From NCBI GenBank assembly GCA_028695735.1, contig JAQVIJ010000002.1, positions 333,852 through 397,851 of the forward strand: a DNA stretch of 64,000 nt, in the 5' to 3' direction. The notes below the pieces were generated by a model. The model saw only the letters and a program-made list of their open reading frames with translations, had not been told where the DNA came from and ran no database searches. The DNA comes from Deltaproteobacteria bacterium (GTDB lineage: Bacteria; Desulfobacterota; Dissulfuribacteria; Dissulfuribacterales; DYLC01). Shown piece after piece: positions 1-64,000 of the stretch. Position numbers and translations under genes: made by a program. How positions within the stretch are numbered: position 1 is the first letter of the stretch; each line of letters begins with the position of its first letter.

Positions 1-51
1 CAGGAGTTTTAATACCTTTGAAGCCGATTGGGCAAGGGAAATGGCCTGCAT
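1..51 (-). CDS. ABC transporter permease, OppC/DppC-like (5' fragment)
   Basis: An ATG on the reverse strand lies directly after the TAA stop of the OppB-like gene, and the frame stays open to the window edge for 17 codons (begins MQAISLAQSASK). In peptide and nickel ABC operons the OppB-type permease gene is normally followed by an OppC-type permease gene, so position and orientation fit that identity. The fragment is too short to show any domain, so the function is inferred from order alone. No strong ribosome binding site is visible, which fits translational coupling to the gene upstream. Confidence 0.5.
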   Translation of the reverse strand, partial: MQAISLAQSASKVLKLL

Positions 52-1035
52 TTATTGATTTCGAATGCGGGGGTCTGCCAAGGCATAGCCGATGTCGGCC
101 AAGAGGTTGCCAAGAAGGGTAAGCACTGCCACGATGACCAGATTGCCCATGAGGACTGGATAGTCCCTGGCCATGACACTGGTCCACATGAGCTGCCCGA
201 TGCCTGGAATGGCAAAGATGGATTCAAAGATCACACTGCCGCCGATCATGCCAGGCAGAGACAGGCCTAAGATGGTGATGACAGGCAGCAAGGCGTTTCT
301 CAGGGCATGTCGGTAGATGACCACCCGTTCAGAAAGCCCCTTGGCGCGTGCCGTCAGAATATAGTCCTGGCGCAGCACCTCCAGCATGGAGGAACGCATA
401 TACCTGGACAGCCCTGCAAGCCCTCCCAGGGCCGAGATGCTCACGGGCAGTATGAGGTGTTTGGTCCAATCCCATATCTTTTGCCAGGTGGAAAGGGAGT
501 CATAGCCCACGATGCTGTGCAGGCCTGAGATGGGCAGCCACTCCAGGTAGATGCCGAAGAACATCATGAGCAGCAGGGCCGCCCAAAAGGAGGGCATGGC
601 ATAGAAAAAGAAGACCATCACAGTGCTTATGCGATCGAACAGGCTGTTTTGATGCACAGCCGCCTGTACGCCCAAGGGAATGGCGATGAGGAATATGAGG
701 GTCAGAGAGAGGAGGTTTATTAGAATGGTTATGGGCAGGCGTTCGCGAATCTTGTCCCACACAGGTCGTTTATCCGATGCAAAGGATTTGCCCAGGTCCA
801 GCTTGGCCAGGCCCTTTAGCCAGTTCCAATACTGTTCATAAAGGGGCTTGTCCAAGCCGTATTGGGCGCGCAGCCGTTCCCTGGCCTCAGGGGTCATCTT
901 GGGATTGAAGTCCGCCTGTATGGACATGGGTTCTCCAGGCGCCATGTGCATCACCGTAAAGGAGACCAGTGTGATGCCCAAAAAGGTGGGAAGCAGATAG
1001 GCAAGTTTTTTGGCCAAAAATATGAGAAATTGCAT
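52..1035 (-). CDS. ABC transporter permease, OppB/DppB family
   Basis: Inner-membrane permease subunit of a peptide/nickel-type ABC importer, which would pair with an OppC-type permease and OppD/OppF ATPases. The protein (about 327 residues) opens with a transmembrane helix ([20 protein letters not shown]) followed by the family's MAPGEP segment and the [15 protein letters not shown] region, then five more hydrophobic segments. The EAA-type cytoplasmic loop that contacts the ATPase appears as [26 protein letters not shown] further ATG lies 36 bases upstream, but the one chosen has AAGGGG six bases before it and begins directly at the helix. It is divergent from xthA. An OppD-like ATPase gene lies about 30 kb away on the same strand; no OppA binding protein is in the window. 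Confidence 0.9.
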
Positions 1036-1131
1036 TTCATCCCCTTTTGAGTTGTTAAACCCCTTGACCATAACATAAGGCTGTTTTACAACCTGTTGTA
1101 TATATTAAAATACCAAACTGGAATTTTTACA

Positions 1132-1953
1132 ATGGAACAGTCTCAAGCACTCCAGATGCCATCAGGCAGTAATCTCTTTACAGTAGCCACCTATAATGTC
1201 AATTCCATTCGGGCCCGCATGCACATAGTGATTCCCTGGTTGAAACAGCATCAACCCTCTGTCCTGTGTATGCAGGAGACAAAGGTCGTGGATGCGGATT
1301 TTCCCAGGGCTGCCTTTGAGGAGGCAGGCTATTTCGTAGTTTTTCGAGGACAGAAGTCCTATAACGGAGTGGCTGTGGCCTCGAGACTGCCGATTCAGGA
1401 GGTGCAGTATGGTTTTCAGGACGGAGAGGACACGCCTGAAGACCAGGCCAGGCTCATCGCCTGTGTAATAAACGGCGTGCGCATAGTAAATACCTATGTC
1501 CCTCAGGGAAGAGAGATAACCGACAGCATGTTTCAATATAAGCTCAAATGGTTTGAGCGGCTCAACTCTTTATTTTCACGCTGGGTCTCCAGGGAACCAC
1601 TGCTCTGGTGCGGGGATCTCAATGTGGCCCCTGAACCCATGGATGTCTATGATCCAGATGGGCTTAAGAATCATGTGTGTTTTCATGAGGATGTGCGTAG
1701 GGCATTTCATGCAGTTAAGGCCTTGGGCCTTGTGGACATCTTTCGCAAGTTTAATCAGGAGCCCAAACAATACACCTTTTACGACTATCGTTTTCCCAAA
1801 TCAGTGGAAAGGGTAAAGGGGTGGCGCATAGACCATATCCTTGCCAATGAATCCCTTGCTGTCAGGGCAACGGGCTGTTATATCGACATGGAGCCCCGTC
1901 TGGCTGAAAAACCCTCAGACCACACAGTCCTGGCGGCCGTCTTTGATGTATAA
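1132..1953 (+). CDS. xthA: Exodeoxyribonuclease III (AP endonuclease)
   Basis: ExoIII/APE1-family enzyme of base-excision repair: it nicks DNA 5' to abasic sites and trims 3' blocks. The 273-residue protein carries the family signature in order: VATYNVNSIRAR near the start, MQETKV (catalytic Glu that binds metal), YNGVAVASR, TYVPQGR (catalytic Tyr region), WCGDLNVAPEPMDVYDP (Asp and Asn of the active site), WRIDHILA and the final PSDHTVLAAVF (catalytic Asp-His). An open frame extends to a TTG at 1096, but the ATG at 1132 gives the usual length, so it is preferred. It is the first gene on the forward strand and is divergent from the OppB-like gene; about 95 bases between them must hold both promoters. 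Confidence 0.93.
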   Translation: MEQSQALQMPSGSNLFTVATYNVNSIRARMHIVIPWLKQHQPSVLCMQETKVVDADFPRAAFEEAGYFVVFRGQKSYNGVAVASRLPIQEVQYGFQDGEDTPEDQARLIACVINGVRIVNTYVPQGREITDSMFQYKLKWFERLNSLFSRWVSREPLLWCGDLNVAPEPMDVYDPDGLKNHVCFHEDVRRAFHAVKALGLVDIFRKFNQEPKQYTFYDYRFPKSVERVKGWRIDHILANESLAVRATGCYIDMEPRLAEKPSDHTVLAAVFDV

Positions 1954-2086
1954 ATCTTACATTTTTGTTCCATTCCAACAGGAGATTTTTTCATAAATGT
2001 AAATAGGTCAGGGCAGGGAATGTGTGCGACACAAAGATTATTCATTAAAACAGATGGTTATAGAAGGGCATTCCTTGTTTGAATTA

Positions 2087-2102
2087 AGGCATATTTTTTG
2101 CT
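2087..2102 (+). promoter_or_regulatory. Putative sigma-54 promoter of glnA
   Basis: The sequence AGGCATATTTTTTGCT matches the sigma-54 pattern: GG at 2088-2089 and GC at 2100-2101 are separated by exactly 10 bases, with GGCA at the -24 element and TTGC at the -12 element. It lies 80 bases upstream of the glnA ATG in a 228-base intergenic region, so transcription would start near 2113. glnA is a classic sigma-54 target in proteobacteria, and the window encodes a sigma-54 activator. No activator binding site was identified. Confidence 0.6.
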
Positions 2103-2181
2103 TGAAGGTGTGGAGTTAAACGTCTGTTTGAGCGCAGTTCAATATCTTATTTAATTTTAATCAGATAAAGGAGAATCTTTT

Positions 2182-3516
2182 ATGGCAATCACGAGAGACG
2201 ACATTTTAAAGATCGTCAAGGCTGAGAATGTCAATTTTTTTAGGCTTCAGTTCTGTGATATATTTGGTTTTATCAAGAACATAGCCATTCCCAGGAGTCA
2301 GTTGGAAAAGGCCTTGGACGGTCAGATGATGTTTGACGGCTCTTCCATCGAGGGCTTTGCCCGCATTCAGGAATCCGATATGTATCTGAAGCCTGATTAC
2401 AACACCTTCTGTGTGCTGCCCTGGCGCACCAAGGATGGTGTGGCCGCCGCCCGTATCATCTGCGATGTGGCCATGCCCGATGGTTCGCCTTTTGTGGGTT
2501 GCCCCCGTTATAACCTCAAGCGGGTGTTGGAGGATGCCAAAAAAGAGGGCTATGTCATGAATGTGGGCACGGAGTGTGAGTTTTTCTTTTTTGAGTATGA
2601 TGAGTGCGGCCGTCCCACCAACAAGGTCAGCGATGTAGCCAATTATTTCAGCGTGGACCCAGAGGACAGGGGTCTGAATGCCAGAAGGGAGATCATCCTG
2701 ACCCTGGAGCAGATGGGCTTTGAGATCGAGGCCTCCCATCATGAGGTGGCTGAGGGCCAGCACGAGATCAACTTCAAATATGCCGATGCACTGACTGCTG
2801 CCGACAATACCTTGACCTTCAAGTGGGTTGTCAAGAATATCGCCCATAAACACGGTTTTTATGCCACATTCCTGCCCAAACCGGTCTTTGGCATCAATGG
2901 TACAGGTATGCACACCAACCAGTCCCTGTTCACAACAGAGGGCAAGAACGCCTTCTTTGACTCCAATGCCCCCATGCAGTTAAGTAATGTGGCCAGAAGC
3001 TATGTGGCAGGTCTGCTTAAACATGCCCGTGGTATGTCAGCTATCACCAACCCGCTGGTCAACTCTTATAAGCGTCTGGTGCCTGGATATGAGGCCCCTG
3101 TGTATGTGGCCTGGTCCGCCTCCAACAGAAGCGCATTGGTGCGCATCCCTGCCTCTCGTGGTGCCTCCACTCGTTGTGAATTGCGTTGTCCTGACCCGAC
3201 CTGCAATCCATATCTTGCCTTTGCCATGATGCTCAATGCCGGTTTAGACGGTGTTAAAAATAAATTGCAGCCGCCGGCAACTGTGGATCAAAACATCTTC
3301 AAGATGACTGAAAAGGAAAAGAAGGCCGCCAAGATCATCAGCATGCCCGGTTCATTGAGAGAGGCCTTGGATGAACTGAAGGCCAACCCACTGGCCAAGG
3401 CATCCCTGGGTGAGCATATCTATGAGCACTATGTGGCAGCCAAAGAGGCCGAGTGGGATCAGTTCAGAATCGCCATTACCGATTGGGAGCTCAATAACTA
3501 TTTGAGCATTTATTAG
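2182..3516 (+). CDS. glnA: Glutamine synthetase type I (GSI-alpha form)
   Basis: Makes glutamine from glutamate, ammonia and ATP; the central ammonium-assimilation enzyme, active as a dodecamer in the cytoplasm. The 444 residues match the short GSI-alpha class, not the roughly 470-residue adenylylated GSI-beta class. Visible signatures are DGSSIEGFARIQESDMYLKPD near residues 51-71, the metal-binding Glu region NVGTECEFFFFEYD, the ammonia-site segment HHEVAEGQHEINF, the ATP-binding KPVFGINGTGMHTNQSL and the glutamate-binding NRSALVRIP. Where adenylylated enzymes have the modified Tyr, the local sequence reads NIFKMTEKE (Phe near residue 373), so control by adenylylation is unlikely. AAAGGAG lies just before the ATG. 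It appears monocistronic: upstream sigma-54-like promoter, downstream hairpins. Confidence 0.95.
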   Translation: MAITRDDILKIVKAENVNFFRLQFCDIFGFIKNIAIPRSQLEKALDGQMMFDGSSIEGFARIQESDMYLKPDYNTFCVLPWRTKDGVAAARIICDVAMPDGSPFVGCPRYNLKRVLEDAKKEGYVMNVGTECEFFFFEYDECGRPTNKVSDVANYFSVDPEDRGLNARREIILTLEQMGFEIEASHHEVAEGQHEINFKYADALTAADNTLTFKWVVKNIAHKHGFYATFLPKPVFGINGTGMHTNQSLFTTEGKNAFFDSNAPMQLSNVARSYVAGLLKHARGMSAITNPLVNSYKRLVPGYEAPVYVAWSASNRSALVRIPASRGASTRCELRCPDPTCNPYLAFAMMLNAGLDGVKNKLQPPATVDQNIFKMTEKEKKAAKIISMPGSLREALDELKANPLAKASLGEHIYEHYVAAKEAEWDQFRIAITDWELNNYLSIY

Positions 3517-3544
3517 TATCTTCTGGCCAAAGGTTCCCCACGGG

Positions 3545-3613
3545 GGAGCCTTGAAAGATTAGAATCTTCGTCCGAAAACAAGGGGCGATAAAAGGCGAAA
3601 AAATGGGCGGCTC
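3545..3613. repeat. Dispersed palindromic element, copy A
   Basis: Begins GGAGCCTTGAAAGATTAG and ends GGCTC, an imperfect inverted end. Bases 3555-3568 form the palindrome AAGATT-AG-AATCTT. The element at 25408-25482 has the same left end and a palindrome with a compensating base-pair change (G-C here, A-T there). The interior contains GGGGCGATAAAAGGCGAAA, resembling the interior of that copy. It sits between glnA and yedF and its right end merges with the terminator hairpin. The inverted pair GGTTCCCC/GGGGAGCC at about 3531-3550 also overlaps its left end. Confidence 0.55.
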
Positions 3614-3635
3614 TTATGCCGCCCTTTTTATTTTT
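3605..3635 (+). terminator. Rho-independent terminator after glnA
   Basis: Perfect 7-bp stem GGGCGGC (3605-3611) / GCCGCCC (3618-3624), a 6-base loop, then a run of T starting at 3625. It lies 90 bases after the glnA stop and 50 bases before yedF, so it separates the two transcription units. Confidence 0.88.
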
Positions 3636-3683
3636 ATGGCCTGCGTTATAATTGACTGCATAAAAATCTATTTGGAGGGGCAT

Positions 3684-4271
3684 ATGAAAAGACTGGATTG
3701 CAGGGGGCTTGCCTGTCCTAAGCCCGTTTTGGAGACCAAGGCCTTCATCGAGGCCAATCCATCGGAGATATTCGAGGTGTGGGTGGATAATCCCGTCTCC
3801 TCTCAGAATGTGACTCGTTTTTTGGCCAGTCAGCATTGGTCGAGCACTGTAAAGGAAGAGCCTGGCCTTTTCATCATCACTGCTGCTCCGCCCACCTGTG
3901 AGCTGGCCTTTAGTTCAGAAAAGCCGTCTTCTGATGAGCGCATTTTGGTCTTTATTCCCACTGATTGCCTGGGCAGCGGGGATGATGAATTGGGCAAAAG
4001 ACTGCTCAAAAGCCTGATCTCTACCCTAAAGGAGATGGGTAACGCCCTCTGGCGCATCGTATTGGTAAATGGAGGTGTGCATTTGACGGTAAACGGGTCG
4101 GCCTGTCTGGAGGACCTGAAGGCATTGGAGGCATCAGGGGTCAGTATTCTGGTCTGTGGCACCTGTCTTCAGCATTTTGGGCTGGTGGAGCAAAAACAGG
4201 TGGGTGAGACCACCAACATGTTGGACATAGTTACCTCTCTTCAAATGGCATCGAAGGTTATAAGGGTCTAA
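3684..4271 (+). CDS. yedF: Sulfurtransferase-like selenium metabolism protein YedF
   Basis: Two-domain protein of 195 residues. The N-terminal TusA-like domain (about residues 1-70) starts MKRLDCRGLACPKPVLE, with the conserved CPxP turn that carries the sulfur- or selenium-relay cysteine. The C-terminal DsrE-like domain (about residues 85-195) contains ILVFIPTDCLGSGDDELG and ILVCGTCLQHFGL. This fusion is the YedF family found mainly in genomes with selenium metabolism; its biochemical role is not firmly established. The open frame extends upstream, but the chosen ATG has GGAGGGG at proper spacing and starts the TusA domain exactly. Its TAA abuts the ATG of recD2, so the two genes are surely co-transcribed. 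Confidence 0.9.
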   Translation: MKRLDCRGLACPKPVLETKAFIEANPSEIFEVWVDNPVSSQNVTRFLASQHWSSTVKEEPGLFIITAAPPTCELAFSSEKPSSDERILVFIPTDCLGSGDDELGKRLLKSLISTLKEMGNALWRIVLVNGGVHLTVNGSACLEDLKALEASGVSILVCGTCLQHFGLVEQKQVGETTNMLDIVTSLQMASKVIRV

Positions 4272-6584
4272 ATGCCTGAAAACAAAGAACAGATTAGGCT
4301 CAAGGGCAGGGTGGAGCGTGTTACCTATGCCTCTTCTGAAAATGGTTTTGCGGTCCTGCGCATAAAACCACAGCGGGGTACCCCCTTTGTGGCCACAGGG
4401 CATCTTCCAGAGCTCACTCAGGGTCTGAATCCTGATGGGCTGGAGCTGGAGTTTCTGGGTGATTGGTGCATGACCAAATACGGCAGGCAGTTTGCATTTT
4501 CCGCTGCTGCCATAATGGGCAGTGAGATGCTCTTTTTTTTGTCCAAGGTGGTAAAGGGCCTTGGTACGAAACTGGCCGGAGAATTACTACATACCTATGG
4601 AGAAGAGGGTCTTACAAGGCTTTTAGACGCCAATCCAGAGGCATTGCTGAAACACAAGGGCATCAAAGAAAAGAGGCTTGGCCTCATAAAGCGTTCCTGG
4701 CAGAAACACAGAAACCTCAAGAACCTGACGGAGTATCTGGCGGCTCACAATGCCCAGGTCTCGCCGCAGCTCATCATCCGCATCTATAATCACTTTGAGG
4801 ACGAGGCCTTAACTGTGCTGAAGGCCAATCCCTATCGGCTCACAGAGGTCAGGGGCATTGGGTTTAAGACAGCGGATAAACTGGCCATTAGCCTGGGTAT
4901 TCAGCCCGATTCACCCTTTCGCATCAAGGCCGCAGCGGAGCACCTGCTTTTGAATGCCGCAGAGACCAATGGTCATACCTGGCTGTCTGTAAATGAGTTG
5001 GTGGAGTTACTGAAGGAGCTCTTGTCCGGCGACAATGCCCGAATTTCCACTGCTGACATTTTAAATCTGCTGGGACAGATGGCCCTGGAGGGCACAGTGG
5101 TGCTGTGGGAAGAGAAGATAGGGATGGCATCCTATAAGTTCATGGAGGATTGGATCAGGCAATTTTTTGTGGACAAGGCCGGAAATATGGATAGAAAGCG
5201 GCTGTCACTCTCCAGCATTGAGGAGTTTATTCGCAGATACGAGTTGGAGACGGGTTTTGAGTTGGCGGAGGAACAAAAGGACATCATTAGGCTCATAGGA
5301 GGCGGGGATGGCCTGGTCTTTGGCCTGGCGGGCTATGCAGGCACTGGAAAGACCACTGTCTGCCGTTCGGTTTTGCATCTTTTATCAGCAAGTTATGTCC
5401 CGCAAAAGGATATCGTCTGCTGCGCCTTTACCGGTATGGCTGCCTCCCGGCTCAAGAAGGCCACTGGCTACGACGCCTTTACCATTCATAGCCTTCTTAA
5501 ATACAAAAGCGATAACACCTTCGAGTATGGCCCTGACAACCCCCTTCCGCACAGAGTGATACTTCTGGACGAGGCATCCATGGTGAGCCTTAATCTGTTC
5601 TTTTATTTAGCCCGTGCATTAAGACCTGATGCCATGCTGATCTTAGTGGGGGATCCAGCCCAGCTTCCGCCCATAGGCGCAGGTAATGTGTTTTCAGACG
5701 CCATTTCCCAGGGCCTGATTCCAGCAGTGCACCTGACCCGCATCTTTCGGCAGAGTGAAGACAGCGTCATCACACTGTTTGCCAACGAGATTCGCAAGGG
5801 CGAATGGCCTGAGGGCATTGAAAAGCCGGGCTGGCGTGACCTGGTCTTTGAGGAGGTTCAGCCCTATAACCTCTTTGCCTTGAAAAAAGGCAAGACAGAG
5901 GCGGAGCTCAAGGAGCTGCGTGAGGCCAATAACCAGGCCATATTTGAGCGGATTCAGGCCATTGCCCTTGAATATAAGGCAAAACTGGAGCACCCTGTCT
6001 GGGAGTTTCAGGTGTTGACCCCCATGAAGATAGGCCAACTGGGCACAGAGGCCTTAAATTCCGCCTTACAGGAGATACTCAATCCCCAAGGCCAGAAAAG
6101 GACCATAAATCGTCATGGCATTGCCTTGAGAGAGGGGGATAAGGTGGTGCATCTGCAAAATAAGGACATGGAGGTCATGGCCTGGGAGGATTACATCGCC
6201 AGGGGCAGACAGTTCGAGGCAATGGAGATGAAGCGCATCTTCAATGGCAATTTAGGGTTGGTGGCTGGAGTGGATGCAGAGGAGGAGCGCATATATGTGG
6301 TCTATCCCGAGCGGGTGGTGGTGGCCTATGACGCAGACCACTTGGGGGATATCCTGGAGTTGGCCTATGCCCTGACTGTGCACAAGGCCCAGGGCAGCCA
6401 GTATCGCATTGTGGTAATTCCCCTCTCCAATTCCCATTTTATTATGCTCAACAACAAATGGTTCTATACTGCCATTACGCGAGCGGAGGAGAAGGTCTAT
6501 CTCATCGGCCAGAAATATGCCCTTCAACGGGGATGCAAGAATATCGAAAGCGTGAAGCGTCAGACATGGTTGAGTATGCAATGA
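4272..6584 (+). CDS. recD2: ATP-dependent DNA helicase RecD2
   Basis: Superfamily 1B 5'-3' helicase of the RecD2 (YrrC) type, which acts without RecBC. The 770 residues begin with an OB-like region (LKGRVERVTYASSENGFAVLRIKP) and helix-hairpin-helix repeats (about residues 90-210, including YRLTEVRGIGFKTADKLA), which distinguish RecD2 from RecD. The motor domain carries Walker A GYAGTGKTT near residue 355, the Walker B region LLDEASMV near 433, LVGDPAQLPPIGAGNVF, and the C-terminal motif LTVHKAQGSQY near 703. RecD2 is linked to replication-fork and mismatch repair in other bacteria. The gene follows yedF with no gap; there is no known functional link between the two. Confidence 0.93.
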   Translation: MPENKEQIRLKGRVERVTYASSENGFAVLRIKPQRGTPFVATGHLPELTQGLNPDGLELEFLGDWCMTKYGRQFAFSAAAIMGSEMLFFLSKVVKGLGTKLAGELLHTYGEEGLTRLLDANPEALLKHKGIKEKRLGLIKRSWQKHRNLKNLTEYLAAHNAQVSPQLIIRIYNHFEDEALTVLKANPYRLTEVRGIGFKTADKLAISLGIQPDSPFRIKAAAEHLLLNAAETNGHTWLSVNELVELLKELLSGDNARISTADILNLLGQMALEGTVVLWEEKIGMASYKFMEDWIRQFFVDKAGNMDRKRLSLSSIEEFIRRYELETGFELAEEQKDIIRLIGGGDGLVFGLAGYAGTGKTTVCRSVLHLLSASYVPQKDIVCCAFTGMAASRLKKATGYDAFTIHSLLKYKSDNTFEYGPDNPLPHRVILLDEASMVSLNLFFYLARALRPDAMLILVGDPAQLPPIGAGNVFSDAISQGLIPAVHLTRIFRQSEDSVITLFANEIRKGEWPEGIEKPGWRDLVFEEVQPYNLFALKKGKTEAELKELREANNQAIFERIQAIALEYKAKLEHPVWEFQVLTPMKIGQLGTEALNSALQEILNPQGQKRTINRHGIALREGDKVVHLQNKDMEVMAWEDYIARGRQFEAMEMKRIFNGNLGLVAGVDAEEERIYVVYPERVVVAYDADHLGDILELAYALTVHKAQGSQYRIVVIPLSNSHFIMLNNKWFYTAITRAEEKVYLIGQKYALQRGCKNIESVKRQTWLSMQ

Positions 6585-6637
6585 AAGTGAAGGCCGGAAA
6601 GATTTCTGGTAGTTATGGATAGGGAAGGAGTTGTTGA

Positions 6638-7747
6638 ATGAACGGTAAATGGACTGGATTTGTGTGTGCGGCGTTATGCCTCCTGTCCGGCTGGCAGGCC
6701 GAGTCTGTTTCTGCTGCTGAACCCAAGGCCGTGAATACCGGCAGCCTTTATGAACGCGTCTGTAAGGCTGTGGTGAATGTGACAAGTACTGTGATTTCCA
6801 AGCCCTATGCCATGGCAACGGCGTCGGTCAAGGGCAATACATCAGGGTTTGTCATAGACAAAATGGGGCATGTGGTGACCAGCGCCTCTGGTTTAAGCGA
6901 TCTGCGTTCCATAGAGGTGGGTTTTGTGGATGGCCAGCGGTGGCCTGCAAAGCTTTTGGGCGTGGATGATGAGACGGACCTGGCGATTCTTGAGATTTTA
7001 GCGCCTAACAGCAACAAGGAGACCTTCGGGGCCCTTTCCCTGGCCGCCACATCTGATCTGGCGCCTGGTCAGACCGTGCTGACCTTCGGCAATCCAGACG
7101 GCATAGCCTGTGAGGTGTCGCGAGGGATACTCATGTCGCCGGTCAAGAGTGTGGCGAAACCGGATGGAACGGTGCTGGACCTGGTGCTCCGCACGGACGC
7201 TGCCGTCTCATATTTCAACATGGGAGGCCCGCTGGTGGACACCAATGGCCGTGTGCTGGGCATCATTTCTCCGGCCTTCATGCCCGCCGGTCAGCCGTCC
7301 ATCACCGGTTTTGCCGTTTCTTCCGAGGTGATTCAAAACCTTACATCACAGCTGGTTTCTCGCGGATATATAAGGCGTCCGTGGTTGGGAGCCACACTGA
7401 TCTCCATCACCCCTTCTTTGGCAAAGGCATTGAATCTGCCCGGTGAGATAGGGGCTATGGTCACCGACATAACGCCTAACGGCCCTGCAGCAAAGGCTGG
7501 AATCAAGGCAAGTGATCGGGAGCTGCGCATCGGGAATACTGTTTATCGTGTTGGTGGCGATATTATTATCGCTGTAGATAAGACCACCATTCGTTCTGAT
7601 AAGGCCTTTTTGCGTTTTTTGCAGGGGAAAGAACCCGGAGACACCATAGAGCTGACGGTCTATCGGGACAAAAAGCTCTCGACAGTCAAGGTGAAACTGG
7701 GCGACAAGGCCGAGCTGACGGGCCAGGGACACAAGGGGAAAAAGTGA
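6638..7747 (+). CDS. HtrA/DegP-like protein with PDZ domain, predicted inactive protease
   Basis: Exported protein of 369 residues: signal peptide (about 1-27, ending VSAA), a trypsin-like fold of the HtrA type (about 35-235) and one PDZ domain (about 245-355; RPWLGATLISITPSLAKAL ... VTDITPNGPAAKAGIK). Aligned by eye to HtrA, the His motif TNNHVV reads TSASGL (Ser84 replaces His), the Asp motif TDLAIL is kept (Asp114), and the Ser motif GNSGGPL reads FNMGGPL (Met195 replaces Ser). Two of three catalytic residues are therefore missing, pointing to a peptide-binding or regulatory role in the envelope, not proteolysis. AAGGAG precedes the ATG. The reading frame is intact and the surrounding fold motifs are kept, so this is not a decayed gene. 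Confidence 0.85.
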   Translation: MNGKWTGFVCAALCLLSGWQAESVSAAEPKAVNTGSLYERVCKAVVNVTSTVISKPYAMATASVKGNTSGFVIDKMGHVVTSASGLSDLRSIEVGFVDGQRWPAKLLGVDDETDLAILEILAPNSNKETFGALSLAATSDLAPGQTVLTFGNPDGIACEVSRGILMSPVKSVAKPDGTVLDLVLRTDAAVSYFNMGGPLVDTNGRVLGIISPAFMPAGQPSITGFAVSSEVIQNLTSQLVSRGYIRRPWLGATLISITPSLAKALNLPGEIGAMVTDITPNGPAAKAGIKASDRELRIGNTVYRVGGDIIIAVDKTTIRSDKAFLRFLQGKEPGDTIELTVYRDKKLSTVKVKLGDKAELTGQGHKGKK

Positions 7748-7840
7748 CTCAAACGGCCGCTATTGAATACAGGTCAATTACCAGAAATTTGGCCCTGCAT
7801 TGAAAAAGATTCCCAGTCTTGATGCAAAAGAGGATTGAAT

Positions 7841-9568
7841 ATGGCAACCATGAACTTTAACACCACCAATTCTACCTTTAGGCAACTGTTTGGGAATGGT
7901 CTGAGCTATCGTGTACCGCCATTTCAACGGGACTACTCCTGGACTGAGGATGAGTGGGATGACCTCTGGCAGGATATCCTCGGCCTGTTTGAGGCCGACG
8001 GCGAATCGGTGCACTATATGGGCTATCTGGTGCTGCAATCTGCCGATAACAAGCGTTTCGATATTATCGACGGTCAGCAGCGTCTGACCACCATCAGCGT
8101 CATGATTCTTGCAAGTTTAGGACATCTGCAAGATCTTATCAAGAATAAGCTGGATGCAGAAAACAATGCAAAGCGCAAGGCACAACTTCAAAACAGCTAC
8201 ATTGGCTATCTGGATCCGGTCAGTCTGGTCCCCAAATCCAAACTTGAGTTGAATCGTCACAACAATCGCTTCTACCAGACTTATCTCGTTCCTTTGGAAA
8301 AGTTACCCCAGCGTGGTCTGAATGCATCCGAGCATCAACTTCGCAAGGCCTTTAACTGGTTCAAAGAGCGGGTCAAGGCACAAACAGATGTTACCACTGA
8401 CAGTGGCAGAAAGCTCGCTGCGTTTATCGATACATTGGTTGACAAACTGTTTTTCACGGTAATCACTGTTACTGATGAACTCAATGCCTTCAAAGTGTTT
8501 GAGACTTTGAATGCCCGAGGGGTTAGGCTTTCGGCGACAGATCTGCTCAAGAACTACCTTTTTTCCGTCATCAGCACCCAGGACACCCATGAAACAGAGC
8601 TGAAGGCCCTTGAAGAACGGTGGGAGCGGATTGTGGAACTGTTGGGGAGCGAGAGCTTTCCGGAGTTTTTACGTATATTCTGGAATAGCCGCAACAAACT
8701 TGTACGCAAATCCGATTTGTTTAAAACCATCCGCAAGCATATTCCAACCCGTGAAGCCGCTTTTGAACTGTTACGTAACCTGGATAATTCCGCAGGTATC
8801 TATGCCGCGCTTTGTGACCCCAATGATCCTTCATGGAACAATGACGAAAAAATCGCTCTTGAGCAGTTGATCATGTTCAATGTGCGTCAGCCGCTGGCCA
8901 TGCTCCTGTCATGTCATTCCAGGTTCTATGAGACAGAACGGGCAAGCTTCACTCGCATTGTGAAGGCGGTGGCTGTCATTTCCTTCCGCTATAATGTCAT
9001 CTGCAACCTTCAGACCCATGAGCAGGAGCGTCTTTACAATGACATTGCATTGAAAGTATCCTCCGGTGGCTATATACATGCATCTGAAGTAATTTCCGCC
9101 CTCCGGGCCGTTTATCCCGATGACATCCAGTTTAAGGCTGCTTTTGGGGCGAAGGAACTGCGTACCACAAACAGCCGGAACAAAAAAGTGGTACGTTATA
9201 TTCTTTTCGAAATAGAGCGGCAGTGCTCTGGGCACGATTTTGATTTTGAAAGCGCAACATATAATCTGGAACATATTCTTCCTGAGCATCCCTCTGAGGC
9301 CTGGGCACACATTGAGGAATCCAGGCAAGACAGCCTGATCTACAGAATCGGGAATATAACTCTTCTTGAAACAAATCGAAATCGGGATTTGGGCAATGGA
9401 GACTATTCATCTAAGCGTCAAGTCTATCAACAAAGTACCTTTCAGATTACCAAGGCAGTTGCAGAACATTACGAATCCTGGGATGAACAGAAAATTGATT
9501 CCAGACAAAAGCAGTTGGCCAATCTTGCTGCCGGTATCTGGAAGATCGATTTCGGAGGGCAACTTTGA
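7841..9568 (+). CDS. DUF262/DUF1524 protein, GmrSD-type restriction-like
   Basis: Single-chain protein of about 575 residues related to GmrSD, a type IV restriction system that attacks modified phage DNA. The N-terminal DUF262 (GmrS/ParB-like) domain shows VPPFQRDYSW near residues 25-34 and the nucleotide-hydrolysing signature IDGQQRLTT near 76-84. The C-terminal DUF1524 (HNH-like GmrD) domain shows NLEHILPEH near residue 478 and the downstream GNITLLETNRN element. An in-frame TTG six bases upstream is too close to the AAGAGGA ribosome binding site, so the ATG at 7841 is chosen. No methylase or partner is adjacent, as expected for a modification-dependent enzyme. Relatives in Abi or BREX-linked systems are alternatives. 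Confidence 0.88.
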   Translation: MATMNFNTTNSTFRQLFGNGLSYRVPPFQRDYSWTEDEWDDLWQDILGLFEADGESVHYMGYLVLQSADNKRFDIIDGQQRLTTISVMILASLGHLQDLIKNKLDAENNAKRKAQLQNSYIGYLDPVSLVPKSKLELNRHNNRFYQTYLVPLEKLPQRGLNASEHQLRKAFNWFKERVKAQTDVTTDSGRKLAAFIDTLVDKLFFTVITVTDELNAFKVFETLNARGVRLSATDLLKNYLFSVISTQDTHETELKALEERWERIVELLGSESFPEFLRIFWNSRNKLVRKSDLFKTIRKHIPTREAAFELLRNLDNSAGIYAALCDPNDPSWNNDEKIALEQLIMFNVRQPLAMLLSCHSRFYETERASFTRIVKAVAVISFRYNVICNLQTHEQERLYNDIALKVSSGGYIHASEVISALRAVYPDDIQFKAAFGAKELRTTNSRNKKVVRYILFEIERQCSGHDFDFESATYNLEHILPEHPSEAWAHIEESRQDSLIYRIGNITLLETNRNRDLGNGDYSSKRQVYQQSTFQITKAVAEHYESWDEQKIDSRQKQLANLAAGIWKIDFGGQL

Positions 9569-9618
9569 AAAAGCGCATCCCCCATGCCCTAATCAAACCC
9601 TTCGTTCGGAATATGTTT

Positions 9619-11031
9619 TCAAAACCACTGCCAGATAGGCCCATCCTCTGTTGAGCCTTTGGTGCTGGTCTTTTTGTTGTTGGAGACCTCTTTGGTCTGT
9701 TGCGCCTGGCTGGTCTGGGCTTCGGCCTTGGAAGAGCTGAACGGATTTGGTAGCCAGGAGAAAAGGCCTTTTTTGTCGCTCTGTGCCTGCTGTGCGGCCT
9801 GTGCAGAGGCTGCTTGTTGCGCCCCGCCGGCGGATTGGTTCGTCTGCGTGGGGGATGCAACACTGGAAGCGCTGCCGCTGGAGGCGGCGGTCTGGAATGC
9901 CGGAGACGCAGAGGCTGTCTGCGCTGCATTGGACTGCTGTGGTTTTACGGCGTTTGTCTGTTTCTGCGGAGCGGAGGCGGTGTTGGCGCCTGTGCCTGGG
10001 CTGGAGGCTGCTGTTTGCAGTATGGGCTGGACCGGTTCCGGACGTCTGTATCTGCCCATAAGCTCGTTGAGAGTGGGGTAGGGCAGACCGCCTCTGTCAG
10101 CGTCAATGGTGACAACCGGCTCGTTTTCCTTGTCTTTTTGCCATGGCATGAGTTTGTTCCACCAGGTTTCCTGTTTTGGAGCAGAGGCATTGGCCACTAT
10201 GTTCGGGGCTGGAGCGGGTGTGTTGGAGACCAGCACAGGTCTCTCGGCCTCATTGGATTTTATGGAGGCTAGGGCGGCTGTGGGTGATGTGATGGCGGTC
10301 CTGGATGCGCCGGCCATTGCAGGCCGTTCTTCTTTTGAGGATGTGCCTTCACCGGCCTTGGAAAGGGCTTGCAGGGTTTCGTCCTTTTCCTTGTTTGTTA
10401 TATTTTTCTGAAGGAGTTTGGCGGGATTCATGCGAAGCATGCTCTGCTTGTCGTCATCAGGGGCTACGGCCAGCAGGGTTGGGCGCTCCTCCTTTACCTC
10501 GTCCTTGGCAAGTTTGGTAGGTGTGTGAGTGATGACTGACTCTATGATATTGGCCGACAACTCCGTGATTTTAGGGATTATTTCATCCAGATTGCGCGGG
10601 GATAGGGTTGAAGATGTGATGGGAGCCGCATTCCCCTTGGCAAAGACATCTATTGCGATGCGAGGTTCGCCCTTTTCAGTGGTGATTTTGCCCTTAAGGG
10701 CATAGTCAACGCCCAATTTGTTGCAGATTGCGTCAACGCTGGATGTATCGACGCCTGCAAGCTTGGCCTTTGCGTCAGGGGCTGCCATTGTCTTGAGCAT
10801 TCCGGGCCGTGTGAGCCTGCTTTTTAGCATGGCCTCAATGGATGGGGCCAGGTAGGCCATTCCCATTGAGTTCGATGTATCCAGGGGGAGAATGGCCAGA
10901 CGCCGTTCGTCGGCTGCCGCCCTTGTCTGGCCGGCGCACATCAAAACGAAAAGGCACATCAGCAAAATGGCTGTAAGGGGTTTTGACAGGATGGTATGTA
11001 AAAGGTTAATTCGCGAATGATTGCAGGACAT
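9619..11031 (-). CDS. Secreted protein with TolB/FlgO-like N-terminal domain and low-complexity tail
   Basis: A 470-residue protein with a signal peptide (hydrophobic segment about 17-38, ending TRAAA). Residues about 43-170 resemble the TolB-like/FlgO-like domain seen at the start of many delta-proteobacterial FG-GAP/VCBS proteins ([36 protein letters not shown]). The rest is low complexity, very rich in Ala, Ser, Gln and Thr, with no FG-GAP repeats visible, ending in PIWQWF. Its ATG lies inside the 3' end of the sigma-54 regulator gene (26-base overlap) with CGGAGGA just before it, so the two are translationally coupled. Function unknown; a cell-surface or periplasmic role is likely. Confidence 0.7.
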
Positions 11032-12052
11032 TTTCTTCCTCCGATTCTCGATTGGGCTCGGTGATATTCAGTTTTTTGAGTTTTTCCACAAGGGTGGTGC
11101 GATTCATTTTCAGGAGCTTGGCGGCCCTGTTCTTGACCCAGCCGGCACGTTCCAGCGCCTGAATGATGAGATGATGTTCATACTGTTCCATAAGTTCGCT
11201 GAGACAGACGCCGTCTTCCGGCAATATGACAGGGAATCGAGTGTCGGCATTCATAACTGAAGCGGAGACGGGATTGAAGCTGTTTCGCTGCCCATTCACC
11301 TCCCGCACTATCTTTTCCGGCAGGTCATCGCAAGTGATGACAGGCCCGTCCGACAAAATGACCAGTCGCTCCATGATGTTTTCCAGCTCCCGCACATTCC
11401 CAGGCCAGGAATATGCCAGCAGGTATTCCATGGCGTTGTCGTCTATTTCAAGGGGTGTATGGCGTTTGAGCTCACAGAACCGTTTCAGGAAATAATCTAT
11501 GAGCAGTGGGATATCGCCTGTGCGTTCCCTCAAGGGCGGCATGTGAATGGGAATGACATTCAAACGGTAGTAGAGGTCTTCTCTAAACCGTCCGTTCCTG
11601 ACAGCGTCTTCCAGGTTTACATTTGTGGCCGCCAGAATGCGGATATCCACGGAGATGGTTTTGGTCCCGCCCACGCGTTCAAATTTACGCTCCTGAATGG
11701 CGCGCAGCAGCTTCACCTGAAGGCTCATGGGCATTTCGGCTATCTCGTCCAGAAAGATGGAGCCGTTGTGCGCCAGCTCGAACCGGCCTATGCGTGTGCG
11801 GATGGCGTGAGTGAAGGCGCCCTTCTCGTGCCCGAACAATTCGCTCTCCAGAAGCTCGTGGGGAATGGCTGCGCAGTTTACGGGAATAAACGGCCGTTCC
11901 TTGGCGTCAGGTGCGGAATAATGTATGGCCTTGGCGATGAGTTCCTTGCCGGTTCCGCTTTCACCTGTTATGAGCACCGTGCTGTCGGTGGCCGCTACTT
12001 TTTTGATGAGATCAAAGACCCCTTGAATGGCTTTGCTGTTACCGACTATCAT
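11006..12052 (-). CDS. Sigma-54-dependent transcriptional activator without receiver domain
   Basis: An enhancer-binding protein of 348 residues made only of the AAA+ central domain and a Fis-type helix-turn-helix. Visible are Walker A GESGTGKE near residue 30, the sigma-54 contact loop (GAFTHA here, where most members have GAFTGA), Walker [11 protein letters not shown], the sensor region [15 protein letters not shown] and [11 protein letters not shown]; the DNA-binding end is [29 protein letters not shown]. No N-terminal receiver, GAF or PAS domain is present, so it may be constitutively competent or controlled by another protein. It overlaps the downstream TolB-like gene by 26 bases, which suggests shared function or control. 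The start lacks a strong ribosome binding site. Confidence 0.9.
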
Positions 12053-12197
12053 GATCCATAATTGAAATGATAATTTTTCTCTTTACATAAAGATGAATTA
12101 CAGACTAAAATTCTTACAAGGAATTTGTTGTTCTGTCAAACACTTTGTGACGGTTTTTTGACACTTTTATACCGGTAAAAAAGGAGATATCAAAACT

Positions 12198-12509
12198 ATG
12201 GCCGAATCGAACTCCAGATATCAGGAAAAACTTCTGAAAAAGTCCATGAGTGCCATCTGGAAGGGTATGCGCAGGGAATTAGAAGATGGTATTGCACCCA
12301 GACAAATGGACTGGGACGATTTTATGGAAAAGATAGATCGTTATACACAGACCGCCATGCCTGAGTGGAGGTCTCAGTGGGAGGAATGCGTTCAAGAGAT
12401 TCATGGCATTCGGGCCGCCTTGCAGAGAAATGACCTGACCGCCGCTCGAATTCATATGCAAAATGCCCATGCAATTACCAAGACCTGTCACAAAAAATGG
12501 AAGGATTGA
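12198..12509 (+). CDS. Small hypothetical protein (103 aa)
   Basis: A soluble, highly charged, probably all-helical protein of 103 residues, rich in Trp, Met, Arg and Glu (for example WKGMRRELEDG and MPEWRSQWEECVQEIHGIRAAL). I recognise no family. AAGGAG stands ten bases before the ATG, so translation is credible. It is divergent from the sigma-54 regulator, and tRNA-Met follows within 90 bases. The upstream 145 bases contain TTGACA-like stretches and an inverted GTCAAA/TTTGAC pair that may be an operator, but no clear promoter spacing. Confidence 0.7.
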   Translation: MAESNSRYQEKLLKKSMSAIWKGMRRELEDGIAPRQMDWDDFMEKIDRYTQTAMPEWRSQWEECVQEIHGIRAALQRNDLTAARIHMQNAHAITKTCHKKWKD

Positions 12510-12529
12510 GGAGCGGATGTAATTGGGGC

Positions 12530-12557
12530 TTGACAAACGACAAAAAAAACATAATGA
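12530..12557 (+). promoter_or_regulatory. Sigma-70-type promoter of tRNA-Met
   Basis: A perfect -35 TTGACA (12530-12535), a 16-base spacer and a -10 TAATGA (12552-12557), 39 bases upstream of the tRNA. It is the only strong promoter-like pair between the small ORF and the tRNA. Confidence 0.65.
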
Positions 12558-12596
12558 TTGCCCCACTTCGCAGTCGTTTCCCTTCTATATCACAAT

Positions 12597-12673
12597 GGCG
12601 GCGTAGCTCAGCTGGTTAGAGCATACGGCTCATATCCGTAGTGTCCGGGGTTCAAGTCCCTGCGCCGCCACCA
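12597..12673 (+). tRNA. tRNA-Met (anticodon CAT)
   Basis: A 77-base cloverleaf with encoded CCA. The acceptor stem pairs GGCGGCG with CGCCGCC. The D arm contains AGCTCAGCTGGTTAGAGC. The anticodon arm is TACGG-CTCATAT-CCGTA with CAT at 12631-12633, and the T arm is CCGGG-TTCAAGT-CCCTG-like. CAT could also be an Ile2 tRNA whose C34 becomes lysidine; the overall sequence looks more like elongator Met, but this is by eye. There is no integrase downstream and no second copy of its 3' end was noticed, although an acquired-looking gene follows. Confidence 0.93.
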
Positions 12674-13105
12674 AATTTTCGTTCAAATACTTCCTATAAC
12701 ATCCATTAAAAATCCCAGGGCAAGGATATCAGGACAAGAATCCCAGGGCCAAGCCGCTGTGACCCAAACCATTCTTTGGGGGTCTCGAAAAGCGGTTCCT
12801 CCAACTCATTAACAATGATGTCCTCGTCAGTCCGGCAGGTTATGACTCCTGAGCCTAGTTAAAGAGGGATTGGAGCCTCGCCGGTTTTTCACCGGCTATC
12901 TGCAGACCTGTGTTGAGATGAATGTCCATGCCTTGAACCAGTTGTGGCTCTGTCGCTGTTTCAGAAATTTCTGGCCATGTCGGCTGGTCGGGTTGGAAAG
13001 TTGTGGCTGAATCCGGAAATATTTCTTGATAGTTGCAGGTCAAACCGGCTATATTTATGACCGGATGAGGTGGCAACCGGAAACAACTAAAACCAGGGGG
13101 AGCTT
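12674..13105. other. Gene-poor spacer between tRNA-Met and the AAA ATPase
   Basis: No convincing gene is seen in these 432 bases. They hold a direct repeat AATCCCAGGGC (12711-12721 and 12739-12749), a small perfect hairpin GCCGGT/ACCGGC (12880-12896) without a T run, and a 73-codon reverse open frame (12855-13076) that matches no family I know. Such a spacer next to a tRNA is typical of remains left by integration events, but no attachment repeat could be identified. Confidence 0.5.
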
Positions 13106-14452
13106 ATGATAGAGACGATCAAATCCATCATCCTTGACTTTCAGGAAACCAGGCTGGAGACCGGGGTGCCCAGGCGTTTGCATATCGAGGCGGTGCGCGG
13201 CAAGGCAGCCGTATGCATCGGTGTGCGCCGCAGCGGCAAGTCAACTTACATGTTCCAGATTGTCCAGCGGCTCTTGGACAGCGGGGTTCCACGGCAGAAC
13301 ATTCTGTATCTGAACTTTTTCGACGATCGTCTTCACAACCTGCGGCAGGACAATCTCGGCCTGATCGCTGAGGCCTATTACTCCATATATCCGGAGAAAA
13401 AAAACACCGAGACGGTTTACTGCTTTTTCGACGAGATTCAAGCCGCCTCCGGTTGGGAGCCCTTTGTCGATCGCATGATGCGCACAGAAAAATGTGAGGT
13501 ATATCTGACCGGTTCGTCGGCCAGAATGCTGTCGAAGGAGATCGCCACGCAAATGCGCGGCCGGGCGCTTTCATGGGAGATGTTCCCGTTTTCGTTCAGG
13601 GAATTTTTGAGCTACAAGGGAATCGAGAGCGAGGGAGCGCTCTCGACGAAAAAACGGCTTCTTGTTCAGAAGGCATTTGAAGAATACTGGGAGACCGGCG
13701 GCTTCCCTGAGGTAGCCGGTCTTGGTCGGAATCTGCGGATCAAGATTCATCAGGAATACTTTCACACCATCCTGTTTCGGGATCTGGTCGAGCGCCACGA
13801 CGTTTCACACCCGAAGGCGGTGACCGATCTGGCATACTGGCTGGTGGACAACGCTGCCTCGCTTTACTCCCTCAACAGTCTTACCGGCTATCTCAAATCC
13901 CTGGGCCACAAAGTTCCTAAGTCCACGGTGTCGGATTACTTAGAATGGTTAGAGGACGCCTATTTCCTGTTCACCGTGCGCATATTCGACTCGTCTCTCG
14001 CACGCAGCAATGCCAATCCAAAAAAGATTTATTGTATCGATCACGCCCTGGTTACATCGGTCTCGTCTGGGATTTTAGTCAACTCAGGCCATCTCCTTGA
14101 GAATATTGTGTTCACGGCCCTTCGACGTCTTCACTCGGAAATCTACTATTACAAGACCAAGACCGGCCGGGAGGTCGATTTCATCGTCCCTGCATACGCT
14201 GAGGACGTCGCGGCAGGCAGGCTGATGCGGGGTGGGCCGCGCATGTTGGTTCAGGTGTGCGAGTCCTTAGCGGAGCCGCAGACGCGAAAACGGGAGATTG
14301 TGGCTTTGAGTGAAGCGATGGCCGAACTGGACTTGAAAACCGGGACCATAGTGACCCGAAATGAGGACGAACGGATCGAAACCGGCGGCAGGACCATCGA
14401 GGTGGTCCCTGCATGGCGGTTCCTCCTTCAACTACCGGAGGCTACGGAATAG
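13106..14452 (+). CDS. AAA family ATPase with DUF4143 domain
   Basis: A 448-residue protein of the AAA_14/DUF4143 family, common in bacteria and archaea, often on mobile DNA, and of unknown function. The N-terminal ATPase shows Walker A GVRRSGKST near residue 38, LYLNFFDDR, Walker B CFFDEIQ near 107, and the family's YLTGSSARMLSKEI. The middle carries FSFREFL, WETGGFPEV and LFRDLVERH. The C-terminal DUF4143 part shows the nuclease-like segment YYYKTKTGREVDFIV, similar to the D-x(n)-E-x-K core of PD-(D/E)XK folds; this part is often catalytically uncertain. GGGGGAG precedes the ATG. It follows tRNA-Met and a gene-poor spacer, so recent acquisition is likely. Confidence 0.9.
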   Translation: MIETIKSIILDFQETRLETGVPRRLHIEAVRGKAAVCIGVRRSGKSTYMFQIVQRLLDSGVPRQNILYLNFFDDRLHNLRQDNLGLIAEAYYSIYPEKKNTETVYCFFDEIQAASGWEPFVDRMMRTEKCEVYLTGSSARMLSKEIATQMRGRALSWEMFPFSFREFLSYKGIESEGALSTKKRLLVQKAFEEYWETGGFPEVAGLGRNLRIKIHQEYFHTILFRDLVERHDVSHPKAVTDLAYWLVDNAASLYSLNSLTGYLKSLGHKVPKSTVSDYLEWLEDAYFLFTVRIFDSSLARSNANPKKIYCIDHALVTSVSSGILVNSGHLLENIVFTALRRLHSEIYYYKTKTGREVDFIVPAYAEDVAAGRLMRGGPRMLVQVCESLAEPQTRKREIVALSEAMAELDLKTGTIVTRNEDERIETGGRTIEVVPAWRFLLQLPEATE

Positions 14453-14488
14453 TGGAAAGGGATGCAGGCACGGTAAGATAAACCAAGT

Positions 14489-17400
14489 CTAATTTTCCTG
14501 CCTGCGTTTGCCCTGAAACCACAAACGTAGGCGATCCAGATAGAGATAGACCACAGGCGTGGTGTAGAGGGTCAGCATCTGGCTGACGATCAGCCCTCCA
14601 ACTATGGCAATGCCCAGAGGCCGCCGGAGTTCCGAGCCGGCCCCTCCGGCCAGGGCCAGGGGAAGGGCACCGAAGAGGGCGGCCATGGTGGTCATCATGA
14701 TGGGCCGGAAACGCAGGATAGCGGCCTGATAAATGGCCTCCTGGGGAGGTTTCCCCTGATTTCGTTCGGTATATAGCGCGAAATCCACCATCATGATTCC
14801 GTTTTTCTTGACGATTCCTATGAGCAAAATGATGCCGATGATGGCTATCAGGTTCAATTCCAGGCCGCAGCACATCAGGGCGATCATGGCCCCTACACCA
14901 GCGGATGGCAGGGTGGATAGAATGGTTACGGGATGGATGTAACTTTCATAGAGTATGCCCAGGACGATATAAACCGCCGCCAGCGCGGCCAGGATCAGAA
15001 ACGGCTGTGTCCTGAGGGAGTTCTGAAAGGCCTGGGCGGTCCCCGCGAATCTTCCGCGAATCTCGAACGGCGTTCCCTGTTTGCGCATGGCGTCATCTAT
15101 GGCCTTGACCGCCTCACTTAACGGGACCCCTTGCGCCAGATTGAAAGAGATGGTTACCGCGGGAAACTGGCCTTGATGGTTCACCGCCAGGGGCCCCGCG
15201 TCGATTTTCCAGGATGCCAGGGCGGAGAGCGGGACAAGCCTGTTGAAAGAGGATGGCACATAGATGCTCTGAAGGGTGTCGGGCTGTTGCCAGAAGGCAG
15301 GCGCCACCTCCATGACCACATGATACTGGTTGAGGGGTTTATAGAGAATGGAGACCTGGCGCTGGCCGAAGGCGTCATAAAGGGCCTCGTCGATCTGTTG
15401 AGGGGTTATCCCCAGACGTGATGCCGTAGTCCGATCTATGTTCAGTGCCGCTTCAAGCCCCCTGTCCTGCTGGTCGCTGTTTACATCTGTCAAAACAGGC
15501 AGAGCGCGCATGGTCTGAAGTATTTTTTGGCTCCAGTTATTCAATTCCGTGACATTTTCAGCCTGCAATGTGTACTGATACAGGGCGCCGCTGATTCGGC
15601 CTCCTATGCGCAGGTCCTGCACAGGCTGCAGAAAGGTGGGTGCTCCTGGTATGTGAGCCAGTTTTTTGCGCAGTCTTGCTATGATATCTCTGGCTGTTGC
15701 CTTGCGTTTTTCAAAGGGGGCCAGCGTGATGAACATACGGGCGCTGTTTGTTGAAGAACCATGGCCGCCGCCTGTGAACCCCGCTACATAGGTGACATCA
15801 GGGTCCTGTTGAATGATCTCCATTACCTCCAGCAGTTTTGAGTGCATATCCTGAAACGAGATGTCCTGTGCGGCCTGTATGCTGCCTGCAATCCGGCCGG
15901 TGTCCTGTTCAGGGAAAAAGCCCTTGGGAATCCAGATGAAAAGGGAGATGCTTGCAGCTATGCCCGCAAGGGTCAGCCCAAGCATGGAGGAAGCATGTTT
16001 CAATGCCCACTGTAATGACCTGTCGTAACAGGACTGCATTTGCAGGAAAATCCATTCGCTTATGCCATATATCCGGCCGTGTCTTTCAGATGTATCCTCT
16101 TTCAATATGGCGGCGCACATCATTGGAGTAGTGGTCAGGGATATGATCAGGGACACGAGGACAGCCGCTGAGAGCGTCACCGCAAATTCCCTGAACAGAC
16201 GTCCCACCATGCCTTCCATCAGAAGGATCGGAATGAAGACCGCCACCAGCGATATGCTCATGGAAAAGACCGTAAAGGCTATCTCTCTGCTGCCGGATAT
16301 GGCCGCCTGAAGCCTTGTATATCCCATTTCCCTGTAGCGGGTTATGTTCTCCAGCACCACAATGGCGTCATCCACCACAAAGCCTGTGGCAATGGTCAAG
16401 GCCATGAGGGAGAGATTGTCCAGGGAATATTCGAATAGATACATGACCGCAAAGGTGCCTACAATGGATGACACAACGGCCACGGCCGGAATGAGTGTGG
16501 CCCGTATATTCCTGAGAAACCAGAAGACCACCAGGATTACAAGGATACCCGACAGGAGCAGGGAGATCTCCACATCATGCAGGGATGCGCGAATGGGAGG
16601 CGTTCTGTCCAGCACAACCGAGAGTTTTATGCCATCGGGTAGTGCAGCCTCCAGCTGAGGCAGAATGGAGCGGATATTGTCCACGGTTTCTATGATATTT
16701 GCGCCTGGCTGCCTGAATATAATCACCATGATGGCCGGTTTACTGTTTACAAATCCGCTCACTCGCAGGTCTTCCACCGAGTCCTTGACTTGAGCCACAT
16801 CGGTGAGTCTCACCGCCCTGCCCGCATGGTAGCTGATGATCAGGTCCTCGTATTCAGCGGCCCTCTGCATCTGATCGTTTGCGTGCAGTTCCCAGAGCGA
16901 GTCTGCGTCCGATACAATGCCCTTGGGCCGATTGACATTGGACGACGCCAGCACACTGCGCACCTGTGCGAGGCTGATGCCGTATTGATTGAGGGACAGG
17001 GGATTCAGCTCCACTCTCACCGCAGGCATGGCCCCGCCGCCCACAAAGACCTGTCCTACGCCGTTTATCTGTGCGAGCCGCTGCTGCAGAATGGTGGAGG
17101 CTGCATCGTACATTTTGGGCTTGTCAACACTGTCGGATGTGAGGGATAGAATGAGAATGGGCGCATCGGACGGGTTGATCTTGCGGTATGTGGGGTTGCT
17201 GGGCAGGTTGGATGGCAGATAGCTGCGAGCGGCGTTGATGGCCGCCTGAACATCTCTGGCAGCGCCGTTTATGTCCCTGCTCAGCTCGAATTGCAGTGTG
17301 ATGCTCACCGCCCCCCTATAACTGACGGAGGTCATCTCTGTGACGCCTGCTATCCTTCCGAACTGGCGTTCAAGAGGCGCCGCCACGGAGGTGGCCATAG

Positions 17401-17572
17401 TTTCCGGGTCAGCGCCCGGAAGTGAGGCTGAGACAGAGATGGTTGGAAAATCCACCTGTGGAAGTGGTGATACCGGCAGAAATTTGAAAGCCAGAATACC
17501 GGCCAGCACAAGGCCGATGGTCAAAAGAGTGGTAGCCACAGGCCGTGTTATGAAAAGCTCAGGGATGTTCAT
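14489..17572 (-). CDS. mdtC: RND efflux permease, MdtC-like
   Basis: A 1027-residue inner-membrane RND drug/proton antiporter (HAE-1 type). It begins [17 protein letters not shown] with the first transmembrane helix, followed by the porter region ([20 protein letters not shown]), the TM4 proton-relay pair in [14 protein letters not shown], the large second periplasmic loop and a C-terminal helix bundle with [21 protein letters not shown]. It is the second permease of a pair and overlaps the first by 4 bases, as in MdtABC systems where MdtB and MdtC assemble as a mixed trimer. It converges with the AAA ATPase gene. Gene letters are assigned by order and similarity; substrates cannot be inferred. 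Confidence 0.9.
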
Positions 17573-20500
17573 GAACCGCTTGTGTTTGTTCTGAATCTCT
17601 TGGCCATTCTGTCAAAGAACAGGTAGATGACCGGAGTGGTGTAAAGGGTCAGAAGCTGGCTGACCACCAGGCCGCCTATGATGGCTATGCCAAGGGGTCT
17701 GCGCAGTTCGGAGCCCACGCCTGTTCCCATGGCCAGGGGCAGGGCGCCCAGCAGCGCCGCCATGGTGGTCATGAGAATGGGCCTAAAACGCAGCAGACAT
17801 GCCTGATAGATGGCCTCCTCAGCGGATTTCCCCTCATTGCGCTCTGCCTCAAGTGCGAAATCCACCATCATGATTCCATTCTTCTTGACGATTCCTATGA
17901 GCAAAATGATGCCGATAATGGCTATGACAGTGAGGTTCTGGTGAAAGAACATGAGAAAAAGCACGGCCCCTACCCCTGCTGACGGCAGGGTGGATAGAAT
18001 GGTTACGGGGTGAATATAGCTTTCATACAGCACGCCAAGCACGATATAAACCGTAATAAGTGCGGCCAGGATCAGAAGCGGCTCGTTTTTGAGGGATGCG
18101 TTGAATGCCTGTGCAGCGCCTTGAAAATCCGTTTTGATGCTGGCCGGCATACCCATGCCCTGAATCACATCCTCTATAGCCTTCACTGCCTGACCAAGGG
18201 AGATGCCCGGTGCGCAATCGAAGGAGATGGTGACCGCCGGAAACTGACCCTGACGATGAATGACCAGCGGTCCTCTTGTTTCAGTGATGGATGCCACCGC
18301 GGCAAGGGGCACTCGATTTCCGGTGGCGGAACGGACATAGAGCAGTTGCAGGTCTTCCGGATGCTGTGTGAAGCGTGGTTTTAGTGTCAGAATCACGCGA
18401 TATTGATTCAGTTCAGTGAAGATGGTGGAGACCTGGCGCTGGCCGAAGGCATCATAAAGGGCGTTGTCTATGTCTATGGGCGTAATGCCGAAGCGGGCTG
18501 CGGTCTGCCGGTCTATATTCAGCAGAATGCGCAGACCCTGATTCTGCTGGTCACTGCTGACATGCTCCAGCTCTTTTCGCTGTTGCAGCCCCTCCAGCAG
18601 GCGTTGCGCCCATAAATCCAGCTCCTCTGCATTGGGACTATCGAGGGTCATCTGATATTGGGTGCGGCCTACGCGCGCATCCACAGTGAGGTCCTGCACA
18701 GGCTGCAAAAAGAGCCGGATTTCGTGTGTGCCGGCCAGTTGTTCGTTCAATCGGCGAATGACCCCTGTGACAGTTGCATCCCTTTCGGCCAGTGGTTTCA
18801 GATTGATGAGCAGCCTGCCGCTGTTGAGGGTTGGGTTGGTGCCGTCAATGCCTATAAAAGACGAGACGCTTTCCACCGCCGGGTCTCTGAGAATCGTCTG
18901 TACCAGGGTCTGTTGAAGTTCGGCCATGGCAGGAAACGAGATGGTTTGGGATGCCTCTGATATGCCCTGAACGGCCCCTGTGTCCTGTACAGGAAAGAAT
19001 CCCTTGGGAATGGCAATGTAAAGTATGACCGTAAGCCCGAGGGTCAGTACGGAGATGGCCAGAAGGTATGGCTGATGTCTGAGGACCCATTTCAGCGAGC
19101 GGCCGTATGCTCGAATCATCGCATCGAGAAAACGGCCTGATGCGGTATAAAACCAGCTTCTGCGTTCCACTGGAGTGTTTTTCAGCATACGGGCGCACAT
19201 CATGGGAGTGAGCGTAAGGGACACAAAGGCGGAAATGACTATGGTGATGCCCAGGGTGACTGCGAATTCTCGAAAGAGCCTGCCCACTACATCTCCCATG
19301 AAGAGCAGTGGAATCAGAACCGCTATTAGCGAGACGGTCAGGGAAAGGATGGTGAACCCGATCTCTTTGGCCCCTTTTATGGCGGCATTCATGGGTGATT
19401 CCCCTGCCTCCACATGCCTTGCTATGTTTTCCACCATCACGATGGCATCATCCACTACAAATCCTGTGGAGATGGTCAGGGCCATGAGGGAGAGGTTGTT
19501 TAAGCTGTAATCCAGCAGATACATGATTCCAAAGCTGCCCACAAGGGACAGTGGCACAGCCGCGCCCGGAATGGCTGTGGCGGACAGATTGCGTAAAAAC
19601 AGAAACATGACCAGAATCACCAGGGCTACGGCCAGCATCAGTTCAAACTGCACATCCTTTACTGATTCCCGAATGGTGATGGTGCGGTCAGTAAGAATGG
19701 AGACTTTCACAGAGGCGGGAAGGGCTGCCTGGAGTTGCGGCAGCAGTTTTTGAATGCGGTCAACCACCTCTATTACATTGGCCCCAGGCTGGCGCTGTAT
19801 GTTCAGAATGACGGCCGGAGTGGTGTTCATCCACGCTGCCTGATATACATTTTCCGCATCGTCTATGGCCTCGGCAACATCCTTCAGCAGAATCGGGGCG
19901 CCGTTTTTGTAGGCGATCACCAGTTTCATGTATTCCAGACTGGACAAGAGCTGATCGTTGGCGGAGATCACATAGGACTGTCTGGGGCCGTCGAAGCCCC
20001 CTTTGGCCTGATTGACATTGGCTGCAATCAGACCGGCCCTCAAGTCCTCCAATGTAAGGCCGTAGGCTGCGAGCGCCGTGGGGTTGGCCTGTATGCGGAC
20101 AGCGGGTCTCTGGCCTCCGCTGATGCTCACCAGCCCTACGCCGGATATCTGCGAGAGTTTTTGGGCCAGCCGGATGTCGGCAAGGTCCTCCAGTTCAGGC
20201 AGTCGCATGGAATCTGATGTGAGGGCCAGGGTCAGAATGGGGGCGTCCGCCGGATTGACCTTGTTATAAACAGGTGGATTGGGCAGGTCCCTGGGAAGGA
20301 AGCCAGAGGCTGCATTGATGGCCGCCTGCACCTGCTGTTCCGCTATGTCGAGGGGCAGTTCAAGAATGAATTGCAGGGTGATTACCGAGCTGCTGTGAGA
20401 ACTGGAGGAGGTCATCTGGGCCAGGCCTGGCATCTGTCCGAACTGGCGTTCAAGGGGGGATGTGACGGAAGAGGCCATTACATCGGCGCTGGCGCCCGGA

Positions 20501-20652
20501 TAGAAGGTGCGCACCTGAATAGTGGGATAGTCCACTTGCGGCAGGGCGGAAACAGGCAGTTGCCGGTAGGCTACCGCGCCGGCCAGAAGAATGGCGATCA
20601 TGAGCAGGGTGGTGGCCACAGGGCGTTCTACAAAAAGCCGTGAAAAATTCAT
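17569..20652 (-). CDS. mdtB: RND efflux permease, MdtB-like
   Basis: A 1027-residue RND permease, the same length as its neighbour and clearly paralogous ([41 protein letters not shown] split over the first helix and porter entry). The proton-relay Asp pair lies in [14 protein letters not shown], and PMMCARML and [15 protein letters not shown] mark the later helices. It starts ten bases after the membrane-fusion gene and overlaps the downstream permease by ATGA, so the three form one operon. Two different permeases downstream of one adaptor is the MdtABC arrangement. An outer-membrane TolC channel must be encoded elsewhere. Confidence 0.9.
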
Positions 20653-20662
20653 CAGTAGGCCC

Positions 20663-21838
20663 TTATTCTTTCTTCTTGCCTGTGTTTTTCCCGTTTATGG
20701 ACTTTCCAGTGGTTCGCACCTCTACCTTGCCGCCGTCCTTGAGGCGTTCGGTCCCGTTCACCACCACCCTTTCATCAGCTTTCAAGCCCTCTGATATGGC
20801 TGTCTCTCCCGCCTGAGTGACTCCTGGCTTGACAGGTCTGATGCTCACCGTGTCGTCTGTGTTCAGCACAAAGACAAAGGCGCCCTGCGGGTTTCTCTGA
20901 ACCGCCTCGGACGGCACTATCACAGCATCCTTTTCCACGGCTACGACCAGCCTTGCATTGACGAACTGATTGGGAAACAGCTCATTGTTTTTGTTCTCAA
21001 ATACGGCCTTGAGCCTCACCGTCCCCGTTGACAGGTCGATTTGATTGTCTGTGGTGACAAGCTCTCCTGTGGCGAGCCTTTCTTTCATCTCACGGTCAAA
21101 CGCCTCTACAACCAGCCTGCCTTCCTGCATTTTCTTCAATATCTGCGGCAGATTATCTTCAGGCACAGCGAATATCACGGAAATGGGCCTGGTCTGCACA
21201 ATTGTCAGCAATCCCGATGCGTCCGATGAGTGCACCATGTTGCCAGGGTCAACCAGGCGAAGCCCGACCCGACCGCTGATGGGCGCTGTAATGTGGCTAT
21301 AGGTGATCTGGAGTTTTGCCGCCTCGATCTGCGCCTTGTCGATTCCGACGGCGGCCTCATACTGCCTGACCAGGGCCTCCTGTGTGTCCAATTGCTGTCT
21401 GGAAACTGCGTTTTGCCTTTCAGCCATGCGGTATCGCTCCATGTCCCTGCGGATGTTTTCCAGCTGTGCCATGTCGCGGGCGAGCTGCGCCTTTGCCTGT
21501 TTCAACTGTACCTGAAAGGGTCTGGAGTCGATTTCTGCCAGCAGGGCGCCTTTTTTAACCTCACTGCCCTCCTGAAAGTGGACGGCCGTCAATTCGCCGT
21601 CCACCCTGCTGCGCACTGTAACGCTGTTCAGTGTGGTCACGGTTCCGATGGCATTGAGATAGAACTTCATGTCAGCCTTGCGGGCCTGTGCCACGGTTAC
21701 CGGCGTTGGCATGGCCTGCATTTTTTTGAGTTGACTTGAGGCGGGTTCAGCGGCCTTGACCGGCTGATTTTCCCACAAGATATAGCCTGATGCGCAGGAT
21801 AGAAGGAGAATGGCCATCGCTAACAGCGCCTTTTTCAT
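20663..21838 (-). CDS. mdtA: RND periplasmic adaptor (membrane fusion protein), MdtA-like
   Basis: The adaptor links the RND pump to an outer-membrane channel. The 391 residues start with a signal segment ([20 protein letters not shown]) whose LLSC could be a lipobox, so lipid anchoring is possible. Then come the barrel-sandwich ([33 protein letters not shown]-type region, about 60-100), an alpha-hairpin rich in Gln, Arg and Glu (about 105-165), the second lipoyl half ([18 protein letters not shown]) and beta-barrel domains ending in a basic tail. It is 17 bases downstream of the aminotransferase gene and ten bases upstream of the first permease. Confidence 0.9.
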
Positions 21839-21855
21839 TATGCTGCTCCAGTGTT

Positions 21856-23055
21856 TTATTGCCCTGCCTTGGCCCGCTCCATAGCCCGTTTGAAGCCTGC
21901 CCTGGCCCCTTCGATCACGGCTTCATCCACGCAGAACGCCAGCCGCATGTGATTCGGGCAGCCGAAACCCGTGCCTGGCACTGCCAGAATCAATTCCTCT
22001 TGCAGCATGGAGACGAACTTCACATCGTCAATGGGGGTCTTGGGAAAGAAGTAAAATGCGCCTTTGGGCATAGTAAATTCATAACCCGCCTCGTCCAGAA
22101 TGGATGCGAAACGATCCCTGCGGCGCTGATAGATGCCCACATCCACGCTTTCGTTTAGGACCTCCGCCACCACGCGCTGCATGAGGGCAGGGGCGTTTAC
22201 AAAGCCAAGTATGCGGTTGGCCAGGGTCATGGCGCCCAGGAGCTGGGTCTTGCACGGGCAGACAGGGTTTACGGCCACATAGCCAATGCGCTCTCCGGGA
22301 ATGGACAGGTCCTTGGAAAAGGATGTGGTGACAACGGCGTTTTCATACAGGTCCAGCAGGGCAGGGACCCGAAGCCCATCGAACGCCAGCCTGCGGTATG
22401 GCTCGTCGGAGATTAAAAAGATCGTTTGTCCCGTAGATTGCGACGCATTCTTCAGAATTTCTATCAAGTCTTTTATCGCATTTCTGGAATACACAGCACC
22501 AGTGGGATTGTGGGGTGAGTTTATGAGAACGGCCTTGGTTTTGGGAGTAATTGCGGCTTCAATGGCCGAAAGATTCAGGGAGAAGTCAGGGTTCGCAGGC
22601 ACAGGCACGAGCTTGCCGCCGTGGTTGTCCACATAAAAGCCGTATTCGACGAAGTAGGGGGCAGGGGTGATGACCTCTTCGCCTTCGTTTAGAATGGCCT
22701 TGAAGATGATGTTCAGACCGCCTGCCGCGCCGCATGTCATGATGATCTCGTTTTTGGTGACAGGCGCATCGTGGTCTTCGGCCACTCTGGCGGCTACCCG
22801 TTCTTTTACAAAATCCAGGCCTGCATTGGGCATGTAGGCATGTGCCCCTGGTTGCGGATTGGCGGCTATGCGGGCCAGGGTCTGCTCAAAGGCGTCCGGC
22901 GGCGGCAGATCAGGATTCCCGAGGCTGAAGTCAAAGACCTTGTCCTTGCCGTGAATGTTTTTTAGCCTGATACCTTCCTCGAACATCTTGCGGATCCAGG
23001 ATGACCGCTCCATGAATTGAAGCATCTTTTGAGATACATAGAACGATTGTGTCAT
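21856..23055 (-). CDS. Pyridoxal-phosphate aminotransferase, class I/II
   Basis: A 399-residue fold-type I aminotransferase of the aspartate aminotransferase family. Visible are the substrate-binding GNPDLPPPDAFE, the PLP-phosphate turn TCGAAGGLN, YFVEYGFY, the NSPHNPTGAVYS motif (Asn that contacts the PLP ring), ISDEPYRRL (Asp and Tyr), the Schiff-base Lys in SFSKDLSIPGERIGY and the C-terminal MRLAFCV (Arg for the carboxylate). The substrate cannot be assigned. GAAAGGAG precedes the ATG. It is the first gene of a reverse-strand run continuing into the RND pump, but no metabolic link to efflux is evident. Confidence 0.88.
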   Translation of the reverse strand: MTQSFYVSQKMLQFMERSSWIRKMFEEGIRLKNIHGKDKVFDFSLGNPDLPPPDAFEQTLARIAANPQPGAHAYMPNAGLDFVKERVAARVAEDHDAPVTKNEIIMTCGAAGGLNIIFKAILNEGEEVITPAPYFVEYGFYVDNHGGKLVPVPANPDFSLNLSAIEAAITPKTKAVLINSPHNPTGAVYSRNAIKDLIEILKNASQSTGQTIFLISDEPYRRLAFDGLRVPALLDLYENAVVTTSFSKDLSIPGERIGYVAVNPVCPCKTQLLGAMTLANRILGFVNAPALMQRVVAEVLNESVDVGIYQRRRDRFASILDEAGYEFTMPKGAFYFFPKTPIDDVKFVSMLQEELILAVPGTGFGCPNHMRLAFCVDEAVIEGARAGFKRAMERAKAGQ

Positions 23056-23397
23056 GATATTCTCCTTTCAGGAATCTACCCTATGATATAAATTTTACTA
23101 TCTGCCCCCAACTTATTGATTGAATGCGGCGTAAAAGCAGTAACGCCTTGCCTATTCTTGATTTTTTGCATAAAGTGATGTGTCAAACGCTCATCTATTT
23201 GGTGACCAATAAAGACAAAACAATGGATATTATGGCACAAATAGTGTTTAACTTCAAGCTTGGAATGACGAATGATGAGTTGTTTCACTTATATTGGAAC
23301 AGAGGGCAAACGCTGGATTGGCGTTGCTCCATGCATCCGTGGTAGTTTTTCTTGAGTCGCATTAAGATGATTTTATACCATAATAGGAGGTAATTTT
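23056..23397. other. Divergent intergenic region with putative promoter
   Basis: These 342 bases separate the aminotransferase from the forward-strand cluster at 23.4 kb. No gene is supported: the two short open frames lack good starts. A possible forward promoter, TTGAGT (23352-23357), 16 bases, TATACC (23374-23379), lies 18 bases before the next ATG. Small inverted repeats (GGCGT/ACGCC at about 23129-23148, TTGGT-G-ACCAA, and GCAAACGC/GCGTTGC) are present and could be operators or remnants. Confidence 0.4.
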
Positions 23398-23880
23398 ATG
23401 AAGAATTCACGCTCATTGATTCTGGCGGTTGTCCTTTTCTGTGCCTTGCAGCCTTTCTATGCCGTTTCTCTGGCTTTCGGGGCCTCTGGTGTTGACACCT
23501 CTCTGCTCAATGTCTGTTCCATGTTTTCCGTTGCGGAGATGGAGACGGTGATGGGGCTTCCCATGAGCAAAAGCATCAAGCCAAGGCCTGTCAATTCTGT
23601 GGGGGAAGAGAGGGGCTGTATCTTTTATGACGCAAAGGGCCATTTCTATGAAGTTACCTTTCATCCCCTGTACCAATGGGGTATCATCTCCAATATCACT
23701 CCAAAATCCAAGCAATTACCGGGTGTTGGAGATGGGGCATATCTGGATGTCAAGTCCGATGCCATTGAGATGACTGTATTGATCAAGGACAAGGCCGTGA
23801 TAGAGGTCCGCATCAGTGAGAAGAATCAGCGGCAAAAGGCCATGGAACTCTACGAATTGGCTCGCAAGAAATTGCCGTGA
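23398..23880 (+). CDS. Exported hypothetical protein with DUF3558-like pattern
   Basis: A 160-residue protein with a signal peptide (about residues 1-29, ending AFGAS). The mature part has one Cys pair, C42 in NVCSMFSVAEMETVMG and C74 in GCIFYD, and the phrase LPGVGDGAYLDV. This resembles the pattern of DUF3558-type small secreted proteins (Cys, 'ae-tvmG', Cys, 'pGvGd-A'). The resemblance is by eye and the role is unknown. TAGGAGG lies eight bases before the ATG. The next gene starts 20 bases later, suggesting an operon with the kinase-like and Usp genes. Confidence 0.65.
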   Translation: MKNSRSLILAVVLFCALQPFYAVSLAFGASGVDTSLLNVCSMFSVAEMETVMGLPMSKSIKPRPVNSVGEERGCIFYDAKGHFYEVTFHPLYQWGIISNITPKSKQLPGVGDGAYLDVKSDAIEMTVLIKDKAVIEVRISEKNQRQKAMELYELARKKLP

Positions 23881-23900
23881 GGCATCTTTGAGGTGGGATT

Positions 23901-24872
23901 ATGGAAACAGTCGCCGAACTCCTGAAAAGACTCAGGCCCAATCTTTCTGTGGGGCAATATGGTAAGATCGTGACCGATACCAGTGAATTTATGGAGATCG
24001 GCTATGGAGATGTGATTCGAGTGGGCGGCCTGCATTATCTGGTATTGCGGGACGAGACTGAGCGGAGTTTCGGCATCGAAGACCCCAAATACTGGATCAA
24101 GCGGTGTGTGTTGCTGGAGACAGGCGACCGCCGCATTTTGAAGCTGGTTTTCCATGAGAGCTTTCCACTGCGCCTTGGGAAATTAACCGTTAAATGCTAC
24201 CGCAGCCCTGAAAAAGAGAGCCGTGTCCTGGAGCTGGTCAGAGGGGACTGGCGCTTCATGCAGGGCATAACTGCCCGGGATGATCACGCTAATCCTGTCA
24301 GGGTATTGGAGGTCATTCGAGGCAAGCGTATAGATGAGTTTGTCGCAGGCCTGGAAGTCGATCACCGTACATATTTTTTTGAGATATTTCCAGGGCTTTT
24401 TGAAAAATTCATGGGTGCATGCGAGGCCATAGCCTTTTTGCATGAACACGGCGAAAAACACGGGGACATCAGGCGGGATCACCTCAGAGTCGAAAGTGGA
24501 ACGGAGAGATTCAGGTGGATAGATTTTGACTACACCTATGATTTTTATGAGAATCCATTTGGACTGGACCTGTTCGGGCTCGGCAGTATCCTTACCTTTC
24601 TTGTGGGCATGGATATATATCATCTCGGAGAGTTGGAAAGGCTCGGCTTCTCTGATGTCATTTCAAGTCTCACGTCTGAGGATTTTTCGTTGCTTTATCC
24701 CAACCGGGTGGTGAATCTTAAAAAGATTTTTCCATATATTCCGGATGGATTGAATAAAATTCTGCTGCATTTTTCTCAGGGTGCAGAGCTGGGTTACGAA
24801 ACAGTAGCTGAGTTGCTGCGGGATATGGAATCGGCCAAGGCACAGATCGTGAAAGGAGGGAATCTGTCATGA
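23901..24872 (+). CDS. Protein-kinase-like protein
   Basis: A 323-residue cytoplasmic protein with marks of a Ser/Thr kinase fold but a divergent sequence. A candidate ATP-anchoring Lys lies in RRILKLVFHES; the catalytic-loop equivalent reads KHGDIRRDHLRVE near residue 186, where most kinases have HRDxKxxN; and the DFG equivalent reads WIDFDYTYDF near 206. The HGDxxxxH/N style also occurs in aminoglycoside phosphotransferase-like and RIO-like kinases. No transmembrane or sensor domain is seen. Its stop overlaps the start of a universal stress protein gene by ATGA, so the two products are made together; the Usp may be a partner or target. Activity is plausible but unproven. Confidence 0.72.
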   Translation: METVAELLKRLRPNLSVGQYGKIVTDTSEFMEIGYGDVIRVGGLHYLVLRDETERSFGIEDPKYWIKRCVLLETGDRRILKLVFHESFPLRLGKLTVKCYRSPEKESRVLELVRGDWRFMQGITARDDHANPVRVLEVIRGKRIDEFVAGLEVDHRTYFFEIFPGLFEKFMGACEAIAFLHEHGEKHGDIRRDHLRVESGTERFRWIDFDYTYDFYENPFGLDLFGLGSILTFLVGMDIYHLGELERLGFSDVISSLTSEDFSLLYPNRVVNLKKIFPYIPDGLNKILLHFSQGAELGYETVAELLRDMESAKAQIVKGGNLS

Positions 24873-25321
24873 ATTTCAAAAAGATATTGATTGCTGTGGA
24901 TGCTTCTGAAAATTCCATGCGTGCTGTGCGCTATGTGGGGGAGATAGTGGGTTCGTCCCCTGGTTTTGAGGTGACATTGTTACATGTAGCTGTTTCTCCT
25001 GACAGGGATCTCTTTCCTGACGAGCAGGTATGGAAGGCCAAAAAACAGGAGATGCAGGCCAATATGGAGTTGTTTTTTCGAAAAAGCAGGACCGCGCTCA
25101 TTGAATTTGGAGTACCTTCCCAAAACATACATGAAAGATATATTCAGAGCGGGGGCGGCAGCCTGTCCCATCAGATCCTTGGCGTTCAAGAATCAGATGG
25201 GTTTGGCACTATCGTGATTGGAAGAAGGGGGGTTTCTAAGGAAGAGGAGTTTCTGTTTGGCAGTGTTTCCAACAAAATCGTCCATTATGCCAAGGGCTGC
25301 ACTGTCTGGGTGGTGGAATGA
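24869..25321 (+). CDS. Universal stress protein, UspA family
   Basis: A single Usp domain of 150 residues. It starts MNFKKILIAVDASENS (Asp11 for nucleotide contact) and ends with the ATP-binding consensus G-2x-G-9x-G-S, read here as GRRG followed after nine residues by GS, and the final VVE strand. The intact motif puts it in the ATP-binding Usp class. It overlaps the kinase-like gene by 4 bases, with GAAAGGAGG just before the start. Neighbouring element B may end or modulate the transcript. Confidence 0.92.
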   Translation: MNFKKILIAVDASENSMRAVRYVGEIVGSSPGFEVTLLHVAVSPDRDLFPDEQVWKAKKQEMQANMELFFRKSRTALIEFGVPSQNIHERYIQSGGGSLSHQILGVQESDGFGTIVIGRRGVSKEEEFLFGSVSNKIVHYAKGCTVWVVE

Positions 25322-25407
25322 GGGCGTTTTCTCCCAAGATTGTGTTTTTTAGAAAATTATGTAAAAATGAAAAACGTTGTGCCTTGTTGTGCTGAGTAGA
25401 AGCTAAA

Positions 25408-25482
25408 GGAGCCTTGAAAAATTAGAATTTTAGCCGGCGAGCAACGCAGTTATCGGGCGAAAGGGCAATTTTGCAAGGCTCC
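25408..25482. repeat. Dispersed palindromic element, copy B (75 bp, MITE-like)
   Basis: The ends are perfect inverted repeats, GGAGCCTTG (25408-25416) and CAAGGCTCC (25474-25482). They extend to 16 positions with one mismatch (GGAGCCTTGaAAAATT against GGAGCCTTGcAAAATT). An inner palindrome AAAATT-AG-AATTTT lies at 25418-25431. The right half, GCCGGCGAGCAAC...ATTTT, matches the right half of the element at 61227-61367, and the left half matches the element at 3545. It lies between usp and pycA and codes for nothing. Confidence 0.65.
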
Positions 25483-25523
25483 ATTAATTGATGTGTCATA
25501 TTCGTTTTTTTAGGGGGTCATTT

Positions 25524-26981
25524 GTGGAAAAGAAGATCAAGAAGATTCTGGTGGCCAATCGAGGGGTCCCTGCTGTAAGGATCATGCACACATGCCGGGA
25601 CAGAAAGATTCCGACCGTTGCGGTTTACAGCACCCCTGACAGGCTTTCCCATCATGTGTTTGTGGCAAATTCCGCCATTCACATAGGTGAGGCGCCTCCG
25701 GCCGAATCCTACCTGAACATGCAGAAGATGATAGATGCAGCCCTGAAAAGTGGGGCCAATGCCATTCATCCAGGCTGGGGTTTTTTGGCGGAAAACAGCA
25801 CATTCGCCCAGATGGTGCAGGATGCAGGGCTCATCTGGATAGGGCCTCCGCCCAATGTGATCAGAATGATGGGCGACAAGATGGAGGCCAAGAAGATCGC
25901 CATACGCGCCAATGTGCCTACCATTCCAGGTGTTAACGGCATAAAGGGCGTGGAACAGGTCAAAAAGTGGATGCAGGAAGACCGGGTGACATACCCTATC
26001 ATCATCAAGGCGGCCTTGGGTGGCGGCGGCAAGGGGATGGTGAAGGTCTCTTCTGACGATGAACTGGAGCAGGCCATCTCTCGCGCCCGTTCAGAGGCAT
26101 TGAAGTCCTTTGGCGACGAGAATCTGTTGGCCGAAAAATATATAGAGCGTGGCAGGCACATAGAGGTGCAGGTAGTGGCGGACCAGCATGGTCATGTGGT
26201 GCACCTGCACGAAAGGGAGTGCACCCTGCAGCGCAGAAACCAGAAGATCATCGAAGAGGCACCGTCTCCTTCCATAGAGGACGACATCCGTTATGAGATG
26301 TGTTTTACCGCCGTGCGCCTCATGAGGGAGATCGGCTATCATTCCGCAGGCACGGTTGAGTTTTTATTCGACAGTTCCACCAAGCGTTTCTATTTTCTGG
26401 AGGTCAACACCAGATTACAGGTGGAACATGGCATAACAGAGTTGATAACCGGTCTGGATATCGTGGACATAATGATAGACGTGGCGGAAGGCAAGCCCCT
26501 TTCCTTCAAACAGTCAGATATCAGGCCTAACAGATGGGCGTTAGAGGTACGGGTAAATGCAGAGGATCCAAAGACCTTCAGCCCATCATTCGGCACCATA
26601 ACCCACCTGGAGGTCCCTCAGGGCCCTGGCGTCCGAATCGCTCAAGGTGTCTATGAAGGTGCTGATATCCCTCCATATTACGATTCCCTGCTCATGCTCA
26701 TCATGACCGCCGGGCCTGAACGGGACGATGCCATAAATGCCATGGACAGGACATTGGCCAGGAATTTCCGTGTGGACGGAGTCAAGACCCTGGCACCCCT
26801 GCTTTTGAGCATCATTCGGCACGAGTCCTTTAGAAGAGGGGAGTTTTCCACTCGTTTCATTGAGACTCACATGGATGAGCTGGTCTCCATGTTTAAGGAT
26901 AAAGACACCGAGGATGAGGTGTTGAAAATTGCCAAATATGTGGCCCGTATCTCTGCCTTAGGGCCCCAGGAGTGGATGTGA
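25524..26981 (+). CDS. pycA: Biotin carboxylase subunit, pyruvate carboxylase subunit A type
   Basis: ATP-grasp enzyme of 485 residues that carboxylates protein-bound biotin with bicarbonate. Signatures in order: KILVANRGVPAVRIM (normally ANRGEIA), HPGWGFLAEN, GDKMEAKKIA, the Gly-rich ATP loop AALGGGGKGM near residue 165, ERGRHIEVQVVAD, HERECTLQRRNQKIIEEAPSP and EVNTRLQVEHGITE (catalytic Glu-Val-Asn and Arg). The start is a GTG preceded by TAGGGGG; an upstream TTG has no such site. It overlaps or abuts pycB, which supplies the carboxyltransferase and biotin domains, as in two-subunit pyruvate carboxylases. Without the substrate subunit tested, an acyl-CoA or other 2-oxoacid carboxylase remains possible. 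Confidence 0.88.
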   Translation: MEKKIKKILVANRGVPAVRIMHTCRDRKIPTVAVYSTPDRLSHHVFVANSAIHIGEAPPAESYLNMQKMIDAALKSGANAIHPGWGFLAENSTFAQMVQDAGLIWIGPPPNVIRMMGDKMEAKKIAIRANVPTIPGVNGIKGVEQVKKWMQEDRVTYPIIIKAALGGGGKGMVKVSSDDELEQAISRARSEALKSFGDENLLAEKYIERGRHIEVQVVADQHGHVVHLHERECTLQRRNQKIIEEAPSPSIEDDIRYEMCFTAVRLMREIGYHSAGTVEFLFDSSTKRFYFLEVNTRLQVEHGITELITGLDIVDIMIDVAEGKPLSFKQSDIRPNRWALEVRVNAEDPKTFSPSFGTITHLEVPQGPGVRIAQGVYEGADIPPYYDSLLMLIMTAGPERDDAINAMDRTLARNFRVDGVKTLAPLLLSIIRHESFRRGEFSTRFIETHMDELVSMFKDKDTEDEVLKIAKYVARISALGPQEWM

Positions 26982-26983
26982 TT

Positions 26984-29065
26984 ATGAAAAAGAAGGTGAA
27001 AAATATGCAGCAGTCCGTTTCCTCCAATGAAAATATGACGGTTCAGCAATATTCTAATTTGGTACGCCCAGGCATGTCGCCCGGGGAGATTGTAAAGGCA
27101 GTCCGCTCACTAAACGGTGTGATCTTCACCTCCACGGGTATGCGGGATGCAGGCCAGTCTGATTACAAGAATAGGCATCGAATCTACGATCTCATCACCC
27201 TGGCGCCTTATTATGAAAAGATGAACCTCTTCAGCGCTGAATGCCATGGCGGGGCCAGATGGCATGTGGGTATCATGAACCGAAAGGAGAGCCCTTTCGA
27301 GGAGATACGCCTTCTGCGTGAGCGCATGCCCAATGTCCTGCTTCAGACCTTGATTCGCGAGACAAACCTCTGGGGTTACAGGCCGTATCCCAAAAATGTC
27401 ATAGAGTATGTGGTGTCTTTGGTGGATATAGATGTCTGGCGTTGTTTTTCATTTTTGAATGATATCCGTAACATGCGTGCGGTGGCAGAGGTGGTGATGA
27501 AGCGAGGTCGTCTATTTCAGCCCGCCATCTCCTTCACACAGGCGGATTGGACCACCAATGAGTATTACCTGGGTCTGGTGAAGGAGATAGTCGCCCTCTG
27601 TGGCGGAGTGGAGGAGATCATCCTCTGCATCAAGGATATGGCTGGAGTGGGCAGCCCTGCCCGTATCAGAAGCCTCATAGATGCCATAAAACAGGCATAT
27701 CCAGAGTTGGAGGTGCAGTATCACAGGCATGCCACCGATGGCCTGGCAATCCCTGCGCTTTTGGCGGCTGCCCAGGCAGGTGCACGTATTTTAGACATAG
27801 AAGAGGACAGTCTGACCCGTTTTTATGGGCAGGCACCCATGCTTTCTGCCCAGGCGTTTCTGGAGGAGTCTGGAATCAAGGTGATTTTGAACAGGGAGGT
27901 GGCTGAGACCGCCTGTCAGAAGGTGAGGGAGTGGATTGGTTTTTATGAGTGGGCCGAGTCTCCGTTCAAGGGGTTTGATCACACGGTCACCTTGCACAAG
28001 ATGCCTGGCGGCGCCTTTCCCAGTTCCTTTGAACAGGCGGAAAAGGGAGGTTTTCTGCACCTGATGCCGGATATCCTCAAAGTGATGTCCCTTTACAATC
28101 GCATTGTGAAGTATTTCGATGTGACACCAGGTTCTCAAATCACATGGGTGACCTGCAGCGGCATAGTCAACAAATATGCCAAGGAAAAGGGTGAGGCGGG
28201 CGTAAAGCATGTCATAAACCTTCTGAGCAAGTTTGTGCTGGAGAAGAACCAGGACATGAACGCCATGACCCCAGAGGAACAGGAAGAGCTATTGCTCCTC
28301 TTCCGCTCGGCGCCTGGGGATTTCAAAAACCTGCTGCTGGGCGGTTATGGCAGGTTGCCCATGGGTTGGCCGGCGGCATGGGTCTATAAAAGCGCCTTTG
28401 GCGATGCCTGGCAGGAGAAATTAAAGGAGCGCAAAGAGGAGTCGCCCTTGGATTCAGTACCTCCAGACGACATGGAGAGGCTCAGCCTTGAACTGAATGA
28501 ACATCTGGGGCGGCCTGCTACGGAAGAGGAGTTCGTGCTCTATCTGATGCATCCCAAGGATGCCGTTTCCATGATTCAATTCCGGGAGGAATACGGGGAT
28601 GCCCCTCTGGTTTTGCCCACTAATGTCTGGCGAGAGGGCTTGAAACACCCTGGAAGCAGAGTGGAGTTCGATTTGAATGGCAAGCCTTATTGCATCGAGT
28701 TGGTCTCCATGGGAGCCGAACACGAAGGCATTATTCATGTGGTTATGAAGGTCAATAACAAGACTCGCGTCTATACAGTGAAGACTGCCAGGGCCAAAAA
28801 GACGGAGATACGCATGGCAAAGGGCGCCCATCATATCGGTGCCCCTATCAACGGCAATGTCTGGCGTATAGGTAATCCTCAGCGCGGTGCGCTCAAGGTG
28901 GGCGATATTGTGCATAAAGGTGAAGAGATCGCCAATCTGGAGGCAATGAAGATGGAAAATGCCATTTTGGCCCCCTATGATGCCCAGATTGTTGGAATAG
29001 CCGTGAAACTGAATGAAACAGTTCAGGAAGGGCAGTTGCTTTTTGAGCTGAAGGCATTAAATTAA
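26984..29065 (+). CDS. pycB: Carboxyltransferase/biotin carrier subunit, pyruvate carboxylase subunit B type
   Basis: About 693 residues. The N-terminal part is a TIM-barrel carboxyltransferase: the metal-site Asp is kept in GMRDAGQSDYKNR, the Lys expected to be carbamylated in CIKDMAG, and the HxH pair in QYHRHATDG. The usual DAHQS reads DAGQS and HTHDTSG reads RHATDG, so it is a divergent member. A linker region and a C-terminal biotinyl domain follow, with EAMKMEN (biotin Lys near residue 656). The product is probably oxaloacetate from pyruvate, feeding gluconeogenesis or a reductive TCA branch. AGGAG lies inside the end of pycA; a GTG at 26972 and an ATG at 27005 are alternative starts. 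Confidence 0.85.
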   Translation: MKKKVKNMQQSVSSNENMTVQQYSNLVRPGMSPGEIVKAVRSLNGVIFTSTGMRDAGQSDYKNRHRIYDLITLAPYYEKMNLFSAECHGGARWHVGIMNRKESPFEEIRLLRERMPNVLLQTLIRETNLWGYRPYPKNVIEYVVSLVDIDVWRCFSFLNDIRNMRAVAEVVMKRGRLFQPAISFTQADWTTNEYYLGLVKEIVALCGGVEEIILCIKDMAGVGSPARIRSLIDAIKQAYPELEVQYHRHATDGLAIPALLAAAQAGARILDIEEDSLTRFYGQAPMLSAQAFLEESGIKVILNREVAETACQKVREWIGFYEWAESPFKGFDHTVTLHKMPGGAFPSSFEQAEKGGFLHLMPDILKVMSLYNRIVKYFDVTPGSQITWVTCSGIVNKYAKEKGEAGVKHVINLLSKFVLEKNQDMNAMTPEEQEELLLLFRSAPGDFKNLLLGGYGRLPMGWPAAWVYKSAFGDAWQEKLKERKEESPLDSVPPDDMERLSLELNEHLGRPATEEEFVLYLMHPKDAVSMIQFREEYGDAPLVLPTNVWREGLKHPGSRVEFDLNGKPYCIELVSMGAEHEGIIHVVMKVNNKTRVYTVKTARAKKTEIRMAKGAHHIGAPINGNVWRIGNPQRGALKVGDIVHKGEEIANLEAMKMENAILAPYDAQIVGIAVKLNETVQEGQLLFELKALN

Positions 29066-29109
29066 CATTCGAGGATTCCTTAAAAAATAAACCATGATGA
29101 GGAGGGCCT

Positions 29110-29703
29110 GTGCGACCTGAAATGGATATTCTGATCTGGGCCGTTGTATTGTGTCTTGGGGTGATATCTGTCTTGTCTTTTGTGCTGGTAAAAAGGCTGA
29201 AACAGACACTCGACAACGTGGACAAGACCCTTATGACCGTTAATGAAGCAGTTTCAGGGGTGCAGGCCTCCTTTATCCCTTTTATAGAAAGGACATCCAG
29301 TTTTGAAGACAAGGCAGGCCTGGTGCTTCAGGATGTATCCATTCGGTTTCAGCGAATGGAGGATGCCCTTTTGCCTTTAGTGGCCGATGTCAGACAGATG
29401 GCGGATACCTACGAAAGGCTCGGCAGTAATGTCGATTTGATATTGAATTCTCGTTTACCGGCATTGATAGAGGATTTGAGCAGTGTTTTGCGGGATGTTT
29501 CAGCCATAAGCCAGGATATTGAGGACAAACTCCGCAAAATAGATTCCATATTCCAGACAGTAAACAGGACAGGAACCATCATCAACGATGTGGTAAGTGT
29601 AGTGCGGCCTGGTGCTTTGGGTGTGGCCACCGACATAGCGAGCGTTACAGCGGGCATCAGAACCGCCTTGAACTTTTTAATTCACAAAAGAAAGGAGAAA
29701 TGA
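29110..29703 (+). CDS. DUF948-like membrane-anchored coiled-coil protein
   Basis: A 197-residue protein with one N-terminal transmembrane helix (about residues 7-28, ILIWAVVLCLGVISVLSFVLV) followed by long helical, heptad-like sequence rich in Leu, Val, Asp and Ser. Such proteins, often annotated DUF948, sit next to YtxH-like proteins in many bacteria, as here. The function is unknown; an envelope-associated structural role is likely. GTG at 29110 is chosen because GGAGG stands four bases before it; the ATG at 29122 would be too far from that site. Confidence 0.72.
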   Translation: MRPEMDILIWAVVLCLGVISVLSFVLVKRLKQTLDNVDKTLMTVNEAVSGVQASFIPFIERTSSFEDKAGLVLQDVSIRFQRMEDALLPLVADVRQMADTYERLGSNVDLILNSRLPALIEDLSSVLRDVSAISQDIEDKLRKIDSIFQTVNRTGTIINDVVSVVRPGALGVATDIASVTAGIRTALNFLIHKRKEK

Positions 29704-29705
29704 GT

Positions 29706-30056
29706 ATGGAACACAACGAGAATTGTTCATCGAGCTTAGGTGGTTTGTTTGCAGCGTTTTTGGTGGGCGGTATTGTAGGGGCTGCCGCTGCTATTTTGTT
29801 CGCCCCCAGATCTGGTGAAGAAACCAGGGAAAGGCTCAAAGAAAAGGCTGCAGCTCTGCGTGAAAATATGGAAGACATGGCGCGTGATGTGAAGGATAAG
29901 ACCTACCAGGCTGTTGAGAAGGGGAAGGGGTTGCTTGAGGAGCAAAAAGGCAAATTGAGTTCCGCCATAGATGCGGGCAAAGAGGCCATGTTGCGTGAAA
30001 AAGAGCGCCTTATGGGTAAATTTAATGAGTCGGTGGAGGACCTGGAAGAGGCTTAG
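29706..30056 (+). CDS. YtxH domain-containing protein
   Basis: A small protein of about 116 residues: a Gly/Ala-rich transmembrane segment (LGGLFAAFLVGGIVGAAAAI) directly followed by the YtxH signature FAPRSGEETRERLKEKA, then a long amphipathic helix of Lys/Glu heptads. YtxH proteins are linked to general stress in Bacillus; elsewhere they are unstudied. Of the two nearby ATGs, the one at 29706 has GGAG at 8-base spacing. The gene begins just after the DUF948-like stop, so the two form an operon. Confidence 0.8.
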   Translation: MEHNENCSSSLGGLFAAFLVGGIVGAAAAILFAPRSGEETRERLKEKAAALRENMEDMARDVKDKTYQAVEKGKGLLEEQKGKLSSAIDAGKEAMLREKERLMGKFNESVEDLEEA

Positions 30057-30141
30057 TCCGCTTGTTTTATAACGGGGTGCAGGCCGTTTTGCTGAGAAAC
30101 GTTTTTAGGGAGCCTTGAATGAATATTTACAGGGGGAACTC

Positions 30142-30633
30142 ATGAATAAAAACCAGTTTGGCAGAAGAGATAAACTTATTCAAGAAAAACGAATAGATAC
30201 CTATCAGCAAACCACCAAATTGCCAGACCCTACTGTTTGTACCAGATGCGGCTGTGTATTTTCCAACGGCAGATGGTCGTGGCAGGAATTGCCTGCGGAT
30301 ACTCATAATATCAATAAGACGCTTTGTCCCGCCTGTAAACGCATTGAGGACAATGTGCCTGCTGGTTATATGGATTTAAGCGGTGAGTTTTTTGTATCGC
30401 ATAAAAACGAGATACTGCGTCTTATTAAAAATGAAGCTGATGCGGAAAGCCAGGAACATCCAATGGAACGTCTTATGGAGATCGCAGAGAAGCCTGAAGG
30501 CGTATTGATAACAACCACAGGTATTCATGTGGCCCGGCGTCTGGGTGAGGCTGTTGAAAAGGCCTACAGAGGCCAATTGGATTATACCTATGGGGATGAT
30601 GAAAAGACCATCAGGGTCAGCTGGCGCCGGTGA
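30142..30633 (+). CDS. BCAM0308-like zinc-ribbon protein
   Basis: A 163-residue soluble protein. A four-Cys zinc ribbon (CTRCG and CPACK, near residues 33-67) is interrupted by the characteristic NGRWSW segment. The C-terminal half has HPMERLMEIAEKPEGVLITTTGIHVARRLGEAVEKAYRG-type sequence in separate motifs, matching the BCAM0308 family, which may bind nucleic acid or act with ribosomes; the function is not established. The ATG at 30142 is preferred because AGGGGGAAC precedes it. A strong terminator follows after 27 bases. A partial palindromic-element end (GGGAGCCTTGAA, 30108-30119) lies just upstream. Confidence 0.78.
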   Translation: MNKNQFGRRDKLIQEKRIDTYQQTTKLPDPTVCTRCGCVFSNGRWSWQELPADTHNINKTLCPACKRIEDNVPAGYMDLSGEFFVSHKNEILRLIKNEADAESQEHPMERLMEIAEKPEGVLITTTGIHVARRLGEAVEKAYRGQLDYTYGDDEKTIRVSWRR

Positions 30634-30660
30634 GTCGTGTATTGATTCGAATAGAGATGA

Positions 30661-30697
30661 ACGGGTGCAACATTACGGTGTGGCACCCGTTTTTTTT
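30661..30697 (+). terminator. Rho-independent terminator
   Basis: Perfect 8-bp stem ACGGGTGC (30661-30668) / GCACCCGT (30683-30690), followed by eight T residues. It ends the unit that includes the BCAM0308-like gene. Confidence 0.85.
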
Positions 30698-30752
30698 AGA
30701 TGTTTCCTAAGATTTCTGATGGTTGTGCATAACGAGGGTATGATTTCATAAA

Positions 30753-30965
30753 ATGGATTGCAGGATAGATAGCGGTGATTCCGGCGGACTTATTTGCCTG
30801 TGCTGTGGGGGCCGGGCGGAGATTCAAGGCAGGTGATCTCATGCACATGTGGTCTGCAAGGTATGCGGATACGATGCGCCTCTGAGATTTTATGAGAAAC
30901 AGATAGACAGATTGCGAGAAAACCTCTGGGAGAAACCTTTGAATGATCAGCGGCAGGAACTGTAA
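30753..30965 (+). pseudogene. Small zinc-ribbon ORF interrupted by in-frame TGA
   Basis: Reading from the ATG at 30753, 27 codons run to a TGA at 30834, and the same frame continues for 42 codons to TAA at 30963. Both halves look coding: CLCCGG before the TGA and CKVCGYDAPLRFYEKQIDRL after it make a two-CxxC zinc ribbon plus helix. A single base change (TGG or CGA to TGA) would explain the interruption. Selenocysteine readthrough is an alternative, since YedF suggests selenium metabolism, but no convincing bacterial SECIS hairpin is seen after the TGA. The ribosome binding site is weak (GAGGG 14 bases upstream). Its last 19 bases overlap the end of the convergent OppD gene. Confidence 0.5.
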
Positions 30966-31957
30966 AGATGGCAGGCGACCTCTGTATCCCGTCCTGTTTC
31001 CATGAGAAGCGGTGTTTCTATGCTGCATCTTGCCATTGCATTTGGGCATCGGTCATGAAAGGGGCAACCGGATGGTATGGCCTCAAGCGATGGAACATTG
31101 CCTGGAATTGTCGATAATCTTTCTTTTCTGTTGTTTGTATTCTCGTCTTGTCCCGATATACTGTCGTATTTTGGTATGGAATCCAGTAGGGCTTTTGAAT
31201 AGGGGTGTCTGGGTTTTGTAAAGAATTCTTCGACAGGTGATATTTCAACAAGTCTGCCCGCATACATGATCATCACTCTTTGAGCGATCTGTGCCACCAC
31301 TCCCATATTGTGTGTGATGAAAAGCAGACTTAATCCGTTTTTTTCGCGCAGACTGTTCATAAGCTGGAGTATCTGGTCCTGTGTGGAGACATCAAGGGCT
31401 GTGGTGGGTTCGTCGGCTATAAGTAACGAGGGGGTGCATGCAAGGGCCATGGCGATCATCGCCCGTTGCCGCATGCCTCCCGAGAGCTGATGCGGATATG
31501 ATGCTGCATACAGACCAGGGTCAGGCATTTCAGCCATTTCAAGGGCGGCGAGGGTCTTTTTGCGCGTTTCTTCCGGACTAAATGAGAAATGTGCATTGAC
31601 AGCCTCTGCAATCTGTTCGCCTATGGTAAAAACAGGATTGAGGGCGGTCATGGGTTCCTGAAATATCATGGCCATGTGCCGCCCCCGTATGTCCTGGAGT
31701 TCCAGGCTGGACATTGCGTGTATTGCAAGATCCTTGAAAAAAATTTCTCCACCGGCGAGATGGAATGGTGGCGATGGAAGCAATCCCATAAGAGAAAGGG
31801 CGGTTACAGATTTTCCGCAGCCGGATTCACCCACCAGGCATACGCACTCGCCTTTATTGATGTGAAAGCTTACACTGTTGACGGGGAATAGGTCCTTCTC
31901 CCTGGTGCGAATGGCGATCTTGAGGGAGGTTACCCGTAACAATGGTGAGTCGTTCAA
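30947..31957 (-). CDS. Peptide ABC transporter ATPase, OppD/DppD family
   Basis: ATP-binding subunit of a peptide/nickel-type importer, 336 residues. Walker A is GESGCGKS near residue 43, the Q-loop FQEPMTALNP, the signature LSGGMRQR, Walker B LLIADEPTTALD and the switch His in FITHNMG. The C-terminal extension GCPFHDRCPNAMARC carries the Cys residues typical of OppD/OppF proteins. It overlaps the upstream RecA-like ATPase gene by 4 bases, an unusual partner. It may serve the OppB/OppC permeases encoded near the left end of the window, though 30 kb separates them. Confidence 0.9.
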   Translation of the reverse strand: MNDSPLLRVTSLKIAIRTREKDLFPVNSVSFHINKGECVCLVGESGCGKSVTALSLMGLLPSPPFHLAGGEIFFKDLAIHAMSSLELQDIRGRHMAMIFQEPMTALNPVFTIGEQIAEAVNAHFSFSPEETRKKTLAALEMAEMPDPGLYAASYPHQLSGGMRQRAMIAMALACTPSLLIADEPTTALDVSTQDQILQLMNSLREKNGLSLLFITHNMGVVAQIAQRVMIMYAGRLVEISPVEEFFTKPRHPYSKALLDSIPKYDSISGQDENTNNRKERLSTIPGNVPSLEAIPSGCPFHDRCPNAMARCSIETPLLMETGRDTEVACHLYSSCR

Positions 31958-32655
31958 GCCTTATGCACCAGCATCGTGGCAGGGTCGAGCCTCAATCCCA
32001 TATCTGTCTGTGCCGCGGATGGTCCCTTCAACAGATTGAGTTGCATCTCCTGCCCTACGGGTTTCAGTTGAAGAATCACCTCAAACATGCTGGACAGATT
32101 TGCTATGGACTCAGGGAGTCCGGCGCTGTCCTGGGCATCCGCTGCCGGTATTGTGGCTGAAAACCATATGGGGAACCCATGGTCTTTGGCCATTATCTTG
32201 AGTTCAGTGAGGCTGTCACGAGCATATTGGTCAAAACGGAGACCATCTATGATAGCAACCTGAGGCATGAAGATGCCCTGTTCAGTTAGGTCGTTTATGC
32301 GTTCTTCCAGCCTGTGCGGCTTGAAGGTCTCTACATTATAAGTCATTATAAAACGATGGGGGAGTATGTTTTCCCACATCTCTTCTTCGGCATGTTCCAG
32401 ATGATATTCCTGTTTGATGTTGTTAAAAACTTCATCATACCAGAGCACTACCTTTTTGACAGGTTGTCCTACGCTGATATGCAGGATGTTTCTACCATTC
32501 AGAATGCTGTCCAGGGCCAGCTGCACCAGCATGGCTGTCTTGCCCACGCCTGCCATGGCTGCCACCATACCGAATTGCCCTGCATTCAATACGGTATTGC
32601 CGGTATTTTCCAGAATTCTGAGAGGATTTCTTGCGATTAAATCTTTTTTTAGCAT
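31954..32655 (-). CDS. RecA/KaiC-like P-loop ATPase of unknown function
   Basis: A 233-residue cytoplasmic protein with a RecA-type nucleotide site: Walker A MAGVGKTAML near residue 34, the phrase ILHISVGQPVKKVVLWYDE and the Walker B-like VAIIDGLRFDQ near 137, followed by FSATIPA, which resembles a sensor strand. No DNA-binding domain or transmembrane segment is visible. It overlaps the OppD-like gene by ATGA and sits just after fusA on the same strand. I do not recognise a named family; KaiC-like or DnaB-like single-domain ATPases are the nearest in style. Confidence 0.65.
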   Translation of the reverse strand: MLKKDLIARNPLRILENTGNTVLNAGQFGMVAAMAGVGKTAMLVQLALDSILNGRNILHISVGQPVKKVVLWYDEVFNNIKQEYHLEHAEEEMWENILPHRFIMTYNVETFKPHRLEERINDLTEQGIFMPQVAIIDGLRFDQYARDSLTELKIMAKDHGFPIWFSATIPAADAQDSAGLPESIANLSSMFEVILQLKPVGQEMQLNLLKGPSAAQTDMGLRLDPATMLVHKA

Positions 32656-32679
32656 GGCTTGACTCCTTTTATGGTGTGA

Positions 32680-34764
32680 TTAACCCCCGGCCTTTTTCTT
32701 TTCAGCAGCCTTTTTGATGAGTTCATCCGCTATGTTTTTAGGTACAGGACGATATGTGGCAAACTCCATGGTGAACTGTGCCTTGCCCTGAGTCGAGGAG
32801 CGAAGTACTGTGGAGTATCCGAACATCTCTGAAAGCGGTACCTCCGCCTCGATGGTGCAGATATCGCCCTCATCCTGGGTTCCAAGGATCATGCCGCGTC
32901 TCTGGTTCAGTGACCCCATAACAGCGCCCTGAAATTCCGTAGGTGTTTCAACGGCTACTTTCATTATGGGCTCAAGGATTATTGGCTTTGCCTTTGAGTA
33001 ACCCTCTTTGAAAGCGCCTCTTGCAGCGGCCTGAAATGCCATATCCGATGAATCGACGGCATGAGATTGACCGTCGTTTATCGTTATCTTGATGCCTGTG
33101 ACAGGAAAGCCCAGCAGCGGGCCTTTTTCGAGGCTGCTTCTGAATCCCTTTTCACAGGATGGGATGTATTCGGTGGGGATGGAGCCGCCTACAATCTGGT
33201 TGTCAAAGACGAACTCTTCATTCTCTATGGGTTCCATATAACCAGCCACACGACCGAACTGGCCGGCGCCGCCCGTCTGTTTTTTGTGTGTGTAATTGAA
33301 GTCACCACGCTGTGTTATGGTCTCTCGATAGGCGACTTGAGGCATACCAGTGGTCACTTCGGCATTATACTCACGCTTCATGCGTTCGATATAGACCTCC
33401 AGGTGAAGTTCTCCCATACCGGCTATTATGGTTTCACCTGTTTCGTGGTTGACAAATGTCCTGAATGTTGGGTCTTCCTTGGTGAAGCGGGAAAGGGCCT
33501 TGGACATGTTTATCTGGGCCTGGTTGTCTTTCGGGACAATGGAGAGCGATATGACCGGTTCAGGGACATGCATGGAGGTCATGGTGTATTGAATGTCTGG
33601 GGATGTGAAGGTATCGCCTGATGCACAGTCCACGCCGAAGATGGCACCGATATAACCTGCGGGGATGGCGTCGATGTCCTCCATCTGGTCTGCATGCATT
33701 CGGACGACGCGGCCTATCTTTATTTTCTTTCCTGTACGGTTGTTGACCACTGTATCACCCTTGGCCAGATTGCCCTGATAGACTCGAATATAGGTTAATT
33801 GGCCGAAACGCCCTTCCTCCAGCTTGAATGCCAGTGCCACAAGCGGTTTGGATATATCGGATTCCAGGATTACAGGGGCTTCATCCCTCTGCATGTCGAG
33901 GGCGACGTTTTCCACCTCTTCCGGAGCCGGCAGAAAATCCACCACAGCATTCAAAAGGAGCTGAACACCTTTATTTTTATAGGCTGAGCCCATAAAAACC
34001 GGAGTGAGCTGTCTTTTGAGGGTGCCGGCCCTGACCGCCTCTATGATGAGTTCAGGGGTGACATTGCCTTCCAGAGCAGCCTCCATCAATGCATCTGAGA
34101 ACATGGATGCCGCATCTATCAAGGTTTCTCTCAGGGATGCGGCCTGTTCCATGAGATTTGCAGGTATTTCCTCGATGCGAATGGTTTCTCCATTGGGGCC
34201 GTCGAAATAATAGGCCTTCATGTCTATCAAGTTTACTACGCCTTCCAGATTGGATTCAAGCCCGATGGGAAGCTGCATAGCCACTGCATTGTGATTGAGT
34301 TTTTCCCTGAGCTGGGTCACGACCTTCATGGGATTGGCGCCGCTTCTGTCGCATTTATTGACAAATGCAAGGCATGGGACCTTGTATCTGGCCATCTGCC
34401 TGTCAACGGTTATGGACTGGGACTGAACGCCTCCCACCGAACACAGCACCAAAATGGCGCCGTCCAGCACGCGCAGGGAACGTTCCACTTCAATGGTAAA
34501 GTCCACGTGGCCGGGGGTGTCGATGATATTTATTTCATGTCCAGCCCATTCACAATATGTGGCCGCAGATGTGATGGTGATACCGCGTTCCTTTTCCAGT
34601 TCCATGAAGTCCATGGTGGCGCCGACTCCGTCTTTGCCCTTCACATCATGAATGGCGTGAATGCGTCGAGTGTAGAAAAGTACCCTTTCAGTAAGGGTGG
34701 TTTTGCCAGCGTCTATGTGGGCGCTGATGCCGATGTTTCTGATCTTGGTTGGATCTGTTTTCAT
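32680..34764 (-). CDS. fusA: Elongation factor G, spd type 1
   Basis: Translational GTPase of 694 residues that moves tRNAs and mRNA on the ribosome. G motifs are AHIDAGKTT (G1), [10 protein letters not shown] (G2), DTPGHVDF (G3) and NKCD (G4); domains II-V follow with [18 protein letters not shown] and the domain IV tip around [11 protein letters not shown]. The switch region [23 protein letters not shown] and the segment [17 protein letters not shown] are those of the spirochaete/planctomycete/delta EF-G1 group, the relatives of mitochondrial EF-G1, not of the str-operon EF-G. The ATG at 34764 gives the family start ([12 protein letters not shown]); an ATG at 34794 with AAGGA upstream is possible. 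No rpsL, rpsG or tuf is adjacent. Confidence 0.92.
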
Positions 34765-34916
34765 TATACCTGTGACCTCTACATTGTATTGCATTGAGCG
34801 GCTTCCTTCGCCTTTTGTCCCTTCAAAGGGGACGAGAAGCCATTTTATAAACCTGTTATGAAGGTAATGTGACAACAATTATATAATTTATTGTCAAGTT
34901 CTTCAAAAGTCCCGTT

Positions 34917-34945
34917 TTATTAACCTTATACCATGCAATTGTCAA
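34917..34945 (-). promoter_or_regulatory. Putative sigma-70 promoter of fusA
   Basis: On the reverse strand, TTGACA (34945-34940), a 17-base spacer and TAATAA (34922-34917). It would give a leader of roughly 145 bases before the fusA ATG. The region is divergent with PBP1A and very AT-rich, so other pairs are possible; a second TTGACA lies closer to fusA. Confidence 0.5.
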
Positions 34946-35017
34946 GGGTAAAGGCGGAAAAGGGCATGGGTTGATTCTTGAAAAAAATCTTGAATGAGAT
35001 TAGATTGCACTGGCATT

Positions 35018-37168
35018 ATGTCAAAGGAAAATAAAAAACAATCCCAAGACAGTTCTGGGAAAAGAGGCCATGGGCTCATTCTGGCTGTCATTGTAATCGC
35101 CTTCTTATTGGTTGTCATCACTGCAGGCGCCCTGACCATAGGTTATCTGATGTTGGATCTGCCCGACATCTCCAGTCTTAAGTCCTATCGTCCTCCTGTC
35201 GCCACAACTGTTCTGGATCAGGACATGCAGCCTCTTGCCTATTGGTATGAGGAAAAACGCTGGGTTGTGCCCAGAGAACGTATTCCGGATATTGTTATAA
35301 AGGCCTTTTTGGCAGCGGAAGACGCCAGATTTTATGAACATCCCGGAATTGACTGGACTGGTGTCCTGAGGGCCATGTTCAAAAATTTTGAGGCGGGCGG
35401 AGTGGTGCAAGGAGCAAGCACCATAACCCAGCAGTTGACTCGGGCCCTGCTTTTGACTCCGGAAAAGAGTCTGGAACGCAAGATCAAAGAGGCCATACTG
35501 GCATGGCAGATAGATTCCTACCTTTCAAAGGATGAAATCATTACCATCTATCTCAATCATATATTTTTCGGGCAGCAGGCATACGGCATAGAGGCTGCTT
35601 CACGGACCTATTTCGGTAAGCATGTGGAGGAGCTGAATCTGGCTGAGGCAGCCATTCTGGCCGGTCTTCCCCAGGCCCCCAGCCGCTATAACCCCTTCAA
35701 GCACACGGAACAGACTAAAAAGAGGCAGCTTTATGTATTGCGCCGCATGGTCGAAGAGGGTTTCATCACATCGGAGGATGCTGATATAGCAGCCAGGCTG
35801 CCCATTATACTCCGCCCGGAAAATTTGAATCTTCCAGATGGAGTGGAGTATTTTATATCAGAGGTCAGACGAGAGATGGAGGCCAAATACGGCCAAAAGA
35901 GGTTGCTGACAGAGGGTTTTACCATAGTGACCACCTTGAGGCGGGATTGGCAGCAGCGTGCCTTCGACTCCCTTCAGGCCGGTCTGGATGCAGTAATAAA
36001 GCGTCATCCCAAGGATGCGGAGCTGGCCCATAGCATTCAGGGTGCCATCCTTGCCATGGAACTTGAAACCGGTGAGATCAAGGCAATGGTGGGTGGCAGG
36101 AATTTTGCCTCATCCCAGTTCAATTATGCCACTCAGGGCCGGGTGCAGCCGGGTTCATCCTTCAAGCCCATAGTCTATGCCGCGGCCCTGGAAAAACGTG
36201 TCATATATCCCAACAGTATTCTGGTGGATGAACCCATCACCCTTGGTGGGGCTGACAGAAATCATCCCTGGACGCCGGAAAATTTTGACAATACCTATAT
36301 GGGTCCCATCACAGTCAGGACCGCCATCACGCTTTCCCGCAATATCATTTCTGTAAAGATTGCAAGTATGCTGGGTTATAAAGAGATTCATAAAATGGCG
36401 GCCAGGCTGGGAATCGAGTCTCCATTGGCCCCGAATCTTTCCATTGCACTGGGGTCAACCGCCATTCCGCTCATAGAATTGGTACAGGCATACAGTAATT
36501 TTCCTTTGCTCGGCAAGCGGTTCAAACCCCATTTTATCAAGGAGATACGGGACAAAGACAACCGTTTGCTGGAGCGGTACAGCCCTGAGGTAATAACAGA
36601 CACCATCAGCCCTGTAACCGCATATCAGATGGTCAATCTTCTGGAGTCAGTGGTGCAGGAGGGGACCGGCTCTGCTGCAAAGGCCCTGAAAATATCCGTG
36701 GCAGGCAAGACAGGCACTACGGATAACTACAAAGATGCACTGTTTGTAGGGTTCAGCCCTGAGGTGGTGGCAGGGGTCTGGATAGGCAGGGAGGACCAGA
36801 AAAGTCTGGGCAGGCTTGAGACCGGCGGACATGTGTCCTGTCCGGTATGGACTTCCTTCATGGAGATTACAAAGCCAGAGCTCAAAAAGAAGGAGTTCGA
36901 TATGCCTGCCGGAGTGGTGCTTGTGGCCATAGATAAAAATACCGGGCGCATTCTGCCGGAGTCTGAAAGCAGCGGGCGTGATGCCAGATGGGTGGCCATG
37001 AATGAAAACGATCTGCCGACAACTACCACCGCTCCAGGCGAGGAGTTCGATACCGTTGACGAGGAGGGCGGCTCAATAGTCCCTTCTACCGGCGCGGCAC
37101 AGGATAATTCGCCTCTTAAGACGTCTCCGGCGAACGAGTTATTGAAATTACCGTCCTGGTCAAATTGA
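35018..37168 (+). CDS. mrcA: Penicillin-binding protein 1A (class A, bifunctional)
   Basis: Peptidoglycan glycosyltransferase and DD-transpeptidase of about 716 residues. A short cytoplasmic tail and one transmembrane helix (LILAVIVIAFLLVVITAGAL) are followed by the GT51 domain, with catalytic Glu in AAEDARFYEHPG near residue 100, GASTITQQLTR and the second acidic region NHIFFGQQAYGIEAAS. The transpeptidase domain has SSFK (active Ser near 380), SRN and KTGTT near 563. The tail is Thr/Glu/Ser-rich. The start is uncertain: an ATG 24 bases upstream is in frame, and neither has a good ribosome binding site. It is divergent from fusA and followed by a strong stem-loop. Confidence 0.92.
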   Translation: MSKENKKQSQDSSGKRGHGLILAVIVIAFLLVVITAGALTIGYLMLDLPDISSLKSYRPPVATTVLDQDMQPLAYWYEEKRWVVPRERIPDIVIKAFLAAEDARFYEHPGIDWTGVLRAMFKNFEAGGVVQGASTITQQLTRALLLTPEKSLERKIKEAILAWQIDSYLSKDEIITIYLNHIFFGQQAYGIEAASRTYFGKHVEELNLAEAAILAGLPQAPSRYNPFKHTEQTKKRQLYVLRRMVEEGFITSEDADIAARLPIILRPENLNLPDGVEYFISEVRREMEAKYGQKRLLTEGFTIVTTLRRDWQQRAFDSLQAGLDAVIKRHPKDAELAHSIQGAILAMELETGEIKAMVGGRNFASSQFNYATQGRVQPGSSFKPIVYAAALEKRVIYPNSILVDEPITLGGADRNHPWTPENFDNTYMGPITVRTAITLSRNIISVKIASMLGYKEIHKMAARLGIESPLAPNLSIALGSTAIPLIELVQAYSNFPLLGKRFKPHFIKEIRDKDNRLLERYSPEVITDTISPVTAYQMVNLLESVVQEGTGSAAKALKISVAGKTGTTDNYKDALFVGFSPEVVAGVWIGREDQKSLGRLETGGHVSCPVWTSFMEITKPELKKKEFDMPAGVVLVAIDKNTGRILPESESSGRDARWVAMNENDLPTTTTAPGEEFDTVDEEGGSIVPSTGAAQDNSPLKTSPANELLKLPSWSN

Positions 37169-37187
37169 AACAGGAGGTTGTAACTGC

Positions 37188-37225
37188 GCCACACATAACC
37201 ACCCTCCATGGCGGTGATGTGTGGC
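37188..37225. terminator. Strong stem-loop between convergent genes, possible bidirectional terminator
   Basis: GCCACACAT (37188-37196) pairs with ATGTGTGGC (37217-37225), and an inner CC.CC/GG.GG stem closes on a short loop. It lies in the 93 bases between the 3' ends of the PBP1A gene and the convergent CBS-ACT gene. There is no T run on either side, so Rho-independent termination is uncertain; a role in blocking readthrough or protecting 3' ends is also possible. Confidence 0.45.
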
Positions 37226-37261
37226 AGGCGGCACATTAAATTCAATAGCGGAATCCGGGGA

Positions 37262-37951
37262 TTATAGTTTGGCGGATTTTCTCGGAATATCAGTTATATA
37301 TTCCTTATTGACATACAGTACCTTATATTCTTTTTTGAGTGCGTTGACCATGTTGTTGAGCTGGGTGTCATCCATATCCTTTATGCGGATATAGACCTCC
37401 TTCCTGTCGGGAGAGACGTGGTCCTGGCAGGTCAATACGCTTATAACCCTGGCGTCGTAGCCTCGCAGAAAATTAAGTAACTGGTTCAAGGTGCCTGGTT
37501 TGTCTTCTATGTCACAGGCCAGCTGAATCGGGGCTCTATATATACCTGTTATGCTGATCAGCACCTTGAAAATATCGGTCTGCGTGATCATGCCCACGAT
37601 TTTTCCATCTGCGTCCACCACTGGCAGGCCCGATATGCGGTTTTCCAGCATGATGGCCGCTGCCTTTTCCACTGAATCATCATCACGCAAGGTCAGCGGG
37701 TTGGGTGTCATGATATCCTTTACCTTGATCTCCGAGAGCAGATAATAGAGCTCATGGACATCCAGAGAGGTGGCCTTTGATGGCGCAGCTTCTTTTATGT
37801 CGCGGTCGGTGACTATTCCCACCAGTTTCCCATCCTTCAGAACGGGTACACGCCTTATTCCATGCTCTTTCATGAGTTGGCTGACCTTCATGATAGAGGT
37901 GTTTTCATCCACGGTTATGGGGTCGGGGGCCATCCATTCTTTTACCGACAT
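37262..37951 (-). CDS. CBS-pair and ACT domain protein, AcuB-like
   Basis: A 229-residue cytoplasmic protein with two CBS motifs (VKEWMAPDPITVDENTS and VKDIMTPNPLTLRDDDS opening them; VGIVTDRDI and VGMITQTDI closing them), forming an adenine-nucleotide binding Bateman module. A C-terminal ACT-like domain follows (ACDIEDKPGTLNQLLNFLRG, about residues 145-210), which usually binds an amino acid. This resembles AcuB-type proteins. It probably senses energy state and a ligand, but the target is unknown. AGGAGGC stands eight bases before the ATG. It is divergent from rho and convergent with the PBP1A gene. Confidence 0.88.
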   Translation of the reverse strand: MSVKEWMAPDPITVDENTSIMKVSQLMKEHGIRRVPVLKDGKLVGIVTDRDIKEAAPSKATSLDVHELYYLLSEIKVKDIMTPNPLTLRDDDSVEKAAAIMLENRISGLPVVDADGKIVGMITQTDIFKVLISITGIYRAPIQLACDIEDKPGTLNQLLNFLRGYDARVISVLTCQDHVSPDRKEVYIRIKDMDDTQLNNMVNALKKEYKVLYVNKEYITDIPRKSAKL

Positions 37952-38092
37952 ACTAATTGCCTCCTGATTGTAGAGAGGTTCCCAAAATTGTTTTATTTTG
38001 GAGCCTACATCTATTTTTTGTTTTTGAAATTATCGAAATGTCCTTGGACTATCTAATAAAAACCATTTTCCATGTCAAGCCGTTCTTTTCTC

Positions 38093-38122
38093 TTGACAAC
38101 ACCGCTTGTTGTTCGCTATGTT
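38093..38122 (+). promoter_or_regulatory. Sigma-70 promoter of rho with long leader
   Basis: TTGACA (38093-38098), an 18-base spacer and TATGTT (38117-38122) in the 310-base region between the divergent CBS-ACT gene and rho. Transcripts would carry a leader of about 130 bases; rho mRNAs in other bacteria have long leaders used for autoregulated termination. The remainder of the intergenic region is AT-rich and shows no gene. Confidence 0.6.
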
Positions 38123-38261
38123 AACGGAAAATCAATTCAGAGTTCCGCACGTCAAATCCTATAGAAATTTCTGAATCCTCATTTTAAGGTTTCAATGCTG
38201 TTTTCCAATAAATATTCCCTTTTTTATTCATTTATCACATCGTGTCAAGGATAGTTTTATC

Positions 38262-39605
38262 ATGCCCAGAAGGAAAAAAGATCAAAACATGCCCAATGCA
38301 GAGGACATAGCTGAAGCCTTGTCCCATTACGACCTTTCTGATTCCTCCAAGACCATTTTGCACATAGGCACACTCAAGAAAAAGACCATAGCCGAGTTAC
38401 ATGCCATGGCTAAGGAATTGGGTGTTGAAGCCCCAGGCTCCCTTCGTAAACAGGAGCTCATCTTCGCCATACTCAAGGCCATGACAGATGGAAACGGCGG
38501 GGTCTGCGGCGAGGGTGTGCTGGAGGTCTTGCAGGACGGTTTTGGCTTTTTAAGGAGTCCAGATTATAGCTATTTACCTGGGCCTGATGACATATATGTC
38601 TCGCCGTCGCAGATACGCCGTTTCAATCTGAATACAGGGGACACTATTTCAGGCCAGATTCGATCCCCCAAGGAAGGGGAGCGATATTTTGCCCTGTTAA
38701 AGGTCGAGACAGTCAATTACGATACGGTTGACAAGGCGATAAACCGTATCATCTTTGATGATCTTACCCCGCTGTATCCTGACAAGAAGTTTATGCTTGA
38801 GACTGAAAGCGACAACTATTCAGCTCGCGTCATCGATCTTCTGACACCCATCGGGAAAGGCCAGCGAGGCCTGATCGTCGCCCCTCCGCGCACAGGCAAG
38901 ACCATGCTGCTTCAGAACATTGCAAACAGCATAGCCACTAACCATCCGGAAGCAGTTTTGATCGTGCTGCTTATCGACGAAAGACCCGAAGAAGTCACCG
39001 ACATGCAGAGAATGGTCAGGGCGGAGGTGGTCAGCTCCACCTTCGATGAGCCGGCTCAAAGGCATATTCAGGTTTCGGAGATGGTCATTGAAAAGGCCAA
39101 GCGTCTCGTGGAGCACAAGAGGGATGTGGTCATATTGCTGGACAGCATCACGCGTCTGGCGCGCGCCTACAACACAGTAGTGCCTCCCAGCGGCAAGATA
39201 CTTTCAGGTGGTGTGGATGCCAATGCCTTGCAGAGGCCGAAACGGTTTTTCGGGGCAGCCAGAAACATAGAAGAAGGCGGCAGTTTGACCATCATAGCCA
39301 CTGCCCTCATTGATACCGGAAGCCGTATGGATGAGGTGATTTTTGAGGAATTTAAGGGCACTGGTAACATGGAGATACATCTCGACAGAAAACTGGCAGA
39401 CAAACGTATCTTCCCTGCCATAGATATCAATCTGTCAGGGACGCGAAAAGAAGACCTGTTGATGCCCAAAGATGTTCTGAACAAGGTCTGGATACTGCGC
39501 AAACTGTTGTCGCCTTTGAATCCCATAGACAGCATGGAGTTTCTGTTGAACAAGATGCAGGGTACAAAAAACAACGAAGAGTTTCTGGGGAATATGAATA
39601 GATAG
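38262..39605 (+). CDS. rho: Transcription termination factor Rho
   Basis: Hexameric RNA helicase of 447 residues that ends transcripts. A short basic leader precedes the N-terminal helix bundle ([29 protein letters not shown] in pieces), then the cold-shock-like primary RNA site ([21 protein letters not shown]), Walker [11 protein letters not shown] near residue 210, Walker [16 protein letters not shown], the Q-loop/R-loop region [19 protein letters not shown] and the C-terminal [20 protein letters not shown] precedes the ATG. rpmE follows after about 100 bases, the common rho-rpmE order. Confidence 0.95.
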
Positions 39606-39702
39606 ATTGTTTGACTTATATGAAACGCACTTGACTTAATGCCATAAAAGTGATTTTATTTTTTGTTTGGAAAATAGCTAATCAATAAACCAGGAGGTAA
39701 TC

Positions 39703-39912
39703 ATGAAAGAAGGCATACATCCCAAGTATCAGAAGGTGAAGGTCCGCTGTGCATGTGGTAATGAATTTGAGGTGGGCTCCACTATCCCTGAAATCCGTGT
39801 GGAAATCTGCTCCAAGTGCCATCCATTTTTTACCGGTCAACAAAAACTGATTGATACGGCCGGCCGTGTTGAGAAATTCCAGAAGAAGTATGCGAATGTC
39901 CTTAAAAAATAG
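39703..39912 (+). CDS. rpmE: 50S ribosomal protein L31, zinc-binding form
   Basis: A 69-residue protein with all four zinc ligands: C16 and C18 in RCACGNEF and C36 and C39 in [13 protein letters not shown], plus the conserved STIPEIRVE. This is the C+ type, usually replaced by a Cys-free paralogue under zinc starvation. CAGGAGG lies eight bases before the ATG. It heads the run rpmE-DUF1385-prfA-prmC, the order seen in many bacteria. TTGACT-17-TTTTAT upstream is a weak candidate promoter. Confidence 0.95.
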
Positions 39913-39973
39913 GGCTATTCCCACCATACTGCTGGCAGCGCCTCTGACCATGTTCGGGTTATTAGGGGCTTCT

Positions 39974-40933
39974 ATGAATGTGGGCGGTCAGGCCGTGCTG
40001 GAGGGTGTGATGATGCGTTCTCCAAACGCCCTGAGTGTGGTGGTGAGGCGCAGTGACGGTACCATAGCTGTAAAGGAAGACAAGTGGTCTTCCTTTACGC
40101 AGAGAATGCCATGGTTAAAATGGCCGTTTCTGCGTGGAGTGGTGGTTATGATGGAATCCCTGGTCAATGGTTTACAGGCACTGAATTTTTCAGCCCAGGT
40201 GGCGGCGGAGGAATCCTCTGCTATGGCTGAAAGCGATGCCCAGCCTATCTCCAGTTGGACTATAGCACTTACCATATTGGCATCTATCGGCCTTGGGTTG
40301 GTGTTTTTTGTAGCATTACCCCACTTGGCAAGTATGGGTGTACTGAGCGCCATGAGCTTGAACAATGGCCTGGATTCAGTGTGGTTTCATGCCATTGACG
40401 GTGCAATCAAGATATCCCTTTTTGTGATTTACATATCGGCTATCGGTTTCATGCCTGAGATTCGCAGGGTGTTTGAATATCACGGTGCTGAACATAAGGC
40501 CATCCATGTCTATGAGGCCGGTAAGGCCCTGGTAGTTGAAAATGCGAGGGATTACGACACGCTTCATGCGAGATGCGGCACGGCATTTCTTATGGTGTTG
40601 CTGCTGGTGAGCATACTGGTGTTTACACTTGTTTTGCCGTTTTTACCCCATCTCGCTTCCAGATGGATGGAAATCCCCTTCTCAATTGTCGTTAAAATCT
40701 TGTTGATGCTTCCAATAGCCGGTATCTCGTACGAGATCATAAAATTTTCCGTTGGGCTGAAGACAGATGCAGGGCTCAAGCCGTTTCAATGGTTGATTAA
40801 AGGGCTTTTAATGCCTGGACTTATTATGCAGCGTCTGACGACTCGCGTTCCGTCCGATGAACAGGTTCAGATTGCGATGGAATCATTGTCCCGTGTTTTG
40901 AAGCTGGAATCCAGCTTTCAATCATCTCATTAG
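39974..40933 (+). CDS. DUF1385 membrane protein (YqhQ-like)
   Basis: About 319 residues, beginning with the family hallmark NVGGQAVLEGVMMRSPNALSVVVRR, then KWPFLRGVVVMMESLVNGLQAL, two to three central transmembrane helices (ALTILASIGLGLVFFVALP and following), the conserved EYHGAEHKAIHVYEAG and RCGTAFL, and C-terminal helices. DUF1385 genes regularly sit between rpmE and prfA; their function is unknown, possibly metal-dependent given the conserved His and Glu. The open frame extends back into rpmE, but the ATG at 39974, with AGGGG at proper spacing, starts exactly at the conserved motif. Confidence 0.85.
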   Translation: MNVGGQAVLEGVMMRSPNALSVVVRRSDGTIAVKEDKWSSFTQRMPWLKWPFLRGVVVMMESLVNGLQALNFSAQVAAEESSAMAESDAQPISSWTIALTILASIGLGLVFFVALPHLASMGVLSAMSLNNGLDSVWFHAIDGAIKISLFVIYISAIGFMPEIRRVFEYHGAEHKAIHVYEAGKALVVENARDYDTLHARCGTAFLMVLLLVSILVFTLVLPFLPHLASRWMEIPFSIVVKILLMLPIAGISYEIIKFSVGLKTDAGLKPFQWLIKGLLMPGLIMQRLTTRVPSDEQVQIAMESLSRVLKLESSFQSSH

Positions 40934-40961
40934 CCACTTTTTTAGGCCTTAACTCCTTCTG

Positions 40962-42032
40962 ATGTTTACCAGATTACAGGAAATAGAAGAAAAATTTTTG
41001 TCTCTTGAGGCTGAGCTGGGCAATCCTGACACCTTGCAGGATACCAAACGGTTTCAGCAGGTGGCCAAGGAACACGCCGATTTGCAGCCCATAGTCAACG
41101 CCTATCGGGAATACAAGGACATATCGTCACAGATAGAAGATGCAAGGCTCCTTTGTAACGATGCGGATGCAGACATAAAGGAAATGGCCGAGTCGGAAGC
41201 AAGAGAGCTTGAACAGAAGAAAAGGGATGTTGAACAAAGGCTCAAACTGCTGCTTTTGCCCAAGGATGCACGGGACGAGAAAAATACCATCCTTGAGATA
41301 CGGGCTGGCACCGGTGGAGAAGAGGCAGCCCTTTTCGCTGCCGATCTTTTTCGAATGTACAGCCGATATGCCGAACGTAAGCACTGGAAATTGGAGATCT
41401 TAAGCGAGAGTCCCACAGGCATAGGCGGTTATAAGGAAATTATCGTGCTCATATCAGGCGACAAGGTGTACAGCCGTCTGAAGTATGAGATAGGCACCCA
41501 TCGTGTACAAAGGGTCCCGGAGACAGAGGCCCAGGGGCGTATTCATACATCCGCCATAACGGTTGCGGTGCTGCCCGAGGCTGATGAGGTGGACATTCAG
41601 ATAGATCCCTCAGAGCTTCGCGTAGATGTCTTTCGGGCATCCGGAGCCGGCGGCCAGCATGTAAACAAGACCGAGTCCGCTGTGCGCATTACGCATCTCC
41701 CAACTGGTCTGGTGGTGCAGTGCCAGGACGAACGTTCCCAGCACAAAAACAGGGCCAAGGCCATGAAGGTGCTGGCCGCCCGGCTTTTGGACATGAAGAC
41801 CGCTGAACAGGCGGCCAATATCACGGAAGAGCGGCGCAGCATGGTGGGCACAGGGGATCGAAGCGGACGTATTCGCACCTATAATTTTCCCCAAGGCCGT
41901 GTAACAGACCATCGCATCGGCTTGACCCTCTATCGTTTAGACAGCATCATGGATGGCGACATAGACGAGATCATAGATGCCTTGGCCATGCATCAGCAGG
42001 CGCTTCTCCTTGCAGGCAGCTCAACCGATTGA
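40962..42032 (+). CDS. prfA: Peptide chain release factor 1
   Basis: Class I release factor of 356 residues reading UAA and UAG. The codon-recognition loop is PET within [19 protein letters not shown], the RF1 form (RF2 would show SPF). The catalytic GGQ sits in [16 protein letters not shown] near residue 230, its Gln being the substrate of PrmC, encoded immediately downstream. N-terminal helical domain 1 and the basic [11 protein letters not shown] are present. There is no strong ribosome binding site before the ATG, 28 bases after the DUF1385 stop, so reinitiation is likely. Confidence 0.95.
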
Positions 42033-42891
42033 CATCAAGACCCTTTTAAATCAAGTGGTGTCGCTTTTATCGCGGCATCTTTTCATCGAAAATCCAAGGC
42101 TTGAGGCCGAGATATTGCTGTGTGATGTGCTGTCAGTGGAGCGGCCGTGGCTGTACAGCCATTCTGGTTATCAGCTCACAACAGAGGATCTTACGGCATA
42201 TATGAGTAGCATTCAACGCCGCATATCTGGTGAGCCCCTGGCCTATGTTCGCGAGAAAAAGGAGTTTTGGTCTCTGGAGTTTAAGGTTACACCTGCCACC
42301 CTTATCCCTCGGCCTGAGACTGAACTCCTGGTGGAGACCGCCTTACAGATTATCGATGACCGTTTTTCCCACGAAAGGCGCATAAATCTTCTGGAGCTTG
42401 GAACGGGTTCTGGCGCCATAGCCATTGCCCTTGCCCACGAAAGGCCCAATACTCATGTGGTGGCTACTGATATCTCTTACGAGGCATTACATGTGGCATA
42501 CGAAAATGCCATCACGTATGATGTCAGTGACCGCATCAGGTTTGTCTGCGCCGATTGGTTTGCTGGCCTGAAGGCATGCAGACAGTTTCATCTCATTATT
42601 GCCAACCCGCCTTATATCTCCCATGAAGAACGAAATGGCTTGTCTCATGAGGTGCTGAATTATGAGCCTGCTCTCGCCCTTTTTTCCGATGAAGACGGCC
42701 TGAAGCCCCTGCGGCTCATTCTTTCAAATGCCGCAGTTTTTTTGCAGCCGGACGGCCATATTCTATGCGAAATAGGCTGGAAACAAGGCAAAAATGCCCT
42801 GAAGGCAGCCAGCGTTTATTGTGCTCGACAGGCCAGAATCATTCGGGATTATGGCGGAAGAGACCGTGTACTGGCTGTGTGTATCTCTTGA
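41977..42891 (+). CDS. prmC: Release factor glutamine N5-methyltransferase
   Basis: Methylates the GGQ glutamine of release factors using S-adenosylmethionine. The N-terminal helical domain ([22 protein letters not shown]) is followed by the SAM site [16 protein letters not shown] and the catalytic NPPYISHEE near residue 210; RPETELLVE precedes it as usual. Up to 304 residues. The start is unclear: the ATG at 41977 overlaps prfA by 56 bases and makes a longer N-terminus than usual; TTG at 42010 or an ATT at 42028 overlapping the prfA stop would fit the family length better. Order prfA-prmC is typical. Confidence 0.92.
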
Positions 42892-42918
42892 ATGAACTGG
42901 CTGGCTGCGCCCATATCA

Positions 42919-44130
42919 TCAGCCGCTTACCGCCCCTGCCATCTTGAAGATGGGTAGATACATGGCGATGATGATGGTGCCTATGGTACCGCCTAAAAAT
43001 ACTATCATTAATGGCTCTATCATGCTGGTCAGGGCATCCACAGCCGTATCCACCTCTTCATCATAGAAATCTGCCACCTTTGTAAGCATCTTGTCCAGGG
43101 CGCCGCTGGTCTCACCCACTGAGATCATCTGAATCACCATGGCCGGAAAGATACCGGATTCCTCAAGGGGCTGGGCGATGGTTTTACCCTCGGTTACGCT
43201 GGTTTTTACCTTTATAATGGCATTTTCTACGATCTTGTTGCCTGCTGTGCCTGCCGCTACATTCAATGCCTCTATGATGGGGACACCGCTGACAATCAGG
43301 GTGCCCAGTGTTCGAGTGAGTTTGGCCACGGCCACCTTGCGCAAAAGCGGGCCGAAGATGGGGGCCCTCAGCAGTAATCGGTCCACCTGAGTGCGGCCTT
43401 TTTCAGTGCTGTAATATTTTTTGAACAGAAAGACCAGGCCGCCCAAAAGGAGTAGAATGAGCAAAATATATGATTTTACGAAGTTGCTGACATCTATGAC
43501 CATCTGCGTGGGGGCGGGCAGGGCATGTCCGAATTCCTTGAACATCTTTTCAAAAACCGGTATGACGAAGATCAAGATGATGGACAGTACACCTATGGAG
43601 ATGCCCAGTACTATGGCTGGATAGGTCATGGCACCCTTTACCTTTCTCTTAAGCCGCTGGGCCTTTTCCATATAGGCTGCCAGTCTTGCCATTACACTAT
43701 CCAATACGCCGCCCATCTCTCCTGCGGCCACCATGTTGGTATAGAGACGGTCGAAGAGCTTGGGGTGCTTTTTCAATGCCTCTGCAAAGGTGGAGCCGGT
43801 CTCCACATCTGTCTTGATCTGTGTAAGGATCTCTGCAAATTTTGGGTTTTCCTGCTGTCTGGCCAGGGCATCCAGGCCTTGAATAAGAGGCAAACCGGAG
43901 TCGATAAGAGTGGACATCTGTCGCGTGAAGATGACCACATCAGTTTGTTTGACCTTGGGGGCTAAAAACGGGATGTATTCGGAGAGGTCTTTGGGTTTAG
44001 GCTTGAGCTTGGTGACATTGATGCGTTTTTTCTGAAGCATTGCCTTGGCAGTGGCGCCGTCAACAGCATTCAGCTCTCCCTTGGTTTTTTCGCCTGCCGC
44101 GTTAATGCCTTCCCATACATAAATCGGCAT
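42919..44130 (-). CDS. pilC: Type IV pilus / type II secretion inner-membrane protein PilC/GspF
   Basis: A 403-residue polytopic protein with two repeated T2SSF domains. The first contains FTRQMSTLIDSGLPLIQGLDALARQ and LFDRLYTNMVAAGEMGG, the second LTRTLGTLIVSGVPIIEALNVAAG and FPAMVIQMISVGETSG. Three transmembrane helices are visible (about 170-195, 220-240 and near the C-terminus IVFLGGTIGTIIIAMYLPIF). It is the platform that couples the PilB/PilT motors to pilin assembly. It stands alone: no pilB, pilT, pilA or pilD neighbours. The name follows the closest motif match; a GspF role cannot be excluded. Confidence 0.9.
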   Translation of the reverse strand: MPIYVWEGINAAGEKTKGELNAVDGATAKAMLQKKRINVTKLKPKPKDLSEYIPFLAPKVKQTDVVIFTRQMSTLIDSGLPLIQGLDALARQQENPKFAEILTQIKTDVETGSTFAEALKKHPKLFDRLYTNMVAAGEMGGVLDSVMARLAAYMEKAQRLKRKVKGAMTYPAIVLGISIGVLSIILIFVIPVFEKMFKEFGHALPAPTQMVIDVSNFVKSYILLILLLLGGLVFLFKKYYSTEKGRTQVDRLLLRAPIFGPLLRKVAVAKLTRTLGTLIVSGVPIIEALNVAAGTAGNKIVENAIIKVKTSVTEGKTIAQPLEESGIFPAMVIQMISVGETSGALDKMLTKVADFYDEEVDTAVDALTSMIEPLMIVFLGGTIGTIIIAMYLPIFKMAGAVSG

Positions 44131-44232
44131 GGATTTAAGCCCTCCTTGGTAGCTTTAAATTGCAAAGCAAATAGTTCCGTGTTAAATTTCGGTCTTCTGA
44201 TTTTATATAATTCTTTTCTAAAATAAAATAGC

Positions 44233-45051
44233 ATGATAATCAACATAAAAGAAGCAATTATTTTGGGTATAGTAGAGGGGCTAACTGAATTTCTTCCCGT
44301 ATCCTCAACTGGTCATCTCATTCTGACATCACATCTCTTGGGCTTAAATGCCGATGACGGCAAGACAGGATTGGACGCCTTTGAGATTGTGATTCAGTCA
44401 GGGGCGCTTTTGGCCGTATTTTCCATCTATCTACATTATATTCAGCGCATATGGAATGGTGTTTTAGGCAGGGATTCAGAGGGATTAAAACTCCTTCAGC
44501 AGCTTTTGATTGCCGTAATGCCTGCACTGATTATGGGCTATTGCCTTGGCCATTGGATAAAAGAGAGGCTTTTTGGCATAAATCCAGTGCTCTTTGCCCT
44601 GGTTGCAGGCGGTATTTTAATGATAGTCGTAGAATACATCAGGAAAAACAGAAAGGCATGGGTGCCTTTGACTCTGGAGGATATGGACATCAAAAACGCC
44701 TTGATCATAGGGTGCGCTCAATGTCTTGCCCTCTGGCCTGGCACAAGCCGTTCCATGATTACCATGGTGGCAGCCATGTTGTTGGGTTTTTCTCCAAAGG
44801 CTGCAGCGGAATTCAGTTTTTTGTTGGCCCTTCCCACTCTGGGGGCCGCCACCCTCTACGACCTCTACAAACATGGCGGTGATATTCTGCAGGTAAGCGG
44901 CGTAAGTGGCCTCTTGACAGGTGTGCTGGTGTCATGGATTGTGGCATGGGTGGCTGTCAAGGCATTTTTACTATACCTGACAAGGCACGGAATGTTTATC
45001 TTTGGAGTCTATCGTATCATTCTTGCCATTGCAATCAGTTTGGCAATTTGA
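44233..45051 (+). CDS. uppP: Undecaprenyl-diphosphatase
   Basis: Membrane enzyme of 272 residues that recycles undecaprenyl pyrophosphate for cell-wall synthesis; overproduction gives bacitracin resistance. Both family motifs are present: EGLTEFLPVSSTGHL near residue 15 (catalytic Glu region) and LWPGTSRSMIT near 172. About seven to eight hydrophobic helices span the length. The last eight codons and the stop lie inside the first 39-bp repeat of the array described separately, so the repeat overlaps a normal-looking gene end; product length matches the family, meaning the gene is intact. Confidence 0.95.
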   Translation: MIINIKEAIILGIVEGLTEFLPVSSTGHLILTSHLLGLNADDGKTGLDAFEIVIQSGALLAVFSIYLHYIQRIWNGVLGRDSEGLKLLQQLLIAVMPALIMGYCLGHWIKERLFGINPVLFALVAGGILMIVVEYIRKNRKAWVPLTLEDMDIKNALIIGCAQCLALWPGTSRSMITMVAAMLLGFSPKAAAEFSFLLALPTLGAATLYDLYKHGGDILQVSGVSGLLTGVLVSWIVAWVAVKAFLLYLTRHGMFIFGVYRIILAIAISLAI

Positions 45052-45211
45052 TATAAAAAGGGCCTGAGGGATAAGCAGCGTAATAATCCGCGCGGCAAGT
45101 ATTGCAATCAGTTTGGCAATTTGATATAAAAAGGGCCTGCCAATCTTTTTAGCTGGTTGCATGACATCAGCAATTGCAATCAGTTTGGCAATTTGATATA
45201 AAAAGGGCCTG
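45028..45211. CRISPR. CRISPR-like mini-array (3 repeats, 2 spacers) overlapping the uppP 3' end
   Basis: A 39-bp sequence occurs three times without a single mismatch: 45028-45066, 45101-45139 and 45173-45211. It begins ATTGCAATCAGTTTGGCAAT and ends AAAAAGGGCCTG. The intervening 34 bp (45067-45100) and 33 bp (45140-45172) are unrelated to each other by eye. The repeat contains a short inverted pair ATTGC/GCAAT. This geometry is that of a small CRISPR array. The first repeat, however, is the coding end of uppP including its TGA, and no cas genes lie in the window. Ordinary tandem duplication would also copy the spacers, so it does not explain the pattern. Confidence 0.6.
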
Positions 45212-45277
45212 TGAAATTCGGTGTCCTGCCGTTTTTTCGAGAAAGAAAATCCATTTTAACCCCAGGAGAAGAAGGTA

Positions 45278-45841
45278 ATGTACGATTCATCAGACCTTAG
45301 AAAGGGTCTCAAAATAGTCATAGACGGAACTCCATACATCGTCACAGATTTTCAGTTTTCCAAACCAGGGAAGGGCCAGGCCCTTTATAGATGCAAACTC
45401 AAAAACATGATGACCGGTTACACTATAGACAGGACATACCGGTCTGGTGAGAAATTCGAACCCGCTAATCTGGACGAGGTCCAGATGCAATTTCTTTATA
45501 AAGATGGCGACGGATTTCATTTCATGGATACCCAGAAGTATGAACAGGTCGCTCTGACCGAGGAACAGGTGGGGGAGGCCAAGAATTTTTTGAAGGAAAA
45601 CATGGAGGTCACGGTGTTGTTTTTTGACTCCACTCCCATCGACATCACGCTTCCCATCTTTGTTGAGCTTCAGGTCACCAAGTCTGATCCTGGTGTGCGT
45701 GGAGATACTGCCACCGGCGCTACAAAGCCTGCCACGCTGGAGACAGGTTATGTGATTCAGGTGCCACTTTTTATCGAGGAAGGTGATGTCTTGAAGATAG
45801 ACACTCGAACCGGCGAGTATGTGGAACGTGTAAAAAGATAA
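45278..45841 (+). CDS. efp: Elongation factor P
   Basis: A 187-residue factor that rescues ribosomes stalled at polyproline. Domain I carries the modification loop SKPGKGQALYR with Lys32 as the expected beta-lysylation site; domains II and III follow, ending with GYVIQVPLFIEEGDVLKIDTRTGEY in pieces. GGAGAAGAAGG precedes the ATG. It lies 66 bases after the last array repeat, so efp expression may have been affected by array insertion between uppP and efp. epmA follows seven bases after the stop. Confidence 0.96.
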   Translation: MYDSSDLRKGLKIVIDGTPYIVTDFQFSKPGKGQALYRCKLKNMMTGYTIDRTYRSGEKFEPANLDEVQMQFLYKDGDGFHFMDTQKYEQVALTEEQVGEAKNFLKENMEVTVLFFDSTPIDITLPIFVELQVTKSDPGVRGDTATGATKPATLETGYVIQVPLFIEEGDVLKIDTRTGEYVERVKR

Positions 45842-45848
45842 TCCGTGA

Positions 45849-46757
45849 ATGCAGAGATTGCGTCAGCGGGCCCTGATTCTTCAGGCTGTTCGTAATTTTT
45901 TCATCTCGCGTGAGTTTCTGGAGGTTCAGACTCCGGTGCTGGTATCCACCCTGGCGCCGGAACCTTATATAGAGGCCATTGAGGTGCCGTTAGGGAAGGG
46001 GGACTCACTTTATCTGATCACCTCTCCTGAATTGAATCTCAAAAGGCTCTTGGCCAAGGGGTTTGAACATATCTTTCAGATCACTCCAGCCTTTCGTAAA
46101 AATGAATGCGGGACAAAACATCTGACCGAGTTCACCCTTCTGGAGTGGTATTCGGTGTACAAGGATTATGTCTGGTTGATGGAGTGTTGCGAGGAATTGC
46201 TGCGCAATGCGGCTAAGGTAGCCGGTAATTGGCCGGTGATTGAGTATGGCGGCATGAAAATTCGACTGGACAGGCCTTTTTATCGGATTTCAGTGCAGGA
46301 GGCCTTTATCCAATGGGCGGGCTGGGATCCAGTGGCGAATTACGATGCAGACAGATTTGACCTGGACATGGTTGAAAAGGTGGAGCCTCATCTTTTGATG
46401 AATCGCCCCGTTTTCCTTTATGATTATCCAGCGCAGTGTGCCGCCCTTGCCAGGCGTTCTTCCAAGGATATACGAGTGGCGGAACGGGTGGAGTTGTATG
46501 CAGGCGGTCTGGAATTGGCCAATGGTTTTTCTGAGTTGACCGATGTAAAGGAGCAGATACAAAGATTTCAAGAGGATATGGAAAGGATGTCAGCCATGGG
46601 CAGGAGGCCCTACCCATGGCCTGCTGCCTTTTTGAACAGCCTTGAACTGCTTCCAGACTGTGCAGGCATGGCAATGGGCGTGGATAGGTTGGTGATGCTA
46701 TTGACTGACGCCAGGGTTATAGATGAGGTGGTGGCCTTTCCTTTCAAGGGCGTTTGA
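45849..46757 (+). CDS. epmA: EF-P--lysine ligase EpmA (GenX/PoxA)
   Basis: Class II lysyl-tRNA-synthetase-like enzyme of 302 residues without the anticodon-binding domain; it attaches (R)-beta-lysine to the EF-P lysine. Class II motif 2 reads FRKNECGTKHLTEFTLLEWY and motif 3 reads GMAMGVDRLVMLL near the C-terminus; ITSPELNLKRLLAKG is a family segment. It sits seven bases after efp, and the aminomutase expected to provide beta-lysine lies 0.4 kb beyond, which makes the assignment secure over a true lysyl-tRNA synthetase. Confidence 0.93.
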   Translation: MQRLRQRALILQAVRNFFISREFLEVQTPVLVSTLAPEPYIEAIEVPLGKGDSLYLITSPELNLKRLLAKGFEHIFQITPAFRKNECGTKHLTEFTLLEWYSVYKDYVWLMECCEELLRNAAKVAGNWPVIEYGGMKIRLDRPFYRISVQEAFIQWAGWDPVANYDADRFDLDMVEKVEPHLLMNRPVFLYDYPAQCAALARRSSKDIRVAERVELYAGGLELANGFSELTDVKEQIQRFQEDMERMSAMGRRPYPWPAAFLNSLELLPDCAGMAMGVDRLVMLLTDARVIDEVVAFPFKGV

Positions 46758-46760
46758 TTT

Positions 46761-47102
46761 TTATAGGATGATATTGTCCATTGCGCGTGCCCTGATGATC
46801 TCTTTAATTTGCAACTCCTGTTCCAGTTTGAGCCCGATGAATTTGATACCGACATTATACCTGATGCCCTTTTTCCTGGACCAAACCACTTCACCAGTTA
46901 CCTTGCTGGGCGGTAATGTTGGCAGTGTGAGGATTAGTTGTTTGCCCTTTTCAAGGTTGCGCAGGGTCTCTATTTGTAGGCCGCCTATACTGATATCCTT
47001 GATGGTGTCTGAGTAGAAATGAACGCCGTCTGAATAATTGAGCAATAATTGTACATCTACGCGCTCAAATTTTCTCTGGTTTGCTGTACGCGCGATGTTC
47101 AT
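46761..47102 (-). CDS. PilZ domain protein
   Basis: A single PilZ domain of 113 residues, the c-di-GMP receptor fold. The RxxxR motif reads RKFER (residues about 10-14) and the second motif DISIGG (about 36-41); both match the ligand-binding consensus. No other domain is attached. It starts 12 bases downstream of the aminomutase stop on the same strand, so it may be co-transcribed, and it converges with epmA. The output of the switch is unknown; pilC nearby is on the same strand but separate. Confidence 0.88.
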   Translation of the reverse strand: MNIARTANQRKFERVDVQLLLNYSDGVHFYSDTIKDISIGGLQIETLRNLEKGKQLILTLPTLPPSKVTGEVVWSRKKGIRYNVGIKFIGLKLEQELQIKEIIRARAMDNIIL

Positions 47103-47114
47103 TCTGGATTCCTT

Positions 47115-49605
<2,491 letters not shown>

Positions 49606-49625
49606 TTAGGCATATATTTTGAAAA

Positions 49626-49654
49626 AACATAATGAATCTTGGCATAAAAGTCAA
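49626..49654 (-). promoter_or_regulatory. Putative sigma-70 promoter of purA
   Basis: On the reverse strand, TTGACT (49654-49649), a 17-base spacer and TATGTT (49631-49626), about 115 bases upstream of the purA ATG. It lies within the purA-polA divergent region. Confidence 0.5.
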
Positions 49655-49683
49655 TTTTTTTGTGCCTGAAGAGAGTAGGTCAT

Positions 49684-52368
49684 ATGACAGCCGACCGTCC
49701 GCTGCTGTTGCTCGTAGATGCCAGCCCCTATCCATATCGCGCCTTCTATGCCATCAAGGCCAATTTGACCACTCAAGATGGTCTGCCCACGCGAGTCATT
49801 TACGGAGTGACCAATATGTTGCTGCGTGTCCTGAGAGAAAAAAGACCGGCCTATATGGCGGCTGTATGGGATGTAAAGGGTAAGAATTTCAGACATGAGC
49901 TTTATTCGGATTACAAGGCCAACAGACCCCCCATGCCCGAAGAGATCGGCATGCAACTACCCCATGTAAAAGAGATCATGAGCGCAATGGGGATATCCCA
50001 GATAGAATTGGAGGGGTATGAGGCGGATGATGTCATTGCATCCATCGTGAATGATATGCAGGGTCAGACCGACATCCTGATCATATCCGGAGACAAGGAC
50101 TTTACGCAGCTGCTTTCACCCCATGTGAACATTTGGGACCCCATGAAGGATGAATATTCGACACCTGAATCTGTCAAGGATGAGTTAGGGATAGAGCCGC
50201 CGGTCTTTGCAGATGTACTGGCGCTCGCAGGCGATAGCGCCGACAATATACCAGGTGTGCCGGGGATAGGTATGAAGACAGCCCTGGAACTGATGCGCAG
50301 ATACGGCAGCCTGGAGAACCTGATGCAAAAACTGAATGAGCTGCCTTCAAAGACAAGGGACAAGATCTTGAGCAACAAAGAGATGATTCCGCTCTGGAAA
50401 CGTCTCATAGAGTTAAATGCAGAAGTGCCCCTCTCTTATACCATAGAGGATTTCAGATTGAGACCCATGGATGAAGCCAGACTGGAGGGGCTTTTTAAGC
50501 GGTTCGAATTGCACAGTTTGCTGAAAAACATGCATGGAAAAATCGAGACCGTCCGGCATGTCAAGCAGGAGGAACCCACGGTTATTGAAAAGGAAACAAC
50601 AGGTCTCCCCGATGAAGATTGTGATTGTGACGTCCATGAGACTGCAACCATTCAGGAATTTTCGGCAGAACTGGATGTAATTGAAGAAACGGATTCCATA
50701 TTTTTGGAGATGGACATATCGAATCTGCCCAATCATGTTTTTTATATCAACAGTGTGATGCTATATGATGGTCATTCGAGATTAATATATTATCAATTAA
50801 GTAATGATGATATATTAACACAGAATTCTATGAATTTGGAGGCCAAAAAAATCTTCTTTGAGAAGATAATCGAGTTATTTAAGAAGAAAACTATCACTAA
50901 AATAGTATATAATTTAAAACAACAATTACTTGCTTATTCTAATGAAAGCTTTCCTATTTTTGATAATGTATTTGATGTACAAATAGCAGCTTATCTACTG
51001 AATAAAAAAAATAATGATTTATTCGATGCGAAAAATAAAAACTTACAAAAAATATCTAAAGTTGATTTGCAGTGTAAAAAAGTGAAATTCTTAAAAAGAT
51101 TATTCGATGTATTCAAGACAGAACTAAAAGAGAAGGAATTGTGGCGATTATTTTTTGAGATAGAAATGCCAATTGTCTATATATTGGCAGATATGGAGAA
51201 AAGAGGAGTAAAAATAGATACGAATGAAATGCAACGATTGAATATATATTTCACCAATAAAATTTATGAACTTGAAACCGATATTTATTCTGCGGCAGGC
51301 GTTAATTTCAATATAAATTCCACAAAGCAGCTGGCAGAGATATTGTTTGATAAACTGGGCCTGCCTCAACTGAAAAAGACCGCAAAAAAAACAGGATATT
51401 CCACAGATAATGAGGTGCTTACGGAACTGGCGCAGGTGCATCCGCTGCCGGATCTGATTTTGCAATACAGAAATCTCACAAAATTAAAATCAACATATAT
51501 TGATGGTATCCAGAAAGAAATAAATCCAGAGACGCATCGCATTCATACATCGTTCAATCAGACCGTTACAACCACTGGAAGACTCTCTTCGAGCAACCCA
51601 AATCTGCAGAATATCCCCATAAGAACCGAGGAGGGTAGAAAGATACGGAGGCTGTTCATAGCCGAAACCCCATATTACCTGCTTTCAGCTGATTATTCCC
51701 AGATTGACCTGCGTGTCCTGGCCTATTATTCTCAGGATGAGGCGTTGCTGAATGCCTTCAGGAAGGGCCTGGATATACATTCATATACCGCATCAGAGGT
51801 ATTCGGCGTCCGCATTGAAGATGTGACACCGGATATGCGGCGTCTGGCCAAGACCGTGAATTTCGGCATTGTATATGGCATGAGTCCCTTCGGTCTGGCT
51901 AAGAGTGTGGGCATAAGCCAGAAAGAGGCGAATGATTTTATAGAGCGCTATTTTGCAAGATATCAGGGTGTCAGAGGTTACATGCAAAGGACCATAGAGC
52001 AGGTGAGGGAATATGGATATGTGACCACCATTCTCGGCAGGAGAAGATATCTACCTGAAATACATAATAAAAATAAAGCAGTTAGGGAAGCTGCCGAGCG
52101 TATGGCCATAAATATGCCCATTCAGGGGAGTTCAGCCGATATAATAAAGCTTGCCATGATCGGGATATCCCGTTGGATACGGGATTCAGGCGTTCTGCTT
52201 TTCCCCTTGCTTCAGGTGCATGATGAATTGATCTTCGAGGCATCCCGTGCCTCGGTGCAGGAATTGGCCCAACGGGTCTGTTCGATTATGGAAGGGGTTT
52301 ATGATCTGGGAATCCCCCTGAAGGTGAATGTCTCGTGGGGCGAGAATTGGGCCGACATGGAAAAGTAA
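49684..52368 (+). CDS. polA: DNA polymerase I, 3'-5' exonuclease motifs missing
   Basis: 894 residues. The N-terminal 5'-3' exonuclease (about 1-290) is complete: LLLVDASPYPYRAFYA, YEADDVIAS, SGDKDFTQL, AGDSADNIPGVPGIGMKTA. The C-terminal polymerase is complete: DYSQIDLRVLA (motif A), RRLAKTVNFGIVYGMSPFGLA (motif B), LQVHDELIFE (motif C). The middle, where E. coli has the proofreading domain, lacks the motifs: DxE reads LEMD, NLKYD reads YNLKQQ, and no YxxxD is seen. That middle (about 50750-51330) is very AT-rich; two hand-counted 60-base lines hold 13 and 12 G+C, against 37 in a 5' line. It probably does not proofread. The start ATG has AGTAGG before it. Confidence 0.93.
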   Translation: MTADRPLLLLVDASPYPYRAFYAIKANLTTQDGLPTRVIYGVTNMLLRVLREKRPAYMAAVWDVKGKNFRHELYSDYKANRPPMPEEIGMQLPHVKEIMSAMGISQIELEGYEADDVIASIVNDMQGQTDILIISGDKDFTQLLSPHVNIWDPMKDEYSTPESVKDELGIEPPVFADVLALAGDSADNIPGVPGIGMKTALELMRRYGSLENLMQKLNELPSKTRDKILSNKEMIPLWKRLIELNAEVPLSYTIEDFRLRPMDEARLEGLFKRFELHSLLKNMHGKIETVRHVKQEEPTVIEKETTGLPDEDCDCDVHETATIQEFSAELDVIEETDSIFLEMDISNLPNHVFYINSVMLYDGHSRLIYYQLSNDDILTQNSMNLEAKKIFFEKIIELFKKKTITKIVYNLKQQLLAYSNESFPIFDNVFDVQIAAYLLNKKNNDLFDAKNKNLQKISKVDLQCKKVKFLKRLFDVFKTELKEKELWRLFFEIEMPIVYILADMEKRGVKIDTNEMQRLNIYFTNKIYELETDIYSAAGVNFNINSTKQLAEILFDKLGLPQLKKTAKKTGYSTDNEVLTELAQVHPLPDLILQYRNLTKLKSTYIDGIQKEINPETHRIHTSFNQTVTTTGRLSSSNPNLQNIPIRTEEGRKIRRLFIAETPYYLLSADYSQIDLRVLAYYSQDEALLNAFRKGLDIHSYTASEVFGVRIEDVTPDMRRLAKTVNFGIVYGMSPFGLAKSVGISQKEANDFIERYFARYQGVRGYMQRTIEQVREYGYVTTILGRRRYLPEIHNKNKAVREAAERMAINMPIQGSSADIIKLAMIGISRWIRDSGVLLFPLLQVHDELIFEASRASVQELAQRVCSIMEGVYDLGIPLKVNVSWGENWADMEK

Positions 52369-52425
52369 TTGATGCAAAACAGCCATAAAGCCTGTATATT
52401 GAAACATTCTGTAAAGGAGGGATAT

Positions 52426-53073
52426 ATGGATTTTTTTATAGATACCGCAAACCTTGATGAGATAAAAAAGGCCGCTGAACTGGGATTGGTGGATGGCGTC
52501 ACAACAAATCCATCCCTTGTCGCCAAAGAGGGATGTGACTTCAAGACACGTATCCGTGAGATATGCGAACTGGTGAGCGGGCCTGTAAGCGCCGAGGTAA
52601 TCGCCACTACCGCGCCTGAAATGATAAGGGAGGCCCGGGAGCTGGCGGAGATCGCCTTAAATGTGGTGGTCAAGATACCCATGACCACAGAGGGGCTGAA
52701 GGCCGCTAAAGAGCTCTCACAGCTGGGTATCAAGACCAATGTAACCCTGGTGTTTTCACCGCTTCAGGCCCTGTTGGCGGCCAAGGCAGGGGCTACATAT
52801 GTAAGTCCGTTTGTGGGCAGGCTGGATGATATCTCTCAGGACGGCATGGCATTGGTCGATGATATCGTGACGATTTACGACAATTATGCCATAGACACTC
52901 GCGTCATAGTGGCAAGCGTTCGAAATCCGGTGCATATTCTTCATGCGGCCAAGATTGGCGCTGATATTGCAACGATTCCATACAAGGTCATCGCTCAGCT
53001 GGCACACCATCCGCTTACAGACATCGGTCTGGCCAAATTTTTGAGTGATTGGGAAAAACTGTCGAAAAAATGA
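52426..53073 (+). CDS. Transaldolase / fructose-6-phosphate aldolase family protein
   Basis: A 215-residue TIM-barrel enzyme of the short TalC/FSA group. It starts [16 protein letters not shown], carries [13 protein letters not shown], the Schiff-base Lys83 in [46 protein letters not shown] in pieces and the C-terminal ASVRNP segment. Many short members act as true transaldolases in the pentose phosphate pathway; sequence alone cannot separate that from F6P aldolase. AAAGGAGGG precedes the ATG at 52426; upstream in-frame codons are non-homologous. Confidence 0.92.
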
Positions 53074-53111
53074 CAGATAAACCATGTCTTGGCCCAGTGA
53101 GGAATTTGTAT

Positions 53112-53741
53112 ATGTTGATAAGATTTCTGCTCATTGCAGCGTGTTGTATGGCAGGCTGGCTGGCACCGGCAGTTGTGTCCGCTGGCGGCATCTACACATT
53201 CACGGATGCAAAGGGTGTGATACACTTTACCAACGTGCCCACCGATTCCCGTTATAAACCCATGGTCATCAAGGGTTATTCCAACACCTTTGTGGTGCGT
53301 GCATCTGGTCCCTCCAGAAGACAGCCCAATGCCAAGGAGATACAGAGGCGTATCCTGGATTATGAAAACACCATTCTTGCGGCGGCGCGAGCCCATTCCC
53401 TGGACCCTGCCCTTATAAAGGCGGTTATTGCAGCGGAATCGGCAGGGATTATGGATGCAGTGTCTCCCAAGGGCGCTATCGGCCTGATGCAGTTGATGCC
53501 TGGTACTGCCGCCGATCTCCTGATCTCCAATCCGCGCAATCCACATTACAATATATGGGGAGGTGCCCAGTATCTGAAACAGATGCTGGATCGTTTCAAC
53601 GGCAATGTAACCCTGGCCCTGGCGGCCTACAATGCCGGTCCTGCCACTGTGGAGAAGGCCGCAGGTGTGCCGTCTATTCCAGAGACTCAGGAATACATCA
53701 GACGGGTGATGAATCTCTGGCATGAATACAAGAAGAGTTGA
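53112..53741 (+). CDS. Lytic transglycosylase (SLT) with DUF4124 domain
   Basis: Periplasmic peptidoglycan-cleaving enzyme of 209 residues: signal peptide (1-24, ending VVSA), DUF4124 segment (GGIYTFTDAKGVIHFTNVP) and the SLT domain with catalytic Glu109 in VIAAESAG, KGAIGLMQLMPGTA, GAQYLKQML and AAYNAGP. It makes 1,6-anhydromuropeptides. An ATG at 53070 overlapping the transaldolase stop is possible, but GTGAGGAA with correct spacing precedes the ATG at 53112, which starts the signal peptide. Confidence 0.92.
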   Translation: MLIRFLLIAACCMAGWLAPAVVSAGGIYTFTDAKGVIHFTNVPTDSRYKPMVIKGYSNTFVVRASGPSRRQPNAKEIQRRILDYENTILAAARAHSLDPALIKAVIAAESAGIMDAVSPKGAIGLMQLMPGTAADLLISNPRNPHYNIWGGAQYLKQMLDRFNGNVTLALAAYNAGPATVEKAAGVPSIPETQEYIRRVMNLWHEYKKS

Positions 53742-53767
53742 ACTGATACGTCATAGAGGATTCTGAT

Positions 53768-54196
53768 ATGGACAAGAGAATGCTTGTGTTGCGCTTTCCC
53801 AACAGCATCACCGATAAACCTATAGTGTGCAGGCTAAGCCGTGATTTTTCTTTGGATTTTAACATTCTAAAAGCCGAGATATTTCCTGGCCGCGAGGGAT
53901 TGATGGTGCTGGAGATATCGGGGCCAAAAAAGGAAATGAGCAAGGGGCTTGCCTATTTGAAGGCTCAGGGTGTGGTGGTCACGCCTGTAGCCCGGGAAAT
54001 ACGCAGAAATGACGAGACCTGCATTCAGTGCGGGGCATGTACCGGCATGTGTCCGACGCAGGCCTTGAGCATTGAGCCAGGGACATTTCGCGTGCTTTTC
54101 GATCCCAGGAAATGTACAGCATGCGGTATGTGTCTCATGATCTGCCCTGTCAGGGCCATGGAGATACGTTTTGCCAAGGAAAAGATCCTGGCCTGA
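53768..54196 (+). CDS. NIL domain and 2[4Fe-4S] ferredoxin protein
   Basis: A 142-residue protein with an N-terminal NIL domain (about residues 1-78; RFPNSITDKPIVCRLSRDF) and a bacterial ferredoxin domain with two full cluster motifs: C85-x2-C88-x2-C91-x3-C95P and C116-x2-C119-x2-C122-x3-C126P. NIL-ferredoxins of this kind occur in sulfate reducers and methanogens and have been tied to sulfur insertion steps such as homocysteine formation. Here the next genes are mnmA and mtaB, both sulfur-adding tRNA enzymes, so a sulfur- or electron-supply role is a reasonable guess. Confidence 0.88.
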   Translation: MDKRMLVLRFPNSITDKPIVCRLSRDFSLDFNILKAEIFPGREGLMVLEISGPKKEMSKGLAYLKAQGVVVTPVAREIRRNDETCIQCGACTGMCPTQALSIEPGTFRVLFDPRKCTACGMCLMICPVRAMEIRFAKEKILA

Positions 54197-54214
54197 CCCT
54201 TTCTTTTTCATTCC

Positions 54215-55252
54215 TTGCATTCCAACAATAAACGCTCTGTATTGGTGGCCTTGAGCGGTGGTGTGGACAGCGCCGCCGCCGTCATTTTGCTGAAAGCAGC
54301 CCATTGGCATGTAGAGGCGTTTCATATGGAGATATCCCCTGCCGGTGTTGAAAAGGCCCGTGAACTGGCTGCCCTTTTGGGAGTAAGACTGCATGTTTTG
54401 AATGTTGATGCGGTGTTTCAAAAAGATGTAGTGGATTATCTGATTCAGAACTATGCAGCAGGCCTTACGCCAAATCCATGTGTGCGCTGTAATGCCCTGG
54501 TAAAATTCAGGCTTGGCGATAGACTTCGTAAAGAGCTTGGTCTGGGCTGTTTTGCAACCGGCCATTATGCCAGGCTCTTGGACGGCGGTATGCATAAAAG
54601 ATTGATGAAGGGCGTGGATTTACAAAAGGACCAGTCCTATTTTCTCCATCAGGTGCCCATTGAGTTCCTGGACAACACCATCTTTCCCCTTGGAAATCTT
54701 ACCAAACAACAGGTGCGTGAATTGGCTGTGTTTCATGGCATAGAAGGGGTGGTCTCGCTGGAAAGCCAGGATGTGTGTTTTATTTCAGGGGATTATCGTG
54801 AATTTCTGATGTCGAGGGCCGCGGTCTTTGCGTTTCAGCCCGGGGATGTGGTGACCGCTGACGGAGTAGTCCTCGGAAGGCATTCGGGTATAGCCGGCTA
54901 TACCATTGGTCAGAGACATGGTCTTGGTATCCCTGATGCAACACCTTATTATGTCCTGTCGATAGAGGCGGCTACAAACAGAGTGATAGTGGGGAAAAAA
55001 GAGGATTTGATGCGCGGTTTCTGTGTGGTGCGCAGTATAAACTGGCTGGTCTCATTTGAGGAAGCCGTTTCCATGCCATGTGAGGTGCGCTTGCGTTATA
55101 GACATAAAGGGGTGTCAGCCAGGCTGGAACCGGCAGATTCCCATGAAATAACGGTGTTATTCGATGAACCGGTTATGGCTGTCACACCCGGCCAATTTGC
55201 AGTTTTTTACAGGGGGGAACAGGTGTTGGGCGGCGGTGAGATATGCGGATAG
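54215..55252 (+). CDS. mnmA: tRNA-specific 2-thiouridylase MnmA
   Basis: Adds sulfur to U34 of tRNA-Lys, -Glu and -Gln. The 345-residue protein has the PP-loop VALSGGVDSA near residue 14, FATGHYAR, QSYFLHQVP, a catalytic Cys pair C89-x2-C92 in TPNPCVRCNALVKF, and the second catalytic Cys188 in SQDVCFI; the C-terminal barrel has GYTIGQRHGLGIP. Many MnmA proteins have PDxxC at the first site; the CxxC form here, with Cys188, could hold an iron-sulfur cluster. The start is a TTG (54215) without a clear ribosome binding site; TTG 54242 or GTG 54245 are alternatives. It overlaps mtaB by 10 bases. Confidence 0.92.
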   Translation: MHSNNKRSVLVALSGGVDSAAAVILLKAAHWHVEAFHMEISPAGVEKARELAALLGVRLHVLNVDAVFQKDVVDYLIQNYAAGLTPNPCVRCNALVKFRLGDRLRKELGLGCFATGHYARLLDGGMHKRLMKGVDLQKDQSYFLHQVPIEFLDNTIFPLGNLTKQQVRELAVFHGIEGVVSLESQDVCFISGDYREFLMSRAAVFAFQPGDVVTADGVVLGRHSGIAGYTIGQRHGLGIPDATPYYVLSIEAATNRVIVGKKEDLMRGFCVVRSINWLVSFEEAVSMPCEVRLRYRHKGVSARLEPADSHEITVLFDEPVMAVTPGQFAVFYRGEQVLGGGEICG

Positions 55253-56544
55253 GTGTCTATACCCTGGGCTGCAAGGTAAATCAGTTTGAAACAGATGCCA
55301 TAGCAGAGCTGTTATTGGGACGTGGAGCGCAGGTAGTGGGCTTTCATGAAGAGGCGGATGCCTACCTGATCAACACCTGTGCAGTCACCGCCAAGGCGGC
55401 CTTTCAGTCCAGGCAGGCCTTAAGAAGGGCTTTGAAGCATTCAAATGCGAGGGTTATCGCCACGGGCTGTTTCGTTCAGGCGGATCCTCAGGCCATTCTG
55501 GATATCTCCGATGAGGTCTGTATGGTTGGCAATGCCTTTAAGGAGCGGATAGCGGACTATGTCTGGTCAGCCCCCCGCTGTCTGGGCATGTATCTGTGCG
55601 ACATGTCGAGTGTGAAGAGGATATCATCCCTCTGCGTCTCCAGACCGCTGGAGCGCACTCGCGCCTTTCTGCGGGTGCAGGACGGCTGTAATGCCTTTTG
55701 TGCCTATTGCATCGTGCCTTTTACTCGGGGGCCCAGCCGCAGTCTTGAGCCTGAATTGGTTATGGAGCAGGTTAAGACAGTTCAGAGTGCAGGTATTCGA
55801 GAGGTGGTGATTACGGGCATTCATGTGGGCATGTACGGCCATGACCTGAGTCCGGGGCTCAACATCTTCTCCCTTTGCCGAATGCTCTGCCACGCCTTTC
55901 CTGCAATGCGTTTTCGCTTGAGCTCCCTGGAGCCCACAGAGCTTTCCGAGGAGTTTTTGCATTGGGCTGCCTCTACATCCAATTTTTGTCCGCACTGGCA
56001 TATTCCCCTTCAGAGTGGTTCAACTCCGGTGTTAAAGGCCATGAATCGTCACTATACAGCTGAATATTATGCGAATCTGATTCATCGGATTTATGCCGTA
56101 ATGCCGGACGCAGCCATTGGAGCGGATGTGATGGTGGGTTTCCCAACGGAAACGGAAGCGGATTTTGAGGCTGCTTTTCGTCTTTTGTCCGGCCTTCCCA
56201 TTTCATATCTGCATGTCTTTCCGTTTTCAAAACGGCCTGGCACCTTGGCCGAGACCATGAAAGACAGGGTCAGACCCGAGGAAAAGGCGCTCAGGGCCAG
56301 GGTGCTGCGGGAGTTGGGTATGCAAAAAAGACTGGAATTTTGGCAAAAACAGATTGGCAAGCCCGCTGTCTGTCTTGTGGAGCGCAGAGACGAAGACACA
56401 GGGTGCTGGGAAGGACATACGGAGAATTATTTGCCTGTGGTGCTGCAGGGCAGCGAGTTATTAGATATCAGGAATCAATTCGTGGGGATTATATTGAAAG
56501 AGATACGAAATGATATGATTTGGGCGGCGATAAATGAAGAATGA
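55243..56544 (+). CDS. mtaB: tRNA t6A37 methylthiotransferase MtaB
   Basis: Radical SAM enzyme of 433 residues making ms2t6A at tRNA position 37. The UPF0004 domain ligates an auxiliary [4Fe-4S] cluster with C10, C46 and C76 (YTLGCKVNQ, INTCAVT, ATGCFVQ). The radical SAM cluster uses C149, C153 and C156 (QDGCNAFCAYCIVPFTRG). The TRAM-like C-terminus follows HVFPFSKRPGT. LGCKVNQFE and the lack of MiaB-specific features favour MtaB over MiaB. ATG overlaps the mnmA stop region, so the two are translationally coupled. Confidence 0.92.
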   Translation: MRIGVYTLGCKVNQFETDAIAELLLGRGAQVVGFHEEADAYLINTCAVTAKAAFQSRQALRRALKHSNARVIATGCFVQADPQAILDISDEVCMVGNAFKERIADYVWSAPRCLGMYLCDMSSVKRISSLCVSRPLERTRAFLRVQDGCNAFCAYCIVPFTRGPSRSLEPELVMEQVKTVQSAGIREVVITGIHVGMYGHDLSPGLNIFSLCRMLCHAFPAMRFRLSSLEPTELSEEFLHWAASTSNFCPHWHIPLQSGSTPVLKAMNRHYTAEYYANLIHRIYAVMPDAAIGADVMVGFPTETEADFEAAFRLLSGLPISYLHVFPFSKRPGTLAETMKDRVRPEEKALRARVLRELGMQKRLEFWQKQIGKPAVCLVERRDEDTGCWEGHTENYLPVVLQGSELLDIRNQFVGIILKEIRNDMIWAAINEE

Positions 56545-56546
56545 TA

Positions 56547-56633
56547 TGGTGCCGGAGGTCGGAATCGAACCGACACGGAGTTGCCCCCACCGGATTTTGA
56601 GTCCGGCGCGTCTACCAGTTCCACCACTCCGGC
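56547..56633 (-). tRNA. tRNA-Leu (anticodon CAA)
   Basis: An 87-base class II tRNA on the reverse strand with encoded CCA. The acceptor pairs GCCGGAG/CTCCGGC; the anticodon arm has loop CTCAAAA with CAA at 56599-56597 (reads UUG); a long variable arm and a T arm with GGTTCGATTCC are present. A long variable arm plus CAA identifies leucine. It has its own strong promoter and converges on mtaB. Confidence 0.96.
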
Positions 56634-56658
56634 ATTTAAGGTGTGCTGACGTGCGCCA

Positions 56659-56687
56659 ATCATAGCTAAAAAGCCATGTTGTGTCAA
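56659..56687 (-). promoter_or_regulatory. Strong sigma-70 promoter of tRNA-Leu
   Basis: On the reverse strand, TTGACA (56687-56682), exactly 17 bases, TATGAT (56664-56659), 25 bases before the tRNA 5' end. Near-consensus elements at ideal spacing, as expected for a tRNA promoter. Confidence 0.8.
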
Positions 56688-56772
56688 TCCTCAAATTCTG
56701 TATTTCACGCCTTCTTTCAAAAGGCCGCGATGGAACAAATCCCTCATTACTTACGCCCATTCCAGTATCTTT

Positions 56773-58143
56773 TCATGTCGCAGCGAGTTTTTTAGCCAAA
56801 TCCTGGGAATTGGCTATGCAGTCGTTGAAACTTACCCCTCCGATCCAGTTGCAGCGCATGTGGATGTTGGGCAGGTGTTTAGACTCCTGCTGCAGGCATG
56901 AAAGGAGATTTCCATAGCCGATGTTGTATTGTGGAATGGCCTCATCCCAGCGAAATATGCGGACAAATTCAGGGGCTGCATGAATGCCCATCAGTTCTTG
57001 CAGTTCCTTTTTGACCCGGTTTAACAGGTCGTTATCCTTGAGGTATGCCAGTTCCCGTGCCCTGGCACCGCCCACCAGGATGCGCAGCAGGCTGTAACCC
57101 TCTGGTGCGCGATTGGGAAAGATGGAAGAGTCCCACAGCACCCCCAGAATGCTGCGGCGTTCTTTTTCCGGCACCAAAAAGCCAAAGCCGTTCAGAGGGT
57201 GTTTTAATAGCCCTTTGGAAAAGCCCAGGGCTGCCACAGTGACCGGCGGATAGTCTATGTTGTTTAAGGCGGCTGATAGGGCAGGGGAGTGTGGTGCGAT
57301 GAGGGATGCAGCGGTCCTGGCAGGGCATGCCATTACCACATGGGTGGCGTCTATGGTTTCGCCTTTTCGAGTGGTGATTCGCCATTGGCCTGAGGCAGTG
57401 GCCTTGAAGAGCTCAACGGCCTCTGCGTCGAGTTTTATGTGGCCTTGAAGGTGATTGGCCAGCGAATCAGTCAGTTGGCTCATGCCCATTTCAAAGGAGG
57501 TGAGGTGCCCGCCAGGCCCTGCCCCAGGCCCTTTTTTGCCCTGCTTGGCTGCCTGTTTTTTGAGGGACAGCATCGCCTTTATGAGGCTGCCATAGGTCTG
57601 CTCCAGCTCGAAGATACGCGGGAAACAGTATCTCAGGGAAAGCAGTTCCGGGTTCCCTGCGTATATACCCTTTGCCATGGGGTCTATCAGGTGTTGAAAC
57701 GCCTCTTCACCCAGCCGTCTTCGAGCAAAGGAGGCTAAACTCTCGTCTTCAGGGGATGTATTTTTTGCGATGAATGGTTCCAGCAGCACACGCAGACGCC
57801 CCAGTGGAGAAAGGAGGGAGGAAAATAGGAATTCCTGAGGTTTTTCAGGGAGTTTGACGAGCCTGCCTGCCTTGACTACAAAACGCCTCTTGCTGTTTTC
57901 ATTGGCTGGATATAACGGCAGCTTTAACTCAGCGGCCAGTGCCAGCGAGGAGGGCTTGTTGGTTAGAAAGCCGTTGACACCTTTTTCGCACAGAAAACCA
58001 TCCTCCAGCACAGTCCATGCCTTGCCGCCTACACGGGAAGATGCCTCCAGAATCAGGCACTCCCATTCCGGCTTCAGGGCCTTGAGATACCAGGCCAGTG
58101 ACAGCCCTGAGATGCCTGCGCCGATGATGACTACTCGAGCCAT
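56773..58143 (-). CDS. hemY: Protoporphyrinogen/coproporphyrinogen oxidase, HemY type
   Basis: FAD flavoprotein of 456 residues that oxidises a porphyrinogen to the porphyrin. The FAD-binding fold opens with VVIIGAGISGLSLAWYL and LEASSRVGGKAWT, followed by GFLCEKGVNGFLT, DPMAKGIYAGNPELLSLRYCFPRI in pieces, and the C-terminal FAD contact NWIGGVSFNDCIAN. The family includes PgoX (protoporphyrinogen) and CgoX (coproporphyrinogen); sequence by eye cannot decide. It overlaps hemH by 13 bases in the operon ahbD-hemE-hemH-hemY. The presence of AhbD upstream hints at the coproporphyrin route. Confidence 0.88.
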   Translation of the reverse strand: MARVVIIGAGISGLSLAWYLKALKPEWECLILEASSRVGGKAWTVLEDGFLCEKGVNGFLTNKPSSLALAAELKLPLYPANENSKRRFVVKAGRLVKLPEKPQEFLFSSLLSPLGRLRVLLEPFIAKNTSPEDESLASFARRRLGEEAFQHLIDPMAKGIYAGNPELLSLRYCFPRIFELEQTYGSLIKAMLSLKKQAAKQGKKGPGAGPGGHLTSFEMGMSQLTDSLANHLQGHIKLDAEAVELFKATASGQWRITTRKGETIDATHVVMACPARTAASLIAPHSPALSAALNNIDYPPVTVAALGFSKGLLKHPLNGFGFLVPEKERRSILGVLWDSSIFPNRAPEGYSLLRILVGGARARELAYLKDNDLLNRVKKELQELMGIHAAPEFVRIFRWDEAIPQYNIGYGNLLSCLQQESKHLPNIHMRCNWIGGVSFNDCIANSQDLAKKLAAT

Positions 58144-59114
58144 TTGACCTCCTGTGCCTGCCTCAAGATTAGATTCATAAGACAGCGAATGAAATCCGGA
58201 TGTGTGTTCAGGGATGGCACCCGGTGTATTCGCATATTGAATCTTTTTACCAGATCAGCATACTGTATGTCGATCTCATAAAGGGTTTCGATGTGGTCAG
58301 AAACAAAGCTGATGGGTAGAATCAGGACGTTTTTGATGCCTTTTTGCCCGAGTTCCACCAACATGTGGTCAGTGGCCGGAGTGAGCCATTTCACTGGCCC
58401 GCTTCTGCTCTGAAAGGCCAGGATGCCTGGAAGGTTTGTTTTGGCCTCCAGACAGCGAATGGTCTCTTCCAAGTGCTGAAGATATGGATCACCTTCCTGA
58501 ATGAACTTGACCGGCAGGCTGTGGGCGCTGTAGAGGAGGGTCAGGTCCGGGGGTAGGCCGCCGTATTTGGCGCGCAGGGTTTCCAGTGAGGCTTCGATGG
58601 ATTGCTTAAGGGCATTTATGTAATCGGAATGGTTATAAAAGGAATCAATGGTGGTGGTTTCTATGCCCAATGCCATGGCGCTTTCCAGAAAATCCGCTAT
58701 GGATGACCCGCTGGTAGCCCTGCTGTAGTGGGGATAGAGGGAGAGCCCAACGACCTTTCGTATGCCCATTTCAGACAATTTCTTCAGGGCCTCAGGAGTG
58801 CGTGGATGCCAATACCTCATGCCCGGCACACATGGCACGGTGAGATTCCTTTTTGCCAGCTCGTGTTGAACTGCCTCGGCCTGGGCCTGAGTGATGGCCG
58901 TAAGGGGTGTTTTGCCGCCGATTCGAGCGTAGTTTCTGGCGCTTTTAGGCGCCCTTCTGGCTGCTATGAAGCGGGCTATAAATGGCTGCAGAAAGGCAGG
59001 GCCCAGGTGAATGATCTCGCGGTCTGAAAAGAGATTGAACAAAAAGGATTGCACTGCCTCTAAGGAGTCAGGGCCGCCCATATTCAAGAAGATAACACCA
59101 AATGGCTCTTTCAT
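58131..59114 (-). CDS. hemH: Ferrochelatase
   Basis: Inserts ferrous iron into protoporphyrin IX or coproporphyrin III. About 327 residues; visible are GVIFLNMGGPDSLEAVQ, the family GGKTPLTAITQ (usually GGgSPL), LSLYPHYSRATSGSS, the catalytic His in LYSAHSLPVKFIQEGDPY, FQSRSGPVKWLTP and LILPISFVSDHIETLYEID (second metal-side His/Glu). The ATG at 59114 overlaps the hemE stop as ATGA; a longer frame to 59162 has no support. The acidic/His active site looks complete. Confidence 0.93.
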   Translation of the reverse strand: MKEPFGVIFLNMGGPDSLEAVQSFLFNLFSDREIIHLGPAFLQPFIARFIAARRAPKSARNYARIGGKTPLTAITQAQAEAVQHELAKRNLTVPCVPGMRYWHPRTPEALKKLSEMGIRKVVGLSLYPHYSRATSGSSIADFLESAMALGIETTTIDSFYNHSDYINALKQSIEASLETLRAKYGGLPPDLTLLYSAHSLPVKFIQEGDPYLQHLEETIRCLEAKTNLPGILAFQSRSGPVKWLTPATDHMLVELGQKGIKNVLILPISFVSDHIETLYEIDIQYADLVKRFNMRIHRVPSLNTHPDFIRCLMNLILRQAQEVKWLE

Positions 59115-60136
59115 GAGGAAAGTTCGTGTACCATGTCCACCAGCATTTTGGCCTTTTCCCATGGGATTTCAGGCAAAATGCCGTGTCCGAGATTAAAGAT
59201 ATGGCTTCTGGCGGCCTGGCCTGCCTTCAGAATGGCCTTAACGCGTTCCCTGAGCTGTTGCTCAGGCAAAAGCAGGGCGCATGGGTCCAGATTGCCCTGA
59301 ATGGATTTTGCGCTACCCAGGGAGGCGACGGCCTGGGATATATCGGTGCGCCAGTCCAGTCCGATGACATTCGCATTAATATCCTTCAGGAGGTGCAATA
59401 GATGGGAGCCGTCATATACGAAGTAGATAGTGGGGGTGACGAGCCCTGAAAGGGCATCCAGAGTGCGTCTTACATAGGGCAGCACAAGGTTTTCGTAATC
59501 CGTTGTGCTCAAAATACCGCCCCAGGTATCGAAGAGCTGAATGACTTGGGCACCAGCCTGAATCTGGGCGGAGAGATAGGCGATGGTGACATCCGTGAGC
59601 CGTGACATCAGCTCATGAAATAGTTCCGGCGTCTGAAACATCATGCGTTTGGTGTTCAGAAAGTTTCTGGAACTCCCGCCTTCTATGAGATATGTGGCCA
59701 GTGTGAACGGTGCGCCTCCAAAGCCTATGAGGGGGCATTTGAATGCCAACTCCTTGCGCAGTATGCGAATGGTCTCCAGCACGAAGGGCACATCCTGTTC
59801 AGGGGTTATGCCTTTTAGATTTTTTATCTGTTCTGCTGTGCGAATAGCCGGAGTCAGGATGGGGCCTTTGCCCTCTGAAAAGGCCAGTTGAATACCCATG
59901 GGTTCCAGGGGAATCAGAATATCCGAGAATAAAATGGCCGCATCCACGCCCAGCACATTTACTGGTTGCAGAGTGACCTCGGCAGCCAGTTCCGGTGTCT
60001 TGCACAGGGTCAGGAAGTCCACGGTGCCCCGCACCTTCTGATAATCCGGCAGATAGCGGCCTGCCTGGCGCATGATCCAGACCGGCACCGGACGGGTCTT
60101 TTCTCCCTTGCATGCCTTCAGAAATATATCGTTCAT
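59111..60136 (-). CDS. hemE: Uroporphyrinogen III decarboxylase
   Basis: Converts uroporphyrinogen III to coproporphyrinogen III. The 341-residue enzyme has the N-terminal signature VPVWIMRQAGRYLPDYQKVR (substrate Arg residues), ILFSDILIPLEPMGI (Asp that holds the pyrrole nitrogens), GFGGAPFTLATYLIEGGSS, QLFDTWGGIL and FNLGHGILPEIPWE near the C-terminus. ATG-CAT-ATG occurs at the start; AAGAGGA is too close to the first ATG, so the second (60136) is chosen. Its presence means this organism makes coproporphyrinogen, not only sirohaem. Confidence 0.94.
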   Translation of the reverse strand: MNDIFLKACKGEKTRPVPVWIMRQAGRYLPDYQKVRGTVDFLTLCKTPELAAEVTLQPVNVLGVDAAILFSDILIPLEPMGIQLAFSEGKGPILTPAIRTAEQIKNLKGITPEQDVPFVLETIRILRKELAFKCPLIGFGGAPFTLATYLIEGGSSRNFLNTKRMMFQTPELFHELMSRLTDVTIAYLSAQIQAGAQVIQLFDTWGGILSTTDYENLVLPYVRRTLDALSGLVTPTIYFVYDGSHLLHLLKDINANVIGLDWRTDISQAVASLGSAKSIQGNLDPCALLLPEQQLRERVKAILKAGQAARSHIFNLGHGILPEIPWEKAKMLVDMVHELSS

Positions 60137-60150
60137 ATGCATCCTCTTTT

Positions 60151-61203
60151 TTATGCCTTTGGTTGATAGTTGCAGAAGGGTTCTTCGGCGAGATAGTCAC
60201 CGGAAACCGCATATGCCCTGGCGCGGCAGCCGCCACAGACATTGACGTACTCACAGCGGCCACAAGAGCCTTTATAGGCCTTAAAATCCCTCAACTCCTT
60301 GAAGAGCTGGCTGTTTTCCCAGATATCCTTTAGGGATTGCCTGCGGATATTGCCGGCTGGAATGGGGAAGTAGCTGCACGGGAGCACATCTCCGTCCACT
60401 GTGATGAGGCAGATGAGTTGGCCTGCCAGACACCCTTTGGAGCCGCCTGTGGAAAATTTCAGCGTACGGTGCTGCACGCGCTCCCCTTCTTCCTTGGCCA
60501 TCTGAAGCCTGACGCGATAGTAATGGGGAGCACATGTGGGCCGCACCAACATGTCTTTTTCACCCTTCTCCATTTCATAATGCCATCTTAAAAGGGCTTC
60601 GTAGTCCTCAGGCGATATGAGTTCAGACATGATGTCCTCGCCTCGGCCTGTGGGCACTATCATGAACATGTACCAGGCGGTTGCCCCTAATTCCTTGGCC
60701 AGTTTGCATACCTTTGGAATCTCCGCCTGATTACGTTTTGTGAAGGAGGAATTGATGAGAAATGGAATGCCGTGTTCTCGAAAGAGCCCGGTCGCCCGTA
60801 TTACTCCATCAAAGGCACCTGGTTGCTGACGGAAGTCGTCATGTACCTGGGCAGTTGAGCCGTCCAGGCTCAAGGAGACCATCTGAATGCCGGATTCCTT
60901 GATTTTCTTACAGATATCGGGCGTTACCAGTGTGCCGTTTGTGGCAAGGCACATGCGCAGCCCTTTCTGTGTGCCGTAAGCGGCCAGGTCAAAGCAGTCT
61001 TTTCGCAGAAGCGGTTCTCCGCCGGAGAGGACCACGACAGGCTTGGCGAAGGAGGAGATGTCATTCAGAATGCGATATCCCTCCTCTGTGGAGAAGTCCG
61101 GATGGCCCTTGACCTCCTCCTCGGAGCGGGAGCGGCAGTGGACACAGTGTAGATTGCAGCGCCTGGTGATCTCCCAGGCGACCCATTTCAGTTCAAAGTC
61201 CAT
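60151..61203 (-). CDS. ahbD: Radical SAM haem b synthase, AhbD type
   Basis: A 350-residue radical SAM/SPASM protein. The SAM cluster motif is C16-x3-C20-x2-C23 in [22 protein letters not shown] follows; the C-terminal Cys-rich SPASM part includes [10 protein letters not shown] and [19 protein letters not shown]. Family-specific phrases [20 protein letters not shown] and [10 protein letters not shown] match AhbD, which removes the two propionate carboxyls of iron-coproporphyrin III to give haem b. GAGGA precedes the ATG. It heads the haem operon. AhbD belongs to the sirohaem route, yet here it sits with hemE, hemH and hemY; a role as coprohaem decarboxylase is inferred. NirJ-like or AhbC-like activity is less likely. 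Confidence 0.87.
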
Positions 61204-61226
61204 AAAAATCCTCGGAAACTTATTGC

Positions 61227-61367
61227 GGCGCCTTCAAAAAACAGCGGTTTTACCAGTGCATTATCGGCCTGCAAGAGAGAGATCGTATAAAGGTTGCGCA
61301 CATTCAGCAAGTTGTGCAGCCCTGGCCGACGAGCAACAGTCGGTAAAATGACGATTTTAGAGGCGCC
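61227..61367. repeat. Dispersed palindromic element, copy C (141 bp)
   Basis: Bounded by GGCGCC at both ends (61227-61232 and 61362-61367). The ends are imperfect inverted repeats of about 26 bp: left GGCGCCTTCAAAAAACAG... to TTTTACC, right (reverse strand) GGCGCCTCTAAAATCGTC to TTTTACC. The right part, GCCGACGAGCAAC...GGTAAAA...ATTTT, matches the right half of copy B at 25408-25482. It fills the 197-base gap between ahbD and the alcohol dehydrogenase gene, which otherwise contains nothing recognisable. Confidence 0.6.
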
Positions 61368-61400
61368 TGTTCATTGTGCGGGGCTAATGGTAGTGTGCAA

Positions 61401-62555
61401 TTACAATCGGCTCGACAGAATCTCTTTCACCTCTTTTGCTGTGATGTTCTTGTTCTCACCTAATGTTATGTTTCGTTCGATAAAGCGTTTTACCACCTTG
61501 TCGATGCCATCCTCTCCTATGTTATAGTCTCTGAGACGTGTGGCCATGCCGATGGCATTAAAGAAGTCCTCTGTTTTTTCTATGGCGAGTTCGGCCTTTT
61601 CGAGATCAGAACCGGATGTGATACCCCAGACCCTTTCGGCATACTGAGCGAGTTTAGCGGCCTTGTTGTGAATCTGGTGTTGCCATACTCCAAAAAGGAC
61701 TATAGCCAGGGTCTGTGCGTGGTCCAGGCCGAAGAATGCAGTAAGCTCATGGCCGATCATATGAGTGGAAAAGTCCGGCACCACGCCGCAGGAGAGGTGA
61801 CCATTCAGGGCCTGAGTGGCGCACCATACGAAATTCGCTCTGGCATTGTAGTCCATGCGGTCCGCAAGGACGGACGGGGCTGATTCGATGATGGTATGAA
61901 GAATGGCCTCCGCCTGTCTGTCTTGTAGCGGTGTGATGACCGGATAGGTGACATACTGTTCCAGTACATGCACAAAGGCATCCACAATGCCGTTTACCAG
62001 TTGTTTTTTTGGCAGAGAAAAGGTTACGGCCGGGTCTATTACGGAAAATTTGGGATATACGGCAGGGGTGCCGAAGTGGAGTTTCTCCTGCGTCTCGGCT
62101 CGAGAGATCACCGCCAGACAGTTCATCTCTGAGCCTGTGGCCGGTATGGTCATTACCGCGCCGAGGGGCAGGGCCTGTGTGACCTGTGCCTTGCCTGACA
62201 GGATATTCCATGGTTCTCCGTCCTGGAAGGGCACGGCGGCTGCTATGAATTTAGTGGCATCCAAGACACTGCCGCCACCCACTGCCAGCAGGAAATCCAC
62301 CTTTTCACGCTTGCAGACATCCACGGCCTTGAGACAGGTTTCATAAAAGGGATTCGGTTCGATTCCACCGAATTCTATGAGGTTGTAGCCCTTCAGGGCC
62401 TGCGTCACCTGTTCATAGACCCCGTTTTTTTTGATGGAGCCTGTGCCGTAGGTCATGAGTATCTTGGCCTTGTCTGGTACGAGCTTAGGCAGCTCTGTGA
62501 TGCTGTTGTGACCGAATACGACCTGTACTGGATTCCAATAGATAAAATTCAACAT
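61401..62555 (-). CDS. Iron-containing alcohol dehydrogenase
   Basis: Group III metal-dependent alcohol dehydrogenase of 384 residues, most like the YqhD/butanol dehydrogenase branch (start FIYWNPVQVVFG). The cofactor-binding GGGSVLDATKFIA lies near residue 97, TGSEMNCLAVIS near 145, and metal ligands are in VDAFVHVLEQY and HMIGHELTAFFGLDHAQTL. This branch commonly reduces aldehydes with NADPH. The substrate is not inferable. It follows the methyltransferase gene by 18 bases and may share its transcript. Confidence 0.92.
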   Translation of the reverse strand: MLNFIYWNPVQVVFGHNSITELPKLVPDKAKILMTYGTGSIKKNGVYEQVTQALKGYNLIEFGGIEPNPFYETCLKAVDVCKREKVDFLLAVGGGSVLDATKFIAAAVPFQDGEPWNILSGKAQVTQALPLGAVMTIPATGSEMNCLAVISRAETQEKLHFGTPAVYPKFSVIDPAVTFSLPKKQLVNGIVDAFVHVLEQYVTYPVITPLQDRQAEAILHTIIESAPSVLADRMDYNARANFVWCATQALNGHLSCGVVPDFSTHMIGHELTAFFGLDHAQTLAIVLFGVWQHQIHNKAAKLAQYAERVWGITSGSDLEKAELAIEKTEDFFNAIGMATRLRDYNIGEDGIDKVVKRFIERNITLGENKNITAKEVKEILSSRL

Positions 62556-62573
62556 ATACGCTCCTTTATGGTT

Positions 62574-63449
62574 TTATATTTTGCATTCTTCTTGAATGGT
62601 GATGCGTTGTGTCTTGTCCAACAATAAAAAGGCAAGGCGGACCCGTGTGACCACAGAAACATAACCGTCTTTGCCCTCGGATTCAACCTCCTCTGAGATG
62701 ATGGATTTTTCTTCTGGAGTAAGAGGCCGTTTCATCTCCATTTGCCATGAGATGCTTTCGATCTGTTCGGCTATCTTTCGAGTGCGCTGCCAGTTTCCAT
62801 GAAAGAAGCGTAGATCAGGGGCGTAACCAAGGGTATAGAGGTAATTAAAGAGTGTGAGTACATCCATGCAGGAACGTCTGTCCGGCTGGCCGAATATGCG
62901 TTGAGAGATGCGAGCGGAAAGTGAATTGTCTTTTACGCCAGCCCATGACACAATGGCTACAAACCGTTTGGATGCATCGAGCAGGGTGTCGATGTTTTCC
63001 ATGTAACGCAAAATGGGCGAAAGGCTGCAAAAGACCAGGTCAAAGCGGTCTTGAAGTTTTTGTTGCAGCCAGTCAGCATGGATGATGTGGATATTGCGCA
63101 GATTGTATCGTTGAATCTTGGCCTCGAATTGATCGAGCATGGAACGGGAGATGTCGAGTCCGGTATATTCCAGACAGTGGGGTGCCATGCGGATACCATA
63201 GTTGCCGGTGCCGCACGCCACATCGAGGACGCGTGCATCGGCATGCAGGGCGCCTGCCTTAAGTAAGGTGGAGATGATGGTATTCAACTGGCTCAGGTAG
63301 TCTGAACATGCCTCCAGGTCATCATAGGTGGCCGCAGCCCTGTCCCAGCAATCGGCGCCCTTGTCGACATTTCCATGCCGTGCCTTCTTTTTAACCAGCC
63401 CTTTCCAGAATTCCGGGGATGTCAGGTTAATGGAGCCTTTATCGCACAT
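62574..63449 (-). CDS. Class I SAM-dependent methyltransferase
   Basis: A 291-residue protein with a Rossmann methyltransferase core: DRAAATYDD, motif I VLDVACGTGNYGIRMA near residue 75, motif II YTGLDISRSML and HADWLQQKL near 124, and FDLVFCSLSPIL. The C-terminal third is divergent and not recognised. Substrate unknown. GGTGG lies six bases before the ATG. It is upstream of the alcohol dehydrogenase in the same direction. Confidence 0.85.
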   Translation of the reverse strand: MCDKGSINLTSPEFWKGLVKKKARHGNVDKGADCWDRAAATYDDLEACSDYLSQLNTIISTLLKAGALHADARVLDVACGTGNYGIRMAPHCLEYTGLDISRSMLDQFEAKIQRYNLRNIHIIHADWLQQKLQDRFDLVFCSLSPILRYMENIDTLLDASKRFVAIVSWAGVKDNSLSARISQRIFGQPDRRSCMDVLTLFNYLYTLGYAPDLRFFHGNWQRTRKIAEQIESISWQMEMKRPLTPEEKSIISEEVESEGKDGYVSVVTRVRLAFLLLDKTQRITIQEECKI

Positions 63450-63600
63450 ATTCCACCTGCCTTGTCTTTGAACGCACTGACTGTTTTGTGAAAGTTATTC
63501 CTGCCATGTGCTTTTGTTATGTAACTTATAATTGATTTCGGATTGTTACCTTTTTTTGTGCTAAATGCAAGAAGGGATGTAAATGAATAACCGCAGAGGT

Positions 63601-63640
63601 GACAAAAAAGCCCTCTCTAACAAAAAAGTTAAAGAGGGCT
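63601..63640 (-). terminator. Rho-independent terminator after the 62-aa protein gene
   Basis: Stem AGCCCTCTCTAAC (63609-63621) / GTTAAAGAGGGCT (63628-63640) with one mismatch and a six-base loop; on the reverse strand it is followed by a T run (plus-strand A run 63604-63609). It lies 37 bases after the stop of the small gene. Confidence 0.85.
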
Positions 63641-63676
63641 TTGAAAGCTGTAACAGAATGTAAGCGGGCTGTTAAC

Positions 63677-63865
63677 TTACCACCAGCTTACGGTCTGGTC
63701 TGCTTCAAATATCATCTGCACCAACATGTCATAGTTGGGATTGGATGTGTAGAGCTTGAACTCGCTGGCATCTCTATCGCGGTTCAGTATCTCTACCAGT
63801 TTTTTTACATCTTCTGTAGGTTCGGAACGATATACCTGAAGTATCTTCATTTTTTCTTCGCTCAT
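63677..63865 (-). CDS. Small conserved-looking protein (62 aa)
   Basis: A compact 62-residue protein, MSEEKMKILQVYRSEPTED through to a C-terminal SWW, with an alternating strand-helix pattern (ILQVYRS; VKKLVEILNRD; EFKLYTS; MLVQMIFEADQTVSWW). No Cys or transmembrane segment. The pattern suggests a small alpha/beta fold, perhaps DsrE- or thioredoxin-like in topology, but I do not recognise the family. GAGAGGA stands eight bases before the ATG, and a textbook terminator follows, so expression is likely. It starts 22 bases after the truncated gene on the same strand, suggesting an operon. Confidence 0.72.
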   Translation of the reverse strand: MSEEKMKILQVYRSEPTEDVKKLVEILNRDRDASEFKLYTSNPNYDMLVQMIFEADQTVSWW

Positions 63866-63887
63866 AGTTCATGTCCTCTCTTTTACA

Positions 63888-64000
63888 TTATTCCGCGCAG
63901 GCTGGCGGGGGCGCCTTTTTCTGCTTGGGCAGACCATAGGGGATGATGACATCGGCCTCGCGCAGCCTCTCTCCAAGTTCCTCAAGGGTGACAGGCGTCA
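63888..64000 (-). CDS. 3' end of an unidentified gene
   Basis: An open reverse frame runs from the window edge to a TAA at 63888-63890, giving the last 36 residues: TPVTLEELGERLREADVII, then PYGLPKQKKAPPPACAE. The Pro-rich tail with a penultimate-region Cys is distinctive, but no family can be named from so little. Codon use resembles neighbouring genes. It is upstream of the 62-aa gene by 22 bases, probably in one operon. Confidence 0.55.
   Translation of the reverse strand, partial: TPVTLEELGERLREADVIIPYGLPKQKKAPPPACAE

Follow-up and report, generated by a model that had tools for sequence, protein, structure and literature searches.

HtrA pseudoproteases are already known: according to the accessible part of the paper describing them (PMC4794232), MamO and the inactive copies of MamE arose repeatedly in magnetotactic bacteria, by duplication within magnetosome islands, and MamO has a degenerate triad with a residue other than Gly at position 193. 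The protein discussed here, P0001, shares these two traits of MamO; in its order, however, one orthologue decays in several lineages, and it is linked or fused to UppP. As for UppP, or BacA, the membrane-bound phosphatase that acts on undecaprenyl diphosphate, the accessible part of the E. coli crystal-structure paper locates its termini, including the C-terminus, in the periplasm and mentions no partner HtrA domain for it (PMC5852022). Literature searches for a link of UppP/BacA with HtrA or PDZ, whose coverage did not extend to subscription papers and preprints, returned nothing relevant.

P0001 is encoded at 6638..7747 on the + strand of the window (the whole stretch of 64,000 nucleotides that was analysed), as indicated by its open reading frame, Pfam, phmmer and a structural model. 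The source genome (G000; 2.22 Mb, 97% complete) belongs to an order that we take to be the Dissulfuribacterales, that of Dissulfurimicrobium; NCBI places Dissulfurimicrobium in Deltaproteobacteria incertae sedis. The gene starts with ATG, has a clear Shine-Dalgarno sequence (AAGGAG) 7 nt before it, and its frame is intact over 369 residues, in agreement with the original prediction. By eye, the N-terminus of the product resembles a signal peptide; it is followed by a trypsin-like domain at residues ∼36-240 (Trypsin_2, 2e-22) and a PDZ domain at residues ∼247-358 (PDZ_2, 4e-16), the succession of domains that makes up the HtrA/Deg fold.

The AlphaFold2 model, built from 27 alignment rows (pLDDT 82.6, pTM 0.77), matched Deg1 (Z 33.0, rmsd 4.1, 320 residues), and both AlgW and DegS with Z 31.5; taken together, these three proteins share the fold of both domains with P0001 over residues 28-364 (Z 31-33, rmsd 2.5-4.1, 26-29% identity). 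P0001 also keeps their W-L-G before the PDZ domain, presumably a counterpart of the carboxylate-binding loop, but the triad His and Ser and the oxyanion Gly are replaced. Among the NCBIfam models, the best by E-value was the Do family TIGR02037 (DegP/DegQ, 2.6e-54), whose curated cut-off of 416.2 was not reached with 184.8 bits; the same held for the DegS equivalog TIGR02038 (132 bits, cut-off 422.95), and the MamO model gave 71 bits against a score of 800. Unlike DegP/DegQ, P0001 has one PDZ domain and a dead site, besides falling below the TIGR02037 cut-off. It is best explained as an exported, folded HtrA with a DegS-like layout, i.e., one protease domain and one PDZ domain.

Regarding the active site, the triad columns were set by phmmer alignment to the solved DegP and Deg1, and the family alignments concur. 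The catalytic His is replaced by Ser84 (codon 6887..6889, + strand) and the nucleophile Ser by Met195 (7220..7222, +), with the residue numbers originally given; the Asp is retained as Asp114 (6977..6979, +), as is the PDZ domain. Two further lesions went beyond that description: in the family alignment the oxyanion-hole Gly, conserved at column 193 in 63/63 active orthologues, is Phe193 (7214..7216, +), and the NPGNSGG loop has become SYFNMGG. Where an active HtrA/Deg enzyme has the triad and the oxyanion Gly, P0001 therefore presents S84, D114, M195 and F193. A substitute triad, the condition named at the outset as fatal to the interpretation, was looked for and ruled out: P0001 has only two His, at residues 78 and 365, the former also common in active orthologues and the latter in the low-confidence tail of the model, so that such a triad is implausible. 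Judging from these residues, P0001 would lack protease activity.

The order-level sample comprised 46 genomes of the class or order, with the orthologue in 43 of them, in some only as pieces. The count of 39 full-length rows and the tree leave out the fragments L005, L045 and L048-L052, and hence G017 (two pieces), G014, G039 and G003; L053 duplicates L034. The left-out pieces read H, D, N in G014 and SG- / --N in G039 and G003. The HDS triad was kept in 10 of the 39 rows and absent in 29, 23 of which have none of the three residues left; the orthologue from the same family as the window (G001) is among the dead ones, with TTE. In other orders of the phylum, 65 matches were found in 64 genomes, and HDS occurred in 63 of the 64 that were aligned (the one from G189 was left out), the exception being a second copy in G305, with YDC. 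Orthologues with an intact triad, proposed beforehand as the mark of a sequencing error, do exist both in and outside the order; however, 29 of 39 are dead, G001 of the window's family among them, so that such an error is excluded.

The loss is specific to the P0001 orthologue, since the DegP paralogues kept HDS in 37/37 genomes examined. G000 itself has two other HtrA-like proteins with intact triads, L002, which was aligned, and L003, whose translation was read by eye; searching the genome contigs with P0001 gave one distant HtrA, L033, also intact, and in the plasmid collection all relatives of P0001 were below 60% identity. With the triad columns removed before tree building, the HtrA proteins of the order and the G305 copy formed one clade (SH-aLRT 99) with dead and intact members intermixed, and a single clade of all 30 dead rows was rejected (AU test, p 0.0066): the triad was lost repeatedly within the order. 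The number of losses, 4 changes by unordered parsimony or 8 if irreversible, is unsure because the tree was of a quick kind and many of its end branches are long, several being flagged. The order thus offers graded intermediates (HDS, NDS, HDA, QDA, GDE, SDM, SGD) on the way from enzyme to pseudoenzyme, with a binding domain that is still constrained.

As for the genomic context, the htrA orthologue directly follows a uppP gene (PF02673) of the same orientation in 36 of the 43 genomes of the order, at a distance of 48-929 nt between the matches; in G019 the ends of two contigs share sequence and show a fusion, which brings the linked genomes to 37/43. Fusions of UppP and HtrA occur in four genomes of the order: G005, G013 and G007, with both domains in a single open frame of 608-620 aa, and G019; a fifth is the YDC copy of G305, in another order. 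These in-frame fusions are found at L129:8564-10405, L135:6059-7861, L130:9381-11144, L149 (G013) and L147/L148 (G019), and their UppP part carries the full PF02673; a periplasmic C-terminus of BacA suits a periplasmic HtrA fused C-terminally. The G305 fusion falls inside the HtrA clade of the order, and transfer between orders is possible. In the genome with the widest gap, G022, a 285-aa protein of the alpha-alpha toroid prenyltransferase type (PF00432, L122:10508-11365) lies between uppP and the pseudo-HtrA (NDS).

The linkage also accompanies intact triads. Within the order, each of the 10 orthologues with an intact triad is linked to uppP; outside it, five genomes of family f28 have uppP adjoining HtrA, and the four of these that were aligned have kept the triad. 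Thus the linkage may predate triad loss, and partnering with UppP alone does not explain the loss. Outside the order, adjacency was found in at least 6/64 genomes (the five of f28 and G305), where the flank covered at the other aligned loci was only 0.5-1.5 kb. Within the order, three genomes of one genus (G027, G029, G039) have the linked type of UppP in an unlinked position. Searches of G028 (94% complete) gave no HtrA orthologue and no uppP, which fits one missing locus carrying both. A GH3-family (NagZ-like) gene is near 9 of 18 loci of the order, one member having been checked by Pfam, and is again a cell-wall context.

The HtrA distances track those of UppP when DegP is allowed for (partial rho 0.52, Mantel 0 of 2000, 32 genomes, G000 and G001 being left out by choice on account of their replaced UppP), a correlation that the shared location itself may raise. 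In addition, phylogenetic confounding is possible, because the linked cases, except f28, all belong to one clade.

It is fairly likely that in this order the orthologue is a functional partner of UppP. The overall reading, to which a probability of about 0.5 is assigned, is that the P0001 orthologue serves UppP in the periplasm as a partner that has a PDZ domain but no proteolytic function, and that P0001 itself has been orphaned. The orthologue would have become a periplasmic partner of UppP/BacA, its PDZ domain recognizing C-terminal peptides from proteins of the envelope or cell wall and thereby tethering or modulating UppP where the carrier lipid is released; with binding as the selected function, the triad could have decayed repeatedly. 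Physical contact with UppP, the PDZ ligands and the regulation are thus all proposed features. More tentatively, the dead PDZ protease may be a dedicated regulatory or tethering subunit of the undecaprenyl-diphosphatase, a fused domain in some genomes, that couples carrier-lipid recycling to envelope peptide signals, with catalysis lost several times independently after the partnership had formed. To our knowledge, the regulation of UppP and its coupling to the cell-wall machinery are little understood, and the recurrent linkage or fusion of UppP to a dead HtrA provides a direct way into both. The original prediction of a dead-site HtrA with fold and PDZ domain intact, kept as a non-catalytic scaffold, agrees with this reading; its role as a sensor or decoy in envelope stress gained no support, the genomic evidence pointing instead to the recycling of undecaprenyl diphosphate. 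The link to UppP could not be seen from the window because it is broken in G000.

A different role would be to assist an active DegP-like HtrA as its chaperone, adaptor or activator, in the way that MamO activates MamE (PMC4794232), with the linkage to UppP a positional accident. The two intact HtrA paralogues of G000 and the universal HDS of DegP among the 37 genomes speak for such a role, but five in-frame fusions with UppP and a linkage of 37/43 fit poorly with an accident, and the HtrA distances follow those of UppP more closely than those of DegP, for which the partial rho given UppP was 0.14 in the same number of genomes (32); this role is judged unlikely. Even less probable is that the protease domain was repurposed for metal binding, as in MamO: His is common in the dead members at columns 78 (25/29) and 90 (21/29), but His78 and His90 also occur in active members of the order, and P0001 has Arg at 90 and two His overall. 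A MamO-type metal site was ruled out for P0001, which lacks the di-His of that protein.

The conservation of the dead orthologues was compared with that of the active ones (29 dead versus 63 active from outside the order). From active to dead, the conservation rank fell from 1 to 283 at column 84, from 26 to 264 at column 195, and from 16 to 149 at column 114; conservation dropped in the protease domain (ratio 0.77) and was undiminished in the PDZ domain (1.10). Whole-protein dN/dS in dead genera ranged from 0.05 to 0.18 in the usable pairs, with medians of 0.116 in g10 (5 usable of 36 pairs), 0.116 in g15 (1/1) and 0.084 in g22 (1/3). Pairs with dS >2 or <0.02 were dropped, among them the sole g19 pair and, in the whole-protein comparison, 31/36 in g10; active groups had 0.05-0.09 outside the order, and 0.14 (g3) and 0.22 (g9) within it. 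The protease domain was looser than the PDZ domain in g10 (0.183 vs 0.117) and g15 (0.125 vs 0.099), the opposite of active groups outside the order, where it was tighter (e.g., 0.036 vs 0.077). Hence, an intact frame under purifying selection, as expected of a pseudoprotease, was found in related genera, where these measurements were made, the set including a single genome from the genus of the window. P0001 is very probably a folded, inactive pseudoprotease maintained by selection.

These data bear on whether P0001 is a decaying pseudogene or the product of a sequencing or assembly error. HtrA does evolve faster than UppP, with a median ratio of 2.2 in dead pairs and 1.5 in intact ones, and the G017 copy is in two pieces; however, full-length rows in 39 genomes, the low dN/dS of the usable dead pairs, the undiminished conservation of the PDZ domain and the likewise dead orthologue of the same family make this hardly credible, and both error and pseudogene were ruled out by orthologues, dN/dS and conservation. 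Finally, that the protease is still active through a non-canonical site is the least credible option, for although Asp114 and several Ser/Thr remain, there is no available His, the oxyanion Gly is Phe and the NPGNSGG loop is destroyed.

Returning to the partnership with UppP, the linkage is broken in the window's own locus. The gene directly upstream of P0001 is the recD2 helicase gene (4272..6584, +), with P0001 beginning 53 bases past its stop; the order of genes is recD2-htrA in G000 and recD2-uppP-htrA in Dissulfurimicrobium hydrothermale (G006). The sole UppP found in G000 (uppP/bacA, 44233..45051, +) is 36.5 kb from the pseudoprotease and belongs to a different subfamily, with 32% identity to the HtrA-linked UppP of G006. 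Both genomes of family f1, G000 and G001, have one UppP match each, unlinked; the two are 58% identical to each other and ∼30% identical to the HtrA-linked type. The simplest reading is that f1 lost the linked uppP, acquired an unlinked one in its place and kept the pseudoprotease; therefore, it is for P0001 itself that partnering with UppP is least certain. Following this replacement of the native UppP, P0001 would persist as an independent binding protein, with either the new UppP (in trans) or other ligands of its PDZ domain as its target; that it still acts on UppP is rather doubtful. The protein encoded ahead of recD2, at 3603-4271 of the window, starts like SirA and ends like DsrE; it presumably resembles YedF of selenium metabolism.

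Follow-up and report, generated by a model that had tools for sequence, protein, structure and literature searches.

At the locus analyzed here, two intact genes follow each other on the forward strand of the window, which is the whole 64,000-nucleotide stretch of DNA under study. These are uppP (44233-45051), which encodes an undecaprenyl-diphosphatase of the BacA family (Pfam BacA, E=4e-75), and its downstream neighbor efp (45278-45841), which encodes elongation factor P with its Pfam EFP domains. The end of uppP and part of the intergenic region are occupied by a block of 184 bp (45028-45211, + strand), in which the 39-bp sequence ATTGCAATCAGTTTGGCAATTTGATATAAAAAGGGCCTG is present three times with 39/39 identical positions. 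The native copy R1 (45028-45066) starts with ATTGCAATCAGTT and spans the last eight codons and the stop codon of uppP. It is followed by the unique insert S1 (45067-45100; 34 bp, GC 0.53), the exact copy R2 (45101-45139), the unique insert S2 (45140-45172; 33 bp, GC 0.42), and the exact copy R3 (45173-45211), which abuts the native downstream flank. With repeat starts at 45028, 45101, and 45173, the two units measure 73 and 72 bp. A re-reading of the coordinates thus confirmed to the base the first-pass annotation, which had described three perfect repeats and, between them, two unrelated inserts with lengths of 34 and 33 bp, and likewise its assignment of the first repeat to the coding end of an intact uppP.

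At any given offset, a single exact match of 39 bp would arise by chance with a probability of about 4e-24. As one further base would be common to all three copies by chance in about 6% of cases, the duplicated length is 39 bp or at most one or two bases less. Similarity was found neither between S1 and S2 nor between the inserts and the bases before R1 or after R3 (all |z| < 1.3), and the block is therefore not a decayed tandem repeat of 72-73 bp; chance origin and tandem-repeat decay are both excluded. The arrangement has the structure that defines CRISPR arrays, i.e., near-identical repeats of about 23-50 bp that are separated by unique spacers of similar size.

One of the three copies is pre-existing host sequence. 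The uppP gene is kept in 39 of 41 genomes across the order, and its nearest orthologue, with 59% identity, belongs to another genus of the same family and reads gcaATTGCCATCATC where the uppP analyzed here reads gccATTGCAATCAGT. The orthologue L016 carries the homologous ATTGCCATCATC at the position of the R1 start. R1 thus begins with native coding sequence, whereas R2 and R3 are copies. Joined around a single repeat, the flanks read uppP...CTTGCC-repeat-TGAAATTCGG...efp, and in the empty-site form with its single repeat, CCTG would have been joined to TGAAATTC. A contig search for uppP returned distant relatives only; no strain of the species or genus was found among the genomes searched, and an empty site was accordingly not seen. 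As uppP remains intact, the insertions may have been tolerated for this reason.

In a scan of 568 kb of DNA, exact repeats with a minimum length of 20 bp, an offset of 45-95, and non-matching interiors were present in this block and in the two genuine CRISPR arrays of the genome; otherwise, there were two viral contigs, each with a pair of the minimal length of 20 bp. The first-pass annotation had named a dispersed 72-73-bp unit, many genomic copies of the inserts, and a conserved RNA element as observations that would speak against an origin by spacer integration, and none of them was made: the unit is not dispersed in the genome, the whole block and each insert are single-copy, the block was not found in any of 40 relatives, and an Rfam search of the region gave no family at E<=1.

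The absence of cas1 and cas2 would also have counted against this origin, but the genome (2.22 Mb in 9 contigs) contains two cas1 genes that belong to two complete systems with cas2 genes and long arrays. The type I-C operon comprises Cas3, Cas5c, Cas8c, Cas7c, Cas4, Cas1, and Cas2 and is followed by an array in which 82 repeats have 32 bp and a further 5 are a variant with 33 bp. The type III-B operon encodes a CARF-ADA protein, Cmr1, Cas10, Cmr3, Cmr4, Cmr5, Cmr6, and Csx20, followed by PrimPol, Cas1, and two Cas2 proteins; it adjoins an array with 105 repeats of 37 bp, ATTCGAATCACTTGACCCGATTAGAGGGGATTAAGAC (C5:202562-). Genes of the IHF/HU family are present as well. The two Cas2 genes that follow Cas1 in the III-B locus (G000:C5:190001-210000) differ from each other, and the pair lies beside PrimPol. 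Some III-B repeats near the far end of the array have one mismatch. In the I-C array, neighboring identical spacers such as TTGGCAGATTGAAAACTCAGGATATTCCATTCCT, which occurs twice in a row (L011:12583-12682 and others), reflect duplications of repeat-spacer units. The mean GC content of the spacers differs strongly between the arrays, with 0.37 in III-B and 0.55 in I-C, as if the two systems sampled different invaders or AT-rich regions.

The start of the ectopic repeat, ATTGCAATCAGTT, agrees with the start of the III-B repeat at its leader end, ATTCGAATCACTT, in 10 of 13 positions, and both repeats open with a perfect 8-bp palindrome. Within the window, this score was reached at 14 of 127,974 positions on both strands, three of which are the copies of the block itself and 11 others. 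Genome-wide, the pattern ATTNNAATCANTT occurs at 116 places, namely the 105 III-B repeats, the three copies of the block, and about 8 sites elsewhere. As this likeness emerged after several comparisons that covered two repeats, both ends, both strands, and several lengths, we estimate a corrected significance of perhaps about 0.005. Among the III-B units, no lengths are commoner than 73 and 72 bp, whereas neither is found in any of the 81 I-C units. Beyond the first 13 bp, the ectopic repeat is unlike both genuine repeats, and the bases upstream of the site, which are uppP coding sequence, resemble neither the III-B leader nor the I-C leader. An IHF-like site, which the III-B leader has, is absent within 240 bp upstream of the block. 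In this comparison with the repeats and leader ends of the genuine arrays, which the first-pass annotation had proposed, similarity is thus confined to the first 13 bases and the III-B repeat.

Taken together, the block is very probably an ectopic ("neo-") CRISPR array that arose from two successive off-target integrations by the Cas1-Cas2 of the cell itself. At the 3' end of uppP, Cas1-Cas2 would have attacked the two strands at a distance of 39 bp and joined to them a piece of DNA of 33-34 bp, and the filling of the gaps would have produced the 39-bp duplication, after which the identical site would have been used a second time. By this polarity, the coding end of uppP would correspond to the leader side, and of the two inserts, S1 would have been acquired later. 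The view of the first-pass annotation that off-target spacer integration was the cause is thus supported, as the block survived each of the refuting tests that were made and the site is similar to the III-B repeat at its leader end, which is expected of off-target Cas1-Cas2 integration. Its term "nascent" implies ongoing growth, whereas two past events are all that is visible.

Other origins have to be weighed against this one. If slippage or recombination had duplicated a unit of about 72 bp in tandem and the inserts had diverged later, the regular spacing of 72-73 bp would be accounted for. However, drift would have had to spare 39 bp three times, leaving the repeats 100% identical, while fully erasing 33 bp, and as no trace of similarity is left between the two inserts or between them and the flanks, we agree with the first-pass annotation that slippage or tandem duplication is unsuited as an explanation and give it hardly any credence. 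Error-prone break repair with templated insertion is known to be able to leave duplications that carry short inserts or filler DNA, but here it would have had to hit an identical pair of boundaries twice with single-base precision, with inserts of 34 and 33 bp for which there is no local or genomic template, and we consider it very unlikely. The location between uppP and efp would suit a regulatory element or a conserved RNA, repeated by chance; as the Rfam search and the relatives speak against it, the fold of the repeat is not significant (z=0.23), and the first copy is coding, the probability of such an element is close to nil. An artefact of the assembly is highly improbable, too. The genome is a draft in 9 contigs, and an N run, i.e., a scaffold gap, within the III-B array (L084:132-269; G000:C5 near 209732-209869) indicates that repeats troubled the assembler, but the 184-bp block contains no N and lies within a contig of 451 kb, and its inserts have no further copy in the genome and hence are not misjoined genome pieces.

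That some Cas1-Cas2 acted at uppP is a much firmer claim than which one it was. We consider the III-B module (PrimPol-Cas1-Cas2-Cas2) about twice as likely an agent as the I-C module, because the 13 leader-side bases mimic the III-B repeat and the unit length fits. What speaks against III-B is that the repeat has 39 instead of 37 bp, that the upstream sequence is unlike the III-B leader and lacks its IHF-like site, and that the inserts fit I-C better in length and GC content. Both 34 and 33 bp lie inside the spacer-length distributions of the two arrays, but they are the two commonest lengths in I-C (36/81 and 25/81), and together they account for 75% of the spacers in I-C versus 25% in III-B; likewise, the GC contents of 0.53 and 0.42 are closer to the I-C mean than to the III-B mean. 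The I-C module (Cas4-Cas1-Cas2) could have made both insertions by an otherwise unchanged mechanism, and we regard this as possible, albeit doubtful. In its favor, the reverse complement of the 3' end of the I-C repeat, GTTTCAATCC, agrees with the start of the site in 7 of 10 positions; however, such matches are frequent (549 of 127,980 window positions), and this one lies at the end of the I-C repeat that faces away from the leader. Moreover, the I-C repeat is GC-rich, has 32 bp, and begins with G, whereas the site is AT-rich, has 39 bp, and begins with A. The resemblance of S1 to an I-C spacer, described below, points in the same direction but is inside the range of real-spacer controls.

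The origin of the inserts was addressed by several searches. Neither S1 nor S2 has a second copy in the genome within 3 mismatches, and the search against phages and plasmids that the first-pass annotation had proposed yielded no full-length match in INPHARED or PLSDB. Both inserts were also absent from 394 other genomes of the phylum (up to 3 mismatches), and IMG/VR gave no full-length match when half-spacers were used as seeds; the best extension, for S2, was 25/33 in this search, and the seed end accounted for the whole of it. Degenerate codon patterns derived from S1 and S2 did not reveal a convincing protospacer. Since unmatched spacers are common in sparsely sampled bacteria, the missing protospacers say little for or against the proposed origin.

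A side aspect of these searches is that S1 and the reverse complement of I-C spacer 46 (L011:15156-15189) share the 11-nt core GATAAGCAGCG. Past this core, the mismatches are at third codon positions only, over the residues D-K-Q-R-N-N. The score of 13 for this pair was higher than that of all 150 shuffles but was equalled by 2 of 31 real-spacer controls, and we therefore dropped the likeness as proof of origin. The two spacers possibly derive from homologous genes of related phages, but their likeness is within the range of these controls.

To our knowledge, natural CRISPR arrays that started outside existing arrays are rarely documented. In 2018, Nivala, Shipman and Church (Nat Microbiol 3:310) reportedly observed that off-target integration by Cas1-Cas2 at chromosomal sites resembling the native array generates neo-CRISPR loci, and they are said to have found candidate natural cases in genomes. 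The block shares with those loci the chromosomal site that resembles a native array. It differs in the system, which is here III-B with PrimPol or I-C, in the two consecutive insertions at one site, and in the target, which is the coding end of uppP in a gene that stays intact. The phenomenon is known (Nivala 2018, Kim 2019), as the first-pass annotation had pointed out, and the block is new as a natural example and not as a kind. It is a clean case from nature, notable for two events in succession at a single site, and its candidate integrases can be named.

With the type II-A Cas1-Cas2 of Streptococcus thermophilus, off-target sites in vitro mimic the leader-repeat junction, and a ruler sets the distance to the second attack (PMC6895254). 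Those in vitro products were probably half-site products on plasmids, whereas the product seen here is a full one and lies in a natural chromosome (PMC6895254). In a study of CRISPR-associated primase-polymerases (CAPPs), the PrimPol-associated III-B Cas1-Cas2 of Marinitoga piezophila inserted prespacers in vitro where leader and repeat meet (PMC8211822). The III-B locus analyzed here shares the PrimPol-Cas1-Cas2 arrangement of CAPP type III systems, but the integration described there occurred beside the leader of genuine arrays, and the target here is ectopic (PMC8211822). In comparison with the III-B array of the same genome, the block has a similar 13-bp repeat start, the opening palindrome, the 72-73-bp unit, and unique inserts in common, whereas the rest of the repeat is unrelated and has 39 versus 37 bp in total, a leader is lacking, the copies number 3 versus 105, and the cas genes are far away. 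A clear ancestral target in the form of a conserved coding end, two insertions, and candidate integrases are thus found together in one genome, and the locus offers a concrete test of target choice by PrimPol-type III-B Cas1-Cas2 and of whether a chance resemblance to a repeat end can seed new arrays.

With respect to a possible function, the fold of the ectopic repeat did not include a significant hairpin (z=0.23). R3 is followed by a weak terminator-like hairpin with a T run (45219-45239, + strand), which is a consensus match only; three such matches were found in the region versus 1.4 expected. Transcripts that read through from uppP could thus carry the array in their 3' UTR, in the strand orientation of the III-B repeat. 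It is conceivable but rather unlikely that the uppP tail works as a second array, with a site that draws repeated insertions and a transcript, the uppP 3' UTR, that yields guide RNAs for the III-B effector; if so, a CRISPR array would have been born from protein-coding sequence. Elsewhere in the window, two neighboring paralogous stretches about 3.08 kb apart (14544-20500), which are 71-79% identical in pieces, represent a tandem gene duplication.
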